DNA of 64,000 nucleotides, taken from positions 1-64,000 of the forward strand of contig VGMX01000003.1 in the NCBI GenBank assembly GCA_016866305.1. Direction: 5' to 3'. This document shows, in pieces, positions 1 through 64,000 of this stretch. Position 1 is the first letter of the stretch. Every line of letters begins with the position of its first letter. The position numbers and the translations under genes are program-made. The DNA comes from Chlorobiota bacterium. Its GTDB lineage: Bacteria; Bacteroidota; Chlorobiia; Chlorobiales; Chlorobiaceae. Under the pieces are notes generated by a model. That model saw nothing but the letters and a program-made list of their open reading frames with translations. It had not been told where the DNA came from and ran no database searches.

Positions 1-299
1 ACCTGACCGTCCTGTGGAATAACACCCCCGATAAGGGAAAGAAAAGCAATCGCGAAAATGAGGGAAAGCCCAAACGGAATGCCTCCTATCCAGAGAACAA
101 AAGTGTTGTTTCTGAACAGAACGCCAGAAACAAGAAGCAGCGCAGCAAAAACAGCAACAAACAAGGCGTTGTACGGCCAGTGAAACACCGGGACACCCGT
201 TCCGGTCATGTACTGCACAGCAAATCCGATCGTTACCGCAAGAACCGCCACCATCGCCGAGACACGAAACCCCCCATCCCCGAACCAAGCTTTCATCAT
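1..299 (-). CDS. ResB/CcsB-like cytochrome c biogenesis membrane protein (5' end only)
   Basis: Partial gene running leftward off the window; about 99 N-terminal residues are visible from tandem ATG codons at 299/296. The translation has three hydrophobic segments (about residues 12-30, 44-60 and 67-88), with a short polar loop between the second and third. The third ends in GGVIPQ, which resembles the IPQ motif after a membrane helix in ResB/Ccs1 proteins that deliver haem to apocytochromes c. The regulator gene upstream ends 24 bases away, so the two are probably co-transcribed, and a c-type haem protein is divergent next door. Family assignment from a fragment is tentative. Confidence 0.5.
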   Translation of the reverse strand, partial: MMKAWFGDGGFRVSAMVAVLAVTIGFAVQYMTGTGVPVFHWPYNALFVAVFAALLLVSGVLFRNNTFVLWIGGIPFGLSLIFAIAFLSLIGGVIPQDGQ

Positions 300-323
300 A
301 ACATAACCCGTAACAATTCTTCT

Positions 324-656
324 TTATGAACAGCTCCCCCGTTGTGCAGCCACCGGTGATTGCCCCTCCTTTTTCAGCAGCTGGCAGCATTTGCAGACAA
401 TGAAATGCAGTTCGTCGGGAGAAGCGTCCTCACAGATTTTCCGAACGGCTGCCTTGATCTCCTGGCGATACAATCTGGTTCTTGGCGATTGCAGGCCACG
501 CTTTTTATGAATATACTGTGACACTGCGGCTGGAGTCACCCCAAGTTTTTTAGCCGCCTGTGACTGGGTCATACCGGTCTTGACAAGTTCAATGGCAAGA
601 TCGGCACGTATCTGTGGAAGATAATACCAAACCGCTTTTTCACAGGGAAAAATCAT
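324..656 (-). CDS. HTH transcriptional regulator, COG2522-like, Cys-rich
   Basis: A 110-residue protein with a helix-turn-helix at about residues 24-50: the motif TQSQAAKKLGVTPAAVSQY has the shape of an XRE/Cro recognition unit. Cysteines at 5, 75, 88, 90, 91 and 109 flank the HTH, including CKCC near the C-terminus; predicted regulators of COG2522 also carry conserved cysteines around a small HTH, so a metal or Fe-S sensing role is possible but unproven. It lies 24 bases upstream of the ResB-like gene on the same strand and is divergent from the haem-binding protein at 706, so it may control either. Confidence 0.7.
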   Translation of the reverse strand: MIFPCEKAVWYYLPQIRADLAIELVKTGMTQSQAAKKLGVTPAAVSQYIHKKRGLQSPRTRLYRQEIKAAVRKICEDASPDELHFIVCKCCQLLKKEGQSPVAAQRGSCS

Positions 657-705
657 AGTTGCCCGTTAGACGTTTAAAAAAACTTACCGAGATCCTTCTG
701 CAAAC

Positions 706-1137
706 ATGCCGGACCATCCCTACAGAACAACGGCAAGCTGGGCACTCATAGCCCTTCTGCTCATTCAGTTTGTTCCGCTTGGCCGCATCAACCCTCCGGA
801 AACCTCTCCGGTTCAGGCTCCCGAAAAAATCGTCGCCATCCTGAAAAAATCCTGTTTCAACTGCCACTCCTTTCAGACCAGCTGGAATTCGCCGGTCACT
901 ATCGCGCCATTATCATGGTTAGCGGCAGTTAAAGTTTCACAGGGACGCAAGGCATTGAACTTTTCAGAATGGGGCACCAGCGATCCGACCGCTCTGAAGA
1001 ACCGAATGCATGCAATCAGGAAAACAGTTTTCACGGTCTCCGACCATGAGGGGCTGTATTATGCATTGTTCCCGGAATCCCGGCCGACCCCCGATGAACG
1101 CTCAATACTGCTGGACTGGATCGAGACACACGAATGA
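706..1137 (+). CDS. Haem-binding domain protein (membrane-anchored, CxxCH)
   Basis: A 143-residue protein with an N-terminal hydrophobic anchor (about residues 11-25) and one c-type haem site C50-F-N-C53-H54. The context SCFNCHSFQTSW and the downstream segment resemble the small haem-binding domain family (Haem_bd), in which Cys-x-x-Cys-His is followed by a Trp/Pro-rich stretch. The protein would sit in the periplasm tethered to the inner membrane. It is divergent from the HTH gene, with about 50 bases between them, and close to the ResB-like gene, consistent with a c-type cytochrome neighbourhood. The electron-transfer partner is unknown. Confidence 0.75.
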   Translation: MPDHPYRTTASWALIALLLIQFVPLGRINPPETSPVQAPEKIVAILKKSCFNCHSFQTSWNSPVTIAPLSWLAAVKVSQGRKALNFSEWGTSDPTALKNRMHAIRKTVFTVSDHEGLYYALFPESRPTPDERSILLDWIETHE

Positions 1138-1268
1138 AAACGACATACCGGATTTAAAAATTCAGGATCACCCTTCAGAGACAAGAACTCCAGGGTGCGA
1201 AAACGGTCAATCCGCATCATCGCCGGGGTGACCGAACCTGCCCTGAGCACAGCCGGAAACAACCTTGC

Positions 1269-1838
1269 TTACCCCTGCATTTCGAGAAAATTTCTGATTA
1301 TTTTTTTCCCCTCGCCGGTCATGATCGATTCGGGATGAAACTGGACGCCGTAAAGACGAAGCGACCTGGAATCCATGCCCATGATGGTGCCGTCTTCCGT
1401 CCAGGCCCTGATGGTCAGCGATGCTGGAAGCGTTGCCCGTTCGACAATCAGTGAATGATAGCGCGTTGCAACAAAAGGATTGTTCACCCCGTGAAAAATA
1501 CCGGTATTGTCATGGTATACCATAGAGGTTTTCCCGTGCATGATCTGCCCTGCCCGGACAACACGCCCGCCGAGAGCCGCTCCGATTGACTGATGACCGA
1601 GACAAACCCCGAGCAGCGGTATCCTTCCCTCAAGCGCTCTGATAAGGGGAACGGATACACCGGCATCGTCGGGTGTTCCCGGACCGGGGGAAATAACGAT
1701 TTTGTCGGGCTCCCGGCAAAGGATCTCCTCCACGCTTATTTCATCGTTTCTGAAGACTTCGACGGCAACTCCGGATTCACCGATATACTGAACAAGATTA
1801 TAGGTAAACGAATCATAATTATCGATGACGAGAATCAT
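1269..1838 (-). CDS. trpG: Glutamine amidotransferase of anthranilate/aminodeoxychorismate synthase
   Basis: A 189-residue class I glutamine amidotransferase. Visible: DNYDSFTYN at 7-15, PGPGTP at 51-56, nucleophile Cys79 in GVCLGHQ, and the His168/Glu170 pair in FHPES. It supplies ammonia from glutamine to the chorismate-using partner in tryptophan or folate synthesis; TrpG and PabA cannot be separated by sequence and one protein often serves both. No trpE/pabB is in the window. It begins 21 bases after the GlmU-like gene and is the last gene of the leftward cluster 4588-1269. Confidence 0.9.
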
Positions 1839-1859
1839 GCAGAACCACAGATTATACGG

Positions 1860-3116
1860 TTAAAAAAAAATTTTCCTGCCGTGCTCTTTTCCGGCAACAA
1901 ATCGGAACATGGTTTCATAGGCGCTGCTCATGACAACCTGCCTGCGCTCCATAACCTTACGGGCGGTTTCAACCGCCTTGTCGATCAGATAGGGACCGAA
2001 CCCGCCGGCAGCGCTCCCCCAGGTAAACGGCAGAACCTCTTTCGGAGGAAATCCGCCCCCGAAAACATGTGATCCGGTGCCGACGATGGTTCCGGTATTG
2101 AACATCGAATTGATGGAGCATTTCGCGTGATCACCCATCACAAGACCAAGAAACTGCAGTCCGGTCGAGACTTCCCGGCCATCCACAAGAAGTTTTACGC
2201 TGCTGTAATTGTTTTTCAGATCGGACGTATTGGTTCCCGCACCGAGATTACACCAGGACGAAATATAGGAATGTCCGAGAAAACCGTCATGCTGCTTGTT
2301 CGCAAAAGGCTCGATGAGGGAGTCCTCGACCTCTCCACCAACCTTGGATGCCGTCCCTACGAAAACATTGCTGTATACTCTCGCACCAGCCTTGACCCTC
2401 GACCATGGGGAAAGAAAAACGTTCTTCATCAACACCGCCTGCGGCTCGACTACCGCCCCTGCTCCGACAGAGATAAAACCCTCCTCCGCATCGAGCACAG
2501 CGCCAGCCTTGACCACCGCCCCGGGAGCGATAAAAATATTTGAACGGTTGACAATAACCGCCGAGGGATGGATGTCTCCCTCAAGAACACCGGTTTCCAG
2601 AGGACCCGCATCCATATCCATCGCTTCGGAATGTAAGGCGATGACATCCCAGAGATTGTCGACAACGCGGAACCCCTCGACCTGATGAACCGAAAGTCCG
2701 TCGGCAAGCATTGCGGTATCAAGGAGATCCGGCAGTCTCCCGGCAAACAGACCGGGAAACTGCCGTCGAAAGAGCCGGGCAAACAGCATATTGTCTCCCT
2801 GCATAAGCGCACTGGAAGGTTCGACAAGCGCATCGGCGATAATTTCCGCAGCGGTATCATCGCAAAGCAGTCTGCCGTTCACCAGAAACAGTTCGTCATC
2901 TTCAACCCTGTTGACCATTCGCTCCGGATGCTGCTCGCGGTAGAACGGAGCGAGATAGGCTCTCAGGTGCCAGCTCAGGTGAACCCTGCCTTCCGCTGCA
3001 TCATCAAATCTTTCGGCCAGAGAGCGAAAACCGGTATAAAGCCCGTAAACCGGCTTGAGATTCACCAGCGGTTTCATAAGCGAAACCTTCTCGTCTTCAA
3101 AAACCAGATACTGCAT
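1860..3116 (-). CDS. GlmU-family protein with left-handed beta-helix acyltransferase domain
   Basis: A 418-residue protein with two parts. The N-terminal half (about 1-180) starts YLVFEDEK and resembles the divergent nucleotidyltransferase half of the GlmU-like family found in Bacteroidetes and Chlorobi. The C-terminal half has hexapeptide-repeat character (HPSAVIVNRSNIFIAPGAVV and following), as in LbH acetyltransferases, with a conserved GLVMGDHAKCSINSMFNTG segment. A role in UDP-N-acetylhexosamine or other nucleotide-sugar formation is family-level inference; a canonical glmU may exist elsewhere. It is 40 bases downstream of the lipid kinase and 21 bases upstream of trpG. Confidence 0.75.
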   Translation of the reverse strand: MQYLVFEDEKVSLMKPLVNLKPVYGLYTGFRSLAERFDDAAEGRVHLSWHLRAYLAPFYREQHPERMVNRVEDDELFLVNGRLLCDDTAAEIIADALVEPSSALMQGDNMLFARLFRRQFPGLFAGRLPDLLDTAMLADGLSVHQVEGFRVVDNLWDVIALHSEAMDMDAGPLETGVLEGDIHPSAVIVNRSNIFIAPGAVVKAGAVLDAEEGFISVGAGAVVEPQAVLMKNVFLSPWSRVKAGARVYSNVFVGTASKVGGEVEDSLIEPFANKQHDGFLGHSYISSWCNLGAGTNTSDLKNNYSSVKLLVDGREVSTGLQFLGLVMGDHAKCSINSMFNTGTIVGTGSHVFGGGFPPKEVLPFTWGSAAGGFGPYLIDKAVETARKVMERRQVVMSSAYETMFRFVAGKEHGRKIFF

Positions 3117-3156
3117 CGATTATGGGACTATCGTCTGTTGTCTGTCTGTCAGTCCG

Positions 3157-4062
3157 TCAGGAGACGACCGTGAGCGCTCCGGGGGCAACGGATATCCTGA
3201 TACTGCCCGGAAGGGTTTCGAATACCTCGCCATCCATATGCATGGTCTCGGTATCCGGAACCATGATCTCGACACAACTGGCCTTGCAGTACAAGACCAG
3301 AGGATCCTTGATCTGGTTTCCCCGGAGATACTTCACCACATACCCCGGAAAAGAGCGTTTCGGAATGGATTTCAGGATGCACACATCAAGAAGCCCGTCT
3401 GCCGGATCCGCTTCGGGAGCGATGCGAAACCTGCCACCCTCTACCTTGCCGTTCGATACGGAAAAAGCAAAAACCGGCTCGTGCAATTCAAGCACACCGT
3501 CCGGTGCAGTGATTTTAATATGCATTTTTACGGGCGCATAACCTACGAAGACGCTTAAAAGTGCATAGACATAGCTGATTTCACCTTTCAGCCATGTTGC
3601 GAGTTTGACCTTTCTGGCAATTCTGCCGGTAAGCCCGATGCCAAGCGAGTTGACAAAATAACGCCGTTCACCCCGGTTGAACACGACATGGCCAAGATCG
3701 ACTTTCCGGCTTGAACCCGCAAGACACTCCTGGAATGCCTCATGAAGGGTTCCGGCATAACCGATCGTCTTGATGAAATCGTTTGCCGAACCGATCGGCA
3801 GCACGCCGACAACAACATCACTGCCGGCAACGGCATTGGCGATCTCGCTCAGCGTTCCGTCCCCCCCGCAAGCAACAAGAAAATCGCACTTGTGACTTGC
3901 GGCAAGGGCTATCTCGCCTGCATGCCCGGCATATTCGGTTGTGACAAGCGAGGCGTCACCGAGAGCCGAAACCCGGCTCTTCAGCCAGGGCTCTTTCCTG
4001 AAAGCCCTTCCCTTGTCAGCTGCAGGATTGAAAATAAAGGTGTAACGGGTGCGCTTACGCAT
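3157..4062 (-). CDS. Diacylglycerol/lipid kinase family protein (YegS-like)
   Basis: A 301-residue protein with a DAGK catalytic domain: FNP at 11-13, GGDGT at 66-70 (nucleotide-binding loop) and the SANDF motif after it. The C-terminal half matches the second YegS/DgkB domain. It should phosphorylate a lipid alcohol such as diacylglycerol at the inner membrane face; the substrate is not readable from sequence. I chose the ATG at 4062 because homologous sequence starts there. It overlaps the stop of the upstream phosphatase gene by 8 bases, giving probable translational coupling. Confidence 0.85.
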   Translation of the reverse strand: MRKRTRYTFIFNPAADKGRAFRKEPWLKSRVSALGDASLVTTEYAGHAGEIALAASHKCDFLVACGGDGTLSEIANAVAGSDVVVGVLPIGSANDFIKTIGYAGTLHEAFQECLAGSSRKVDLGHVVFNRGERRYFVNSLGIGLTGRIARKVKLATWLKGEISYVYALLSVFVGYAPVKMHIKITAPDGVLELHEPVFAFSVSNGKVEGGRFRIAPEADPADGLLDVCILKSIPKRSFPGYVVKYLRGNQIKDPLVLYCKASCVEIMVPDTETMHMDGEVFETLPGSIRISVAPGALTVVS

Positions 4063-4588
4063 GCCTGTCTCCGGCAAAAAAACCGTGACCGGTCGCATTG
4101 CCGCCGATATCGGCAGCCAGAGTTCCGAGGATGTGGAAAGAAGCCTGCCGAAGGTCACCCATAACCCGCATAAAATCGTGGAAGTTTCCATAATAGGGAT
4201 CGGCTATCTCCTCGTCATTGCGGCCGGGTACAAAGGACATGACAAGCCTGATACTCGGCTTGTCCCCGAAACCCGTTATCCTGCCGATCTCCTCATAATT
4301 TTCATGATCCATCACAAATATCCAGTCATACCCGTGCAGATCAAGCTCGTCAATACAGCGCGCGCGAACATCGGCGATATCGATTCCAAAACCGGCGGCG
4401 GCAGCCACAGCCCGCTCATCGGGGGATGAACCCCTCTGATAACAGCGGGTTCCTGCAGAATCTATCGTAAAACAATCAGCGTAACCCTCCGCTTCGGCAA
4501 GGGTGCGAAATGCCCCTTCAGCCATGGGAGAGCGACAGATGTTTTCATAACAGACAAAAAGCAGGTTCAACGGCATATCGGTATTCAA
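4055..4588 (-). CDS. Low-molecular-weight protein-tyrosine phosphatase
   Basis: A 177-residue protein with the CX5R P-loop C13-Y-E-N-I-C-R19-S and the DPYYG general-acid motif (the usual DPxxG), as in LMW-PTPs. The loop reads CYENICRS where most family members have C-x-GNICRS, so the usual Gly is Glu here. The protein is slightly longer than the typical 150-160 residues because of a C-terminal tail. It is the first gene of the leftward cluster with the lipid kinase, GlmU-like protein and TrpG. LMW-PTPs in such settings often dephosphorylate proteins in envelope polysaccharide pathways; that is inference here. Confidence 0.85.
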   Translation of the reverse strand: MNTDMPLNLLFVCYENICRSPMAEGAFRTLAEAEGYADCFTIDSAGTRCYQRGSSPDERAVAAAAGFGIDIADVRARCIDELDLHGYDWIFVMDHENYEEIGRITGFGDKPSIRLVMSFVPGRNDEEIADPYYGNFHDFMRVMGDLRQASFHILGTLAADIGGNATGHGFFAGDRHA

Positions 4589-4772
4589 AAGTAATTTTTT
4601 TACGGTTCATACCGGCCTCTACGCAAAAAATCACTACTTTTACTTCAAGAAAGCGGTTTCATCCAATAAAAACAGGGAGCAATTGTCTGTTGTCAGATAA
4701 ATAATACTTCCATTCCCTCATACACACAAATAAAGGATACCGTTAATCCGGATAACGCAAACAAAACCGTCA

Positions 4773-5975
4773 ATGAAACGTTGCCCCGTATCACACCTGC
4801 CGGTCAGGGAAGATCCCGGATGGATAGCGCCGCACCCTGAAAACGATTATACAACGGTTTTCAGCCTGATCGGCCACGACATCATCCATTTTGTCCACCG
4901 TTCATCCAAAAGCGAAATAACCCTTTCCGGTATCGATTCCCGAAGGTTTATCACCATTCTGCAAGACCTCGACCTGAGCGTTATTCCGGTTTACCTGCTT
5001 GTCGATCTGGACAAGGTTACAACCATCGGATACCATTACGGCAAAAATTTTCTGAATTTCGCATTCAACTGGGGCAAAAACATCAGAATGGTTGTCCTGT
5101 ACAATGTAAGCAAAGAGGTTCGTGACGCGGTTGAACGGTTCTTCCTGATAGCACCGGAAAACGTGTGCATGGCCTTTGCAGACAACTACCGGGAAGCGGT
5201 TGAAATGGTACTGGGCATGAAAAACAGAAAGAACGGGGTGGAACCCTGCGAGCCACATGCCTCCGGTTCGACTGAGCCGGAAAAGGAACTGCTTGCGGCA
5301 ATGACAAGAATGTCCATGCTCCAGATTTTCAACCAGCAGATCCATCTCCCTGCTTCCGGTCATGAATTACATCCCTACTTTCTTGCTGTTGAAGGGTTCA
5401 GGAAAGATATGATCGCCAAAGAAACCCTCACCAGGGAAAGAAAAAAAGCTCTGCAGCGGAACTATGAGCAAAAATACGCCATGACGCACAGCCATCTGCA
5501 GCGGGAAATCGGAAAACATACGGCGGCAGCCAAGGCGCATGCCGGTCTTGTTCTGTCACTTGAAACCGATATCCTGATGAACGAAGAAAAACTGCTGAAG
5601 CAGAAATCCCTTGAGGAAGAAACAACGGTGGCTGCAGAGCGGATTCGTGCCCGCCTGCAGAAACTTTGCGGCAATGATCTCCTTGAGCATTATTACAGCA
5701 ATCCCGCCGGAACGGAGATCATCCCGAATCCTGATGAGCAGCAGCCTGACGCAGCCGATATGCTGTTTATCGACCAGCTGAAACAGAACCATCCCTCCCT
5801 GAACGCACAAGAAATGAATATCTGCCTGCTTATCCGGAAAAATTATCCGACAAAAACCATTGCCGGCATGATGGCCCTTTCGACGAGGGGCATGGAAAAC
5901 ATCAGATACCGGCTGCACAAAAAACTCGGACTTGGAAAGCACCGGTCCATGAAAACCTATCTTTGCGGCATGTAA
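4773..5975 (+). CDS. STAS-like / coiled coil / LuxR-type HTH regulator, copy 1
   Basis: A 400-residue protein in three parts. Residues about 25-150 form an alpha/beta domain resembling STAS/SpoIIAA-like folds (alternating hydrophobic strands such as PVYLLVDLDKV and RMVVLYNV). About 205-300 is charged and heptad-like, a probable coiled coil. The last 65 residues are an HTH of LuxR/NarL type ending TRGMENIRYRLHKKLGL. No receiver, kinase or ligand-binding signature is seen. The next gene encodes a paralogue of the same architecture. Function is unknown; a sensor-type transcription factor is the likeliest reading. Confidence 0.7.
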   Translation: MKRCPVSHLPVREDPGWIAPHPENDYTTVFSLIGHDIIHFVHRSSKSEITLSGIDSRRFITILQDLDLSVIPVYLLVDLDKVTTIGYHYGKNFLNFAFNWGKNIRMVVLYNVSKEVRDAVERFFLIAPENVCMAFADNYREAVEMVLGMKNRKNGVEPCEPHASGSTEPEKELLAAMTRMSMLQIFNQQIHLPASGHELHPYFLAVEGFRKDMIAKETLTRERKKALQRNYEQKYAMTHSHLQREIGKHTAAAKAHAGLVLSLETDILMNEEKLLKQKSLEEETTVAAERIRARLQKLCGNDLLEHYYSNPAGTEIIPNPDEQQPDAADMLFIDQLKQNHPSLNAQEMNICLLIRKNYPTKTIAGMMALSTRGMENIRYRLHKKLGLGKHRSMKTYLCGM

Positions 5976-6005
5976 AAAAAATACAAACTGCAGTGTATTT
6001 TTTTT
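5975..6005 (+). terminator. Probable intrinsic terminator after regulator copy 1
   Basis: An 11-bp A/T-rich stem: arm 5975-5985 pairs with 5994-6004 around the 8-base loop AACTGCAG, with the right arm running into a T-tract. It overlaps the stop codon of the first regulator and would separate it from the second copy, so the two paralogues are probably transcribed independently. Confidence 0.5.
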
Positions 6006-6104
6006 AAAAAAATGCGAAAATCCATTGATTACTTCAAGACAATTCGCCATATTACGAACAATATCACGTCATGGTATTTTTAAGCTGTGAATAAGTCATG
6101 ATTT

Positions 6105-7319
6105 ATGAGTAAAGAGACCGTTCGGGATTTGCCTGTTTTCCAAAAAGAACACTGGAAAAGCGAAAATAAACAGGCAGGATACACCAAGCACTTCAAACGT
6201 ATCGGGCGAAATATTATCCACAGCTCAGTCGAAGCGCACCAGGATATCACGCTCGAGAGCATGGATATCGACCTGTTCGACACCGTCCTGCATGAAACCG
6301 GACTGACGGGAGAGCCGATCTACTGTCTTTGGGATTTCACCAACATTGCAGATATCTCCTACAACTACAAAAAATCCATAACCAAACTGCTGTACAACCG
6401 CAATCCGCAGTTCAAGCTGATTGTTTTTTATAATGTCCAGCCGTGTGTCAGTATTATTGTCGAATCATTCGCAGCAGTCGTTCCTGAAAGTATGCGGGTC
6501 CTCGTGACTGACAGCTACTCTCAGGCTTTGGAGGCGGTTCAGGAGTATGAAAACGGAACCATTCCGGAGATACCGCCTGAAAGTCATGCCGATGCGATGA
6601 AAAGGAATTTTCTTGCCTATCTGGCAAGGATGTCCTGGTTTGATATGTTCGATGAACACATCTCCATACCGACCTTCAACGATACTTACTATCCGTTCTT
6701 TAAAGCCATAGAAGCCATGCAAACCGATCTCCGGGAAAAAGAAAAAGAAAAAGAAATGGAACTCGAACAACTGAAGCAGGACTACGAGCAGAAGATAACC
6801 GATGCGGTTGTCAAACTGAACGCCCAGATTGAGCTCAACAAAAAGCAGGTGCGGGAATACGAAAAAGAGATCGCCGAACTGAAAGCGAGGATTGCCAACC
6901 AGGATATGGAACTCACAAGGGTTTCAACAGCGATTGCCGAGAAAACCACGGCCCTGCGCAACCTTCTCGACCAGATCTACGCACTCGATATCGATCAGGA
7001 CCAGAAACGGCAAATGACCGACTCCTGCCTGAGCCTTATCGAAACGGAAACCATCGAGAAACGGCTGAACATCGAGCTGACCGAATCGGATTCGGTTTTT
7101 CTCTCCAAGCTGCAGAAAAAGCATCCGAACCTCAACCAGCGCGAACTGCGCATCAGCCTGCTGGTGAAGCTGAACTACGATACGCGGGAAATCGCCCGCT
7201 CGGCGGGAATTTCAACCCGCGGCATGGAAAGTATCCGTTACCGCATGCACAAGAAGCTCGGTCTCGGAAAACATCAGTCGATCAAAACCTACCTTTCCGA
7301 TCTGGCCGCCATTTTTTAA
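6105..7319 (+). CDS. STAS-like / coiled coil / LuxR-type HTH regulator, copy 2
   Basis: A 404-residue paralogue of the preceding gene. The N-terminal domain aligns by pattern (PIYCLWDFTNI and LIVFYNVQP against PVYLLVDLDKV and MVVLYNVSK), followed by a longer and more regular coiled coil (about 205-300, rich in KEKEKE and heptads) and an HTH almost identical to copy 1 (TRGMESIRYRMHKKLGL). Conservation is highest in the HTH and lower in the N-terminal domain, suggesting similar DNA targets but different inputs. It starts about 130 bases after copy 1, beyond a terminator-like hairpin. Confidence 0.7.
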   Translation: MSKETVRDLPVFQKEHWKSENKQAGYTKHFKRIGRNIIHSSVEAHQDITLESMDIDLFDTVLHETGLTGEPIYCLWDFTNIADISYNYKKSITKLLYNRNPQFKLIVFYNVQPCVSIIVESFAAVVPESMRVLVTDSYSQALEAVQEYENGTIPEIPPESHADAMKRNFLAYLARMSWFDMFDEHISIPTFNDTYYPFFKAIEAMQTDLREKEKEKEMELEQLKQDYEQKITDAVVKLNAQIELNKKQVREYEKEIAELKARIANQDMELTRVSTAIAEKTTALRNLLDQIYALDIDQDQKRQMTDSCLSLIETETIEKRLNIELTESDSVFLSKLQKKHPNLNQRELRISLLVKLNYDTREIARSAGISTRGMESIRYRMHKKLGLGKHQSIKTYLSDLAAIF

Positions 7320-7374
7320 GATGGCTGAACCTGCTGGAAACCCCCATTTCCGGGAGGGAAAGATCACCATCGAA

Positions 7375-7407
7375 GCCTCTGTTTCAGCTGAAACAGAGGC
7401 TTTTTAT
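7375..7407 (+). terminator. Intrinsic terminator of regulator copy 2, overlapping the ALDH gene end
   Basis: A perfect 26-base palindrome (7375-7400, arms GCCTCTGTTTCAG and its complement) followed by TTTTTAT on the plus strand. It lies 55 bases after the second regulator, and its left half contains the stop codon of the convergent aldehyde dehydrogenase gene. The minus-strand side lacks a T-run, so it acts mainly for rightward transcripts. Confidence 0.8.
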
Positions 7408-8757
7408 ATTGGTGAACTCCCTGATACCGTAACTTGACAGTTCTCTGCCGTAACCGGAATGCTTTACGCCGCCGAACGGAAGCCGGGGATCCGATTTCAC
7501 CATGGCGTTGATGAAACAGTTGCCTGCATCAAGCTGCCTGGCAAAGCGCATGGCCCGCACCGGATCGGCGGAAAACACTGCAGAACCAAGCCCGTATTCG
7601 CTGTCGTTGGCGATAGCTACCGCCTCATCGTCGTCCTCCGCCTCGATCACCGTTGCAACCGGGCCGAAAGTCTCTTCGCCATATGCCGCCATGCCTTTTT
7701 GCACATCGCTGAGAATGGTCGGCAAATAGAAATACCCTTTTCCTTCCGGCAAAACCCCGCCACACAGCAGCGATGCCCCCTGACGGACGCTCTCCATTAC
7801 CTGGCGGTGCAGTCCGTCACGAAGATCGGCCCGCGCAATCGGTCCGACTTCGGTTGCTGAATCGAAAGGATCGCCGGTTTTCGCGGCAAGCATCCGGCGA
7901 AGCAGAAGCTCCTCGAAACGGCTTTTGACCGAACGGTGCACAATGAACCGTTTCGCGGCAATACAGCTCTGTCCGCTGTTCAGAAGACGGGATGCGGCAC
8001 AGACCGCAACCGCCTTGTCGAGATCAGCATCGTCAAGCACGATGTAGGGATCGTTCCCCCCAAGCTCCATGACACTGCGTTTGAGTGCACGTCCGGCCTT
8101 CTCGGCGACCGCCCGGCCTGCAGCGGTGCTGCCCGTTACCGAAACCGCTTTCACATGCGGATGAGCGATAACCGTACCGGTATGACGATCGACATGCTCC
8201 ATTGCGATATGCAGGGTACGGTACAAATCGGAGGGAAATCCCGCATCGCGGAACGCCTCTTCGATGGCAATGGCACAGCCGGTCACATTCGGTGCATGTT
8301 TGACGATGACTCCGTTTCCGGCCATCATGGAGGGAACCGCAAACCTGAAAACCTGCCAGAACGGGAAGTTCCAGGGCATTACCCCGAGCACGAGACCGAG
8401 CGGCTCGAACACCACCATGCCCTTCGCCCCGTCAACGTCGATCTCCTCGGGCTGCAGATATCCTTCGGCACGCTCGGCGTAGAAGTCGCAGACCCATGCT
8501 GATTTCTCCACCTCAGCAACAGCCTGCGCCAGCGGCTTGCCCATTTCACGTGCCGCGAGGGCGCCGTATGCCTCCTTTCGATCGCGCAGCAGATCGGCGA
8601 TACGATGCATGAAAAGGGCGCGTTCCGGCATCGAAAGATGCCTCCACCGGCTGAAATCATGATATGCCGCATCGAGAGCGGACCCGATGTCGCCGGGCGA
8701 CATGACAGGATATTCGGCAAGCACCTCTTCTGTTGCCGGGTTGATGGTAACGATCAT
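7384..8757 (-). CDS. NAD(P)-dependent aldehyde dehydrogenase, succinate-semialdehyde dehydrogenase type
   Basis: A 457-residue ALDH. It begins MIVTINPATEEVLAEY, has PWNFPFWQVFR in the cofactor region, the catalytic Glu in ELGGNDPY and the catalytic Cys in NSGQSCIAAKR, and ends with the usual PFGGVKHSGYGRE segment. It oxidises an aldehyde such as succinate semialdehyde to the acid; the exact substrate is inferred from family resemblance. The start at 8757 is chosen for its AAGGA ribosome-binding site and because typical ALDH sequence begins there; an in-frame extension to 8841 would overlap rsgA. Confidence 0.9.
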   Translation of the reverse strand: MIVTINPATEEVLAEYPVMSPGDIGSALDAAYHDFSRWRHLSMPERALFMHRIADLLRDRKEAYGALAAREMGKPLAQAVAEVEKSAWVCDFYAERAEGYLQPEEIDVDGAKGMVVFEPLGLVLGVMPWNFPFWQVFRFAVPSMMAGNGVIVKHAPNVTGCAIAIEEAFRDAGFPSDLYRTLHIAMEHVDRHTGTVIAHPHVKAVSVTGSTAAGRAVAEKAGRALKRSVMELGGNDPYIVLDDADLDKAVAVCAASRLLNSGQSCIAAKRFIVHRSVKSRFEELLLRRMLAAKTGDPFDSATEVGPIARADLRDGLHRQVMESVRQGASLLCGGVLPEGKGYFYLPTILSDVQKGMAAYGEETFGPVATVIEAEDDDEAVAIANDSEYGLGSAVFSADPVRAMRFARQLDAGNCFINAMVKSDPRLPFGGVKHSGYGRELSSYGIREFTNIKSLCFS

Positions 8758-8794
8758 GGAAATCCTTGCAATAATGATTGGTTGATGATGGTCC

Positions 8795-9751
8795 TCAGTT
8801 CTCCGTGTCGAGAGCGTCGAGAAGAATACAATAACTTTCATACCTGCCGGTGTCGATATACCCCTCCTCGACCGCCCTCTTTACCGCGCAGTCCGGTTCG
8901 ACCGTATGGGTGCATGACGAATAGGCGCACTGGGACATGAATCGCAGAAACTCCCTGAAGTAAAACCTGAGATTCTCCCGTGTGATATCCGCCAGACTGA
9001 ACTCCCTGATGCCGGGGGTATCGATCACGTAACCGCCGCCCGGAAGAGGCAGCATCATGGCATTGCTGGTGGTATGCACGCCTTTTCCGGTTTTGCAGCT
9101 CGTTTCCGATGTTTTCAGATCGAAACCGGTCAGCAGGTTGATCAGGCTCGACTTGCCGACTCCCGAATGGCCGCTGAACGCCGAAAATTTTCCCGAGAGG
9201 GCTTCTGCAAGATCCTCAATCCCGAGTTTCTCGTACACGCTGACATAACAGACCCGGTAACCGAGATCATGGTAGACCTCCATGAGGCTCCGTGCATCTC
9301 CCTCGTCGTCGAGATCCATCTTGTTCACCACGATGATCACGGGCAGATGTTCGGATTCTGCGAACACAAGATAGCGGTCGATGAGACGGGTTGTGAGCGG
9401 CGGCGCGTATGCCGAAACCACCGGTACCAGCAGTTCGATGTTGGAAGCGATCACCTGCTGCTTCTCCCTGCTTCGGTTGCGTCGGGGATCACGCCTGCGA
9501 ACCAGCGCGCTTGTCCTCGGATGCACCAGCACAATGATGCCTTCGAGAGCATTGTTCCCGCTCAGGGTAGGCTGCACATCGACCAGATCCCCGACGGAAA
9601 CAAGCGAAGAGTCCTCATTGGCGGCTACCGTCCCGGTAATGGTCCGGCAGCGGAACACCCTTCCATCCCCGGAAGTCACCATATAGGCCGCACCGGAGGT
9701 TCCGGTTACCCGGCCAGTGTAATATACTGCATTTGTTTTTTTTTCTCTCAT
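8795..9751 (-). CDS. rsgA: Ribosome small-subunit-dependent GTPase A
   Basis: A 318-residue circularly permuted GTPase: OB-fold N-terminus (about 10-75), then NKMD (G4) before GHSGVGKSSLINLL (G1) and DTPG (G3), and a C-terminal zinc knuckle with Cys/His in CAYSSCTHTVEPDC. This order is diagnostic for RsgA/YjeQ, which checks late 30S subunit maturation. It lies 37 bases downstream of recG and 37 bases upstream of the ALDH start on the same strand. Confidence 0.95.
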   Translation of the reverse strand: MREKKTNAVYYTGRVTGTSGAAYMVTSGDGRVFRCRTITGTVAANEDSSLVSVGDLVDVQPTLSGNNALEGIIVLVHPRTSALVRRRDPRRNRSREKQQVIASNIELLVPVVSAYAPPLTTRLIDRYLVFAESEHLPVIIVVNKMDLDDEGDARSLMEVYHDLGYRVCYVSVYEKLGIEDLAEALSGKFSAFSGHSGVGKSSLINLLTGFDLKTSETSCKTGKGVHTTSNAMMLPLPGGGYVIDTPGIREFSLADITRENLRFYFREFLRFMSQCAYSSCTHTVEPDCAVKRAVEEGYIDTGRYESYCILLDALDTEN

Positions 9752-9788
9752 GCCGGAATTCCAGTGTTGAGCGCTCCCTTCCGGCCGG

Positions 9789-11897
9789 TCATCCGATGTC
9801 GGCCAGCGGGGAACGGTCGTGGTAATGACGCAAATAACAGCTTTTTATCAAGGCGTGTTCCCGATTGCGCAGTTCGGGGTCCTCCGCAGCCAGGGCAAAG
9901 GCCGCCTGGCGAGCCGACTGCATGAGCGGAGCATCGAGCAATGGATCGGCAAGTTTCAGACCGCTCACCATACCGGACTGCTCTCTGCCGAGCACGTTGC
10001 CCGCCCCCCGGATAGCGGCGTCGATTTCCGAAATCCTGAAGCCGTCGAATGTCGTCTCCATGGCGCGCAACCGTTCCCCCGCCTCACCGGCAAGCGATGC
10101 ATGTACGAGAAAACAGCTCGAAGCGTGCCTGCCCCGGCCAACCCGACCCCTCAGCTGATGGAGCTGCGCCAGTCCGAACCGTTCAGCGTGCTCGATCACC
10201 ATCACCGAGGCATTCGGCACATCGACCCCGACCTCGATAACCGTCGTGCCGACCAGCACATCAAGATCGCCGGACCTGAAGCGATCCATGACCGAATCTT
10301 TCTCTTCCGGCGTCATCTGGCCATGGATAAGACCGAGCCGCAGATCACCGAGCACGCTTGACGACAACTCCCCGAAACTCTCCACGGCGGCACGAAGATC
10401 GATTTTTTCGGATGCCTCGACGAGAGGATATACAATATACGCCTGCCGGCCCGATTGCACCTCATGGCGGAGCAGATCATAAACCCGGTCTTTCGCCTGC
10501 TCCGGAACAAGCACGGTCTTTACCGGAACCCTTCCGGCGGGCATGCCGTCGATAACGGAAACATCGAGATCTCCGAACCCGGCCATGGTGAGTGTCCGCG
10601 GAATGGGAGTGGCCGTCATCAGCAGCACATGCGGGCTCTCGGCCTTGTCCTGCAGGGCCTTGCGCTGCAGCACGCCGAACCGGTGCTGCTCGTCGATAAT
10701 CACCAGTCCGAGACGGGAAAACGAAACCGCCTTCTCGATCATGGCATGCGTACCGACTGCTACCGTAACCGAACCGTTTTCCAGAGCTTCCAGCACGGTG
10801 TTTCGCTCCTTTTTCGATTGGCGACCGGCAAGCAGTGATACGCAGATGCCGAGAGGCTCCATCGATCGCTTCAGGGAGAGATAGTGCTGCACGGCAAGGA
10901 TCTCCGTGGGGGCCATGAAGGCCGACTGCAGACCGTTATCGGCGGCGAGCGCAATGGCGAACATGGCAACCAGCGTCTTGCCGGATCCCACATCACCCTG
11001 CAGCAGGCGGTTCATGGGTTTCTCCTTGCGCAGGTCGCCATAGATCTCCCGGATCACCTGCTTCTGTGCGGCGGTCAGCTCGAATGGAAGGCTGCCGTAA
11101 AAGCGCTCGGTAAGTTCTCCGGAACGAGTGAACCGGCAGGCGTTCCTGAGCCTTTCGAGGCGCACGTGCCTGAGCGCGAAGAGGAGTTGCGTATAGAACA
11201 GTTCCGTCCACTTCATGCGTGTCCGGGCAGCTTCGAGCCCCTCTTGGGAAGAGGGGAAATGCATCTCACGATAGGCCTGGGCAAGCGTCAGGAGGCCATG
11301 CTGCCGGATAAGCTCCTCGGGAAGGGTCTCCTCCCTGCCCGGTGGAAACCGGTCGAAAGCCCTGGCTACGATAGTGCGCAACTGCCGCGAACCGAGTCCT
11401 CCCTGCTTCATTGCTGCGCTGGTGGAGTAGATCGGTATGATCCTGCCGGTATGGAACAGGTCGTAATCCGAACGCCCTTCACCGCCGCCCCCCGAAAGGT
11501 GCTCGTAATCGGGATGCTGCATCTGCGCCTGTCGCCCGAAAAACCCGACCCGGCCATGCACGGCAAGCGCATCGCCCGGAGCAACGTCCGAAACGAAGTA
11601 CCGCACTCCCCTGAACCAGGTCAGTTCGAGAGAGCCGCTGCCATCGTCGAGCATCGCCTTGAAACGCATCCTTCTGGGTTGCGAACCTTCGAGCCGTGCC
11701 AGCCTGATCGTACCCACGACCGTCACCAACTCCCCTGCATGAAGCTCCCTGACACTCCTGATCGTCCGGCGGTCGAGATACCGGCGGGGAAAATAATCGA
11801 ACAGATCTGCAACAGAAGCAATGCCTTCCGCTTCGAGAATGGCTGCCCGCTTGGGACCGACCCCTTTCAATGCGGTTAATGGCGAGAGTCCTGTCAT
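9789..11897 (-). CDS. recG: ATP-dependent DNA helicase RecG
   Basis: A 702-residue protein of full family length. N-terminal wedge/OB domain (about 60-150), Walker A in GDVGSGKTL, DEQH-box in IIDEQHRFG, motif III MTATPIPRT and C-terminal helicase motifs ending QLRGRVGRG. RecG remodels stalled forks and Holliday junctions. It starts at ATG 11897, about 100 bases from the divergent rpmE, whose promoter lies in between. rsgA follows closely on the same strand. Confidence 0.97.
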   Translation of the reverse strand: MTGLSPLTALKGVGPKRAAILEAEGIASVADLFDYFPRRYLDRRTIRSVRELHAGELVTVVGTIRLARLEGSQPRRMRFKAMLDDGSGSLELTWFRGVRYFVSDVAPGDALAVHGRVGFFGRQAQMQHPDYEHLSGGGGEGRSDYDLFHTGRIIPIYSTSAAMKQGGLGSRQLRTIVARAFDRFPPGREETLPEELIRQHGLLTLAQAYREMHFPSSQEGLEAARTRMKWTELFYTQLLFALRHVRLERLRNACRFTRSGELTERFYGSLPFELTAAQKQVIREIYGDLRKEKPMNRLLQGDVGSGKTLVAMFAIALAADNGLQSAFMAPTEILAVQHYLSLKRSMEPLGICVSLLAGRQSKKERNTVLEALENGSVTVAVGTHAMIEKAVSFSRLGLVIIDEQHRFGVLQRKALQDKAESPHVLLMTATPIPRTLTMAGFGDLDVSVIDGMPAGRVPVKTVLVPEQAKDRVYDLLRHEVQSGRQAYIVYPLVEASEKIDLRAAVESFGELSSSVLGDLRLGLIHGQMTPEEKDSVMDRFRSGDLDVLVGTTVIEVGVDVPNASVMVIEHAERFGLAQLHQLRGRVGRGRHASSCFLVHASLAGEAGERLRAMETTFDGFRISEIDAAIRGAGNVLGREQSGMVSGLKLADPLLDAPLMQSARQAAFALAAEDPELRNREHALIKSCYLRHYHDRSPLADIG

Positions 11898-11907
11898 AGG
11901 AAAGCTT

Positions 11908-11936
11908 TTGTATCTCGATAGTATTTCTTGTATATT
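11908..11936 (+). promoter_or_regulatory. Putative sigma-70-type promoter for rpmE-frr
   Basis: TTGTAT (11908-11913) and TATATT (11931-11936) are separated by 17 bases, in the short recG-rpmE divergent space and 64 bases before the L31 ATG. The match to TTGACA/TATAAT is fair (4/6 and 5/6). No mapped start supports it. Confidence 0.45.
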
Positions 11937-11999
11937 AGCAACCTTAATATTTTATTGCAGGTCAAATCAATTTTCTGCACGAGCAAGCACAGAAATCAC

Positions 12000-12227
12000 A
12001 TGAAACAGGATATTCACCCAAAGTATACGAAAGTTACCGTCAACTGCGCCAACTGCGGCAACGCATTTGAAACCCGTTCAACCCGCAACACCATCAAGGT
12101 TGACATCTGCAACAACTGCCATCCGTTCTACACCGGCAAGCAGGTGCTCGTCGATACCGCCGGCCGCGTTGAACGGTTCAACAAACGGTTCGCGAAATCC
12201 ACAGTTGCACAGTCGAAGGCGAAATAA
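12000..12227 (+). CDS. rpmE: 50S ribosomal protein L31, zinc-type
   Basis: A 75-residue protein starting [16 protein letters not shown]. Two CxxC pairs (CANC and CNNC) mark the zinc-binding L31 form. Characteristic HPFYTGKQ and VERFNKRF segments are present. The in-frame upstream extension to 11928 lacks family similarity, so ATG 12000 was chosen. frr follows after 49 bases on the same strand. Confidence 0.95.
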
Positions 12228-12276
12228 CGGCATTCTTCCGCACAACAAGTCAGCATCAACCTACAAGGGAACCGCT

Positions 12277-12837
12277 ATGAGTGTCAAAGAGGTCGCACAG
12301 AAGATCGAGCCGAAAATGAAGAAAACCATCGAAGCGTTCCAGCACGAAATCGCTTCGATCCGCACCGGCAAAGCCACTACTGCCCTGCTCGACAGGGTAA
12401 AGGTTGAAGCCTACAGCCAGCTCATGCCGCTCAAGCAGGTCGGTAACGTAGGCGTCATGGATGTGCACACCCTCATCGTGCAGGTCTGGGACAAGTCGAT
12501 GGTTTCGGCAGCCGAAAAAGCCATTCGCGACGCAAATCTCGGCCTGAACCCGTCAGCGGACGGCCAGAACATCAGGGTCTCCATCCCCCCGCTTACCGAG
12601 GAACGCAGAAAGGAGTTCGTGAAGCTTACCCGCAAGTTCGGGGAGGACTCGAAAGTCTCGCTGCGCAACCTGCGACGCGACATGATCCACGAAATCGAGA
12701 AGCTTGAAAAAGAAAAGGCCATCGGAGAGGACGACAAAAACCGCGGCAAAAAGGAAGCCGACGACCTTTTGCACAAGTTCGAAAAGCAGCTTTCTGATCT
12801 GATTGCTCAGAAAGAGAAAGAGATCATGGAAGTCTGA
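12277..12837 (+). CDS. frr: Ribosome recycling factor
   Basis: A 186-residue RRF of normal length. It contains SIRTGKATTALLDRVKVEAY and the C-terminal helical region rich in EKEKA; Arg/Lys residues of the tRNA-mimicking domain are present. It splits post-termination complexes with EF-G. The start at ATG 12277 matches the family N-terminus (MSVKEVAQ). A strong terminator follows. Confidence 0.96.
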   Translation: MSVKEVAQKIEPKMKKTIEAFQHEIASIRTGKATTALLDRVKVEAYSQLMPLKQVGNVGVMDVHTLIVQVWDKSMVSAAEKAIRDANLGLNPSADGQNIRVSIPPLTEERRKEFVKLTRKFGEDSKVSLRNLRRDMIHEIEKLEKEKAIGEDDKNRGKKEADDLLHKFEKQLSDLIAQKEKEIMEV

Positions 12838-12857
12838 ACAGTCAGCTCTCCATATTG

Positions 12858-12891
12858 CAGGAAAGCCCGTCCTTGCAGACGGGCTTTCCTG
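12858..12891. terminator. Intrinsic terminator hairpin after frr
   Basis: A perfect 14-bp stem (12858-12871 with 12878-12891; arms CAGGAAAGCCCGTC and complement) around the 6-base loop CTTGCA, between the convergent frr and kdsD-like genes. The T-run is short, but stem stability is high; it may serve both strands. Confidence 0.7.
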
Positions 12892-12931
12892 TTTCGCTTT
12901 CCGCAAAACCCTGTATCGCTGCAACAGGGCT

Positions 12932-13945
12932 TTACAAGCCGAGCGTCACCAGATCGTGGATGTGAACGATTCCTACAGGACGGTTTTCGTCGTCGCACAC
13001 CACGAGCTGGGTTATGCGGTAGGTTTCAAGAATGTCGAGGCACTCTTTGGCCAGGGTACCAGGCGTCACGCTTTTCGGGTTTTCCGTCATCACGGATCGG
13101 GCGGGAAGCGAAAGGAAATCGCCTCCTTTCTGGACAATCCGGCGCAGGTCCCCGTCGGTGAAGATGCCCGAGAGTCTCCCCTCACGATTGACAATCGCAC
13201 TGACGCCATAACGTTTCGAGGTCATTTCAAGAATCAGTTCCCCGAGTTTCACCTGCTCGCCCACCACGGGGACCGCATCGCCGGTAGCCATGATGTCGGA
13301 GACCTTCATGATCAGGCGTTTTCCGAGGGCTCCCTTGGGATGGGTCAGGGCGAAATCGCGGTGTGTGAACTTTTTTTCCTGCATGAGGGTGATGGCAAGG
13401 GCATCTCCCATGGCAAGCATGGCTGTCGTCGAAGTTGTCGGCGCAAGGTCGAAAGGACACGCTTCCTGTTCAACACCGGTATCGAGCACGATGTCGGCAT
13501 GCTGTGCCAGATAGGAACGCCGGTTGCCGGTCATGGCGATGATGTTCACCCCGACCCGCTGCAGGGCGGGTATGATGAAATTAAGCTCTTCGGTCGTTCC
13601 GCTTTTCGACAGGCAGATGACGACATCGTCTTCACAAACGATGCCGAGATCACCATGAGCCGCGTCCGCGGGATGCAGAAAGAGTGCTGTTGTGCCGGTT
13701 GATGCCATGGTCGCTGCAATTTTCTGGGCGATGATGCCCGATTTTCCCATACCGGAAATGATGATTTTGCCATGGCACGATTGCATCACCCGTATTGCCC
13801 GTTCAAAATCGTCATCGAGCCGTTCGGCGATCCGGCACAGCGCTGCGGCTTCCTGTTCGAGAATGGCTTTTCCTCTGGCATGCAGGGCGAGGGGTTCGTT
13901 TTTTCCGGTCATGGTGCGCTTGTGTCGAACGGTTTGTGTTTGCAT
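12932..13945 (-). CDS. kdsD: KpsF/GutQ-type arabinose-5-phosphate isomerase
   Basis: A 337-residue protein: SIS sugar-phosphate isomerase domain (about 40-190, with GMGKSGIIAQKIAATMAS and CLSKSGTTEEL) followed by two CBS repeats (about 215-335). It converts ribulose-5-phosphate to arabinose-5-phosphate, the first step to KDO for lipopolysaccharide, which fits the nearby lpxB and flippase genes. An alternative start at 13912 (MTGKNEP) is possible; neither has a clear ribosome-binding site. Confidence 0.9.
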   Translation of the reverse strand: MQTQTVRHKRTMTGKNEPLALHARGKAILEQEAAALCRIAERLDDDFERAIRVMQSCHGKIIISGMGKSGIIAQKIAATMASTGTTALFLHPADAAHGDLGIVCEDDVVICLSKSGTTEELNFIIPALQRVGVNIIAMTGNRRSYLAQHADIVLDTGVEQEACPFDLAPTTSTTAMLAMGDALAITLMQEKKFTHRDFALTHPKGALGKRLIMKVSDIMATGDAVPVVGEQVKLGELILEMTSKRYGVSAIVNREGRLSGIFTDGDLRRIVQKGGDFLSLPARSVMTENPKSVTPGTLAKECLDILETYRITQLVVCDDENRPVGIVHIHDLVTLGL

Positions 13946-14033
13946 TCAGCCAATAATAGTGTTTTTATAGAAGGTAATATGAGCTAAATTAAAAACCATT
14001 ACGGTACTTTTATCCACGTTTAACACCTTGGTC

Positions 14034-14381
14034 ATGAGCTGGGTCGTGCTTTTCATCTTTTCCCTTGCTTTTTTCTTCTTGCTCCTGTTTCTGCTTTCGC
14101 GGTTCGTCGGATATATGAAAAAAGAGCAGAACATGGAAATAGAGTCGCTGAAGGATACGCTTATCGACAAGGATAATCCGGTTGGACTGACGGGAGAGGA
14201 ACTCCGGAAAATGAAACAGCAGCAGGTCGAAGCGCAGCGTCACCTTCGTGAGGTGATCGCCAAGATACCGGTTGTGCAGAAAGACGGACGCTTTCAGATC
14301 GATCAGGAGGAGGTCGCCAGACGCAAGGCTGCCGCGCCAGGCAACGGAACCGCCGGTCCGGTTGAAAAGGACGCCTCGTAA
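14034..14381 (+). CDS. Small single-pass membrane protein of unknown function
   Basis: A 115-residue protein with one strong N-terminal transmembrane segment (about 2-25, WVVLFIFSLAFFFLLLFLL) and a charged, mostly helical cytosolic part that includes MKQQQVEAQRHLREV. No family is recognised. It reads into the flippase gene 18 bases downstream, so it is probably a co-transcribed partner. An upstream in-frame TTG at 14028 could also start it. Confidence 0.6.
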   Translation: MSWVVLFIFSLAFFFLLLFLLSRFVGYMKKEQNMEIESLKDTLIDKDNPVGLTGEELRKMKQQQVEAQRHLREVIAKIPVVQKDGRFQIDQEEVARRKAAAPGNGTAGPVEKDAS

Positions 14382-14399
14382 GTTACCGGGTTTTGTTTC

Positions 14400-15914
14400 A
14401 TGCTCGCAAAGTTAAAACTGCTTGCCAAGGATACGGTTATCTATGGTTCGAGCACCATTATAGCCCGAAGCCTCAACTATCTTCTTGTTCCTCTTTACGC
14501 CAACCGGCTTTCCACTTTCGACAACGGCATACAGACGCTGGTCTACGCCAATATTGCGCTGGCGAACGTGCTGTTTTCCTACGGACTGGAGACTTCCTAC
14601 CTGAAATCGGCATCGGATACGTTGCACCGTTCGGGTGATGCGGGAACCTATTTTTCCACGGCTTTTTTCAGCCTGCTTGTCACCTCGACGTTTTTTGCGG
14701 CACTCATGGTGCTCTTTTCCGGCGACATTGCCGCCCTGATCGGCCTCAGTCCGAAAGAGGGTGAGTTTATCAACTATGCTGCGGTCATTCTCTGGGTCGA
14801 CACCCTGCTGGTGATCCCTTTTGCCGAACTCCGCCTGAAACGCCAGGCGCTGCGATTCGCCGCCGCCCGTATCCTTGGCGTGGCGGCCGTTGTGGCAAGC
14901 GCGGTGATTTTTCTCATTCCTTTCAATGCGGGTCTGCCCGGAGCATTTCTCGCCAATATCGTGGGATCTCTGGTCAGCCTTGCGGCGGTACTGCTGCTTT
15001 TCCGGGACCTGAAGCTGTTTTTTTCGTTTTCCGCCCTGCGCGAGATGCTCAGGATCGGTCTGCCGTATGTGCCGACCGGGATAGCCGGGCTCCTGATCCA
15101 CCTTATCGACCGCAACCTGCTCATCAGGATATCCCCGTCCGATATCGAGCGAATTTACGGGCAAGGCTATGCCGCATCGGATATTGTCGGCATTTACGGA
15201 CGAGTCGCGGCATTCGGCATCATCCTGCAGCTCGTGATCCAGGTGTTCCGGTTCGCCTGGCAGCCATTCTTTCTGCAGCACTCCAACGATCCCGATGCCG
15301 GACGGCTGTTCCGTTACGTCCTGAGCATTTCAACCTTCATCACCATGTTCGCCGCTCTTGCCGCTACCTTTTTCGTGCCGGATCTTGTCATGCACCATTA
15401 CGGCGGGCGTTTTTATCTTCTGCCTCCGAAGTACTGGATCGGTCTGTCCGTGCTTCCTTGGATCTTTCTGAGTTACGTGTTCGACATGGTTTCGACCAAC
15501 CTCTCTTCCGGGATGCTGGTAAGCGGCAATACGCGCTATCTGCCGATCGTCACCTTTTCCGGCGCTGCAGTGACCGCACTTGGATGCTGGTTCCTCATTC
15601 CGCAGAGCGGCATGGACGGGGCTGCCTATGCCATTGTTGCAGGAACCGTCGCCATGTGTCTGGTGATGGCATACTACTCGCTGAAGGTGTTTCCCAACCG
15701 CTACGACTGGGCAAAACTCTTTATCCTGCTGGTTGCCGGTATCCTGTCGGTTTTCATGCAGGAGCAGCTTGCCCTGCTTTTTGAAAGCCGGATCACGAGC
15801 CTTTTTTCACGGCTTGTGCTGCTGCTGCTCTATGCCGCCTCCGCCGGGTTGCTGTTCCGGGATGAAAGTATGTTTGTGATTGCGAAAATCCGCACTAAAA
15901 TCCGGGGCCGGTGA
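14400..15914 (+). CDS. Polysaccharide/lipopolysaccharide flippase, MOP superfamily (Wzx-like)
   Basis: A 504-residue polytopic protein with about 12-14 hydrophobic segments. It begins [20 protein letters not shown], typical of oligosaccharide flippases, and has the conserved Arg-rich cytosolic loop after the fourth helix ([12 protein letters not shown]). It should move undecaprenyl-linked saccharides across the inner membrane. It follows the small membrane protein by 18 bases. The substrate is unknown. Confidence 0.85.
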
Positions 15915-15928
15915 ATGATCCCTGTTTC

Positions 15929-16468
15929 TCAGCGCTCCTCGCGGATGATGTTGACCTCCCGTATTTCATCAGGAGACGGAGAAGCCTTTTCCGTTCTGAA
16001 GCGTACTTTCCTTGACGAGATCCGCTCGAGAATGTTCCGCAGGGAGTCCCGCTGGGCGGGGGTGCAGACCATGGCGAGCTCATGAAAGTGAAGCGCCAGC
16101 TCTTTTTCGATTACGGCCTGCCGGGAACCTATGGATGCGGCAAGCGCGGCTATTCTGGCTGTATCGGGTTTTTCCTTCACCGATTCCGCGATCAGCTCTT
16201 TTTTCAGGCGGGACCTGGCCTGAATGTCGGGCATGACTTTTCTGAAATGCTCCTTCCGGATTTCGCGGAACCTGAGGCTTTGCTCTTCAGAGAGCGACAG
16301 CGGCTCCTTGAAGTAGACATGGCGACTGTACTGGCGGGTTATCCTGACCGGCTTCCGTTCGGGTTTATGGATGTTCTGCCACCAGAGAATGCCGAGCAGC
16401 GTCATATTGAGCACGACAAGTATGGCCAGTATTGCGGTAATGAAACGCTTTGATGTAAGAAAATCCAT
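15929..16468 (-). CDS. Membrane-anchored Spy/CpxP/CnrX-like periplasmic protein
   Basis: A 179-residue protein with an N-terminal transmembrane anchor (about 10-31) and a helical periplasmic domain. It has LSLSEEQSLRFREIRKEH and a second, CTPAQRDSL motif, giving the two LTxxQ-like repeats of Spy/CpxP/ZraP and of metal-sensor CnrX/NccX proteins. It is the last gene of a leftward cluster of sigma factor, membrane protein and Spy-like protein. A role in sensing envelope or metal stress is inferred from that arrangement. Confidence 0.65.
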   Translation of the reverse strand: MDFLTSKRFITAILAILVVLNMTLLGILWWQNIHKPERKPVRITRQYSRHVYFKEPLSLSEEQSLRFREIRKEHFRKVMPDIQARSRLKKELIAESVKEKPDTARIAALAASIGSRQAVIEKELALHFHELAMVCTPAQRDSLRNILERISSRKVRFRTEKASPSPDEIREVNIIREER

Positions 16469-16532
16469 GATTTTTCGGGATTCCTTCCGGTGGATGCCGG
16501 TATTTACAAGTGTACGGGTTCAGGATTCATTT

Positions 16533-16565
16533 GCTGCCCTGCAAGGGGTTGCCCTGCAGGGCAGC
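16533..16565. repeat. Inverted repeat between the two Spy-like genes
   Basis: Arms 16533-16543 and 16555-16565 (GCTGCCCTGCA and complement) form an 11-bp stem with an 11-base loop. No T-run follows on either strand, so it looks like an RNA stability or processing hairpin rather than a terminator. Confidence 0.5.
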
Positions 16566-16575
16566 GGGTTCACGC

Positions 16576-17157
16576 CTACAGCACCATTTTTCCGGGTTTT
16601 CCCTGTGGCCTGTTCTGCATGAAGGTCTTCATTTTTTCCATCTGTCCGGGAGTCAGCATCGAAGCCATCTCGCGCAGATGGGTGCTGCGCTTGCGGGCAA
16701 GTTCCGCATGTGCGCTGCCGATCTTTTCTGAAAGCAGGGTGATTGCCCTGTTGTCGGGATTTTTTTTCAGCGATTCCTCCAGCATTTGCTGTTGCAGGTT
16801 CATGAGCTGCCGGCGTTCCGCAGACATTGCCGCGAACTGTTTTTCACGCAGCTTCTGCAGCTTGTTTTCCTGACTGTCGCTCAGCCCGAGTGTTTCGCGA
16901 AGAGTTGCCGGACGGCACTGGCGGGAGCTTTTTCCGGCTTTTCCTGCAAAAGCCTGCCGCCTTTCCGGGCTCATGGCGGCGACGCGTTTCTGCCATTCAG
17001 TGCGGTAAGCGCTCCGCTCTTCCGTTGTGGCGCTGCGCATGGTTCCCCGCATGCGGGAGAGCTCTTCGTCGGAGTAACGGCTGTAGTCCGCCGCAGAAGC
17101 GGGGCCTGAGGCGGCAAGCATTGCCGCGGCCATCATCATCATCACGTGTTTTTTCAT
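16576..17157 (-). CDS. Secreted Spy/CpxP-like protein with LTxxQ-type motif
   Basis: A 193-residue protein with a signal peptide (residues about 1-22, ending ASA). Residues about 25-60 (YSDEELSRMRGTM) resemble the DUF1104 helical segment, and residues about 85-175 are a Spy/CpxP-like helical hairpin with LGLSDSQENKLQKL and a later MLTPGQMEKM motif. It is probably a periplasmic chaperone or stress adaptor. It is between the anti-sigma candidate and the anchored Spy-like gene on the same strand. Confidence 0.7.
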   Translation of the reverse strand: MKKHVMMMMAAAMLAASGPASAADYSRYSDEELSRMRGTMRSATTEERSAYRTEWQKRVAAMSPERRQAFAGKAGKSSRQCRPATLRETLGLSDSQENKLQKLREKQFAAMSAERRQLMNLQQQMLEESLKKNPDNRAITLLSEKIGSAHAELARKRSTHLREMASMLTPGQMEKMKTFMQNRPQGKPGKMVL

Positions 17158-17226
17158 CGTTGTATCGGCTTGTGAACATTACGGTTTACGGTATCATCAA
17201 CAAACTGAAGCCATCATTCCTCTCGC

Positions 17227-17628
17227 CTACGGGCGTTTCTGTTCCTGCTGAACCGGTTCTTTGGACTGCCGGTTACTGCCGGCATCGGCCGTATCAACAT
17301 AGTAGGCGAGTTCCTCTCCGGAATATTCGTCGCTGAGCTGTTCGAGAGCCTCTCCGGCATCGGCAAGGGAGAGCGGATCCCCTGCCGAAAAGAACAGGGT
17401 TGCGGAGCCGATGTTGATTGCCAGCAGCAGTGCGGCAAAAGCCAGTTTTACCTTGAGTCCTTCCGGACGGAGCAGATCCGAGTACCAGGGAGCACTGTCC
17501 CGGATCGTTTCAATCCTCTGCATGAGGTGAACCCTGAAAAAAGGAGACACCTGCAACCCGGGGAGATCGTCAAGAACCTGCAGCGCTCTTCGTACCTGTT
17601 CTTCTATGTGTCCGTCCGGTTTTTTCAT
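17227..17628 (-). CDS. Single-pass membrane protein, candidate anti-sigma factor
   Basis: A 133-residue protein: cytosolic N-terminus (about 1-68), one transmembrane helix (about 70-88, VKLAFAALLLAINIGSATL) and an acidic periplasmic tail. It sits 80 bases downstream of the ECF sigma gene, which is the usual place for a membrane anti-sigma factor; no zinc-binding HxxxCxxC motif is present, so the call rests on topology and position. The ATG at 17628 was chosen for an AAGGAAA site 6 bases upstream; an in-frame ATG lies at 17652. Confidence 0.6.
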   Translation of the reverse strand: MKKPDGHIEEQVRRALQVLDDLPGLQVSPFFRVHLMQRIETIRDSAPWYSDLLRPEGLKVKLAFAALLLAINIGSATLFFSAGDPLSLADAGEALEQLSDEYSGEELAYYVDTADAGSNRQSKEPVQQEQKRP

Positions 17629-17708
17629 GCTGTTTTCCTTTTTCTTTTTCATGTTTTTTGACGACAGTTGTCGAAAAAACTTGCATCCGCCAACCGTTTC
17701 CGATGCGC

Positions 17709-18332
17709 TCAGTTGTTTTTGTAGTGCCGGGAAAGTTTTTCGTGCAGGTTTTTTTTTGCACGGTGAATCAGCGATTCGACCGCAGAGACCGAAGTCTGGA
17801 GGATGTCGGCGATTTCGCTGTTGCTGTATCCCTCCTGTTTGCTGAGCAGGAATGCGGTTTTCTGGTTGTCGGGAAGCATGTTCAGAGCCTCCTGCAGGAT
17901 GTGCAGTGTTTCCTTTCCTGCCAGAGCCCGTTCAGGGGTGTCATCGGCCGGAGAGGGCAGTTCTTCGGCCGGGTCGTCGATGCCGATGATTCTCCTGAGT
18001 GAGGAAAACCGTTTTTTTCTTTTCAGGCGTCTGAGGTGGTCAAGCGATTTGGTGACGGCTATCCTGTAAATCCAGGTGGAGAGTTTCGATTCTTGCCTGA
18101 AGTTTTCCAGCGAGCGGTAAACTTCGACAAACACATCCTGGGCAAGATCCTCGGCATCCTCCCGGTTCATGACAAAACGGTTGCAGGTATTGAGCACCAT
18201 CTCCTGATGTTCGGCAACCAGAGCCCTGAAAAGCTCATCACCCGATGTAACCGTGTTGTTTCCCAAACGTTCCTGCTCTTTGCCTCTGCCGTTAATCCTG
18301 TCTGATCGGCCTCTTTCCTGTTGTGCGCACAT
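17709..18332 (-). CDS. ECF-family RNA polymerase sigma factor
   Basis: A 207-residue protein. Region 2 is clear ([20 protein letters not shown]) with the [13 protein letters not shown] segment after it, and region 4 has the [24 protein letters not shown]. There is no region 3, as expected for ECF sigmas. Start ATG 18332 has AAGG 6 bases upstream; an alternative GTG at 18359 does not. With the membrane protein and two Spy-like genes downstream it forms a putative envelope-stress regulon under its own control. Confidence 0.9.
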
Positions 18333-18442
18333 CAGCACCCTTGCGGCAGCTGCCGGCACGGACGGACGGATCAGGAGAAGCCATTGAAGCCTTCGACGCT
18401 CTTTTCCTGCAATTCCTGCAATTGCTCATGGAAAAAACAGCT

Positions 18443-19825
18443 TCAGGCAAGTGATGCGGCAAAGGCCAGCACGTTCTCGACCTTTTCCAGGGAATCCGCT
18501 TCGCAATACAGTCGCAGAACCGGTTCCGTGCCGGACGCGCGAATCAGCAGCCATCCCCCTTCGAAATGGTACTTGCAGCCATCGAGGTCGTTGAATTTCA
18601 GCACCTTGTATCCCGCTATCGACTGAAGGTCACCGGCAGCCGCACGCGTGATGATTGCCTGTTTTTTCGCTTCGCTGACATGCAGGTCGTTGCGCCTGTA
18701 GCAGAAAAAACCATATTCGTCGTACAGTTCCTCTACCAGTTTCGACAGGCTTTTCTGTTTTCGCGTCATGATTTCGAGAATCAGAAGGCCGATATAGACA
18801 CCGTCCCGTTCCGGCAGAAATGCGGTAATGCCGATTCCTCCCGACTCTTCTCCTCCGATCAGGATGTCGTTTGTCGCCATGAGTTTGCTGACATACTTGA
18901 ATCCTACCGGAAGTTCATGCATGACGAGGTTATGCTTCAGGCATATCCTGTCGATGATGTCGGTCAACGCGAAGGTTTTGGCGACCTCGCCACGCTGCTG
19001 GCGTTCTTCGACAAGGTATTTGAGAATGAGCGCGAAGAGTTTGTGCGAATCCACGAAGTTGCCGTGCTCGTCAAGCATGCCGACCCTGTCCGCATCACCG
19101 TCGTTGATGATGGCGACATCGGTTTCGACTTCCCGGAAGAACTCCACGAACTCTTCGATATATTGCGGCATGGGTTCGGGATTGATGCCTCCGAATCCCG
19201 GATTCCAGGTGCAGTGGTAGCAGTTCACCATGGACTCGTCGAATAGCCGGGTAATGATGTCCTGGCCGGCTCCGTACATGGCGTTGTGCGCTATTTTGAT
19301 ACGTGAGTCACGGATAAGCGGCAAATCGATGTTTGCCTTGAGATGGTTCAGGTAGAATGTCTTCAGGTCTGCGAGTTCGATCAGTTTCCGGTCCGGCTCG
19401 ACCGGTGTTGCCGGATCGACCTCGCCCAGGTACCCTTCGATTTCTGCAATCGCTTCCGGGTGTGCGGGCCCTCCGTACGATGCCTTGACCTTGAAGCCGT
19501 TATAGATCGGGGGATTGTGCGATGCGGTAATGACAATACCTCCTGCGAGCTGTTTTGCCCTGGTGAAGAGCGATACGGCGGGTGTGGAGACAAAACTGTC
19601 GGCAAGCACGACCCTGATTCCCTGAGAGGAAAGCACCTCGGCCGTGAATTCCGCAAATTCCTTCGACATGAACCGGGTATCGTACCCGATGCAGACGCCT
19701 CTGGATTTTTCAGGACGGGTCTTGATGTATCGTGCGGTGGCAAGTGCGGCCAGCTTGAGGTTGTCAAACGTGTAATCCCTTGCGATAACCGCACGCCAGC
19801 CGTCAGTACCGAATTTGACTTGCAT
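18443..19825 (-). CDS. Phosphoglucomutase/phosphomannomutase family protein
   Basis: A 460-residue alpha-D-phosphohexomutase. It begins QVKFGTDGWRAVIA, has the phosphoserine loop TASHNPPIYNGFK, the metal loop DGDADR, the sugar loop GGEESGGIG and the phosphate-binding RASGTEP near the end. It interconverts hexose 1- and 6-phosphates for glycogen or cell-surface sugars. Start ATG 19825 fits the family; the in-frame extension to 19903 does not. lpxB is divergent. Confidence 0.92.
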   Translation of the reverse strand: MQVKFGTDGWRAVIARDYTFDNLKLAALATARYIKTRPEKSRGVCIGYDTRFMSKEFAEFTAEVLSSQGIRVVLADSFVSTPAVSLFTRAKQLAGGIVITASHNPPIYNGFKVKASYGGPAHPEAIAEIEGYLGEVDPATPVEPDRKLIELADLKTFYLNHLKANIDLPLIRDSRIKIAHNAMYGAGQDIITRLFDESMVNCYHCTWNPGFGGINPEPMPQYIEEFVEFFREVETDVAIINDGDADRVGMLDEHGNFVDSHKLFALILKYLVEERQQRGEVAKTFALTDIIDRICLKHNLVMHELPVGFKYVSKLMATNDILIGGEESGGIGITAFLPERDGVYIGLLILEIMTRKQKSLSKLVEELYDEYGFFCYRRNDLHVSEAKKQAIITRAAAGDLQSIAGYKVLKFNDLDGCKYHFEGGWLLIRASGTEPVLRLYCEADSLEKVENVLAFAASLA

Positions 19826-19920
19826 TCTTTTCCGTTTTTGATATAATGGGATGTGAAAACCCTTATGACGCTGTAAAATACGGTTTCCCGTCCGTTCATC
19901 CAATTAATCAGCTGCGCTTG

Positions 19921-21063
19921 ATGCCGAGGAAGCTTTTTGTTCTGGCCGGAGAGGTTTCCGGCGATATGCACGCGGCCGGAGTGGTTGCGGAGCTCTTGCA
20001 GAGGAGGCCGGATATCCGGGTGTTCGGTATCGGGGGGGACCGGCTGCGGCGACTTGGCGCCGAACTTTCCTACGATGCGCGACAGATGAGTATCATGGGA
20101 TTTGTCGATGTGCTGCGTCATGCAGGTTTTCTCCGGAACGTGATCAGAGAGATCAAGTCGCTTGTCCGGCAGGAAAAGCCTGACGCAGCACTGCTGGTAG
20201 ACTATCCGGGCATGAACCTTCTGATGGCGAGGTTTCTGCATGATCTCGGTATTCCGGTCATTTACTACATCGCGCCCCAGGTCTGGGCATGGAAGGAGGG
20301 ACGGGTGAAGAAGATCCGGGAGACGGTTAACCGCCTGCTGGTCATTTTTGATTTTGAAGTGGATTTTTACCGCCGTCACGGGGTTGCTGCTGAGTATGTC
20401 GGGCACCCGGTTGTCGAGGAGCTCCGGGAAGAAGTCCTTTCGTCTTCCGACTTATTTCGGCAGGAGTACGGCATAGAGCAGGAAGCCGTCATGATCGGTC
20501 TTCTTCCCGGGAGCAGACGCCAGGAGGTATCGATGATGCTGCCCGAGATGCTCAGGGCGGCCGGGATGCTCGCAAAGGATCGTCCGCTCGTCTTTCTGCT
20601 TGGCAGGGCACCACATCTCGACTACCGCTTGCAGGATTATCTGACAGAAGCGTCCGGTATCCGTGTGGTCGAGTGCCGCAGCTATGCAGTGATGCAGTAC
20701 AGCACCCTTGCATTTGTTGCCTCCGGGACCGCTACGCTCGAAGCGCTTTGTTTCGGTCTTCCCATGATTGTGGTCTACCGTACCGGCTGGCTGAACTATC
20801 AGATAGGCAAACGGCTGGTTAAACTTCCGAATATTTCGCTTGCAAACATTGTCGCAAAAGGACTCGGTTCCCGTCAGCAGGCGGTTCCGGAGCTGATACA
20901 GCAAGAGGCAAGTGCAGAACGCATGGTCGGGGCGGCGCTTCCTCTGCTCGACAATCCGGTTCTCGCTGCCGCAATGCGCAGGGAATTGCTTGCAGCAAGG
21001 GAAAAGCTCGCCAGCAGCAACCCTTCTCAAGCGGTTTCAGCCGTTATCGAGGAATATCTATAG
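19921..21063 (+). CDS. lpxB: Lipid-A-disaccharide synthase
   Basis: A 380-residue GT19 enzyme. It begins PRKLFVLAGEVSGDMHAAG and includes DYPGMNL, YYIAPQVWAWKEGR, EYVGHPVVE, LLPGSRRQEV and ASGTATLEAL motifs. It joins UDP-2,3-diacylglucosamine and lipid X at the inner membrane in lipid A synthesis. ATG 19921 is the family start. The next gene follows its stop by 13 bases. Confidence 0.96.
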   Translation: MPRKLFVLAGEVSGDMHAAGVVAELLQRRPDIRVFGIGGDRLRRLGAELSYDARQMSIMGFVDVLRHAGFLRNVIREIKSLVRQEKPDAALLVDYPGMNLLMARFLHDLGIPVIYYIAPQVWAWKEGRVKKIRETVNRLLVIFDFEVDFYRRHGVAAEYVGHPVVEELREEVLSSSDLFRQEYGIEQEAVMIGLLPGSRRQEVSMMLPEMLRAAGMLAKDRPLVFLLGRAPHLDYRLQDYLTEASGIRVVECRSYAVMQYSTLAFVASGTATLEALCFGLPMIVVYRTGWLNYQIGKRLVKLPNISLANIVAKGLGSRQQAVPELIQQEASAERMVGAALPLLDNPVLAAAMRRELLAAREKLASSNPSQAVSAVIEEYL

Positions 21064-21076
21064 GACAGGAACACCT

Positions 21077-21364
21077 ATGCAACAGGTTGTCGAATTTCTT
21101 TCTGCTCACCCCATCCTGCTTGTGCTTGGGGTTGCCATTGCCGTCGTGATCCTGTTCGGATTTTTCAGGAAGGTCATGCAGTTCGTCCTGGTGGTCGCCG
21201 CGGCGTTTGTGCTGTATGTGGCCTGGCTTCAGTTCAGCGGAGACAATGCTCCTGAAACATTTCGCCAGATACAGGAGGTCGTAAACCGCTCCATGAGTCG
21301 TCTTGGTGCAATGCTGAAGCCGCTTTTCGAACTGCTGAAAATCGCTGGCCGGGAAGCCTCCTGA
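21077..21364 (+). CDS. Small membrane protein downstream of lpxB
   Basis: A 95-residue protein with two adjacent hydrophobic segments (about 10-27 and 31-50) and an amphipathic C-terminal tail. No family is recognised. The AGGACAGGA ribosome-binding site overlaps the lpxB stop, so it is translated from the same message. The convergent oxidoreductase gene ends 4 bases away. Confidence 0.65.
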   Translation: MQQVVEFLSAHPILLVLGVAIAVVILFGFFRKVMQFVLVVAAAFVLYVAWLQFSGDNAPETFRQIQEVVNRSMSRLGAMLKPLFELLKIAGREAS

Positions 21365-21368
21365 TTGT

Positions 21369-23348
21369 CTACCGGCCTGGTTCCGGAAGGCTGATCGCCC
21401 CGGTAGGGCAGGACATGGCGAGTTTCCGGTAATCGGGAACCACCACGGTTCCGCAAGCTTCAAGCGTCCTGACGCAGATGCCGCAATCCACGCATTTTTC
21501 CCGTTCAAGATGAATGTCCGGCGTTACGGAAATGCCGAATCCGGCATGTTCCTGCTGGCTGCAGGTGTAATCCGGAAGGTAGTGCGCCGCGAGTTCCCTG
21601 AGCCGGCAGTTTTCGACGGCCTTGCACCGGCACTGCAGACAGCGTGCGGCTTCGGTGCGCGCATCGGTTTCGGCGAATCCTGTCACTACTTCCGTAAATC
21701 CCGTGGTTCTGTTGCCAGGCGGGATTTCAGGTACGGGAACCCGACGGGCTGCATCGCCTTTCGCATACAAGGCCGGTGGAGCCTGATCTCTCGGCCCGTA
21801 GGATGAATTGAATGGCGGAATGTCGCTTTCGGACGGCATGCCAAGCAGGTAGCGGTTTATGCGATACGCTGCGCGTTTGCCCTGCTCGACGGCGCGTATT
21901 GCGGTATCTGCACCGGTAACGCAATCCCCTCCGGCAAAGATACCCTCGACGCTGCTTTCAAGCGTGTGCGGGTTGACACCGATCGTGCCGTCCGGGTTCA
22001 TGGCTACTCCCGGAACACTCTCTTGCGGGCAGTGAACCTTTTGGCCTGTGGCGGATATTACCGTGTCTGCGACCATGGTGAACTCGGAACCGGCAACCGG
22101 AACGGGTCTTCTTCTGCCGCTCCGGTCAGGTTCTCCCGGCTGCATGACGACGGCCGTCACGGCGGCGGTTTTTCCGTGTGCCTCGATGGATACCGGAGCG
22201 GCAAGTGTATGCAGCAGAACGCCTTCGGCAAGCGCTTCTTCGATTTCTGCGTGGTTAGCCGGCATTTCCTCACGTGTTCTGCGATACAGGATGGTCACCC
22301 GGTCCGCTCCGAGCCGACGGGCTGTGCGGGCCGCATCGACTGCCGTATTGCCGCCGCCGATGACCAGAACGTTTTTTCCGGGATGCGGGGTATTGCCGCT
22401 CGATGCCTCGTGCAGAAATGCAATGCCGCTTGTGACGCACGCTTCTTCTTCGCCGGGAATTCCCATTCGTGCAGCTTTTGAAGCGCCGAGACCGAGAAAG
22501 ACCGCATCGTACTCTTTTTTCAGGTTTTCCGTGCTCATCTCCTTTCCGAGCACGCTGTTCATGCGGAATTCCGCGCCCATTTTCCTGAACGGCTCCAGTT
22601 CGCTCTCGATAACGCTTTCGGGAAGACGGAAACGGGGAATGCCGTAGCGCATCATGCCGCCGGGTTCAGTGTTGGCATCGAATATCGTGACATCGTGGCC
22701 GAGTGCAAGCAGATAGTAGGCGGCTGTCAGCCCTGCCGGTCCGGCCCCTATGACGGCAACCTTTTTTCCGGTTTTTTCCGCGATTTCCGGTACGAAGCAT
22801 TCCGGGCGTTCCCTGTCGCGGTCCGCGGCATATCGCTTCAGGGCGCAGATCGAAACCGGCTCGTCCACGCCGTGCCGCCGGCACGCATCTTCACACGGTG
22901 CCGGGCATATCCTGCCGAGAATGCCCGGCAGGGGAATGGTTTCCTTGATGATCCGGAGTGCCTGTTCATGGTCCCTGCGAGCTATTTCAGCTATGAATCC
23001 GGGTATGTTGCACCCTGCGGGGCATGAAAGCTCGCAGGGACCCATGCAGTCGCCGCAATGGTGTTCGATAAGCCGTTCGAGGTTCTGCCGCCGCATGTCG
23101 TGCAGTTCCGGATTTTCGGTTTCGATCACCATGCCGTCTGAAACCGCCGTGCTGCATGCCGGTACGAAACGGTTTTTTCCCTTGATCTCCACGATGCACA
23201 TCCAGCAGGAGCCTGTCGATTCGAGTCTCTTGTCGAAACAGAGTGTCGGTATGTCGATGCCTGCCGAAAGAGCCGCCTGAAGAATCGACATCTCCGGATT
23301 GGCCGTTACGGTTTTTCCATTTATGGTAAGCGTCAGTTCATGCATCAT
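21369..23348 (-). CDS. Multi-cluster Fe-S FAD oxidoreductase (glutamate synthase beta-like)
   Basis: A 659-residue modular protein. It opens with a [2Fe-2S] ferredoxin domain (Cys37, 48, 51, 65), then a NuoG-like H/C cluster region (HHCGDCMGPC, residues 96-105) and further cysteines at 109 and 113. A GltD-type FAD/NAD(P)H module follows (VAVIGAGPAGLTAAYYL; VIGGGNTAVDAARTA). Near the C-terminus is a ferredoxin-like cluster (CVDCGIC with a later CPTG). It probably moves electrons between NAD(P)H and a ferredoxin or partner enzyme; no catalytic partner is adjacent. It sits 36 bases downstream of ispH. ATG 23345 is equally possible. Confidence 0.85.
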   Translation of the reverse strand: MMHELTLTINGKTVTANPEMSILQAALSAGIDIPTLCFDKRLESTGSCWMCIVEIKGKNRFVPACSTAVSDGMVIETENPELHDMRRQNLERLIEHHCGDCMGPCELSCPAGCNIPGFIAEIARRDHEQALRIIKETIPLPGILGRICPAPCEDACRRHGVDEPVSICALKRYAADRDRERPECFVPEIAEKTGKKVAVIGAGPAGLTAAYYLLALGHDVTIFDANTEPGGMMRYGIPRFRLPESVIESELEPFRKMGAEFRMNSVLGKEMSTENLKKEYDAVFLGLGASKAARMGIPGEEEACVTSGIAFLHEASSGNTPHPGKNVLVIGGGNTAVDAARTARRLGADRVTILYRRTREEMPANHAEIEEALAEGVLLHTLAAPVSIEAHGKTAAVTAVVMQPGEPDRSGRRRPVPVAGSEFTMVADTVISATGQKVHCPQESVPGVAMNPDGTIGVNPHTLESSVEGIFAGGDCVTGADTAIRAVEQGKRAAYRINRYLLGMPSESDIPPFNSSYGPRDQAPPALYAKGDAARRVPVPEIPPGNRTTGFTEVVTGFAETDARTEAARCLQCRCKAVENCRLRELAAHYLPDYTCSQQEHAGFGISVTPDIHLEREKCVDCGICVRTLEACGTVVVPDYRKLAMSCPTGAISLPEPGR

Positions 23349-23384
23349 GGTCGATAACCCTGTTCAGGAGCGCCTGCGGGCGCC

Positions 23385-24350
23385 TCAATGATTGAAACGT
23401 CTGTCGATGAAGCCGGCAACTTTTTCAAGCAGCCACATCGGGGTCGAGGTTGCGCCGCAGATGCCGACGCTCTCGACCGGCCCATTGCCGCTCTCCTCGA
23501 ACCAGGAGTCCTGTATCTCTTCAACATCCTCGATGAAGTAACTCCGGGGATTGGCTGCCTTGCAGATGCCGTACAATACCTGGCCGTTCGAGCTTTTCCT
23601 GCCCGCCACGAAAACGATGCAGCTGTTTGCCAGTGCGAAGTCATGGAGCTTCCGGTTCCTGCTCGAGACCTGTCGGCAGATGGTGTCCTTGAACACATGG
23701 GGGGGCATCGGCTGCTGACCGGTCATGGCTGCGGTGATGTCGATGTCACGAACCGCCGTCCATGGATGGGGAGCCGTGCCGGCAGCATCCGCAAATCGCT
23801 TTTCGAGATGCTCCTTCAGTTCATAAAAACCGGGCACGTCCATGGTTGTCTGCGATATGAGTGCGGTTTTTTTTCCGGTGTCAAGCATCCGCAATTCATC
23901 CGGATCCGTCAGGTCGGCATGCTTGATGATGACGGCGCTGTTGGCGCAATGACCGTTGATGCCGATCACTTCGGGGTGGGACCGTTTGCCGTAAATGACG
24001 ATCTGGTAGCCGAGCTGATGGAGCAGGCGTGCTGTGCGCTGCAGTTTCGAGACGACCGGACAGGTGGTGTCGGTAATATCGAGGTTGTTGCGCTTTGCCG
24101 TGCTGTAGGTTCCGGGCGGTTCGCCATGCGCCCTGATGAGCACACTTGCGTTTTGCAGCGCATTGAAGGTATTTTCGTCGATGGTGGCAAGCCCCAGCTT
24201 TTCAAGCCTTTTTACCTCCACTTCGTTATGGACGACGTCGCCCAGAGAAAACAGCTTTTTCTTCGCGGCCAGCTTTTCCTCCGCCACATGAATGGTGCCC
24301 TGCACACCGATGCAGAACCCGGAAGATGTCCGGTCGAGGTTTATTTTCAC
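23385..24350 (-). CDS. ispH: 4-hydroxy-3-methylbut-2-enyl diphosphate reductase
   Basis: A 321-residue IspH/LytB. Cluster-ligand cysteines are in [17 protein letters not shown] and GICGATSTP. It makes IPP and DMAPP in the MEP pathway, feeding carotenoid and bacteriochlorophyll side chains. No ATG precedes the conserved N-terminus; I chose GTG 24350 (VKINLDRT). A TTG extension to 24401 is possible but lacks similarity. The flavoprotein gene follows on the same strand. Confidence 0.93.
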
Positions 24351-24476
24351 GTTGGTAACGGTAACGGAATCAAGAGTTACAACATACAATATCAAACTCA
24401 AAAGTACTATCTCCGGCAGTCAATACATCCGCTTCCGGCGATGCGGCTTCCGGTTGCCGCCGACGGGAGGGGCAAC

Positions 24477-25295
24477 TCAGACGTCTACCAGTTCCACGTC
24501 GGGTACGTCCGAGCCCATGAAGAGCCGGTAGAGCATGCCGAATTTCTGCGGAAGATCGCTGACGAGGAGATGCGGTCTCGGGGTTTCTCCGGACATGCCC
24601 AGCATGCCTGTTTCTGCAAGCAGCTCTTTCGCCCTCCGGGCAACGGCTTCAGCAGAATCGATGATACGGATGCCGGGCCCTACGGTTTGCCCGATCATGC
24701 CGCGCAGGATCGGGTAGTGGGTGCAGCCGAGCACGAGCGTGTCGATCTCATGGCCGTCAAACTCCCGGAGATATTCCCCGGCGATCAGCCGGGCTGCGGG
24801 ATGATCGGTGAACCCTTCTTCAGCCAGCGGCACGAAAAGCGGGCAGGCTTTCGAGTGTACCTCGATGTCGGGGTCAAGTTCGTTGATGGCGCAGGCGTAG
24901 GCGTTTGAACAGACTGTGGCCTGTGTGCCGATCACGCCGATCCGTTTTTGTCGGCTTACGCTCACGGCCAGCTCCGCTCCGGCTTCCAGTACGCCAAGCG
25001 CCGGTATGCTGCCGCCCGCTTTCCGGACGACGTCAAGGGCGAGGGCCGAAACGGTGTTGCAGGCCACGATAATCATTTTCGGCTGGTAGCGCATCAGGAT
25101 AGCCGTGTCTTCCTGTGCGTACTTGCGGATGGTGACCTGTGATTTCGAACCGTAGGGAACCCTGGCGGTATCGCCGAAGTAGATGATGCGCTCGGACGGC
25201 AGGATCGCCTGTATCGCCCTGACGACGGTCAGGCCGCCGACACCCGAATCAAAAATACCTATCGGGCTTTCGGGAGTGTTTTTATGATGGTGCAC
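24477..25295 (-). CDS. murI: Glutamate racemase
   Basis: A 272-residue racemase. It has [14 protein letters not shown], the [11 protein letters not shown] motif, the first catalytic Cys in ACNTVSA and the second in LGCTHYP. It supplies D-glutamate for peptidoglycan. The start is GTG 25295 ([10 protein letters not shown]), 23 bases after ychF; the in-frame extension to 25445 runs through ychF antisense-unlike sequence and has no family similarity. Confidence 0.94.
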
Positions 25296-25318
25296 CTGCA
25301 GATAAAAGCCGTTAAAGG

Positions 25319-26410
25319 TTACACGTTGAACCTGAAGACAATGACATCGCCGTCCTTGACAATATAATCCCGTCCTTCCGAACGAAGTTTCCCTGCTTCC
25401 TTGACTTTCTGTTCGGAGCCGAGCTCGATGAGGTCGCCATACCACATGACCTCGGCCCGGATAAACCCTTTTTCGAAATCCGAGTGGATTGCGCCTGCCG
25501 CTTCCGGAGCCGCGGCACCCTTGCGGATGGTCCAGGCATGCACCTCTTTTTCCCCTGCGGTAAAGTAGGTTTGCAGTCCGAGCAGATCATATGCGGTTCT
25601 GATGAGCCGGTCGAGACCCGACATTTCGAGTCCGAGGCTTTCAAGGAATTCAGGGCGTTCCTCTTCGGGCAGTTCGGCTATTTCCGCTTCGGTTTTTGCG
25701 CTGATGATCAGCATTTTTGCACCGGACTGTGCTGCAATTTTTGCCACCTGCTCCGTATAGGCGTTGCCTCCCGGCAGATCGGTTTCAGCGACATTGGCGG
25801 CATAGAGGATCGGCTTGGTGGAAAGCAGAAAGAATTGCCTGGAGAGCGATTGTTCTTCCGGCGTCTGGATGACTGCACGGGCGGGAACGCCTTCCGAGAG
25901 TCCGGCGATGATCCGTTCGGCCAGCTCTACCTGCAGCAGCAGCTCTTTTTCCTTGCGGGCGTTTTTCCGGAGCTTTTCGATGCGGCGCTCCATGCTGTCC
26001 AGATCGGCCAGCATCAGTTCCGTTTCGATTGTGGCGATATCGTCGGCCGGATCGATTCGTCCCTCGACATGAATAATATTGGTGTCGTCGAAACAGCGCA
26101 CCACATGCACAATGGCATCCACCTCCCTGATATGCGAAAGGAACTGGTTGCCGAGGCCTTCACCTTTGCTGGCACCTTTGACCAGCCCGGCAATATCGAC
26201 TATTTCCAGTGTGGCCGGAACCAGGGTCGGCGTCCTGACGACATCGGCAATCTGCTGCATCCGCTCGTCGGGCACCAGAACCGTGCCGATATTCGGCTCT
26301 ATGGTGCAGAACGGGTAATTGGCCGCTTCGGCCTGTTTGGCGGTTATGGCATTGAACAGTGTGGATTTTCCGACATTCGGCAACCCGACAATCCCGCAGC
26401 GGAGAGACAT
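25319..26410 (-). CDS. ychF: Redox-regulated ATPase YchF (Obg/OLA1 family)
   Basis: A 363-residue protein. Walker [15 protein letters not shown] at 9-22, G3 [17 protein letters not shown], coiled-coil insert (about 135-165) and C-terminal TGS domain ending VFRFNV. The G4 position carries the YchF-type variation that favours ATP. It is divergent from cmk and upstream of murI on the same strand. Confidence 0.96.
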
Positions 26411-26485
26411 GGCTGGTAAAAGGAAGAGAGGTTAATGCAAAAGCGCACCCTCGCGGGCACGGGTTGTTAACATGTAATCATTAAG

Positions 26486-26513
26486 TTTGGAAAAAGCAAA
26501 TTTATTTTATAAA
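26486..26513 (+). promoter_or_regulatory. Putative promoter for cmk
   Basis: TTTGGA (26486-26491) and TATAAA (26508-26513) are spaced by 16 bases in an A/T-rich divergent region, 18 bases before the cmk ATG. This is a sequence-only guess. Confidence 0.35.
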
Positions 26514-26531
26514 ATTGCAGGCTAAGTCAAA

Positions 26532-27260
26532 ATGCTTGTGAAACACACGACAGGGAACAACAGAATCATCATTGCCATAGACGGGCCGGCGGCTTCAGGC
26601 AAGAGTACGACCGCCCGCAAAGTCGCTGAAAAGCTCGGTTATACGTATATCGATACCGGCGCGATGTTCCGTTCCGTTACCCTGAAGGTTCTCGATCTGG
26701 GCATGATCGATGCCGTACGGCAGTTCCCCGAATCCATTTTACCGCTTTTGCAGGATCTTACGGTCGCCTTTCGTGGTGAGCGGGTTTTTCTCGATGGCCG
26801 TGACGTGAGCGCCGCCATAAGGGAGAATCGTGTCAGCCGTGAAGTCAGTTTCGTCAGTTCGCTTGCTCCCGTGCGTGACCGGCTTCGCCGGATGCAGCAG
26901 GAAATGGGGAGCCGCAAAGGTGTCGTCATGGATGGAAGGGATATCGGGACCGTTGTGTTTCCCGATGCCGAACTGAAAATATTTCTGGTTGCCGATGCCC
27001 GGGAGCGCGCGAAACGGCGTTATGCCGAACTTGCCGCAAAGGGAGCGTCGGGAAGCGGGTTGCCGGATATCGGGATGCTTGAACAGGAGATTCTTGAAAG
27101 GGATCGGGCGGATGCCGAAAGAGAACTGGCGCCCCTGGAAAAACATCCCGATGCCATTGAAATCGATACGTCGGAGTTGAGCATCGACGAGCAGGTCGGC
27201 AAGGTCTCCAGACTTGCGCTGGAAAAAATCGCGTCATGCGCAATGACCGGAAAAAGCTGA
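26532..27260 (+). CDS. cmk: Cytidylate kinase
   Basis: A 242-residue (d)CMP kinase. P-loop in [29 protein letters not shown] for the nucleotide-binding region and [16 protein letters not shown]. It converts CMP/dCMP to diphosphates. ribosomal protein S1 follows after 93 bases, the common cmk-rpsA arrangement. Confidence 0.95.
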
Positions 27261-27353
27261 AGTTTTTGTTGTCATATCTATTAACCTAAAACCGGGTGCT
27301 GATATCTCTCGCGGCACCGAGGGTAAATCACAAGAGAGGAAGGAAAACATTTA

Positions 27354-29108
27354 ATGGCAGAAACACTAACGCTGGAGAAAAAAGTCCAGGAACGGCCTGC
27401 AAGAAAAAAGGTCAAGGTATTTGCTCACTACGAGCCATCGGCACTTGCCGAAATGGAGAAGCTCTATACGAGCACGCTGAGTGAAATCACCGAGGATGAA
27501 ATCGTCAAGGGACGTATCGTCTCGATTTCCAACAAGGATGTCACCATCGATGTCGGGTTCAAGTCCGAGGGTATCGTTTCATTGCTCGAGTTCCGTGACG
27601 ACGACGAGGTCAAGGTTGGCGATGAAGTGGAGGTTTACCTCGAGAACATCGAGGACAAGATGGGCCAGCTCATTCTTTCCAAGAAAAAAGCAGACGTTCT
27701 GAGAATCTGGGACAAAATCTACGATTCAATCGAGAACGATACCATCATCAACGGCAAGATCATCAATCGCGTCAAGGGCGGCATGACCGTTTCGCTTTCG
27801 GGTGTTGAAGCCTTTCTTCCCGGTTCGCAGATCGACGTCAAGCCTGTGCGTGATTTCGATGCGCTCGTCGGACAGACCATGGACTTCAGAGTCGTCAAGA
27901 TCAATCCGGTCACACAGAATATTGTTGTCAGCCACAAGGTCATTCTCGAAGAGGAGTATGCCGCACGTCGCGAAGAGATGCTTGCCAATATCAAGGTCGG
28001 CATGGTGCTCGAAGGCACGGTCAAGAATATCACCGATTTCGGTATCTTCGTTGATCTCGGCGGTCTCGACGGCCTTGTCCATATTACCGACATCACCTGG
28101 GGCAGGATCAACCATCCTTCGGAAGTTGTCGAACTCGATCAGCCGATCAAGGTTGTGGTCGTGGGCTTTGACGAGAACACCAAACGGGTTTCTCTGGGCA
28201 TGAAGCAGCTTGAATCACATCCATGGGAAAATATCGAGATGAAATACCCTGTCGGTTCAAAGGCAAACGGCCGCGTGGTTTCCATTACCGATTACGGTGC
28301 TTTCGTGGAGATCGAGAAGGGTATCGAGGGACTTGTTCACATCTCTGAAATGAGCTGGACGCAGCATATCAAGCATCCCGGCCAGTTCGTGAGCCTCGGT
28401 CAGGAAGTCGAGTGTGTCATTCTCAATATCGACAAGGAGCACACCAAGCTTTCGCTTTCCATGAAACGGGTAAACGAGGATCCGTGGATCGCACTCTCCG
28501 AAAAATATATCGAGGGATCGCTGCACAAGGGTACGGTCAGCAACATTACCGATTTCGGTGTGTTTGTGGAACTCGAAGCCGGTGTTGACGGGCTGGTGCA
28601 TATTTCCGATCTTTCATGGACCAAGAAAATCCGCCATCCGAGCGAACTGGTGAAGAAAAACCAGGAACTCGAGGTCAAGGTGCTGAAATTCGATGTCAAC
28701 GCCCGCCGCATTGCGCTCGGCCACAAGCAGATCAATCCTGATCCGTGGGATGAGTTCGAGCAGAAATACGCGGTCGGTGCCGAAACTCCCGGAAACATTT
28801 CACAGATCATCGAGAAGGGCGTGATCGTGATTCTTCCCGGCGATGTGGATGGTTTCGTGCCGGTATCGCATCTGCTTCAGGGCGGTGTCAAGGATATCCA
28901 CTCCTCGTTCGCTGTCGGCAATGAGCTTCCTCTCCGCGTGATCGAGTTTGACAAGGAGAACAAGCGGATCATTCTCTCGGCTCTTGAGTACTTCAAGGAC
29001 AAGAGCAAGGAGGAGATCGAAGCGTACCTTCAGGCTCATCCGAACGAAAAGAAAGAGATCGAGGACGCTACCGCCGAACTGGAACCCCAGCCGAAAGGCA
29101 GCAAGTAA
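27354..29108 (+). CDS. rpsA: 30S ribosomal protein S1
   Basis: A 584-residue protein with six S1 repeats: beginning near residues 45 ([17 protein letters not shown]), 130 ([15 protein letters not shown]), 215 ([17 protein letters not shown]), 303, 390 and 475 ([15 protein letters not shown]). Repeats 3-5 carry the strongest consensus (DGLVHI). It recruits mRNA to the 30S subunit. ATG 27354 follows AGGAAGG (27340-27345) at 8 bases. A strong terminator follows. Confidence 0.96.
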
Positions 29109-29136
29109 TTGTTTCCCCGGGAAACTGGGATCCGGC

Positions 29137-29167
29137 AAAAAACCCTTCCTGCACGGAAGGGTTTTTT
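29137..29167 (+). terminator. Intrinsic terminator of rpsA
   Basis: A 13-bp perfect stem (29137-29149 with 29155-29167) around loop TGCAC, ending in a T6 run. It lies between the convergent rpsA and era genes and has A/T tracts on both sides, so it can stop transcription in both directions. Confidence 0.9.
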
Positions 29168-29169
29168 GT

Positions 29170-30087
29170 TCAGTAGCCGTAGCTTTTCAGGAAACTCTGC
29201 TTTTTCCGCCAGTCGGGCCTGACTTTTATGAAAAGCTCGAGAAATACCGGGCGTCCGAGCAGTTCCTCGATATCGCTCCGGGCTGCCTGCCCGAGTTTTT
29301 TCAGTGCACTTCCGCGGTTTCCGATCAGAATCTGTTTCTGCGTATCCCGCTCGACAATAATCGAACAGCGGATAAGATCCTTTTTCGACGGGTCGGTTTC
29401 GTGCTGTTCCCTGAATTCGTCGATCACCACTTCGGTAGCATACGGAACCTCCTTTCCGTACAGGAGAAAGATTTTCTCCCTGATGATTTCCGATACGAAA
29501 AACCGCTCCGGAGCCGTGCTCAGCATCTCTTCGGAGTAGAGCGCTTCGGTCATCGGAAGGAACGGCGTTATGGTATGGACGAGCTTTTCAAGGCCTGTTC
29601 CATTCAGGGCAGAAACCGAGAGTACCCCGGCCGGACTGAACCGTTTCATGATCTCCCCTTCGGTTTTTTTCCGTTCTTCAGGGCTCACCAGATCCTCCTT
29701 GTTCAGTACTGCGATGACCGGTTTCGATACGGGTTTCAGCCACGATTCGAACAGTTCGCGGCTAAATTCAGCGTCAAAACCCGACGGCCCTTTTGTATAG
29801 GGAATGAGAGCAATCACCACATCGGCTTCCTGAAGTGTCTGGCGTGTGATCGCAAGCATTGATTCATGGAGCTTCTGACGCGGCTGCATGATTCCCGGTG
29901 TATCGAGAAAAACGATCTGACGGCGTTCGTCGTGGTAGATACCGGTTATTTTTTTTCTTGTAGTTTGCGGTTTAGGTGTTACAATAGAAAGTTTACACCG
30001 GAGCAGTTTGTTCAACAGTGTTGACTTGCCGGCATTCGGCGCTCCGACGATGACCGCAAAACCGCAGGAGAACGATGGTGTGAGCAT
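29170..30087 (-). CDS. era: GTPase Era
   Basis: A 305-residue protein. G1 in [17 protein letters not shown]3 DTPG, G4 NKED, and a C-terminal KH domain containing [20 protein letters not shown]. It acts in 16S rRNA maturation at the 30S subunit. It is divergent from rodA. Confidence 0.96.
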
Positions 30088-30188
30088 GAAGATTCGATTG
30101 AAACAGTGAGAAAGCGATGTATCGGCAATTGTTTACGATACGCAATTCCCTGCGCTTGGAGAAGAAAAAGATGTAAGGAAAGATGGTC

Positions 30189-31412
30189 ATGGAACAACAG
30201 GGCAAGCTCGATTTGTGGCTGCTGGTTTCGACAGCCGGCCTGATAATCCTCGGGTTGCTGGCAATATACAGTGCAACCAACGGAGCTGGCGAGACCATTC
30301 TGTTCTACCGTCAGCTTGCATGGGGATGCATCGGAGCGGTGGTGATGCTGTTTGTGTATTTCAATGATTACCGCTTCATCCGTGACAATTCATACCTTTT
30401 TTATGCCGTCGGCATCGTTCTGCTTGTTGCCGTGCTTGTTTTCGGCAAAAAAGTTGCCGGCCAGACAAGCTGGGTGCGTTTCGGTTTTTTCAGTTTTCAG
30501 CCTTCGGAAATAGCCAAGATGACCACGATTCTTGCTCTTGCACGCTTCCTTTCCGATGATGAAACCGATATCCGTTCCCTGCCGCATCTGGGCATTGCAC
30601 TCGCAATTCCGCTTGTTCCGGCAATGCTGATCATGCTGCAGCCCGATATGGGCACAACCCTCACCTGTCTGTCTTTCATCGCGCCGATGATCATCATGGC
30701 GGGATTTGATTTTTATCTGCTGCTGTTGCTCATTATTCCCGTCGTGCTCATGCTCAGTGGTTTTTTCAATCTGTATTTTATTTTCGGTCTCGCCCTGATT
30801 CTTTTTTTTACGCTGTTCTTTCAGAAAAAGAAATTTTATCCCCACCAGCTTGGTGTTACCTCTGCAGGGTTGCTGGCGGCTTTGTTCACGCATCGTTTTG
30901 CCGCCGAGATCCTCAAGCCGCATCAGATGAAAAGAATACAGACCTTTCTTGATCCGATGTCGGATCCCCAGGGTGCCGGCTACAATGCATTGCAGGCAAA
31001 AATCGCCATCAGTTCCGGCGGTTTTTTCGGGAAGGGGTTTCTTGAAGGGACACAGACTCAGCTCCGTTTCATTCCTGCCCAATGGACTGACTTCATTTTT
31101 TGTGTTATTGCAGAAGAGCTCGGTTTTGTCGGATCGTTTCTGTTGCTGGGTTTTTTTCTTGTGCTGATTCTCCGGTTTATCCGCATTGTGTTTTCCATTA
31201 AAAACCGATTTGTGGAATTGACTTTTGCAGGTTATGCCGCTCTTCTGACGGTTCATGTCGTCATCAATACCGGCATGACGCTCGGGCTTATTCCCGTCAT
31301 CGGTGTTCCGCTGCCGTTCGTTTCCTATGGGGGCTCCTCGCTGCTTGGCAATATGATCATGGTTGCGCTTGGTCTGAACTTTGTCAGAAACCGGAGAAAT
31401 ATCGGATACTGA
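30189..31412 (+). CDS. rodA: Rod shape-determining protein RodA (SEDS glycosyltransferase)
   Basis: A 407-residue polytopic SEDS protein with about 10 transmembrane segments. It has LLAIYSAT in the first helix, QPSEIAK in the conserved loop, LQPDMGT, and the catalytic-region segments [20 protein letters not shown] and [16 protein letters not shown]. It polymerises glycan for side-wall peptidoglycan. ATG 30189 was chosen over 30183 because AGGAAAG ends 6 bases upstream. A terminator follows. Confidence 0.93.
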
Positions 31413-31440
31413 AATGTTCGGGTGACTACAGGGAGCGGAA

Positions 31441-31473
31441 CCTGAAAAAGCGCAAGAATTGCGCTTTTTCAGG
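31441..31473. terminator. Hairpin terminator after rodA
   Basis: A perfect 14-bp stem (31441-31454 with 31460-31473; arms CCTGAAAAAGCGCA and complement), loop AGAAT. It is between rodA and the convergent frameshifted HTH gene. The internal T5 is part of the stem and no long T-run follows. Confidence 0.65.
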
Positions 31474-31501
31474 TAGTCTTCCGGAAGGATTATCTTTTTA
31501 A

Positions 31502-31958
31502 TTACCTGATTTTGTAAACAAAACGCTTGCCGCCGGTTCCCGACGGGACCCTTTCGATTTCCTCGTCAGTCATGCCGTATTTGTTCAGCCACAGGCTTAC
31601 GGTTGTGCTTTTGGTGTTCAGCGCATCGGCAATGTCCTTCGGTTTGAACGTGCGGGAAGGATTTGAGCGGAGAAGATCTTTTATGGATGTTCCAGGCTGT
31701 CTCCGGCCATATTTGGAAAAACCGGTTTTTGCGGGTACGTTCTCTGCGATTTTGGGGGGGGTTGAGATCCAGCTTTTTCAGTATTGCCGAAAGCTCTTCT
31801 TCGAACGGCCTGATTTTTTCCTGGAACTCCTGCTGCATGATTGCAATTTTTTCCTGAAGATTTTTTTTCTGTTTTACAAGAGACTGGAAATGGTCAATTT
31901 TCTGTATAAAAAGATCATACTTATCGGGTGATGCAGCATCTTTTTTAGCCATATTCAT
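31502..31958 (-). pseudogene. Frameshifted coiled-coil/HTH protein with an 8-C tract
   Basis: Reading from ATG 31958, about 65 residues are charged and coiled-coil-like (KQKKNLQEKIAIMQQEF), ending LDLNPP at a run of eight C on the coding strand (plus-strand G8, 31754-31761). Continuing in that frame gives unlikely sequence to 31566. With seven C the frame becomes KIAENVPAKTG... then IKDLLRSNPSRTFKPKDIAD, ending TGGKRFVYKIR and a stop at 31502-31504, giving 151 residues with a plausible winged/HTH C-terminus. So one extra base disrupts the gene: inactivation, phase variation, slippage or a sequencing error. Confidence 0.75.
31754..31761 (-). repeat. C8 homopolymer tract inside a coding region
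   Basis: Eight G on the plus strand, eight C on the coding strand, at the exact point where the reading frame of the 31502-31958 gene breaks. Seven or ten units would restore the full protein. Confidence 0.9.
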
Positions 31959-32121
31959 ACCATGTCTTTCTGATTGAAATGATACAGAATTAACAGAAAT
32001 GAATAAAAGAATGGTTTTTTGTACGCAAACAAGGCAGGCGATATTGTGCAGGCAATCGTTTCATGTACCGTAGGTCTCTGATGGTAATACCACAGCAAAC
32101 TCAGATCAATACTTCTATGCC

Positions 32122-33483
32122 ATGCATGCAATGAATTCGCCCAGTATTGCCGCAATAACACTGGGATGTAAACTGAATTATTCCGAAACATCGGCGATAC
32201 TTGACCATCTTTCCGCCGAAGGGTGGCGACTTTCTTCCGTTAAGACGGGAGCGGATATGGTTATTGTTCATACCTGTGCGGTGACGAACCAGGCTGAGCA
32301 GAAATGTCGACAGAAAATACGGCAGATCATCAAACGCAATCCCCGCAGTGCCGTTGTGGCAATCGGCTGCTATGCGCAATTGCAGCCTCAGGTGCTTTCC
32401 GGTATCGAAGGTCTTCGGGGGGTTTTTGGCAGCAACGATAAATTCAGGACGGATCTCTACAGGAAGGTGCTCAATACAAAAACCGGAGCTGCATTTGTAG
32501 CGGTTTCTGATATCGGCTGCACACAAGAGATCCACTCCGGCTACTCCCTGCCGGCTCATTGCCCCACCGGAAGGACGAGAGCCTTTCTCAAGATTCAGGA
32601 TGGTTGCGATTACGGCTGTTCGTATTGTACAATTCCCCTGTCGAGGGGCCGTTCCCGCTCGTTGCCTCCCTCGATGCTTGTTGACAGAGCACATGTTCTT
32701 GCTGCATCGGGGTACCGTGAAATCGTGCTTACCGGTGTCAACATAGGGGATTACCGATCGGACGGAACCGGTCTTGCCGGTCTTTTGGAGCGGTTTGAGA
32801 CGGTTGCCGTGGAGCGCATCAGGATAAGTTCGATCGAGCCGGATGTTCTGGACGACACGCTTCTGGATGTGGTCGCACGGTCTGAAAAAATCGCCCCTCA
32901 TTTTCATGTGCCGCTGCAGAGCGGTTCTGATGGCATCCTGAGGGCTATGCGGCGCAGGTATACGACCGCAGACTATCGGGAACGCATTCTGAGGGCAGCC
33001 GAAACCATTGCAGACTGTGCTCTCGGTATCGATGTCATAGCCGGCTATCCTGGAGAGAGTACCGGGGATTTTCAGAAGATGTACGCTTTCCTCGATGACC
33101 TGCCGGCAGCGTACCTGCATGTCTTTGCCTGTTCGCTTCGGCCCGGAACACCGCTTGCCCGCCAGATTGCCGCCGGAGAACGGCGGGCGATTGCCGGAAA
33201 GGAGCTTGTGCGGCGGAGCCGGTTGCTCATCGAACTGGGTGAGCGTAAAAAAGCAGCCTTCTCCGCCCGTTTCATCGGCAGTCAGTGCGGCATCCTTGTC
33301 GAAGAGTGTGCAGAGGAGAACCGAAGCATCCGTTTCAACGGATATACTTCCAGCTATCTTCATGTTACGGCTACCGCCGAAAAGGGAGCCCTCAATGCTG
33401 AAGCGCTCAAGGGCAGGGTCGTACAGGTTTTCATCGAGCGGATGGGCGATGATTTGAATTTACAGGGGAGACTGTTATTTTAG
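32122..33483 (+). CDS. mtaB: tRNA t6A37 methylthiotransferase MtaB
   Basis: A 453-residue radical-SAM methylthiotransferase. N-terminal MTTase domain with LGCKLNYSE and the cluster cysteines in HTCAVTNQAE and IGCYAQ; radical-SAM motif CDYGCSYC (CxxxCxxC); C-terminal TRAM-like segment. It makes ms2t6A in tRNAs reading ANN codons. Its start may be 32122 or the in-frame ATG 32131; neither has a clear ribosome-binding site. apt follows after 56 bases. Confidence 0.9.
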   Translation: MHAMNSPSIAAITLGCKLNYSETSAILDHLSAEGWRLSSVKTGADMVIVHTCAVTNQAEQKCRQKIRQIIKRNPRSAVVAIGCYAQLQPQVLSGIEGLRGVFGSNDKFRTDLYRKVLNTKTGAAFVAVSDIGCTQEIHSGYSLPAHCPTGRTRAFLKIQDGCDYGCSYCTIPLSRGRSRSLPPSMLVDRAHVLAASGYREIVLTGVNIGDYRSDGTGLAGLLERFETVAVERIRISSIEPDVLDDTLLDVVARSEKIAPHFHVPLQSGSDGILRAMRRRYTTADYRERILRAAETIADCALGIDVIAGYPGESTGDFQKMYAFLDDLPAAYLHVFACSLRPGTPLARQIAAGERRAIAGKELVRRSRLLIELGERKKAAFSARFIGSQCGILVEECAEENRSIRFNGYTSSYLHVTATAEKGALNAEALKGRVVQVFIERMGDDLNLQGRLLF

Positions 33484-33539
33484 GTCTTTGTTTTATTGGC
33501 TTCTGTTTCAATACCCGCAACCCTAAATCCACGTTTTCC

Positions 33540-34073
33540 ATGTCTATTAAATCCCGAATCCGCTCGATTCCCGATTATCCCAAAAAAGGGATCATGTTCC
33601 GTGATATCACCACGCTTATCAAGGATCCGGTTGGATTTCGTCTGGTGATCGACAGTTTTACACAACACTATCTGCAGAACGGGGTGGATTTCGATGTGAT
33701 CGTCGGTATTGAGGCGCGTGGATTCATCATTGGAGGAGCGCTTTCCTATACGCTCGGCAAGGGGTTCATTCCGGTCAGAAAGCCCGGCAAGCTGCCGGCA
33801 GATGTGGTTTCCCAGGAGTATGAACTCGAGTACGGCAGCGACAGGATCGAAATCCATATGGATGCCCTTGAAAAAGGTTCACGGGTACTGCTCGTTGACG
33901 ATCTTCTTGCAACCGGAGGGACGGCTCTTGCCGCAGCGGCGCTGGTGGAGAAAGTTGGTGGTGTGGTTGCCGAAATGGCGTTTATCGTGAATCTGCCGGA
34001 TGTCGGCGGAGAAAGGAAAATTCGGGACCGGGGTTACAGCGTTTATTCACTGACCGAGTTCGAGGGTGACTGA
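33540..34073 (+). CDS. apt: Adenine phosphoribosyltransferase
   Basis: A 177-residue purine salvage enzyme of normal length. It has IPDYPKKGIMFRDITTL near the N-terminus, ARGFIIGGALSY and the PRPP-binding motif VLLVDDLLATGGT. It converts adenine and PRPP to AMP. It lies 56 bases after mtaB and 31 bases before the antiporter on the same strand. Confidence 0.96.
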   Translation: MSIKSRIRSIPDYPKKGIMFRDITTLIKDPVGFRLVIDSFTQHYLQNGVDFDVIVGIEARGFIIGGALSYTLGKGFIPVRKPGKLPADVVSQEYELEYGSDRIEIHMDALEKGSRVLLVDDLLATGGTALAAAALVEKVGGVVAEMAFIVNLPDVGGERKIRDRGYSVYSLTEFEGD

Positions 34074-34104
34074 AACCAGGGATCTTGTTGTCCGGTCAAC
34101 CTAA

Positions 34105-35544
34105 ATGCATATGAATCGAAAGTCCATTCTTGCCTTCTTTTTTGTTCTGGTGCTTGCCGTAACCGGCAGTCCGCAACTGCTTGCTGCCGGTGCGCCTGAT
34201 CCGGGGGTTCGCCACCTTCCCCCGGTCTGGCTTGTAGCCCCCTTTGTCCTGCTGCTGCTGATGATCGCCACAGGTCCGCTTTTCTACCACCGTTTCTGGG
34301 AGCATAACTACCCGAAAGTCGCCCTGGGGCTTGCCGCGGTTGTGGCTTCCTATTACGGTTTCATGATGGAGCATGGCCTGCAGGTGCTTGAACACACCCT
34401 CGAGGAGTACCTCTCCTTCATTGCACTGATTTCGTCGCTGTTTGTGGTTTCCGGCGGCATCCTCATCAGAATCGAGCGGAAGGGGACTCCGCTGTTCAAT
34501 GGCCTTTTGCTGCTTTTCGGGGCGGTGCTCTCGAACCTGATCGGGACAACCGGCGCTTCGATGTTGCTCATCCGGCCCTTCATGCGCATGAACGAGGGGC
34601 GTCTCCGGGCGTTCCATGTGGTTTTCTTCATTTTCATCGTCAGTAATATCGGCGGCGGTCTTACACCGATCGGCGATCCGCCGCTGTTTCTGGGTTTTCT
34701 CAAAGGGGTCCCGTTTTTCTGGGTGCTGTCGAAGGTGTGGCTGCCCTGGATACTGGCCGTTGCCGTTCTGACGGGCGTGTTCATGTTTCTGGATTCAAGA
34801 GTTTCAGGGGCGGTTGATGTCGGTGGCCGCCATGCGGGAGGAGTCGTCATTACAGGAGGAAAGAATTTTCTCTATCTCGGCGTCATTATCGCATCCGTCT
34901 TTCTCGACCCGGCCGTCCTAAGGGGATTTCCGAGTTTGCAGGAGCTGTTTCACCTGCCTTTCGGCATTCGTGAGATGATCATGTTCGGTGTCGCATTTGC
35001 TGCGTACAGGACCGCCGATCCCGAAGCGCTCGGCGGTAATGAGTTCAACTTCGAGCCGATCAAGGAGGTTGCCTTTCTGTTTATCGGCATTTTTGCAACC
35101 ATGATTCCCGCCCTTGAACTGATCGGTGCATATGCGGCTGGGCATGCGGCGGAGTTTTCCGTCACGACGTTCTACTGGATGACCGGGTCGCTTTCCGGAG
35201 TGCTCGACAACGCCCCGACCTATCTTAACTTCCTTGCCGGCGCGCTTGGCAAGTTCGGTCTCGATATCGCCGATCCCCGTGACATCCATCGGTTTGCCGA
35301 GGGCATGGCTTCTCCTGTCGGAGGGGATGTTTCCTCGGAGGTCTATCTGATGGCGATTTCAATCGCATCGGTGTTTTTCGGCTCGATGACCTATATCGGC
35401 AACGCGCCCAATTTCATGGTGAAAAACATTGCCGCACAGGCGGAGGTCGATGTTCCGGATTTTCTTGAATATGTGTACAAATACTCGTTGCCGCTGCTGA
35501 TACCTGTTTTTGCCGTGTTGTGGTTCCTGTTTTTCAACTACTAA
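34105..35544 (+). CDS. nhaD: NhaD-type Na+/H+ antiporter
   Basis: A 479-residue polytopic protein of the ion transporter superfamily. The N-terminal hydrophobic stretch may be a signal or first helix. Motifs NLIGTTGASMLLIRP and NIGGGLTPIGDPPLFLGFLKG match NhaD proteins; a second half repeats the topology (DNAPTYLNF, GNAPNFMVKNI). It exports Na+ in exchange for protons; Na+/H+ antiport would suit a brackish or marine green sulfur bacterium, but habitat is not shown. ATG 34111 is an alternative start. Confidence 0.85.
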   Translation: MHMNRKSILAFFFVLVLAVTGSPQLLAAGAPDPGVRHLPPVWLVAPFVLLLLMIATGPLFYHRFWEHNYPKVALGLAAVVASYYGFMMEHGLQVLEHTLEEYLSFIALISSLFVVSGGILIRIERKGTPLFNGLLLLFGAVLSNLIGTTGASMLLIRPFMRMNEGRLRAFHVVFFIFIVSNIGGGLTPIGDPPLFLGFLKGVPFFWVLSKVWLPWILAVAVLTGVFMFLDSRVSGAVDVGGRHAGGVVITGGKNFLYLGVIIASVFLDPAVLRGFPSLQELFHLPFGIREMIMFGVAFAAYRTADPEALGGNEFNFEPIKEVAFLFIGIFATMIPALELIGAYAAGHAAEFSVTTFYWMTGSLSGVLDNAPTYLNFLAGALGKFGLDIADPRDIHRFAEGMASPVGGDVSSEVYLMAISIASVFFGSMTYIGNAPNFMVKNIAAQAEVDVPDFLEYVYKYSLPLLIPVFAVLWFLFFNY

Positions 35545-35557
35545 CGAATTCTCCGGC

Positions 35558-35953
35558 ATGACAAAACATTTTACCGATGCGATCCGGAACGGAGAAAACG
35601 GATTTTACATCCGGAACTCCCTGTTTTTGCCTTTTCATTTCGAACTCCTGAGTGTCTGGCTCGGCAAGGAGATGTCACTGCTTTCATCTCCTGAAATAAT
35701 TGCGGATATCGGCAATCCTGAGCTTCTTTCACTGCGTGAGGGCTCCGGGTATACCAACCTCGTTTTCAGAAAATGGGGGGATCTCGGCAGGGAACTCGGG
35801 AACCACAAAGGCCATATCATTCTTTTCGTTGCAGAAAAGGGCGCCGATATTTTCAGGCGTGAAAACCTTCATTATATCAAGGTCTGCTTTCGAGACACCG
35901 AAACGCACAGGCGCGTTGTCCTGGAACTGGTTGACAACCCGTTCTATCTCTGA
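35558..35953 (+). CDS. Conserved-looking protein of unknown function
   Basis: A 131-residue soluble protein starting MTKHFTDAIRNGENGFYI, 13 bases after the antiporter stop. It has no signal peptide, transmembrane segment or recognisable catalytic motif. Composition and codon use match the neighbours, so it is probably a real gene; ATG 35558 was chosen because the extension to 35510 overlaps the antiporter. Confidence 0.55.
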   Translation: MTKHFTDAIRNGENGFYIRNSLFLPFHFELLSVWLGKEMSLLSSPEIIADIGNPELLSLREGSGYTNLVFRKWGDLGRELGNHKGHIILFVAEKGADIFRRENLHYIKVCFRDTETHRRVVLELVDNPFYL

Positions 35954-36002
35954 AAGCCTGCTTTCCAGGGCCTGCCCAGCAAAAGATGCCCTTGCCGAAG
36001 CG

Positions 36003-36311
36003 CTAAAGCGCGCCGTTTTTCAGGCTTTCGCTGACCGCGTGCTTGAATTCCTTGGATATCTTGAAGGTAGGTACGTTTTTCGGATCGACGGTTACTTTTT
36101 CTCCGGTCCTCGGGTTTCTTGCCTGGCGGAGGTTCTTGTGCCGGATATTGAATGATCCGAACCCTCTGATCTCGATTCGTTTGCCGGCTTTCAGGGACTC
36201 GATGATGCTCTCGAACAGGCAGTCAACCACAGATTCGGTTTCGTTTTTTGTCATGCCTGTCTTGTGAGCGATAACATTGACCAGATCAGCTTTCGTGGTT
36301 GTGTTTCCCAT
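36003..36311 (-). CDS. HU/IHF-family DNA-binding protein
   Basis: A 102-residue protein. It starts TKADLVNVIAHKTGMTKNE, has GKRIEIRGFGSFNIR and the DNA-binding arm RNPRTGEKVTVDPKNVPTFK. The GFGSF motif and the PRTG arm give the HU/IHF assignment; alpha versus beta subunit is not decided. It bends DNA and may affect many nearby promoters. The TauE-like gene is 35 bases upstream on the same strand. Confidence 0.93.
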   Translation of the reverse strand: MGNTTTKADLVNVIAHKTGMTKNETESVVDCLFESIIESLKAGKRIEIRGFGSFNIRHKNLRQARNPRTGEKVTVDPKNVPTFKISKEFKHAVSESLKNGAL

Positions 36312-36346
36312 GGTAGCAGTGGCTTAGGTTATTGTTGTGTATGTAC

Positions 36347-36712
36347 TTATTTAAACCATAAACGAAAGGCAACAATTCCTATGAAAAGGGCAAATGCCTT
36401 TCGAAGCATATCTCCGGAAAGCGATGTCGCTATTCTGGCTCCGAAAAAGGCTCCGGCAAACAGTCCGGCGGCGATGATCAGCCCCATCCATATGTTTTCC
36501 GTGGTGATCTTTCCGGAACGGTAATACTCCATAACTCCAAGCAGGCCAACCGGCAGCAGGAGCGCGACAAGAGAGGTCGCATTGGCGCTATGCTGGCTCA
36601 TTCCGGAAAGCAGCACCAGTGCAGGTACAATGATGATTCCTCCGCCGACTCCGAACATTCCCGAGAGCATGCCGGCTGCAATGCCGACGATGAGCATGAA
36701 AAGCGTTTGCAT
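36347..36712 (-). CDS. TauE/SafE-family membrane protein (half-size)
   Basis: A 121-residue protein with about four transmembrane segments and the GMLSGMFGVGGGIIIVPAL motif typical of TauE/SafE anion exporters. It is about half the usual 240-270 residues, as in the known short family members that would work as dimers. It could export sulfite or a related sulfur anion, which would suit a sulfur oxidiser, but the substrate is not shown. ftsH ends 40 bases upstream. Confidence 0.8.
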   Translation of the reverse strand: MQTLFMLIVGIAAGMLSGMFGVGGGIIIVPALVLLSGMSQHSANATSLVALLLPVGLLGVMEYYRSGKITTENIWMGLIIAAGLFAGAFFGARIATSLSGDMLRKAFALFIGIVAFRLWFK

Positions 36713-36751
36713 GGCTGTCGTTCCCTGTTGCCAGTTCAGGAAAAGGAACGG

Positions 36752-38710
36752 TTATGCCGTTCCTATAATGGCCGCAATCTCGTTTGCGTTCAACGTCTCT
36801 TTTTCGATCAGTGAGCCTGCAAGCCGGTGGAGCAGCTCCTTTTTCTCGCTGAGAATCTTTTTCGCGTTCTCCATGCATTCGATAATGATTTTACGGACTT
36901 CATTGTCGATCTGCAGGGCGGTTTCCTCGCTGTATTCCCGGATGTGCGAGTAATCCTTGCCGAGAAATACCTCCTTGTGACTGTCTCCGTAGTTGATGGG
37001 GCCGAGTTTGTCGCTCATGCCCCATTGCCGGACCATTCTTCTGGCCAGATCGGTTGCCCGCTCGATATCGTTGGCCGCACCGGTGGTGATCTCGTTGAAG
37101 ATCAGCTCTTCGGCGACCCTTCCGCCGAGGGCATAGGTGATCATTGCGAGCAGGTACTGCCGGTTCTGGGTATAGCGGTCTTCAAGCGGAAGGTAGGCGG
37201 TAAGCCCGAGGCTGCGGCCCCGCGGGATGATGGTTACCTTGTGGATGGGGTCGGATCCTTCGGTGTTGGCTGCAACCAGCACATGGCCCGCCTCGTGATA
37301 CGCGGTCAACTTTTTCTGTTCGTCCGAAAGGATCATGCTTTTTCGTTCCGGACCCATCATGACCTTGTCGCGGGCCTGTTCGAAATCCTCGGCGGTGATG
37401 CGTTCTTGATCGCTTCTGGCGGCAATCAATGCCGCCTCGTTGACCAGGTTCGCCAGATCGGCTCCGGAAAATCCCGGCGTGCTTTTGGCCAGAACAGAGA
37501 TGTTCACGTCATCGGCAAGCGGAGTGTTTCGACTATGGATGGCAAGAATCGCCTCCCTTCCCCGGATATCGGGCTTGTCGATGGTGATCTGCCGGTCGAA
37601 CCGTCCCGGTCTGAGCAGCGCGGTATCAAGCACATCCGGACGGTTGGTTGCGGCAATGAGGATGACGTTGTCGGTGGTTGTGAATCCGTCCATTTCCACC
37701 AGCAGCTGGTTGAGCGTCTGTTCCCTTTCGTCATGTCCTCCTCCGAGGCCTGCTCCGCGGCTTCTTCCGACCGCATCGATTTCGTCGATGAACACGATGC
37801 ACGGCGCATTTTTCTTTGCCTGTTCGAACAGATCGCGAACCCTTGCCGCGCCGACACCTACAAACATTTCAACGAAATCGGCACCGGAAATCGAAAAGAA
37901 GGGAACCTTTGCTTCTCCGGCAATGGCTTTTGCAAGAAGGGTTTTGCCGGTACCGGGAGGGCCAAGCAGCAACACTCCTTTGGGGATCTTTCCCCCTATT
38001 TTCTGGAATCTTCCGGGATTGGTAAGAAATTCGACGGTTTCCCTCAGCTCTTCGACCGCTTCATCGACTCCCGCTACATCCCTGAAGGTCACCTTGACAT
38101 CGAATTCGCTGATCATTTTCGCCCGGCTTTTGCCGAAACTGAACATGTTCCTTGCCGCGCCTCCGTTCTGCTGGGTCATGCGCCTGAACATGAAAAAATA
38201 GATCAGCCCGAAAATGATCCACGGGGCGAAAAGCACGAGGAAGGTGTTGAAACTGTCGGTGCCTTCCTCGAAGGATACCTGAATGCCTTTTCCGGCGAGC
38301 AGGTCGGCCTGTTCGGCGGTGAAAGCGGGAATGGTGACGCTGAAGCGGTCGGTCTGCAGAAACGCACGGTTTTTCAGCTCGAGCCGGACGGATTTGTTCA
38401 GCTTTCCGTTCAGTATGGCCGACCGGTCGGCATAAGTTCTTACCGTGATGTCGCTGACGAGGTTTGTTTCAACGATATTCCGGTACTGATTATAGGTTAT
38501 TTCGGGATTTTCAGGGGTTGAAAAAAAACGCTGGAACACAAACAGGGAGAGAAGTCCCAGCATCATGATGACAAGAAAGCCGGGAAACCTGCCGGGATTT
38601 TCTCCTCCCGATCCGGATTCCCGGTCCGGTCGGCTTCCGCCATCGCGTACCGGCTTGAAAGGATTGCGGGCACTCTCTTTTTCCGTGGTTTTTTTTCTGA
38701 TTTCCGGCAT
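36752..38710 (-). CDS. ftsH: ATP-dependent zinc metalloprotease FtsH
   Basis: A 652-residue membrane protease. Two N-terminal transmembrane helices (about 45-62 and 160-177) flank a periplasmic domain; AAA domain with Walker [14 protein letters not shown], Walker [13 protein letters not shown] and [21 protein letters not shown]; zinc site HEAGH. It degrades misfolded membrane proteins and regulators. It is divergent from gltX. Confidence 0.96.
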
Positions 38711-38784
38711 ATCGGCATGCAGTGGTTGAAGGAAAAAGTAAAGTCAAGGTTAACTTACGGCATTAAAAGTAATTAAAAGTAAAC

Positions 38785-38798
38785 TGCATTAGAATGCA
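38785..38798. repeat. Small inverted repeat upstream of ftsH/gltX
   Basis: TGCATT-AG-AATGCA in the A/T-rich ftsH-gltX divergent space (38711-38985, no gene seen). It follows a direct repeat of ATTAAAAGTA. It could be an operator half or chance. Confidence 0.25.
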
Positions 38799-38985
38799 AA
38801 AAGTTTATTGGTAAATGGTTCGGAAAACATGCTTTTGTTGTGTTCCGGAGGTTTTTTCCCTGCTTCCGGAGGTATCGAGATTTTGTCCCTTCAAAAAACA
38901 GCGGGATTTTTTAAATTCATTGCTCCTGACACCGGTATTTAATCCTGTCAAACAATTCACTCAACAGTTTTACATCAAGCACATT

Positions 38986-40494
38986 ATGGTTGGTCAAAGG
39001 GTCAGAACCAGGTTTGCTCCTTCTCCGACAGGTTATCTGCATGTAGGCGGTCTGCGGACAGCGCTCTACAACTTCCTGTTCGCAAAAAAGATGAAAGGGG
39101 ATTTCATCATCAGAATCGAGGACACCGATCAGAGCCGGAAGGTGGCTGATGCACAGCTGAATCTCATCAGGACACTTGAATGGGCAGGGATTGTTGCCGA
39201 TGAAAGCCCCGAGCACGGAGGGAACTTCGGTCCCTATGTCCAGTCGGAAAGACTGCATATCTACCGTGAATACTGTGACCGGCTGCTCGAAGAGAAAAAC
39301 GCCTATTACTGCTTTTCGACATCCGAGGAACTCGAAGAAAACCGCCAGCTTCAGATGAAGCAGGGTCTGCAGCCCAAATACAACCGGAAATGGCTGCCCG
39401 AGGAGATGGGCGGTTCGATGCCTTCAGGCGAGGTGCGCAGGAAAATGGAGGAGGGTGCCCCCTATGTTATCCGCATGAAGGTGCCCGATTATGTTTCCGT
39501 ATGGTTCGAGGACATGATAAGGGGGCCTATCGAATTCGATTCCTCCACCATCGATGATCAGGTGCTGATGAAATCCGACGGCTTTCCGACCTATCACTTC
39601 GCCAGTGTGATCGACGACCATCTCATGAAGTTCACCCATATCATTCGCGGTGAGGAGTGGTTGCCGTCCATGCCGAAACATCTGCTGCTGTACGAGTTTT
39701 TCGGATGGGAGCCCCCGAAATTCGCCCATCTTCCCCTCCTGCTCAATCCCGACCGTTCGAAGCTCAGCAAACGTCAGGGTGATGTGGCCGTCGAGGACTA
39801 TATCCGCAAGGGATACAGTTGTGATGCGATCGTGAATTTCGTGGCCATGCTTGGCTGGAACGAGGGTGAAGGCACCGAACAGGAGGTGTACAGTCTTGAG
39901 GAGCTTATCGAAAAATTTTCGATCGAGCGGGTCGGCAAGGCCGGTGCTGTGTTCAATGTGGAAAAGCTGAACTGGCTTGAAAAGCAATATATCAAGAACC
40001 GTCCTGCCGAGCAGATCATCAGGACCATCAGGCCGCTGCTTGTTGCCGAACTTGAAAAGCAGCGGGCTGAAATGCCCTTTGACATCATCACCAGCGACCG
40101 CTATCTCGAACAGGTCATCGAGCTCATGCGGGAACGCGTGGGATTCGAGCATGAATTCGTCACCTTCTCATCCTACTTTTTCTTCGAACCCGGAACCTAT
40201 GAGGAGGAAGCCGTGAAAAAGCGCTGGACACCGGAAACCAACGGCCTGCTGCGGGAATTTCTGTCGACGCTTGAGGTCCTGGAGCCGTTCAGCGCTGAAG
40301 CCATAGAGGGCGCCCTGAGAGAGTTCGTTGCGCCTAAAGGCCTGAAAGCCGCCGCATTGATTCACCCGCTGAGAATTCTTGTTTCGGGAGTCAGTTTCGG
40401 ACCGAGCCTCTATCACATGCTTGAGGTGGTGGGCAGGGATGCGGTGCTTCGCAGGATTGCAAAAGGGATCGAACGGATATCCGTTCCTGTTTAG
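38986..40494 (+). CDS. gltX: Glutamyl-tRNA synthetase
   Basis: A 502-residue class I synthetase. HIGH-type motif in [24 protein letters not shown]-type motif in [10 protein letters not shown]. It charges tRNA-Glu, which also feeds the C5 pathway to bacteriochlorophyll and haem. ATG 38986 is the family start; the extension to 38815 has no similarity. tRNA-Phe follows 114 bases after it. Confidence 0.96.
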
Positions 40495-40608
40495 CTTTCG
40501 CAGGTGCCGGGGTCTCTCTTTCGCCCCGGCTCTGTTCAGGTAATCTGTTTTTCAAATGTATTGTTTTGAATTTTGATGCGCGTTTATTATACTGTGCCTC
40601 ACAATCAT

Positions 40609-40681
40609 GGACAGATAGCTCAGTTGGTAGAGCAAAGGACTGAAAATCCTTGTGTCGGGGGTTCGATTCCCTCTCTGTCCA
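40609..40681 (+). tRNA. tRNA-Phe (GAA)
   Basis: A 73-base cloverleaf: acceptor GGACAGA (40609-40615) pairs with TCTGTCC (40674-40680), discriminator A at 40681, then genomic CC. Anticodon stem AAGGA/TCCTT at 40635-40639 and 40647-40651 with loop CTGAAAA gives anticodon GAA (40642-40644). T-arm GGTTCGATTCC is standard. Confidence 0.97.
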
Positions 40682-40826
40682 CCCGGTTTTTTTTCGGTGC
40701 TGTTGCACCGGTGAAAAGAGCACAATCCATTTCCGCCTTCACTTCCTTCTCTATTCCAGTTCGTTTCCCTGAAAGAGCCTGTCCCTGTGCAGCTGCTTTT
40801 CATGACAGAACCGCATAATTCCCGGT

Positions 40827-41966
40827 ATGAATATCACCACAGAACCTCGGCAGGAAATCTGGCATGACATGCAGGATCCGGGCGCCTATGAATGGTGGTA
40901 CTTTGATGCTGAAGACAAGCAGAGCGGAATTTCCGTTGTGCTTATCTGGTTTGCAGGGTTTCCGTTTTCGCCCTATTACATGCAGCGTTACGATGAATGG
41001 AAACGCAGGGGAGCCGCGGCTTTTCCGCACTCTTCCGATTATGCAGGGTTCAGTTTCCAGTTGTACGAGCAGGGCCGTGAAACGCTCAATTTCATCCGGG
41101 AGGGCGGCAAGAGTTTGTTTTCAGGCAATCGTGAAGAGATCGGACTCTGTTTTGAAAACTGCCGCTTTTCCTTCGATGCCATAAAAGACGAATACCGGCT
41201 TTCCGTTGATTTCAGCTTTCCCGCACGCAGCAGGAGGGTAAATGCCGATTTGCTTTTTCGGGTCAGTCGCCGTATCAGTTATTCGAAAAGGGATGGCAAC
41301 AATGCCGGAATGGATGCATGCCATCAGTGGCTCTTGAGCGTTCCCAGGGCAGATGTCGAGGGGTATATCGATATTGCCGGTGAGAATGGCGGGGGTTCCC
41401 GGCGAATCACGCTCAGGGCGTTAGGGTATCACGACCATAACCTGGGCACCATGCCAATGCAGGAGTATATCTCCCGATGGTACTGGGGAAGGGCTTTTTC
41501 GGAGCGGTACGACATTCTTTACTACCTGATTTTTTTCAGGAATCGCAGCTACAAGCCGGTGAGTTTTCTCATGCTGCATGACAATGCAGCCGGCACGGTT
41601 TCAGTTGCCGACTCACTTCAGTTCAGCGAGAGGGATTTTTCCACGGGGGTTTTCTCGCCGCTTCACGGCAGGACGCTCGAACTTCATGCAGAGAGGGTAT
41701 CAGTCAGGATTTCGCAGAAAAAAGTGCTCGATGTCGGCCCTTTTTATCTCCGTTTCGCATCGAACCTGTCGCTTCGCATCGATGGACATGATCTTGTCGG
41801 CATCAGCGGGATCTCCGAGTTCCTCAACCCCGTAAGGCTGCAGTCGCGATTCATGCGCTTTTTTACCCGGAGCAGGATTTGGCGGGATGGTCAGCAGTCG
41901 TTCATGTACGATTATTATAATTTTTTTAAAGGGTGTTCGGATTGGTTTAAACGGAAAAAATTATAA
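40827..41966 (+). CDS. crtC: Carotenoid 1',2'-hydratase (CrtC)
   Basis: A 379-residue CrtC-family enzyme. It has GAYEWWYFDA at 18-27 and the LGYHDHNLGTMPMQEYISRWYWGR segment around the middle, typical of hydroxyneurosporene synthases. In green sulfur bacteria it hydrates chlorobactene-type carotenoids to their 1'-hydroxy forms for later glycosylation in the photosynthetic apparatus. It sits upstream of petC-petB, the same gene order as in Chlorobaculum tepidum as I recall it. The start follows GG-rich sequence rather than a strong ribosome-binding site. Confidence 0.9.
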   Translation: MNITTEPRQEIWHDMQDPGAYEWWYFDAEDKQSGISVVLIWFAGFPFSPYYMQRYDEWKRRGAAAFPHSSDYAGFSFQLYEQGRETLNFIREGGKSLFSGNREEIGLCFENCRFSFDAIKDEYRLSVDFSFPARSRRVNADLLFRVSRRISYSKRDGNNAGMDACHQWLLSVPRADVEGYIDIAGENGGGSRRITLRALGYHDHNLGTMPMQEYISRWYWGRAFSERYDILYYLIFFRNRSYKPVSFLMLHDNAAGTVSVADSLQFSERDFSTGVFSPLHGRTLELHAERVSVRISQKKVLDVGPFYLRFASNLSLRIDGHDLVGISGISEFLNPVRLQSRFMRFFTRSRIWRDGQQSFMYDYYNFFKGCSDWFKRKKL

Positions 41967-42099
41967 ATTCGGAATTTATTTGTACCGCCCTGCAAGGGGG
42001 TGCACCGCTGTAACGGCAGGATTGAACAGATTGCCGGCAACCCGGGCAGAGGATGCTTTTCATTTCTTAACAACAGCATTAAAAAGGAGATAGATCGTA

Positions 42100-42645
42100 A
42101 TGGCACAACAAGGTAATTTCAAGAGCCCGGCCAGGATGGGCGGACTTGGAGACGGTGCTTCAGTCTCTTCCTCCGGGCCGGTTTCTGCCGGAAAACCAAG
42201 GGAAGATGGGCTGAAAGGAGTTAATTTCGAACGTCGCAGCTTTCTGGGCAAGGTTGTCGGCGGAGTCGGCGCCGCAGTTGCGGTATCGACGCTCTACCCG
42301 GTGGTGAAATACATTATTCCTCCAGTCAAAGAAGTAAAAGAGGTGAATGAAATGGTTGTTGGCAAAGCTTCCGAGGTTCCGGAAAATACCGGTAAAATCT
42401 ATCCCTTCAACAAGGATAAGGTCATCGTCGTCAACGATAACGGCACACTGACCGCCTGCAGCGCTGTCTGCACCCATCTGGGCTGTCTCGTCCGCTGGGA
42501 AGACAAGGATAATCTTCTGTACTGCCCCTGTCATGGAGCGAAGTACAAGCAGACCGGCGAAATCATTTCCGGACCCCAGCCTCTGCCCCTGGCCGTTTAT
42601 TCGGCAAGGGTCGAGGGTGACGATCTTATTGTTTCAAAAGCTTAA
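42100..42645 (+). CDS. petC: Rieske iron-sulfur protein of the cytochrome b/Rieske complex
   Basis: A 181-residue Rieske protein. A polar N-terminus is followed by ERRSFLGKVVGG (twin-arginine-like, 44-55) and one anchor helix (to about 72), then the periplasmic Rieske domain with CTHLGC (124-129) and CPCHG (142-146) cluster ligands. It accepts electrons from menaquinol and passes them to a soluble cytochrome c. AAGGAGA lies 9 bases before the ATG. petB follows after 37 bases. Confidence 0.95.
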   Translation: MAQQGNFKSPARMGGLGDGASVSSSGPVSAGKPREDGLKGVNFERRSFLGKVVGGVGAAVAVSTLYPVVKYIIPPVKEVKEVNEMVVGKASEVPENTGKIYPFNKDKVIVVNDNGTLTACSAVCTHLGCLVRWEDKDNLLYCPCHGAKYKQTGEIISGPQPLPLAVYSARVEGDDLIVSKA

Positions 42646-42682
42646 TTTTAAACGTTGTTGAAAACCAAGGGAGTCAGAAAAT

Positions 42683-43969
42683 ATGGCTGAAAACAATCAG
42701 AACGCTCCGGCAGGAAACGCTCCTGCCAAGCCGAAACCGCCAGCTCCGGATGCCGCCAAGCCGGCAGCACCGGGTGCTGTTAAACCAGCTGCGGGAGCAG
42801 CCAAACCAGCCGTTCCGGCTGTTGCCAAACCTGCCGCAGCAACGGGCGGCGTGTACAAACCGCCTGTTGACAGGCCCGATCCGGATCCATACAAGGCAAG
42901 CAAGCAGAGTGCCCTTGGCGCATGGTTCCAGGAGCGTTTTTACGTTCTTGCGCCCGTGATCGAGTACCTCAAGAAGAAAGAGGTTCCCCAGCACCGACTT
43001 TCCTTCTGGTATTATTTCGGCGGTCTCACGCTTTTCTTCTTCATCATCCAGGTGCTTACAGGACTGCTTCTTCTGCAGTATTACAAGCCGACCGGATCCG
43101 AAGCGTTCAGTTCCTTCGTCTTCATCCAGAAAGAGGTGCCTTTCGGGTGGCTGATCCGCCAGGTGCACGCATGGTCTGCCAACCTCATGATCGGCATGGC
43201 CTTTATTCACATGTTCAGCACTTTCTTCATGAAATCCTACCGCAAGCCGCGTGAGCTGATGTGGGTCAGTGGTTTTGTGCTGCTCGTCCTTTCCCTGGGC
43301 TTCGGTTTTACCGGTTACCTGCTTCCCTGGAACGAGCTTGCATTTTTCGCAACGCAGGTCGGTACTGAAGTTCCCAAGGTTATGCCTGGCGGAGCCCTGC
43401 TTGTCGATATCCTTCGCGGCGGAACCGACGTAAGCGCTGAAACCCTTACCCGCATGTTCTCACTGCACGTCGTACTGCTGCCCGGCCTGCTTCTGCTTGT
43501 GCTTTCCGCACACCTCATGCTTGTGCAGGTGCTCGGTACCTCTTCTCCTATCGGGTACAAGGAAGCCGGTCTTGTCAAAGGCTACGAGAAGTTTTTCCCG
43601 ACTTTCCTTGCAAAGGATGCCATCGGCTGGATGATCGGCTTTGCCCTTCTCATTTATCTGGCAGTCATGTTTCCGTGGGAGATCGGCGTGGAAGCCAACC
43701 CGCTTGGATCGGCTCCTGTCGGAATCAAGCCTGAGTGGTATTTCTGGGCACAGTTCCAGCTTCTCAAGGATTTCACTTTCGAAGGCGGAGAACTGCTTGC
43801 GATCGTGCTCTTCACGGTCGGTGCGATCTTCTGGATCCTGGTGCCGTTCCTCGACCGTCAGGCTTCAAAAGAGCAGAGAAGCCCGATTTTCACCATTATC
43901 GGCCTGCTTGTACTTGCATTCCTTCTGGTCAACACCTACAGGGTTTACGCGGAGTACAGCCAGTTGTAA
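42683..43969 (+). CDS. petB: Cytochrome b (fused b6 + subunit IV type) with Ala/Pro-rich N-terminal extension
   Basis: A 428-residue protein. Residues 1-65 are an Ala/Pro/Lys-rich extension with repeated [10 protein letters not shown]-like units. The b-haem ligand pairs are His162/His176 and His262/His277; the second pair spans 15 positions, as in cytochrome b6, not bc1. PEWY at 350-353 marks the quinol site, in a C-terminal half equivalent to subunit IV, so b6 and IV are fused. No cysteine is present, so no b6f-type covalent haem cn ligand is seen. No cytochrome c1 or f gene follows. Confidence 0.93.
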
Positions 43970-44010
43970 GGAACTGACTGCACCTCATGCTTTTTTTTCC
44001 GAAAGGGAGA

Positions 44011-44062
44011 CGGCTGAAGCAAAAAGGGCTGCCCGCAAAGGCGGCCCTTTTTGCTTCAGCCG
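44011..44062 (+). terminator. Strong intrinsic terminator of the petCB operon
   Basis: A 19-bp perfect stem: 44011-44029 pairs with 44044-44062 around a 14-base loop; arms contain A5 and T5 internally. It lies 42 bases after petB. Confidence 0.8.
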
Positions 44063-44094
44063 TTCAGTGCCGCTTCGTGCTGAATCCGAAACGG

Positions 44095-44133
44095 AAAAAG
44101 CTGCTTCCCGGATAGCGAAGCAGCTTTTTTTAA
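44095..44133 (-). terminator. Terminator for the GH13 gene (also acts as bidirectional)
   Basis: A 13-bp stem (44095-44107 with 44117-44129) around a 9-base loop, with a T7 run on the plus strand and T5 in the arm on the minus strand. It follows the leftward GH13 gene end at 44171. Confidence 0.75.
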
Positions 44134-44170
44134 TGCATGTTTTTTTACCCGAAAGGAACGATGCGGGGCG

Positions 44171-47100
44171 TCAGGACTGTTCGAGACGCTTTTCGGCATG
44201 CCTTTCAGGAGCGTCATCCCCCATCCTCCGGAACAATTCACCCAGTTCATATCCCGCCAGAAAGGCACGGATGCCGAGTTGCTCAGATACGTCGGGGCAT
44301 GGCGGTTCCCCATCAGCCACGATGTCGGTTTCATTCCGGGCAGCCATGAGGTTCAGCGTTGCGGTGCGCATCAGCCATGAGGCAAGGAGCGTGAATCCCT
44401 GTTCCCGGAACCAGGTTTTCTGATACCGGTACTCTATCTGCAGCAGCCTCTCCACGGATCCGCTGCAGGTGCGGTACAGTTTGTCGAGGCTTTCCAGCAT
44501 GGCGATTTCCGGTTTCCCGCACTCCCCGGCTTCAGGTGCTGAAAGCAGGCAGGCGAGAAGGTCGGCAACCGTTCCTCCGGCGATGCCCGGCATGCCGTTT
44601 TCCCTGTAGTATGTGCTCAATGCGTCGTGCATCAGCCAATCGTCGATGAGATTCGACTTTACAAGGCCGTTTCCGGCAAGCATCCGCTGCAAGGAATCGA
44701 GAATGATCCAGTGCAGGATGAGCACCCGCTCGTCTGCTCTTTCAGGGTTCTCATCCTGATGGTCGTTTTCCCCGTGCAGCACTGTTTCGGATGCCCGGTA
44801 CAGCGCCAGTGCCCTCTCTTCGATGCCTTCAGGAATGGTGATTTCCTGCCCGACAAGGTCTGCGTAGAGGGTGGAAACCTTGACGAACAGGACGAGAAGC
44901 TGTTTGCTGAACGCATCCGGCTCCACGTTGCCGGCTCTTTTTTCATCATGCTGCGAGTCGAGGAACGCCGTAATGATGCGGTGAAGGGGGGTCAGACTCA
45001 TCTGGAGCACGGCATGTTCCATCGAGGGGATTCCCCGTCCGTCGAGTTCCCGGCAGAGCATATCATAGGGACGGAGCTTCGAAGGATGTACCTCCCGGAA
45101 TTCGAGCAGGAGATTGTAACGGTAACCGTCGAGTGAAAGAAACAGCCCTTCAGAGGCAAGCTGTGCTGCCGGTCGGATGAACTCCAGTCCGCAAGCGTGG
45201 TCCCTGAATACGATGTAGACCCCGTTTTCCGAATTCAGTCCGAGACCCTCGACAAGTGACGACTGCCGGATTTCATCCCCGACCCTGTATCCGGAGGATG
45301 TCCTGATCCAGCCGGAAGCCCGATTGACGGTATTGTTGAAGATGAAAAGAGCCTTCCCGTCGCCAAGCCGGTTCGAATAGGCGAAAATGTTTTCGTTGAC
45401 CGTTCCTTCCGGGCTGTAGACATCGTACAGGAAGAAGTTGCACACCTCGGCAAAGATCGGACGTTTCTTCATGACCGGGAAGATTTCCCGGTAGTGACGA
45501 GCAACCAGATGATCGTCAGGGTGCTCGTCGTAATAGGCTTTTGCGTATTCCATGCCGTATTTTTCATGGAATCCCTCAACCTGGCCGTGGCCGAACATCG
45601 GCAGGCCCGGCAGGGTGATCATCATCATGCAGATGCCGAAATACTTGTCGCCGTTGCCGAACTGTGCGATTGCGGTATCCTCGTCCGGGTTGTTCATGAA
45701 GTTCACGTACCGCTTCAGAATTTCGGCATCAAACTCCAGGGTGTTCTTGATCAGGTAGCGGTAGCCGGCGTTATCCTCCTTTTTAAGCATGTGCATGAAC
45801 GCGCTGTTGTAAACACGGTGCATGCCGAGCGTGCGCACGAAGTACCCTTCGAGCATCCAGAACGCTTCGGCGAGCAGGAGGGTATCGGGTACCTCGCGCT
45901 GTACCCGGTCAACCACCTCCCGCCAGAACTCGACTGGTATTGCGGCATCGAAATCAGCCATGCTCATGCTGTGCGCAGTTCTCGACGGAACTGCGGCCTC
46001 ATGGCCGGGCAGGGGGAACCAGAGCCGCTGGATGTGCCTTTTGGCAAGCACCATGGCTGCATCGAAGCGGATCACCGGGAACATGCGGGCGACATGCAGG
46101 ATCTGCTGGATCACTCCCTCGCGAACCTCCGCACTGAGGAAGTTCAGCTGGGCGGTGTCATTCCACGGCATGTTGGTGCCGTCGTTGCCGTGGTAAATGT
46201 AGCGGGTATCGCCGTTCGAATGGTCGACGCGCTTGAAGGTGACCGCGGCATCGGAGCGGTTCCAGTAACCGTCCTCGATATAGATGCCGTACCGGTGGTC
46301 GCTTGAGAGATTCGGGCCGTTATAGGTATAGTTCGCATAGGGCGACCAGGGAGATGACAGGAACCAGTCGGGCCGGTTTTTCACGAGTTCGGAATCGAGT
46401 CCGGTGTGGTTCGGCACCATGTCGCTGGCAAGGCGAACGCCCCGCTGCATGGCCCGGTGGCGCAGGTTCAGGTAACCGTCGTAGCCCCCGAGGTCGTCGG
46501 CGATGTCATACCGGTCGAGCGCATAGGCCGAGGACTTTGCTTCGGGGTTGCCCTGGATCTGCTTGATTTTCTGTGATGCGGGGCTGCGCTGCCAGAGGCC
46601 GATCAGCCAGAGTGAGGTAAACCCCCTTCCGGCAAGCAGGTCGAGCTCCTCGTCCGGAATATCCTGAAGCCGGGCGATGTGCCGGCCATATTTTTTGCTC
46701 AGCTGATCGAGCCAGACGTAGGTGCTTTTGGCGATCATCACCACCTCGGGCATCCACGAGGAGTCGGGAGAGTAGTTTGCCGGAGCGTTCTCCAGCGAAC
46801 TGAAATCCGGGGCATGTGCCCCTTTTTCGAACCATCCGCCCTCCTTTCGGCTCTCGGGATTCGCTGAGAGATTTTCAAAAAAGAGGTACCGGTTTTCATC
46901 CTGGATATACGCAATGGCTTCCGCGAGAAGCGGCCAGAATCGAGAGCCTTCAAGCAGTTCAGCCCAGTTCATCCTGATATAGCGCAACTGGTCGAGAATG
47001 GAGTTCGGAGCATGCCGGATAGGCATGGTGATCAGTTCAGCCAGATCGGTGTCTCCCGGTCCTGCGGAGCCCATGGCTTTCATTGCACCGAGCATCACCT

Positions 47101-47647
47101 GGATAAGCTTCCGGTATGCGTTTTCTTCACGCAGCCCGCGGTCGGAAATGAACGCCGATAACCGGTCAAGTGCCGGGTTCTGGTTGTTCAGCCAGATCAG
47201 CAGGGACTCTTCGAGCACCTCTTCGCGGTTCGTCCTGTCCTGCAGGAATGTTTCCATCCTTTCGGTTCCGCTGAAAATGCCTGTTGTCGGAAACGATTCA
47301 AGGAAGCGGTGAAGATAGCTCGTGGTGTCACGCTCCGGCAGAGACGCCTCGAAATTTTTTCGCACATCGCCAAGAAGAGCTGGATTGCGGCGAGCGGCTG
47401 TTTTCGAAAGCACATAGTGCAGCACCTCGTGCAGCAGTTTCATGCCGTGCAGTTGTGCGGGAAGAATGCTCTCGGCGGAACCGATATGGTTGTTGAAGAT
47501 TCTGGACTGTTCCTCGGCTTTTTTCTGGCTTTCCTGCATATCCCCGGGAAGCCGGAGAAACTCCGGATCATGCTGTTGAAACAGTGCTCTTGCCGCCCGG
47601 TTGAGATAAAAATGTTCTTTATTTCCGGTAATGGTTGTAGTGATCAT
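44171..47647 (-). CDS. Very large GH13 (alpha-amylase family) protein
   Basis: A 1158-residue protein. Only the central part (about 300-830) is a GH13 barrel: DMVPNH at 409-414 (region I), IRFDA with nucleophile Asp529 (region II), LAEAFW with acid Glu594 (region III) and NNPDED with Asp655 (region IV, in place of the usual NHD). The N-terminal 300 residues and C-terminal 330 are helical and of unknown fold. No signal peptide, so probably cytosolic, acting on glycogen, maltose or trehalose-type substrates. ATG 47647 was chosen; 47686 is in-frame but without similarity. Confidence 0.8.
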   Translation of the reverse strand: MITTTITGNKEHFYLNRAARALFQQHDPEFLRLPGDMQESQKKAEEQSRIFNNHIGSAESILPAQLHGMKLLHEVLHYVLSKTAARRNPALLGDVRKNFEASLPERDTTSYLHRFLESFPTTGIFSGTERMETFLQDRTNREEVLEESLLIWLNNQNPALDRLSAFISDRGLREENAYRKLIQVMLGAMKAMGSAGPGDTDLAELITMPIRHAPNSILDQLRYIRMNWAELLEGSRFWPLLAEAIAYIQDENRYLFFENLSANPESRKEGGWFEKGAHAPDFSSLENAPANYSPDSSWMPEVVMIAKSTYVWLDQLSKKYGRHIARLQDIPDEELDLLAGRGFTSLWLIGLWQRSPASQKIKQIQGNPEAKSSAYALDRYDIADDLGGYDGYLNLRHRAMQRGVRLASDMVPNHTGLDSELVKNRPDWFLSSPWSPYANYTYNGPNLSSDHRYGIYIEDGYWNRSDAAVTFKRVDHSNGDTRYIYHGNDGTNMPWNDTAQLNFLSAEVREGVIQQILHVARMFPVIRFDAAMVLAKRHIQRLWFPLPGHEAAVPSRTAHSMSMADFDAAIPVEFWREVVDRVQREVPDTLLLAEAFWMLEGYFVRTLGMHRVYNSAFMHMLKKEDNAGYRYLIKNTLEFDAEILKRYVNFMNNPDEDTAIAQFGNGDKYFGICMMMITLPGLPMFGHGQVEGFHEKYGMEYAKAYYDEHPDDHLVARHYREIFPVMKKRPIFAEVCNFFLYDVYSPEGTVNENIFAYSNRLGDGKALFIFNNTVNRASGWIRTSSGYRVGDEIRQSSLVEGLGLNSENGVYIVFRDHACGLEFIRPAAQLASEGLFLSLDGYRYNLLLEFREVHPSKLRPYDMLCRELDGRGIPSMEHAVLQMSLTPLHRIITAFLDSQHDEKRAGNVEPDAFSKQLLVLFVKVSTLYADLVGQEITIPEGIEERALALYRASETVLHGENDHQDENPERADERVLILHWIILDSLQRMLAGNGLVKSNLIDDWLMHDALSTYYRENGMPGIAGGTVADLLACLLSAPEAGECGKPEIAMLESLDKLYRTCSGSVERLLQIEYRYQKTWFREQGFTLLASWLMRTATLNLMAARNETDIVADGEPPCPDVSEQLGIRAFLAGYELGELFRRMGDDAPERHAEKRLEQS

Positions 47648-47881
47648 GTTGGCTGAATGTATGGAATGCTTTGCCCCCCTTTCCATAACGGGGCATTGGC
47701 TGTGGTGCTCCTGTCAAGGTACGGAAATTCCCGATAATACATCCGCTCGGAGAGTTTGACCGATCATGTATTTCCGGTTATGCCAATATCACCGGCAACT
47801 GCCGGCAATCGGGGCACCTTTTTCAGTGCATTCCGGGGGGCAACACAGACCATGTTGTGCAGACGCCTCCGCAATCGACCA

Positions 47882-48268
47882 TTACCGTATTTTCCTGTCC
47901 AGATAACGCTGCAGGTAAGTGAAACCGAGATCCTTTGCGGATCGCAGGATATCGACACCGACCAGGCCCATGGCGGTTGTTATTCCTGAGCGGGAAGGTC
48001 CAGCAGGTTCGGCATGGATTGCCCTGGCTGGTCGCGAAGATTTGCAGGATGGTTTCAGCGCCCTGCCGATCAGTACCCCTGCGGCAAGCACCGCACCCGC
48101 AGTTTCCAGCGGGTGTTTTCTTACCACTTCCAGAGGTGAGAGTTCGGCCTGCAACTCATCTTTCAGGTGTCGCGCCCTTTGCCTGATCTGTTCTTCTTTT
48201 TCGGCGATGGTATTCTGCAGGTCCTCAATCCTTGCCTGGATGCCGTCAAGGGATTCATTTGTAGTCAT
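47882..48268 (-). CDS. YqjK/DUF3618-like small membrane protein
   Basis: A 128-residue protein with a coiled-coil N-terminus (about 8-45) and a short hydrophobic segment (about 55-68, ETAGAVLAAGVLIGRAL). It overlaps the YqjE-like stop by 14 bases and is the third gene of the trio. The DUF3618-like call is by topology and position. Confidence 0.5.
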   Translation of the reverse strand: MTTNESLDGIQARIEDLQNTIAEKEEQIRQRARHLKDELQAELSPLEVVRKHPLETAGAVLAAGVLIGRALKPSCKSSRPARAIHAEPAGPSRSGITTAMGLVGVDILRSAKDLGFTYLQRYLDRKIR

Positions 48269-48650
48269 GGGTGGAGAGAAGAAGTTTCTGTATCAGGTTC
48301 GGAAGCAGGTGCGGCCTGATTCTGATGAAAAAGAAAAAGCACGAGAGGAACACCAGGCTGACCAGGAGGTATCCGATGAACACGTGCCCGGTCAGTTCGC
48401 CAAGCAGCAGCGCTATCGTGGTGATCAGGTACGCTACTCCGATCATCAGGACAACGCCGAGCAGGAGCAGGGCTGCGGCTATCGATATTTTTTTTGTGAG
48501 ATCGATTTTAACCAGTTCGGTTTTTGCCTCGACAATGGCAAGCACATCCTCATAGGTGGAGGTTACGGTTTCGTCAATCAGCCCAGGTATGCCGGTCTGT
48601 TTCTGCTTCGAAGCTTCCGTCCGGTTTTTTCGCAATGTCTCACGAATCAT
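48255..48650 (-). CDS. YqjE/phage-holin-superfamily III-like membrane protein
   Basis: A 131-residue protein: amphipathic N-terminus (about 20-52) and two hydrophobic segments (about 57-79 and 86-108), as in YqjE-like proteins of the actinophage-holin superfamily. The name does not mean it is viral; no other phage genes are near. It is 29 bases downstream of the YqjD-like gene. Confidence 0.6.
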   Translation of the reverse strand: MIRETLRKNRTEASKQKQTGIPGLIDETVTSTYEDVLAIVEAKTELVKIDLTKKISIAAALLLLGVVLMIGVAYLITTIALLLGELTGHVFIGYLLVSLVFLSCFFFFIRIRPHLLPNLIQKLLLSTHDYK

Positions 48651-48679
48651 GATGGTATGGAAAGAGTGGTCGATAGGGC

Positions 48680-48949
48680 TCAGCGCCTCCGTTTCAGAAG
48701 AAAACCAAGCACGGTTCCCGCCCCGAGCGTGTAGAGCATGGCCGGGACAGGTTTTTCCCTGATATATGTTTTCATCTTTTCGACGCTCTTTTTCAATTGC
48801 TCGTACTGCTCGCTCTCCATGAACGAAGAGATCGCGTCGGAAACAGTGGCTCCCAATTCCCTGACCTGTTCAGGAATCTGGTAGGAGTCCGGTGTTTGAG
48901 GTTCGGTTTCATCGCTGCTGTGGATGACGACCGGGACTTCCTGTTCCAT
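48680..48949 (-). CDS. YqjD/ElaB (DUF883)-like protein
   Basis: An 89-residue protein: a charged helical region (about 25-65) and a C-terminal hydrophobic segment ending LGAGTVLGFLLKRRR, the typical tail-anchored YqjD/ElaB layout. These proteins associate with ribosomes and the inner membrane in stationary phase in Escherichia coli; the role here is inference. First gene of the leftward trio. Confidence 0.65.
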   Translation of the reverse strand: MEQEVPVVIHSSDETEPQTPDSYQIPEQVRELGATVSDAISSFMESEQYEQLKKSVEKMKTYIREKPVPAMLYTLGAGTVLGFLLKRRR

Positions 48950-49005
48950 ATACGTTTGGCTTGATGTTGATCGGAATTCAAAAAAAGGAATATAACGACA
49001 TTATG

Positions 49006-49764
49006 CTAAAACAACATCCTCCCTCCGTCCACATTGATGACCTCTCCGGTAATGTACTCGCTTTCCATAAGGAAGAGGATGGTGCGAACAATATCGAGGG
49101 GGTCGCCTGTCTTGTGCAGCGGTATTTTTTCGATCAGTTTCTCCTCAGGTTCCTCCTCCCGTCCGGGATACATGCTGATGGTACCCGGCGCGACGGAATT
49201 GACGAGGATCCGGGGTGCGAACTCCCGTGCGAATATTTTCGTGAGATGCTGGATTCCTGCTTTCGAGACCGTATAGGGGGCATAGTTTTTCCAGACCAGC
49301 CCCGCAGATATGTCGGTCATGGTGATGATGCGCGACATGAACGGCTGTTTCTGCATGATCCCTGCGGCCTCCTGCATGGTGAAGAAGGTGCCTTTCAGGT
49401 TGGTGTCAACCAGACTGTCCCAATCAGTTTCCGTTACTTCGGGCAGTCTGGTGGGGTAGAAATTCGATGCGCCTGCAACCAGCAGGTCAAGCCGTTCGTA
49501 CAGTTCCCGGAACCGTCCGAACGCTGCGGCGATTTCCGAAGGTTTGGAAATGTCGCACTGCACCATTGCCGATTCCGGACTTACCCAGCGAAGCCGTTCA
49601 AGGGTTTCTCCGGCCTTCTCTTCCCCGTGATGCCAGGTGAAGAATACCGTGTAACCCTGTCCGGCAACGGAGAGTGCGATTTCGCTGCCGAGTTTGCCGG
49701 ACGCGCCGGTCATAAAGCAAACCTTTCTGCCGGATGCTGTCATGGAAGTAATTGTTACGTTCAA
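49006..49764 (-). CDS. Short-chain dehydrogenase/reductase
   Basis: A 252-residue SDR. Rossmann motif TGASGKLG, VAGAS in place of NNAG, catalytic YTVSKAG (YxxxK), and a C-terminal segment ending INVDGGRMLF. It uses NAD(P)H; the substrate is unknown. Pteridine reductase-like or enoyl-reductase activities are possible. An alternative start is 49743 (MTASGRK). It sits 53 bases upstream of the modC stop on the same strand, but is downstream in transcription, so it may extend the mod operon. Confidence 0.8.
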   Translation of the reverse strand: MNVTITSMTASGRKVCFMTGASGKLGSEIALSVAGQGYTVFFTWHHGEEKAGETLERLRWVSPESAMVQCDISKPSEIAAAFGRFRELYERLDLLVAGASNFYPTRLPEVTETDWDSLVDTNLKGTFFTMQEAAGIMQKQPFMSRIITMTDISAGLVWKNYAPYTVSKAGIQHLTKIFAREFAPRILVNSVAPGTISMYPGREEEPEEKLIEKIPLHKTGDPLDIVRTILFLMESEYITGEVINVDGGRMLF

Positions 49765-49817
49765 ACGCCGTAAACAGTTAACAGCAGCGACAGGTAAAAA
49801 GTTGAAAAGCCGGATGT

Positions 49818-50714
49818 TCAGGAGCCCGGCTTCTGCCGGGTTTCCTTCAGCTTCATCACAATCGGGTTGAAGGCTTTCGAGGCCACCAGCACCTCGTCGC
49901 CCGGTTTCAGGTTTGCCACGTCCCGTTCGCTCAGCACCACTTCCACCAGTTCGTTGCCCGTTCCGATAACAGCAAGATAGATGCAGTCAACCTTGCGGAT
50001 GCTGAGAATGATGCTGATGAACGAAAATTTGTTCGAGGTGATCCGGTCGAGAAAGACATCATGAGGAGAGCCATTTCTCGAGATGCGTCCGTTTTTTATG
50101 ACAGCGACGCTGTCCGACAGCTTGAACACCTCCTGTTTGTCGTGTGATACGAGGAGAGTCGAGAGCCCGAAGCGGCGGTGAACCTTCAATATTTCGTCCT
50201 GCAGCTGACTTCTGGTTTTCTGATCGAGCGCCGAAAGCGGTTCGTCGAGCAGAAGGATGTCGGGAGTGCGCAGGATTGCCCGTGCCAGCGCCACACGCTG
50301 CCGCTGTCCTCCGGAAAGCGTCTCGGGGTGGCGGTCGCGCAGCGCCCCAAGATCGGTGAGTTCAAGCATCTCGTCAACCTTGGTCGGCTCTTTTTTCTCC
50401 TGTGCAAAGAGCAGATTGTCCCGTACGGTCATTGAAGGAAAGAGCGCGTAATCCTGAAAGACCATGCCGACCCGGCGCTTCTGAGGGGGCAGGTTGATGC
50501 CTGAGTTGCTGTCGAACCAGGTATCTCCGTTCACGTCGATCCGCCCGCTGTCGGGTTTTTCCAGCCCGGCAAGCATGCGAAGAAGCGTTGTTTTGCCGCT
50601 TCCCGACTTTCCGTAGAGCGTGAGGATTGACCTGTTCTCTATCTGCAGATCAACCGAAAGCGTGAAAGGGCCGTTCGCACCGGAAAGTCTTTTCTCGACG
50701 GCAATACGGATCAT
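49818..50714 (-). CDS. modC: Molybdate ABC transporter ATP-binding protein
   Basis: A 298-residue ATPase. Walker A in YGKSGSGKTTLL, signature LSGGQRQRVALARA, Walker B ILLLDEPLSALD, then a C-terminal Mop/TOBE domain (about 235-290). It powers molybdate import with ModB. Its ATG overlaps the modB stop by 4 bases. Confidence 0.92.
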   Translation of the reverse strand: MIRIAVEKRLSGANGPFTLSVDLQIENRSILTLYGKSGSGKTTLLRMLAGLEKPDSGRIDVNGDTWFDSNSGINLPPQKRRVGMVFQDYALFPSMTVRDNLLFAQEKKEPTKVDEMLELTDLGALRDRHPETLSGGQRQRVALARAILRTPDILLLDEPLSALDQKTRSQLQDEILKVHRRFGLSTLLVSHDKQEVFKLSDSVAVIKNGRISRNGSPHDVFLDRITSNKFSFISIILSIRKVDCIYLAVIGTGNELVEVVLSERDVANLKPGDEVLVASKAFNPIVMKLKETRQKPGS

Positions 50715-51379
50715 CGCAGATCGAGTTTTTTGTTGACGATGTAGACAGTCATGAGAATCGCAAAGGAGAAGACAAAAAGGATTGCCGCATAGAGGTGTGC
50801 CGACTGGTAATCGAGCGACTCTACCAGGTCGTAGATCGCTATGGACGCGACTTTCGTTTCATGATCGATACTGCCGCCGATCATCAGCACCACCCCGAAC
50901 TCGCCGACAGTATGCGCGAAGGCGAGCACACCGCCGGTGAGCAGGGAACTTTTCATGGATGGCAGAATCACCTTCAGCATGGTCAGCGCTTTCGATTTTC
51001 CGAGGCTGTAGCTTGCCTCGATGAGGTTGCGGGGAACGGCATTGAATCCGGCCTGCAGAGGATGCACCATGAACGGCAGGCTGAAGATCACCGACCCCAG
51101 CACAAGACCGTCGAAACTGAATGCGAGCTGGTGGCCGAACAGATGTTCCCACAGGCTGCCGAGCCATCCCTGCCGGCTGAAGGCGAGCAGGAAGTAAAAA
51201 CCGAGCACCGAAGGCGGCAGTACGAGAGGCAGGGCGAACAGCGCTTCAAGCAGCGGTTTGATCCGTACGCGGGTCTGCGACAGGAACCAGGCAAGCGGCA
51301 TGCCGAGCAGGTAGAGAATCACGGTTGTCACCGCTGCAAGTTTCAGGGTGAGCAGAAGCGGCGCAAAGTCAAGCGTCAT
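50711..51379 (-). CDS. modB: Molybdate ABC transporter permease
   Basis: A 222-residue permease with about five transmembrane segments and the EAA-type loop IEASYSLGKSKALTMLKVILP. It forms the molybdate channel with ModC. It overlaps the mop gene by 11 bases upstream and modC by 4 bases downstream. Confidence 0.92.
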   Translation of the reverse strand: MTLDFAPLLLTLKLAAVTTVILYLLGMPLAWFLSQTRVRIKPLLEALFALPLVLPPSVLGFYFLLAFSRQGWLGSLWEHLFGHQLAFSFDGLVLGSVIFSLPFMVHPLQAGFNAVPRNLIEASYSLGKSKALTMLKVILPSMKSSLLTGGVLAFAHTVGEFGVVLMIGGSIDHETKVASIAIYDLVESLDYQSAHLYAAILFVFSFAILMTVYIVNKKLDLR

Positions 51380-51770
51380 GAGCGGCCTCCAGCGATATCT
51401 GACTTGCCTTGACCATGACGGTCACCTCGTCGCCCGGTTCGAGCGCCAGCCGTCGGAGTGCCTTCATGGTAATGATGCTGCTGAACTCTCCTGCCGGGCA
51501 GGAGAGGGAGACATCGGCAAGAATGCTCCCGGTGCCGATTTTCCCGATCACAGCCTGGAAGCGGTTGCTGAAGCTGATTTCACCGCTGAGCCGTTTTGCA
51601 AGAACCACTTCGGTCTCCTTGAAGAGTGCCTGCACCCGGCTTCCTTCGCTGAACCCCGGCTTCAGGTCGAAGAGCAGCATCGAGAGGCTTGTCCCTGAAG
51701 CATCGAGTTCGAGAAAGCAGAGCGATTCGTGCCGTTCCACCCTCTTTATGACGGCAGCAAGCTTATTCAT
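51369..51770 (-). CDS. Tandem Mop/TOBE-domain molybdate-binding protein
   Basis: A 133-residue protein of two tandem Mop/TOBE-like units (about 5-65 and 70-130; the second contains FSSIITMKALRRLALEPGDEVTVMVKAS). Such small Mop proteins bind and store or buffer molybdate. It overlaps modA by 8 bases and modB by 11, so it is co-translated with the transporter. Confidence 0.75.
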   Translation of the reverse strand: MNKLAAVIKRVERHESLCFLELDASGTSLSMLLFDLKPGFSEGSRVQALFKETEVVLAKRLSGEISFSNRFQAVIGKIGTGSILADVSLSCPAGEFSSIITMKALRRLALEPGDEVTVMVKASQISLEAAHDA

Positions 51771-52536
51771 TGGGCAGGGTGAATCCGTAGCGTTTGAAGA
51801 TACTCCTTGCCTCCCGGGAACCGATAAACTGCTCGAACTTCACTGCGGTCTGATTTCCCGATGCCGGTTTCAGAAGCACGTAACCCTGCACGATCGGCTT
51901 GTGGGTGCTTTGAGGCACGAGAACGTAATTGCCCTCTTTTGCAAGTACGGGGGCAAGTGCGAGCGAATAGGCGAGCAAGCCGACATCCGCAGCCCCTGTC
52001 TGTACGAACTGTGCTGTCTGCTGGATGTTTTCTCCAAGCACAATCCGGTTCTTCACCTTGTCGTAAACCTTGTAATGCTCCATGACCTCTCTGGCAATCC
52101 TTCCGTAAGGCGCGTGTTCAGGGTTTGCCATGGCTATTTTTCCGACTTTCGGATCGGTGAGCAGTCTGATGCCTTTTTTGGCATCGAGTCCGCCTGATTT
52201 TGTGACCCATACGGTCAATCTTCCGATTGCATAGGGTTTCGGCCTGGAAATTGCCGAACCCGAAGCGCTCAGCTTCTCAGGGTAGCTGATGTCTGCCGAG
52301 AAAAACATGTCGTACGGGGCCCCATTCTCGATCTGGGAGAACGCTTTTCCTGACGAGCCGTATACCGCCGACACCTTGTCGCCCGGATTTTTCCTGACGT
52401 ATGCGCTGATGATATCCTTCATGGCATACTGCAGGTCCGAAGCCGCGGTGATGCTTACCTGGCCAGCCGGAAGCGGCGATGCGGCGAGAAAGAGCATCGC
52501 GAAAAGAGCAGTGAATATCCGAGCTGTCTTGTTCAT
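51763..52536 (-). CDS. modA: Molybdate-binding periplasmic protein
   Basis: A 257-residue substrate-binding protein with a signal peptide (about 1-24) and a mature domain starting VSITAASDLQYAM and containing GSSGKAFSQIENGAPYDMFFSADISYP. ATG 52536 was chosen because it precedes a proper signal sequence. The reading frame is open further upstream to a GTG at 52632, and that leader is the displaced C-terminus of modD. Confidence 0.9.
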   Translation of the reverse strand: MNKTARIFTALFAMLFLAASPLPAGQVSITAASDLQYAMKDIISAYVRKNPGDKVSAVYGSSGKAFSQIENGAPYDMFFSADISYPEKLSASGSAISRPKPYAIGRLTVWVTKSGGLDAKKGIRLLTDPKVGKIAMANPEHAPYGRIAREVMEHYKVYDKVKNRIVLGENIQQTAQFVQTGAADVGLLAYSLALAPVLAKEGNYVLVPQSTHKPIVQGYVLLKPASGNQTAVKFEQFIGSREARSIFKRYGFTLPNE

Positions 52537-52553
52537 GCTGAAATTGTTTTGGA

Positions 52554-53282
52554 TCAGGAGTGTTGCGGCAGAATGCTGCCGGATGTCGGCGGGTTTGCCG
52601 AAATAGACCGACGAGAGCACAAGAATATCCACACCTGTACCACGTCTGCTCCGGCAGCCGCTATCTTGAGCGCTTCTTCGGCGGTGTCGGCTTCGACGAT
52701 CACCCGGTTTTCGGGAGCGGAGGCTTTCAGCTTTGCAATCCGGTCAAGAAATGCGTCGAGTCCGCCCAGGAACTCCGTATGCTGGCGGAAAACGAGGATG
52801 GGTTCGGACAGTCCCAGACGGTGGGGAAGCGCTCCGCCCGCCATGATCGATTTGATGGCTATCTTTTTCGTGCCGGGAAACGACTTCCGGGTAGTGACCA
52901 CCGAAATGCCGGGATTGGAAGAGCGTGCAGCCCGCACCACTTTGGCGGTTCGGGTGGCGATGCCCGAAGCGTACTCCAGCAGGTTCATTGCCACTTTCCA
53001 TCCCTCATGCAGGCTTGCCGCGCTGCCCGATGCGGCAAGGAACGTCGTTCCGGATTCCGCCTCAGTGCCGCTCGGCAGGCACGACAGTACCTTCACCCCG
53101 CATTTCTCCAGTACCCTCGCGGCCTCCTCGGTGCAAGAAAGCACGGTATGGTGCCGGCTTGTGAAGCTGATGGTTCCGGGGTTCCCGCCGATGTCGAGCA
53201 GGGTGGTTGTGAGGTCGCCGCAGGGAACATCCTCGTCGATGAATCGTTCAATCTCCGAATCGGGCAGTTGGTACATCGTCAT
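52554..53282 (-). pseudogene. modD: modD-like protein truncated by an internal deletion/frameshift
   Basis: The 242-residue frame matches ModD/NadC-type phosphoribosyltransferases (GDLTTTLL near the start, the NLLEYASGIATRT helix, TTRKSFPGTKK, HTEFLGGLD, and VIVEADTAEEALKIAAAGADVV). After VVQV at about 52640 it becomes unlike the family. The missing tail is visible in the other frame: VDILVLSSVYFGKPADIR (52579-52632), like the ModD C-terminus. About 35-45 residues between the two AGAD-type segments seem to be lost and the frame shifted. ModD is thought to act in molybdate use; activity is unlikely here. Confidence 0.65.
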
Positions 53283-53327
53283 GGTTTCTGTTATTCTCGT
53301 TATAACATGTCAGATATTTCGCCTTGC

Positions 53328-53374
53328 AAAAAAGAGCCGCTTTCAGGGCCTCATCGTGAAAACGGCTGGCAGCC
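53328..53374 (-). promoter_or_regulatory. Putative attenuator (terminator/antiterminator) in the mod operon leader
   Basis: Read leftward, a 10-bp hairpin with one G-U pair (53358-53367 with 53335-53344; arms AGCCGTTTTC and GAAAGCGGCT) is followed by T6 (53333-53328), 45 bases before the modD start. Its first arm is shared with an alternative small hairpin, GGCT-GCC-AGCC (53374-53364), so the two cannot form together. AGGGCC/GGGCCC sequence near 53418-53424 can also pair with the terminator loop GGCCCT (53346-53351). This is the layout of transcription attenuation. No known riboswitch class was recognised. Confidence 0.55.
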
Positions 53375-53588
53375 AAGGGAAGGTTATGTCCGGTTCCGTT
53401 CCAAATGCTCCCGGCACAGGGCCCTTTGATTATGCTGTCAATACTGGTATATTAATAATAAATTAAGAATATTAAAATAATAAACCTTAAATAATAAGGA
53501 TAAATCCCGGGAGTGCCGATTATATTCTTACATTCAGGTTGGATTATGTCGTTATGCCTCGTTTGCAGGCAGGCTTTTCTGTAGACTC

Positions 53589-53614
53589 TCGTTATGTATT
53601 ATGAGATATAACGA
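53589..53614. promoter_or_regulatory. ModE-like palindrome upstream of the mod operon
   Basis: TCGTTATGT (53589-53597), 8-base spacer, ATATAACGA (53606-53614): a 9-bp inverted repeat with one mismatch, resembling ModE operators (CGnTATATA-N6-TATATAACG). It lies about 305 bases upstream of modD. Further CGTTAT half-sites occur at 53298 and 53551. No modE gene is in the window. Confidence 0.45.
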
Positions 53615-54112
53615 ATTTTGCGGGAAAACAGGGAGAGCAATACTTTGACCGGGAGGTCCTGAGCTTTCTTTCTGCCGATTTAACGTTTCCGTAACCTGCC
53701 GGCAACAATGCCTCAATAATTCCGGATATATCTTGAAAAACAGTGCCATTGATGACGATTTGCCGGATATCAGGGATGCTCGTGTTCCTGAGCCCTGGCA
53801 GGACAGTCAGAGATTCGAAGATCGATCCGGGGTTGAAAAATCAGTATCGGCAATGGACCTTCGCTGCACAATGCAGGCTTCTTGTCTGGGCTGAAAAGAA
53901 GATTTGCCGTCATGGTCGTCAGGCACAACAGGCATCAAGAACGCCGGATCAGGATCACATTGCTGGAATTGAGCGTGATGACCTCTTTTATCGTAACCAA
54001 TGAAATGCTACAGCACAGCGCTTCACGAAAAAAACCTTTCTGATCGCTGCTGAATTGACGAGGACTGTGCGAACGGCAGTACGGTTTCATTAACGTTCTA
54101 TCCCTTCCGATC

Positions 54113-54553
54113 ATGGAAAAGAAAAAAAACGTGCTTTTTCTCTGTACCGGCAATTCGGCTCGAAGCCAGATGGCCGAGGGATTGCTGCGTACTCTTGCAG
54201 GTGACCGTTTCGAGGCGATGAGCGCCGGACTCGAGCCAAAAGACGCGGTGCATCCCCTTGCGGTTGAAGTCATGCGGGAAATCGGTATCGATATCGGCAG
54301 CCAGAAACCCAAAACAGTTGAAGTCTATCTCGGAAAGGTACCTGTTCACTATCTCATTGTTGTGTGCAACCGGGCGCAGGCGACCTGTCCGAGAATATGG
54401 CCCGGCCTGATGGACGGGAACCGGTATTACTGGCCGGTCGATGACCCTGCGGCCATCTCCGGCAGTGTGGATGAACAGTTTGCGCTGTTCCGCGCGGTCA
54501 GGGACGAGCTGCAGGAGAAGCTCCGGAAGTGGGTTGGAGAGGTTGCCCCGTAA
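54113..54553 (+). CDS. arsC: Arsenate reductase, thioredoxin-coupled LMW-PTP type
   Basis: A 146-residue protein. P-loop C11-TGNSA-R17-S and the redox pair Cys85/Cys92 (VVCNRAQATCP) match thioredoxin-dependent ArsC. It reduces arsenate to arsenite. No arsB/acr3 or arsR is adjacent, so it looks like an orphan gene; a stem (54541-54548 with 54555-54562) overlaps its stop. Confidence 0.88.
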   Translation: MEKKKNVLFLCTGNSARSQMAEGLLRTLAGDRFEAMSAGLEPKDAVHPLAVEVMREIGIDIGSQKPKTVEVYLGKVPVHYLIVVCNRAQATCPRIWPGLMDGNRYYWPVDDPAAISGSVDEQFALFRAVRDELQEKLRKWVGEVAP

Positions 54554-54599
54554 CGGGCAACCCCTGATCCCATCGTTGCTGAAGGCTTTCCTCTGTCAT

Positions 54600-55895
54600 T
54601 CAGGGAAGATTCCGAAGCGCCTTATCAAGGGCATCGATAAGGTCGTCGGGATGTTCCAGCCCGATGGAGAGCCGGATCAGATCGTCGGGAAGTCCTCCCT
54701 GCAATCGCTGTTCCCGGGACAACTGGCTGTGGGAGGTACTGGCCGGGTGCAGGATAAGGCTCTTGGCATCGCCGACATTGGCAAGGTGAGAGAAAATGTC
54801 GATGGAGTCGATCAGCCCGACAGCAGCATCATACCCGCCTTTCAGCCCGAACACCACCATTCCCCCGAACCCGTTTTTCAGCACGTTCGATGCCGCAGCA
54901 TGGGACGGGTCGTTCTGCAGGCCCGGATAGCGAACCCAGGCCACTTTCGGATGCTCCTGCAGGTAACCGGCAACTTTCAGGGCGTTCTCGCAATGCCGGG
55001 CCATCCGCACATGCAGGGTTTCAAGCCCCTGCAGGAATATCCACGCATTGTCGGGCGAAATGCACGAACCGAGATTCCGCAGCGGTACGGTTCGTACCCG
55101 CAGGGCAAAAGCGACAGGGGCGAGCGGTTCGGGAAGATCGAGCGCCCACCGCAGCCCGTGATAGTTGGCATCAGGTTCCGTGAAGAGCGGGTGGCGGCCT
55201 TTCGACCAGTCGAACCGTCCGGCATCGGTAATGCTCCCTCCTATGGCGGTGCCATGCCCGCCGATCCATTTCGACAGCGAATTCACCACGATGTCCGCTC
55301 CGAGTTCGATTGTGTTCAGGAGCCAGGGGGTCGTGAAGGTCGCATCGACGATCAGCGGAAGTCCGTTCCGGTGCGCGACATCTGCGACAGCCTTAACGTC
55401 GGTGTAGTCGAGCGCAGGATTGCCGATGGTTTCGATGAAGAGCGCCCTGGTCTTTGGCGTGATGGCCTGCTGGAAGTTTTCCGGGTCCCCGGGATCGACG
55501 AAGTTCACCTTAATGCCAAGTTTCGGCAGGATGGCGTCAAACTGCGTATAGGTTCCTCCGTAGAGGTTGCTGGCGGCTACGATCTCGTCTCCCGCTTCGG
55601 CCAGGGTGATGATGGCATAAAAGATGGCCGACGTTCCAGATGCGAGCGCAACCGAGGCGGCCCCGCCTTCAAGCTCCGTTATGCGACGTTCGAGAATATC
55701 GGTGGTAGGATTCATGAGTCGGGTATAGATATTGCCGAGTTCTTTCAGGGCAAAAAGGTTCGACGCATGTTCCGTATCCCTGAAAAGATACGATGTCGTC
55801 CTGTAGACCGGCACTCCGCGGGAGAGGGTGTCATCGACCGGCTGGCCGGCATGCAGGGCAAGGGTTTCGAAACGGTAGGGTTTGTTCTGTTTCAT
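54600..55895 (-). CDS. metY: O-acetylhomoserine aminocarboxypropyltransferase (sulfhydrylase)
   Basis: A 431-residue PLP enzyme. PLP-binding Lys in NSLSKWIGGHG, NPTTDILERRITELEGG near the N-terminus, and HPASTSHSQLS in the substrate region. It makes homocysteine from O-acetylhomoserine and sulfide. ATG 55895 is the family start; the extension to 56054 overlaps the neighbouring gene. Confidence 0.93.
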   Translation of the reverse strand: MKQNKPYRFETLALHAGQPVDDTLSRGVPVYRTTSYLFRDTEHASNLFALKELGNIYTRLMNPTTDILERRITELEGGAASVALASGTSAIFYAIITLAEAGDEIVAASNLYGGTYTQFDAILPKLGIKVNFVDPGDPENFQQAITPKTRALFIETIGNPALDYTDVKAVADVAHRNGLPLIVDATFTTPWLLNTIELGADIVVNSLSKWIGGHGTAIGGSITDAGRFDWSKGRHPLFTEPDANYHGLRWALDLPEPLAPVAFALRVRTVPLRNLGSCISPDNAWIFLQGLETLHVRMARHCENALKVAGYLQEHPKVAWVRYPGLQNDPSHAAASNVLKNGFGGMVVFGLKGGYDAAVGLIDSIDIFSHLANVGDAKSLILHPASTSHSQLSREQRLQGGLPDDLIRLSIGLEHPDDLIDALDKALRNLP

Positions 55896-55936
55896 GGCGT
55901 TGTCTTTTCTTGCTGTTGTTGAGAGGAAAGCGAGGT

Positions 55937-56383
55937 TCATTTTCCGAAAAGCCTGTAGCGCTGCAGGTTGAACTGGTAGTACAGGAAGCAGCCGAAGCAG
56001 AACCCACCGAGCGCCACGGCGGCCGCAATCCCCACGATGCCGGAAAGCACCCATCCACCCAGCGGCGCATCAAGCAGGAACGCAAGCTGCGCCGAGCCAA
56101 GCAGGATTGCAGCGATGGCGTTGTTGAAGCGCATCAGCTGCGGGCTCTCCACGGGAGCCCCCTCGTTCTGCCGGGCAAGCAGGCGCGAGCCGATAATATA
56201 GATCAGGCTGGCACGCCTGCCGAAAAGCACTGCCGGCAGGATGACAAGGAAGAGCACGGTAATGAAGACGGGCTGCTGCAAAGCGATCGCTCCGGTAACG
56301 CCGGCAAGCAGCACGGTGCGGTTGAGCTTCACAATGGGCAGCGGTATGGCCTGGCTGTTTGTTTCCGGGGTATGAACGGACAT
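55937..56383 (-). CDS. DUF4395-family membrane protein
   Basis: A 148-residue protein with about four hydrophobic segments. The N-terminal NRTVLLAGVTGAIALQQP and the C-terminal GGFCFGCFLYYQF (CFGC motif) fit DUF4395 proteins of unknown function. It is 41 bases upstream of metY on the same strand. Confidence 0.7.
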   Translation of the reverse strand: MSVHTPETNSQAIPLPIVKLNRTVLLAGVTGAIALQQPVFITVLFLVILPAVLFGRRASLIYIIGSRLLARQNEGAPVESPQLMRFNNAIAAILLGSAQLAFLLDAPLGGWVLSGIVGIAAAVALGGFCFGCFLYYQFNLQRYRLFGK

Positions 56384-56423
56384 GGCGGTACTTGTTTTTT
56401 ATGAGTTATTTCAGGAAATAAAA

Positions 56424-56454
56424 AAAGCCGGTTCTGGCACTTTGAACCGGCTTT
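56424..56454 (-). terminator. Orphan leftward terminator upstream of the DUF4395 gene
   Basis: An 11-bp stem (56424-56434 with 56444-56454, arms AAAGCCGGTTC and complement) followed on the minus strand by a T-run. It stops leftward transcription just before the DUF4395 gene, but no leftward gene lies between it and sucD, whose own terminator is at 56886-56917. Confidence 0.6.
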
Positions 56455-56704
56455 CAGGAGACAGATCCCAAGTATGAAACATGCATGTCACATCCCGTAT
56501 CCTCTCGTGTTTATACCGGCAGGTGCTGATTCGCCATGGCGACAGCTGCGGCACATCATTCGGGTTTTCGGATGTTTCATGTTCGTATTCCGGTTTCGTT
56601 TCTTAACAATTGTTAATTTAATCACTTTTTTCGTTTTTGCAAACATATCAATTTTTCAGGCAGGAGAACCTGCTGCTGCCTCCGCATCGCTTGGTCGGGA
56701 AGAA

Positions 56705-56830
56705 AATTACGCATGGCTGGAAGCGCAGCAGATTCAGGGCTATGGATTCAGAGTGCGAGGCCTTAAGAAAGGGGAAATCGAAATGGAACTGGCGGCAATG
56801 GCACACAACATTGCCAGGATGGCGGGATGA
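56705..56830 (+). pseudogene. IS1182-like transposase C-terminal remnant
   Basis: The last 40 residues of the rightward frame ending at 56830 (from about EENYAWLEAQ) read GYGFRVRGLKKGEIEMELAA then MAHNIARMA. This matches the RGLEKVELEFGL-AHNLRKLA ending of IS1182-type DDE transposases. The rest of the frame (from 56474) shows no transposase motifs and no terminal inverted repeats were found, so this is a degraded fragment. Confidence 0.6.
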
Positions 56831-56885
56831 TATCCCGCTTTTTTCTTGTGCCGTTGATCATCCTGTTCGGTGGGGAGCAATAAAA

Positions 56886-56917
56886 AGGCTGTCTCAGTGT
56901 TGCTTCTGAGACAGCCT
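56886..56917 (-). terminator. Intrinsic terminator of sucD
   Basis: A perfect 12-bp stem (56886-56897 with 56906-56917, arms AGGCTGTCTCAG and complement), loop TGTTGCTT, with T5 next to it on the minus strand. It lies 32 bases beyond the sucD stop. Confidence 0.85.
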
Positions 56918-56948
56918 CGTTTCGTCGCAACGCGCTCTCAAGGGAATA

Positions 56949-57848
56949 TTACCTGCCGAGCGCCTTCAGCATGGCCTGGCCGATGTCTCCGGGGTTGTCC
57001 ACCACACGGATCCCGGCAGCTTCCATGGCCCGTATTTTATCCTCGGCGGTACCCTTTCCTCCCGAAACGATCGCTCCGGCATGCCCCATCCTGCGGCCGG
57101 GAGGCGCAGTTCTGCCCGCGATAAAGCCGACAACCGGTTTTTTGAAATACTTTCTGATGTACTCGGCAGCTTCCTCTTCAGCGCTGCCGCCGATTTCACC
57201 GATCATCACCAGCCCTTCGGTCTCGTCATCCCTGGAGAACATCTTGACTGCGTCGATAAAGCGCGTGCCGATGATGGGATCTCCCCCGATACCGATGCAG
57301 GTCGACTGGCCGAGGCCGACGGCCGTCAACTGATGAACCGCCTCGTAGGTGAGGGTCCCGCTGCGCGAAACAACCCCGATCGAGCCCTTCTTGTGGATGA
57401 AACCCGGCATGATGCCGATCTTGGCTTCCCCGGGAGTGATCACACCGGGACAGTTCGGACCGACAAGCACCGCACCTTTCTCCCGGACAAAAGCGTACGC
57501 CTTCATCATGTCGTTGACCGGAAGACCCTCGGTGATGCAGATGATGACCTTCAGACCTGCATCGGCCGCCTCCATGATGGCATCTCCGGCAAACGGAGCC
57601 GGCACGAAAATAACCGAGGTATTGGCCTCGGTTTTCTCAACCGCTTCCCGGACGGTATTGAACACCGGAACCGGACGGCAGAAACGGTCTTTCTCGTTGC
57701 CGTGGTAAAGCACTCCGCCTTTGCCGGGAGTAACTCCGGCAACGACATTGGTGCCGTATTCGAGAATCTGCGAAGTATGAAACGTGCCCTCTCCTCCGGT
57801 AATTCCCTGGACGAGCAGACGGGTATCCTTGTTGACTAAAACACTCAT
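56949..57848 (-). CDS. sucD: Succinyl-CoA synthetase alpha subunit
   Basis: A 299-residue protein. N-terminal CoA-binding domain with [14 protein letters not shown] and GGVLYHG, C-terminal ligase domain with the active His in [11 protein letters not shown]. In green sulfur bacteria it works in the reductive TCA cycle, forming succinyl-CoA. No sucC is adjacent. gatA lies 17 bases upstream in the same direction. Confidence 0.95.
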
Positions 57849-57865
57849 GGCGATGAAGTTGATAG

Positions 57866-59314
57866 TTATGAAACAACTGCCGGGGAAGCCTTCCGGCGCT
57901 GCATATGCCGTGCGATCCCCAGCAGCTTCCCTTCTTCGAAGAAATCACAGATCAGATGCATCCCTACCGGAAGGCTCCTGCTGTCAAGCCCCACAGGCAC
58001 GCTTACCGCCGGCATGCCGACAATGCTGGCCGGAACGGTGAACACATCGGCAAGATACATTTCAAGCGGATCGGCCATTTTCTCGCCGATACCGAACGGC
58101 GGAAACGGAGAGGTCGGGCCGGCAATGACATCGACCTTCTGCAGGGCCTCGCGGTACCTGTCCTGAAAAACCCGCCTGACCTGCTGGGCCTTTTTGTAGT
58201 AAGTATCGTAATAACCTGCCGACAGCACATAGGTGCCGAGCATGATCCTCCGCTTGACCTCCTTGCCGAACCCTTCGGTTCTCGATTTCACATACATGGC
58301 CTGGACATCCTCCGACAGGGCTGAACGGTAACCGTAACGGGCGCCGTCGAAGCGGGCAAGATTCGAGGAGGCCTCGGCGGTGACGAGAATATAGTATGCG
58401 GCTATGGCATAATCACTTTCCGGAAGCGCGATGTCGACCAGCTCCGCTCCCCGCTCCCTGCACTCGTGAAGCTTCGCCCAGACCATGTCCGCAACTTCAG
58501 GATTCAGGCTTCCGTGAAAAAATTCCTTCGGCACCCCGATTCTCAGTCCCTCGATGTCAGCCGATTCCATCGTCACGCCGTAATCCAAAACATCATGGGA
58601 GGATGAGGTGGCGTCATGCTCATCCTTGCCGGCCATCACCCCGAGCACAAGCGCGGCGTCGTCGCAGTTGCATGCAAGCACGCCGATCTGGTCGAACGAG
58701 GAAGCGAAGGCGACAAGACCGTATCGTGAAATCCGTCCATAGGTCGGCTTCAGACCGACGATGTCACAGAATCCCGCAGGCTGGCGGACCGAACCTCCGG
58801 TATCGGAACCGAGCGCCACAAGCGCCAGGCCCGCGGCAACCGCCGCGGCCGATCCCCCGGAACTCCCTCCGGGCACCCTGCCTTTATCGAACGGGTTGGG
58901 CACGGCGCCGAAGGCGGAATTTTCATTGGAGCTTCCCATGGCGAACTCGTCCATATTGGTCTTGCCGAGAAAAACCGCATCCTCGGCAGCAAGCCGCTGA
59001 ACTGCCGTTGCGTCATAGACGCTCTCGTACCCCTCGAGAATTCGCGATGCGCAGGTAAGCCTGGCACCTTTCATGGCGATATTGTCCTTGATGGCCATCG
59101 GCATGCCGAACAGCCTCCCCGGCTCTCCGCCTGCATTGAGCTTTCCGTCGAGATCACGGGCTCTCCGGAGCGCCTGTTCATGAAAAACCGTTATATAGAT
59201 GTTGTCGTCACAATGCCGGTCTATCCGTTCGAGATAATCCCGCACGACCTCTTCACAGCTTATGCGGCGGGAAATCAGCGCCTGGCGCAGATCCTGGTAA
59301 CTACTGAATTGCAC
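57866..59314 (-). CDS. gatA: Glutamyl-tRNA(Gln) amidotransferase subunit A
   Basis: A 482-residue amidase-signature enzyme. Catalytic Lys in AIKDNI, the Ser-rich loop [14 protein letters not shown] and the Ser in [12 protein letters not shown]. It works with GatB and GatC to form Gln-tRNA(Gln). I chose the GTG start at 59314 (VQFSSYQDL) because family similarity begins there and GGA lies 8 bases upstream; ATG 59383 or 59455 would add dissimilar residues. Confidence 0.93.
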
Positions 59315-59550
59315 GTCTGTTCCGTATTGTATTGATGGAAGGGTACCGCAAGCGGAACCGGAAGCCCGTTTCCCGGGGGTCATGAAACACCGGTACGCGG
59401 AATCTTCCTGTCCATGTAAGGTTTGTATAATAAGAAATAACTGCATATTATTCAATTTGAAGTGTTTTCGAATTCAGCAGGCTGAACTCAGGTTATCCCC
59501 CGCGGGAGACAACTTCGTTGTCAGGGTTGACACCAAGAATTACTTACCAT

Positions 59551-60393
59551 ATGGCTCGCATAGCAACTATCGATCTCTCATCAGCCTTCAAGCCCCACTG
59601 GTTTTCATCGGACATAGACGCCGTCGATGCGGAAGCACAGGAAGAAATCAGGGCTACCTGCGAACTGCCGCACCATATCGCCATCATCATGGACGGCAAC
59701 GGGCGGTGGGCACGTCTGAAAGGCAAAACGAGAATCGAGGGGCATGCCGCCGGAGTGGATTCGGTCAGGGATGTGGTGGAAGCGTGCGCCCAGCTCGGCA
59801 TCGGCTACCTGACGCTGTTCACCTTTTCAACCGAGAACTGGAAAAGACCTGAAAAAGAGGTATCCGCGCTGATGCAGCTGCTCATCCGGGTGCTCCGCAG
59901 GGAAACACAGGAGCTCCATGACAACAACATCCGTCTGCAGGTGATCGGCAACATGAACCTCCTGCCGGAAAACGTCCGTCGCGTGCTCTGCGAAACCATG
60001 GAGCTTACCAAAAACAACAGCCGGCTGATGCTGAACATTGCGCTCAGCTACAGCGGGAAATGGGATATCCTGCAGGCATGCCGATCCATGGCTTTCGATG
60101 CAAAAAACGGCAAGCTCGATCCGGCGGACATTGACGAACAGCTTCTTGAATCATATCTTTCCACACACATGATTCCTGATCCGGAACTCCTTATCCGCAC
60201 CAGCGGCGAGTTCAGGATCAGCAACTTCATGCTCTGGCAGAGCGCCTATACCGAAATTTATTTCACCAACACCTACTGGCCTGATTTCCGTCGTACCCAG
60301 CTCTACGATGCCATCAGGGATTTCCAGAGCAGGGAACGGCGTTTCGGCCAGACAAGCGAGCAGATCAAGACAAAACAAACAGCCAACAAGTAA
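59551..60393 (+). CDS. uppS: Undecaprenyl diphosphate synthase
   Basis: A 280-residue cis-prenyltransferase. Catalytic Asp in IIMDGNGRWA, FTFSTENWKRP and the C-terminal PELLIRTSGEFRISNFMLWQ and ELYF-like YTEIYFTNTYWPDF motifs. It makes C55-PP for cell-wall carriers. ATG 59551 is chosen; 33 extra residues upstream have no similarity. bamA follows after 30 bases. Confidence 0.95.
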   Translation: MARIATIDLSSAFKPHWFSSDIDAVDAEAQEEIRATCELPHHIAIIMDGNGRWARLKGKTRIEGHAAGVDSVRDVVEACAQLGIGYLTLFTFSTENWKRPEKEVSALMQLLIRVLRRETQELHDNNIRLQVIGNMNLLPENVRRVLCETMELTKNNSRLMLNIALSYSGKWDILQACRSMAFDAKNGKLDPADIDEQLLESYLSTHMIPDPELLIRTSGEFRISNFMLWQSAYTEIYFTNTYWPDFRRTQLYDAIRDFQSRERRFGQTSEQIKTKQTANK

Positions 60394-60423
60394 GATTTCA
60401 ACCCTGACCGACACGGAAGTTCA

Positions 60424-62919
60424 ATGAAAAAAATGCGCAAACTGATAGCCCTGGTTCTTGTTGCTCTCGCTCTCGACGCAGCAGGCACTCCTGTTGAAGC
60501 AAAAACGAAAGCAGCTGAAAAAGCCCGGACAACGCGACAGCAGAACAGCACTGCGGAGAAGAAAAACCTGTATACCCTTACCGGTATCACCTTCAGCGGT
60601 CTTGAATCACTCAACGCCGGTGAGCTTGCCGCAAGTCTTCCGCTCAAGGTCAACGACCGGATATCGATTCCCGGCCCGGAAATTTCCGGCGCGCTGCAGT
60701 ATCTCTGGCAGTTGCAGCAGTTCTCCGAAATCAGCGTTGAAAAAACCGAACATGCCGGCAGGGCGGTTTCGCTGAAATTCATTGTGCGCGAACTGCCCCT
60801 GCTCGAATCGGTGTCGTTTGAAGGCAACGACAAGTTCGACAGCGAGGAACTGCAGAGAACCGCTGAAATAAGAACCGGCAAGAAGATCAGCGAACAGGAA
60901 CTGCTCACGGCCGTCAACAGGATCGAGAAGCTCTATGCAGGAAAAGGGTACCTGACCGCCGGAGCGCAGTACCGCCTGCAGGAAACCGGGGCAAACCGGG
61001 TGAAGGCCGTCATCGCCATCAATGAGGGCAGCAAGGTGGCTATCGAAAAAATCCGTTTCCACGGCAACAACGCCTTCAGCCAGGGAAAACTCAGGGGCGT
61101 CTTCAAGGAAACTTCCCAGAACTCCTGGTGGCGGAAGCTGTTCGGTTCGCCGAAACTCGACAAGGACAAGTTTCAGGACGACAAGAGCCTGCTGGTGGAG
61201 TTCTACCGCGAGCACGGTTATCGGGACGCCCGGATTCTGAACGACGAGATCACCTATACCGATGACAGGAAAGGGCTGTATCTGGACATCTACCTTGAGG
61301 AAGGACCTGAATACCACATCGGGAACGTCTCCTTTACCGGCAACACCAAGGATTTCGCCACAACGGAACTTATCGAGAAAACCTTCGGGATCAAAAGCGG
61401 CGACCGGTACAACGCAAAACTCATCCAGGAGCGCCTGAACTTTTCGCAGGACAACTCCGACGTCAGTTCCCTCTACCTCGACCGGGGATACCTTGCATTC
61501 AGGGCAAAGCTCGAGGAGCAGGTCACGGAGCCCGGCCGGGTCGACCTCATGATCTACATTCGGGAAGGCGAGCAGTTCCAGCTCAACACCGTGAACATCA
61601 CCGGGAACACCAAAACCAAGGATCACGTCATCCGCCGTGAACTCTACACGATACCCGGCGACATGTTCAGCCGCAAGAACGTCGTGCGCAGCATCAGGGA
61701 AATCAACATGCTCGGCTACTTCGATGCGGAATCGCTCAAACCCGACATCCAGCCGAACGAGGAGAACAATACCGTTGACATCACCTACGGCGTCACGGAA
61801 AAACAGACCGACACCTTCAATGCATCGGTAGGCTACAGCGGTTCGAACGGGTTTACCGGAGCGCTCGGGGTCACCTTCAACAACTTTTCTCTGCAGGATA
61901 TTTTCAACCCCGATGCGTACCGTCCGCTGCCGCACGGAGACGGCCAGAAGCTCTCGCTGCAGTGGCAGTTCGGCAACGACAACTACAGCACAATAGGCCT
62001 CTCCTTTACCGAGCCGTGGGCGTTCGGAGGGCCGACCGCCGTTGGTTTCTCGCTCTTCAAGACGCACCGCACCTACGACTTCACCGATGACGGCACCGAT
62101 GAAAACAAAAAAACCATCGACCAGTACGGCGCGACCCTCTCGGTAGGACGGCGCCTCACCTGGCCGGACGACTACTTCACCATCAACTGGAAGCTGAAAT
62201 ACCTCCACAGCGAAGGCGGTTTCGTCAGCTTTATCGAAGATGAAGGCGATGCGCCGGAGGAGGCCGACGAGTTCTCCATCACGCAGACCATTTCGAGAAA
62301 CAGCATCGACAGCCCGATCTATCCCCGCAGGGGCAGCAGGAACGTGCTGACCGCACAGCTTGCCGGAGGGCCGCTGCCGGGATCGATCAATTTCTACAAG
62401 TTCACCCTGAACTCCAGCTGGTACTTCCCGCTGACGAAAAATCTCGTACTGAACCTCTCGACGCAGCACGGCTATCTGTCGACCTTCGACAAGGATGACT
62501 ACCTGCCCTATACCGACTACTTCTACATGGGAGGCAGCGGCCTTTCATCGCTGCCCACCATTCCGCTGAGGGGATACGACGACCGCAGCCTCGGCGACAG
62601 CGAACCGCTCGACGAGGACTCCGACCTCTACGGCGGCACGGTGTATTCGAAATTCGGCACCGAACTGCGCTATCCCATCACGCTCTCTCCCTCGGTAAGC
62701 ATCTACGCGCTGGCGTTTTTCGAAGCCGGCAACCTGTGGAAGGACATGGATGCGGTGAACTTCGGCGACCTGAAAAAATCGGCAGGTCTCGGCCTCCGGC
62801 TCTACCTGCCGATTATCGGCCTGATTGGCCTCGACTACGGCTACGGGTTCGACAAGGTACCGGGCGACGACGAGAAGGGGTGGAAGTTCATGTTCACCTT
62901 CGGAACGATGGCGGAGTGA
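60424..62919 (+). CDS. bamA: Outer membrane protein assembly factor BamA
   Basis: An 831-residue Omp85 protein: signal peptide (about 1-26), five POTRA domains (about 40-430, with GNDKFDSEEL, GNNAFSQGKL, GNTKDFATTELI and GNTKTKDHVI starts) and a C-terminal 16-strand barrel with the RGYDDRSLG loop (VRGF/Y-type). It inserts outer-membrane proteins. It follows uppS by 30 bases, the frequent uppS-bamA neighbourhood. Confidence 0.95.
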   Translation: MKKMRKLIALVLVALALDAAGTPVEAKTKAAEKARTTRQQNSTAEKKNLYTLTGITFSGLESLNAGELAASLPLKVNDRISIPGPEISGALQYLWQLQQFSEISVEKTEHAGRAVSLKFIVRELPLLESVSFEGNDKFDSEELQRTAEIRTGKKISEQELLTAVNRIEKLYAGKGYLTAGAQYRLQETGANRVKAVIAINEGSKVAIEKIRFHGNNAFSQGKLRGVFKETSQNSWWRKLFGSPKLDKDKFQDDKSLLVEFYREHGYRDARILNDEITYTDDRKGLYLDIYLEEGPEYHIGNVSFTGNTKDFATTELIEKTFGIKSGDRYNAKLIQERLNFSQDNSDVSSLYLDRGYLAFRAKLEEQVTEPGRVDLMIYIREGEQFQLNTVNITGNTKTKDHVIRRELYTIPGDMFSRKNVVRSIREINMLGYFDAESLKPDIQPNEENNTVDITYGVTEKQTDTFNASVGYSGSNGFTGALGVTFNNFSLQDIFNPDAYRPLPHGDGQKLSLQWQFGNDNYSTIGLSFTEPWAFGGPTAVGFSLFKTHRTYDFTDDGTDENKKTIDQYGATLSVGRRLTWPDDYFTINWKLKYLHSEGGFVSFIEDEGDAPEEADEFSITQTISRNSIDSPIYPRRGSRNVLTAQLAGGPLPGSINFYKFTLNSSWYFPLTKNLVLNLSTQHGYLSTFDKDDYLPYTDYFYMGGSGLSSLPTIPLRGYDDRSLGDSEPLDEDSDLYGGTVYSKFGTELRYPITLSPSVSIYALAFFEAGNLWKDMDAVNFGDLKKSAGLGLRLYLPIIGLIGLDYGYGFDKVPGDDEKGWKFMFTFGTMAE

Positions 62920-63083
62920 GAAAGCGGTCGGCGCCTGACAAATGGTTCCGAACTTGTGAAAACTTTGACAAATACAGAAAGTAAATGTATCTTTTGACAA
63001 TATAGACCAGCTTTTTGGAGCGTGAGTTCTATCTGTTTTTTTCTATCTCGATTCCTACGAACCAAAACCCTATGGAGGAAACA

Positions 63084-63731
63084 ATGAAAAAAAATCTTTC
63101 ACTTCTGGCTGCATTTCTGGTTGTCGGCTGCTGGGCCGCTCCTGCTTCCGCAGCTGATCACTATGTCAGCGGCATGGCGGGCATCTCCTGGATGAACGAT
63201 ATTCAGGCTGACGATTCTTACTATGATGGAAATCAAGACCGTGACGAACTTGACGTAAGCTCAGGACTGAGCTTGGCCGGAGCTATCGGTTGCGATTACG
63301 GCGACTACCGCCTCGAAGCTGAACTCGGCTACCAGAAGAACGAGATCGACTCCTATTCCGATAATGGTAGCCCCTCGTCTGATATGAAAGGAGATGTATC
63401 CTTGCTTTCACTCATGGCAAACGGCTACTACGACTTCGATCTCGGCGGTGTTGAGCTGTATGCTACTGCAGGTATCGGAGTAGCTCAGGTAACCTTTGAC
63501 GATGTTTATGATGATGGTTTTGATAGAGGTTACACTGTACACGAAACCACGCTGGCATACCAGATTGGTGCCGGTATAGCTGTGCCTGTCGCTGATAATA
63601 TCAAAATCGATGCACGCTATCGCTATTTTGCAACCACCGACTTCACTCCTGATAATGTGTCAACTTATACTAATCAGGATATGAACATCGAAAGCCACAG
63701 CGTACTGCTCGGTCTGAGAGTCGGCTTCTAA
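63084..63731 (+). CDS. Outer-membrane beta-barrel (OmpW/opacity-like) protein
   Basis: A 215-residue protein with a signal peptide (about 1-24, ending SAA) and alternating aromatic beta-strands typical of an 8-stranded barrel (OMP_b-brl), ending SHSVLLGLRVGF with C-terminal Phe, the BamA recognition signal. Extracellular-type loops are Asp/Tyr-rich (QADDSYYDGNQDRD). GGAGGA lies 5 bases before ATG 63084. A strong palindrome terminator follows. Function unknown. Confidence 0.85.
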   Translation: MKKNLSLLAAFLVVGCWAAPASAADHYVSGMAGISWMNDIQADDSYYDGNQDRDELDVSSGLSLAGAIGCDYGDYRLEAELGYQKNEIDSYSDNGSPSSDMKGDVSLLSLMANGYYDFDLGGVELYATAGIGVAQVTFDDVYDDGFDRGYTVHETTLAYQIGAGIAVPVADNIKIDARYRYFATTDFTPDNVSTYTNQDMNIESHSVLLGLRVGF

Positions 63732-63749
63732 GCTTCTTCAGAGTTTTCG

Positions 63750-63791
63750 TTAAATGCAGAAAGCCCCATTAATGGGGCTTTCTGCATTTAA
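63750..63791. terminator. 42-base perfect palindrome terminator
   Basis: 63750-63770 is the exact complement of 63771-63791 (arms contain AAATGCAGAAAGCCCCATT). Placed 19 bases after the beta-barrel gene stop, with T-tract and A-tract arms, it should terminate in both directions. Confidence 0.85.
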
Positions 63792-64000
63792 CCCTCTCGA
63801 TATCGGTCGGCAGTAGCTTGTCGACAAGCTCCCATTCCCACCAAACCAAATCCAAGCGCTAATGTCGCGCTATTGCTCGATACCCACTGCCTCTACTTTG
63901 CCGCCGCCGACATTTCTGCTGACGACATCATTATGAAAGTGATATATTTCAACCAGTCATTTTCGTTAACCTCCAACGTGTATCCACATGAAAAAGAATC
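63792..64000. other. Right-end interval without a gene
   Basis: No supported gene. It includes a 16-base perfect palindrome AGCTTGTCGACAAGCT (63815-63830). An ATGAAAAAGAAT near 63988-64000 might be the start of the next gene but is too short to judge. Confidence 0.4.

Follow-up and report, generated by a model that had tools for sequence, protein, structure and literature searches.

Predicted ModE boxes, a nif-type inverted repeat and a lineage-specific hairpin in the putative control region of a green sulfur bacterial molybdate operon

The window analyzed here, a stretch of 64,000 nucleotides from a Chlorobiota bacterium, contains a molybdate transport operon. The genome was placed in a Chlorobium-like genus, with relatives named Chlorobium, Chlorobaculum and Pelodictyon luteolum; the nearest relative of the window is G073 (locus L034, hereafter the sister), whose ModD is 88% identical. 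Reading leftward, the operon consists of five genes:

52554..53282, minus strand: modD, the first gene; matches TIGR01334 only to residue 218, with proteins of 281-282 aa in relatives
51763..52536, minus strand: modA, molybdate-binding protein (SBP_bac_11, E 1.7e-57)
51369..51770, minus strand: stand-alone Mop/TOBE protein (TOBE, PF03459)
50711..51379, minus strand: modB, permease (BPD_transp_1)
49818..50714, minus strand: modC, ATPase (ABC_tran)

The modD gene looks broken, or else the assembly carries a local deletion: about 41 codons of the relatives are missing through an out-of-frame deletion of about 120-125 nt after codon 217 (near 52632), past which translation runs on in a different frame as GVDILVLSSVYFGKPADI. 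The Mop/TOBE protein encoded between modA and modB has no DNA-binding domain. Upstream of the mod region, at 54113-54553 of the window, lies a gene for an arsC-like low-molecular-weight phosphatase. The mod upstream regions of loci L004, L006, L012, L016 and L028 contain palindromes like TATCGTAAATATACGATA, apparently ArsR-type operators.

The region preceding modD is dense in recognizable features, which are listed here from the distal to the proximal end:

53590..53613, minus strand: distal ModE box CGTTATATCTCATAATACATAACG, one mismatch to CGTTATAT-N8-ATATAACG; no site in the genome fits this pattern better
53463..53490, minus strand: wide, operator-like inverted repeat TTAAGG-N16-TCTTAA, with N16 spacing in relatives; also present before nifV and nifH
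53448..53460, minus strand: TATTATTAATATA, candidate -10 region of a middle promoter, P2
53368..53440, minus strand: leader segment from P2 to the terminator, poorly conserved (58% identity to the sister over 53439-53368) and with no consensus fold
53420..53424, minus strand: GGGCC, complementary to GGCCC in the terminator loop (53350-53346), with which it pairs in the truncated-transcript fold; missing in the sister
53364..53374, minus strand: small alternative hairpin GGCT-GCC-AGCC (-2.9 kcal/mol alone, -4.4 with flanks)
53335..53367, minus strand: terminator hairpin with an 11-bp stem and an 11-nt loop (-14.4 kcal/mol), otherwise found at full length only in the sister
53328..53333, minus strand: T-tract T6; T5-T8 in all 20 examined genomes whose proximal box has TATAACG
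53298..53321, minus strand: proximal ModE-like box CGAAATATCTGACATGTTATAACG, three mismatches, just before modD

The hairpin makes a credible intrinsic terminator within the molybdate operon's leader. Read on the minus strand, the 5' arm AGCCGTTTTCA (53367-53357), the loop CGATGAGGCCC and the 3' arm TGAAAGCGGCT (53345-53335) form a G+C-rich stem with one G-U pair, and the 3' arm leads directly, through a single C, into the T-run (53333-53328), which is separated from the modD ATG (53282) by 45 nt. The initial annotation had reported such a terminator at this distance with a 10-bp stem; the stem is in fact 1 bp longer. A simple scan missed it because the loop is 11 nt long. When the upstream 60 nt were shuffled with dinucleotide content kept, an uninterrupted stem of at least 11 bp at the T-tract never appeared (0/3000), and one of at least 10 bp appeared in 3/3000. 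By energy alone, the terminator is less striking, with 4 of 30 shuffles equally good.

The initial annotation also described a smaller hairpin using the same AGCC arm and incompatible with the terminator, as well as an upstream GGGCC stretch with complementarity to the terminator loop, and took this to suggest transcription attenuation, possibly by a molybdenum-related RNA or ligand. Both features are present in the sequence. The GGCT-GCC-AGCC hairpin exists and is mutually exclusive with the terminator, but it is worth only -2.9 to -4.4 kcal/mol; GGGCC pairs with GGCCC in the predicted fold of a transcript that ends before the 3' arm of the terminator. In a regulated attenuator, Mo, Moco or a protein would make a leader transcript from P1 or P2 switch between the terminator and an antiterminator, the latter formed by the GGGCC-loop pairing or by the AGCC hairpin. 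This scheme draws on the terminator stem, which exceeds chance and is kept in the sister, and on the GGGCC-GGCCC pairing in the truncated transcript, whose fold with the 3' arm cut off reaches -23.8 kcal/mol. However, once the 3' arm has been made, the alternative fold, in which this arm is forbidden, costs 8.7 kcal/mol, and the pairing partners are lost even in the sister, where GGGCC is gone and the AGCC hairpin carries a 14-nt insertion and does not keep its form.

Comparison of the leaders bears on the same scheme. The structure of the whole 158-nt leader of the window is not unusual (z -0.02), 15 leaders arranged like that of the window show no more folding stability than shuffled sequences (mean z -0.53), and the aligned leaders of two clades (6-10 leaders) have no consensus structure, with consensus-fold energies of -0.1, 0.0 and -1.2 for 6, 10 and 8 leaders, respectively. 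Rfam families find no match in the leader of the window or in 18 related loci; in particular, the Moco riboswitch model RF01055, which does match in E. coli and Thermus when run as a control, has no match over the gathering score here or in 65 genomes of the genus. A mutually exclusive antiterminator that is conserved or covarying was found neither in the leader alignments and folds nor in the sister comparison, and regulated attenuation appears very unlikely. Of the initial annotation, the intrinsic terminator in the mod leader is supported; the antiterminator and the ligand-sensing RNA are not.

Some structures of individual leaders were also noted. The last 180 nt before modD in L022 are the lone unusually stable case (z -2.92) and carry a long CTGCAGGC hairpin, unlike the other leaders. 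By eye, one subgroup seemed to have a GGGATAA-type hairpin, but the alignment did not support it, and a start-stop mini-ORF (ATG-YTA-TAA) spanning the proximal box was dropped upon finding that it is absent in L002, L034, L048 and L020.

The hairpin and the adjacent T-tract differ in how widely they are conserved. Between the window and the sister, the hairpin is the best-conserved block, with 88% identity against the 58% of the leader, and the terminator stem is kept via pair-preserving changes (U-G to C-G and A-U to G-U). Outside the sister species, conservation of the stem fails, an outcome that the initial annotation had named as one that would speak against its reading. Among the genomes examined, 20 carry TATAACG in the proximal box; in these, the T-tract is 22-25 nt from TATAACG and 42-48 nt from the start codon, upstream of both, and the perfect stems beside it comprise 10 bp in the sister, 8-10 bp in L021, where they extend into the T's, 6-8 bp in L089, 4-6 bp in L002, and none or 4 bp in the remaining genomes, such that a clean perfect stem of at least 10 bp ahead of the T-tract is found only in the window and the sister. 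The possibility that the T-tract is a general terminator tail was therefore rejected, given that stems are missing in most genomes. Its constant spacing without a hairpin marks it as a DNA element, most likely a part of the proximal promoter or of the ModE complex.

The hairpin itself would have arisen in front of this conserved T-tract in the species of the window and in the sister. The extreme version of such a history, in which the hairpin is a functionless product of drift, would be in line with the lack of clean long stems in most relatives that have the same T-tract, but is highly improbable considering that the 11-bp stem was never reached in the 3000 shuffles and that the hairpin is the most conserved block between the two species. 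It is probably a lineage-specific, unregulated terminator, which would end a part of the transcripts from upstream promoters, probably without a regulated antiterminator. An attenuation role confined to the window species and the sister is possible, the stem being too long for chance and kept in the sister. More generally, the case calls for caution because a conserved T-tract beside a young hairpin can mimic the expression platform of a riboswitch.

The molybdate control for which the attenuator was invoked is better explained by the two ModE boxes together with the ModE gene, all of which went unnoticed in the initial annotation. Both boxes are 24-bp palindromes at conserved positions before the mod genes, with one and three mismatches to the ModE pattern, respectively. 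In the proximal box, the left half departs from the pattern at 3 to 4 positions and is thus degenerate. The right half contains TATAAC and may serve as a -10 element; no obvious -35 was seen at 17 bp from this TATAAC. Only 5 sites with at most three mismatches to the pattern, among them the proximal box at 269 bp from the distal one, were found in a pattern search over the 2.24-Mb genome, and the strict pattern shows no genome-wide enrichment over the mirrored control (5 vs 6), so the case for the boxes is one of position and conservation. Among 80 distinct upstream regions of modD, 11 of them of the Geobacter type, 52 contain a ModE box with at most three mismatches, compared to 7 of 1600 single-base shuffles. 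In the type-A relatives, the distal box occupies the same place, at -317 to -345; these loci and those of the Chlorobaculum type have the proximal box at -36 to -41. The Chlorobaculum-type loci have the proximal box without the T-tract, other loci have one box near modD, and in the Geobacter relatives a ModE box directly precedes modD. ModE elements in green sulphur bacteria are reportedly already known from the work of Studholme and Pau in 2003.

The genome encodes a full-length ModE of 270 aa (L031:1429-2241) with HTH and two molybdate-binding Mop domains, which matches TIGR00637 over the cut-off and TIGR00638 twice. The nif cluster (G000:C1, L123:9150-19387) starts with nifH, and modE sits at its end, behind nifB and a gene for a 2Fe-2S ferredoxin. 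ModE is present in 44 of the 48 good genomes of the genus. Three of the four genomes that lack ModE (G021, G023 and G027) also lack modD; the fourth, G086 (L098), does have modD, but its upstream region contains no ModE box at up to four mismatches and, by eye, keeps an AT-rich element of the P2 kind. This distribution is consistent with ModE reading the boxes, within the limits that small numbers and shared ancestry set on the inference.

The layouts of the relatives also bear on whether the terminator insulates modD constitutively, ending the transcripts of the distal promoters (perhaps as a short RNA of about 115 nt) and leaving modD to its own promoter at the proximal box. The T-tract and the proximal box do behave as a locked unit, the Geobacter order places the modE-end terminator before the ModE box and modD, and the proximal box of the Chlorobaculum-type loci comes without the T-tract, all of which would suit insulation. 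Conversely, in the type-B genomes (L015, L016, L083 and L090), which have no proximal box or terminator, modD would be read from the P2 element, and the putative short RNA is not conserved. On balance, insulation appears unlikely.

Between the two boxes lies the wide inverted repeat, the left arm of which is inside the palindrome CCTTATTATTTAAGG (53499-53485). A Fur-type 7-1-7 reading of this AT-rich palindrome is possible, but the constant N16 between the arms is the stronger feature. When the spacing was left free between 5 and 25, it was exactly N16 in 21 of the 26 strong hits upstream of modD. The element in the form TTMAGG-N16-CCTKAA is common to the upstream regions of modD, nifV and nifH across the genus. 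The corresponding sites map to L123:9111-9138 (nifH) and L123:1082-1108 (nifV). Upstream of nifV, at least 11 of the 12 arm bases are present in 25 of 30 genus genomes; upstream of nifH, at least 10 of 12 are present in 29 of 30, always with N16 in a search that covered spacings N15 and N16 only, compared to about 6% of shuffles. In the window's genome, the exact TTAAGG-N15/16-CCTTAA occurs upstream of nifV only, and this exact form shows no genome-wide excess over the mirrored control, so here, too, the case is made by position and conservation.

The putative P2 promoter was positioned by alignment, where the candidate -10 region of the window lines up with a TATAAT/TATTAT that relatives have immediately 3' of the N16 element. 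A promoter at this site is further supported by the type-B genomes, in which there is no proximal box or T-tract and modD directly follows the N16 element. The operator of NikR is GTATGA-N16-TCATAC. Like it, the element described here is a 28-bp dyad of two 6-bp arms with 16 bp between them, although the sequence of the arms differs; a NikR gene is present in the genome. We lean, if only slightly, towards the mod promoter belonging to a green sulfur nif regulon that comprises nifH, nifV and modD and is defined by the 28-bp element, with its own regulator, possibly NikR-like in geometry, in addition to ModE control. The element shared by nif and mod genes is the fresher observation and is worth following up: should it prove to be a genuine operator, it would connect the uptake of molybdate with homocitrate synthesis and nitrogenase in the green sulfur bacteria, and the search for its regulator would become a direct experiment.

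Taken together, these observations point to a control region that would operate mainly at the DNA level, a reading that we consider probable: ModE would repress promoters overlapping its boxes, and the hairpin would be a local, probably unregulated terminator. Molybdate-loaded ModE would bind the distal box, overlapping a promoter about 330 bp upstream, and also the proximal box just before modD, and would thereby repress mod transcription when molybdate is plentiful, as in the case of E. coli modA. The second promoter, P2, would lie between the boxes and bear the 28-bp inverted repeat that also precedes nifV and nifH, and through this repeat, Mo uptake would probably be tied to nitrogen fixation as well. 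A speculative new Mo-sensing RNA thus gives way to a testable model with named sites.

Several known systems share features with this arrangement. Like the Moco riboswitch (RF01055; PMC2408646), the region is the leader of a molybdate transport operon, but it has neither a match to the model nor the P1-P5 architecture. With the ModE-repressed operator of the E. coli modA type, for which the ModE consensus is ATCGNTATATA-N6-TATATANCGAT (PMC545781), it has several features in common: a 24-bp palindrome CGTTATAT-N8-ATATAACG overlaps a TATATT -10-like sequence, a full-length ModE is encoded in the genome, and the predicted target is a mod operon. The differences are the two predicted boxes, spaced by about 290 bp, the conserved T-tract before the proximal one and the nif-type repeat between them. 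In the modDABC operon of G. sulfurreducens, a ModE site is predicted upstream and a full-length modE is adjacent (PMC545781; also PMC2700814). The Geobacter modE-modDABC loci (L057-L074) share with the window the order of terminator, ModE box and modD, along with related ModD and ModE proteins; there, however, the terminator ends modE, whereas here the hairpin ends only a leader, and modE itself sits in the nif cluster.
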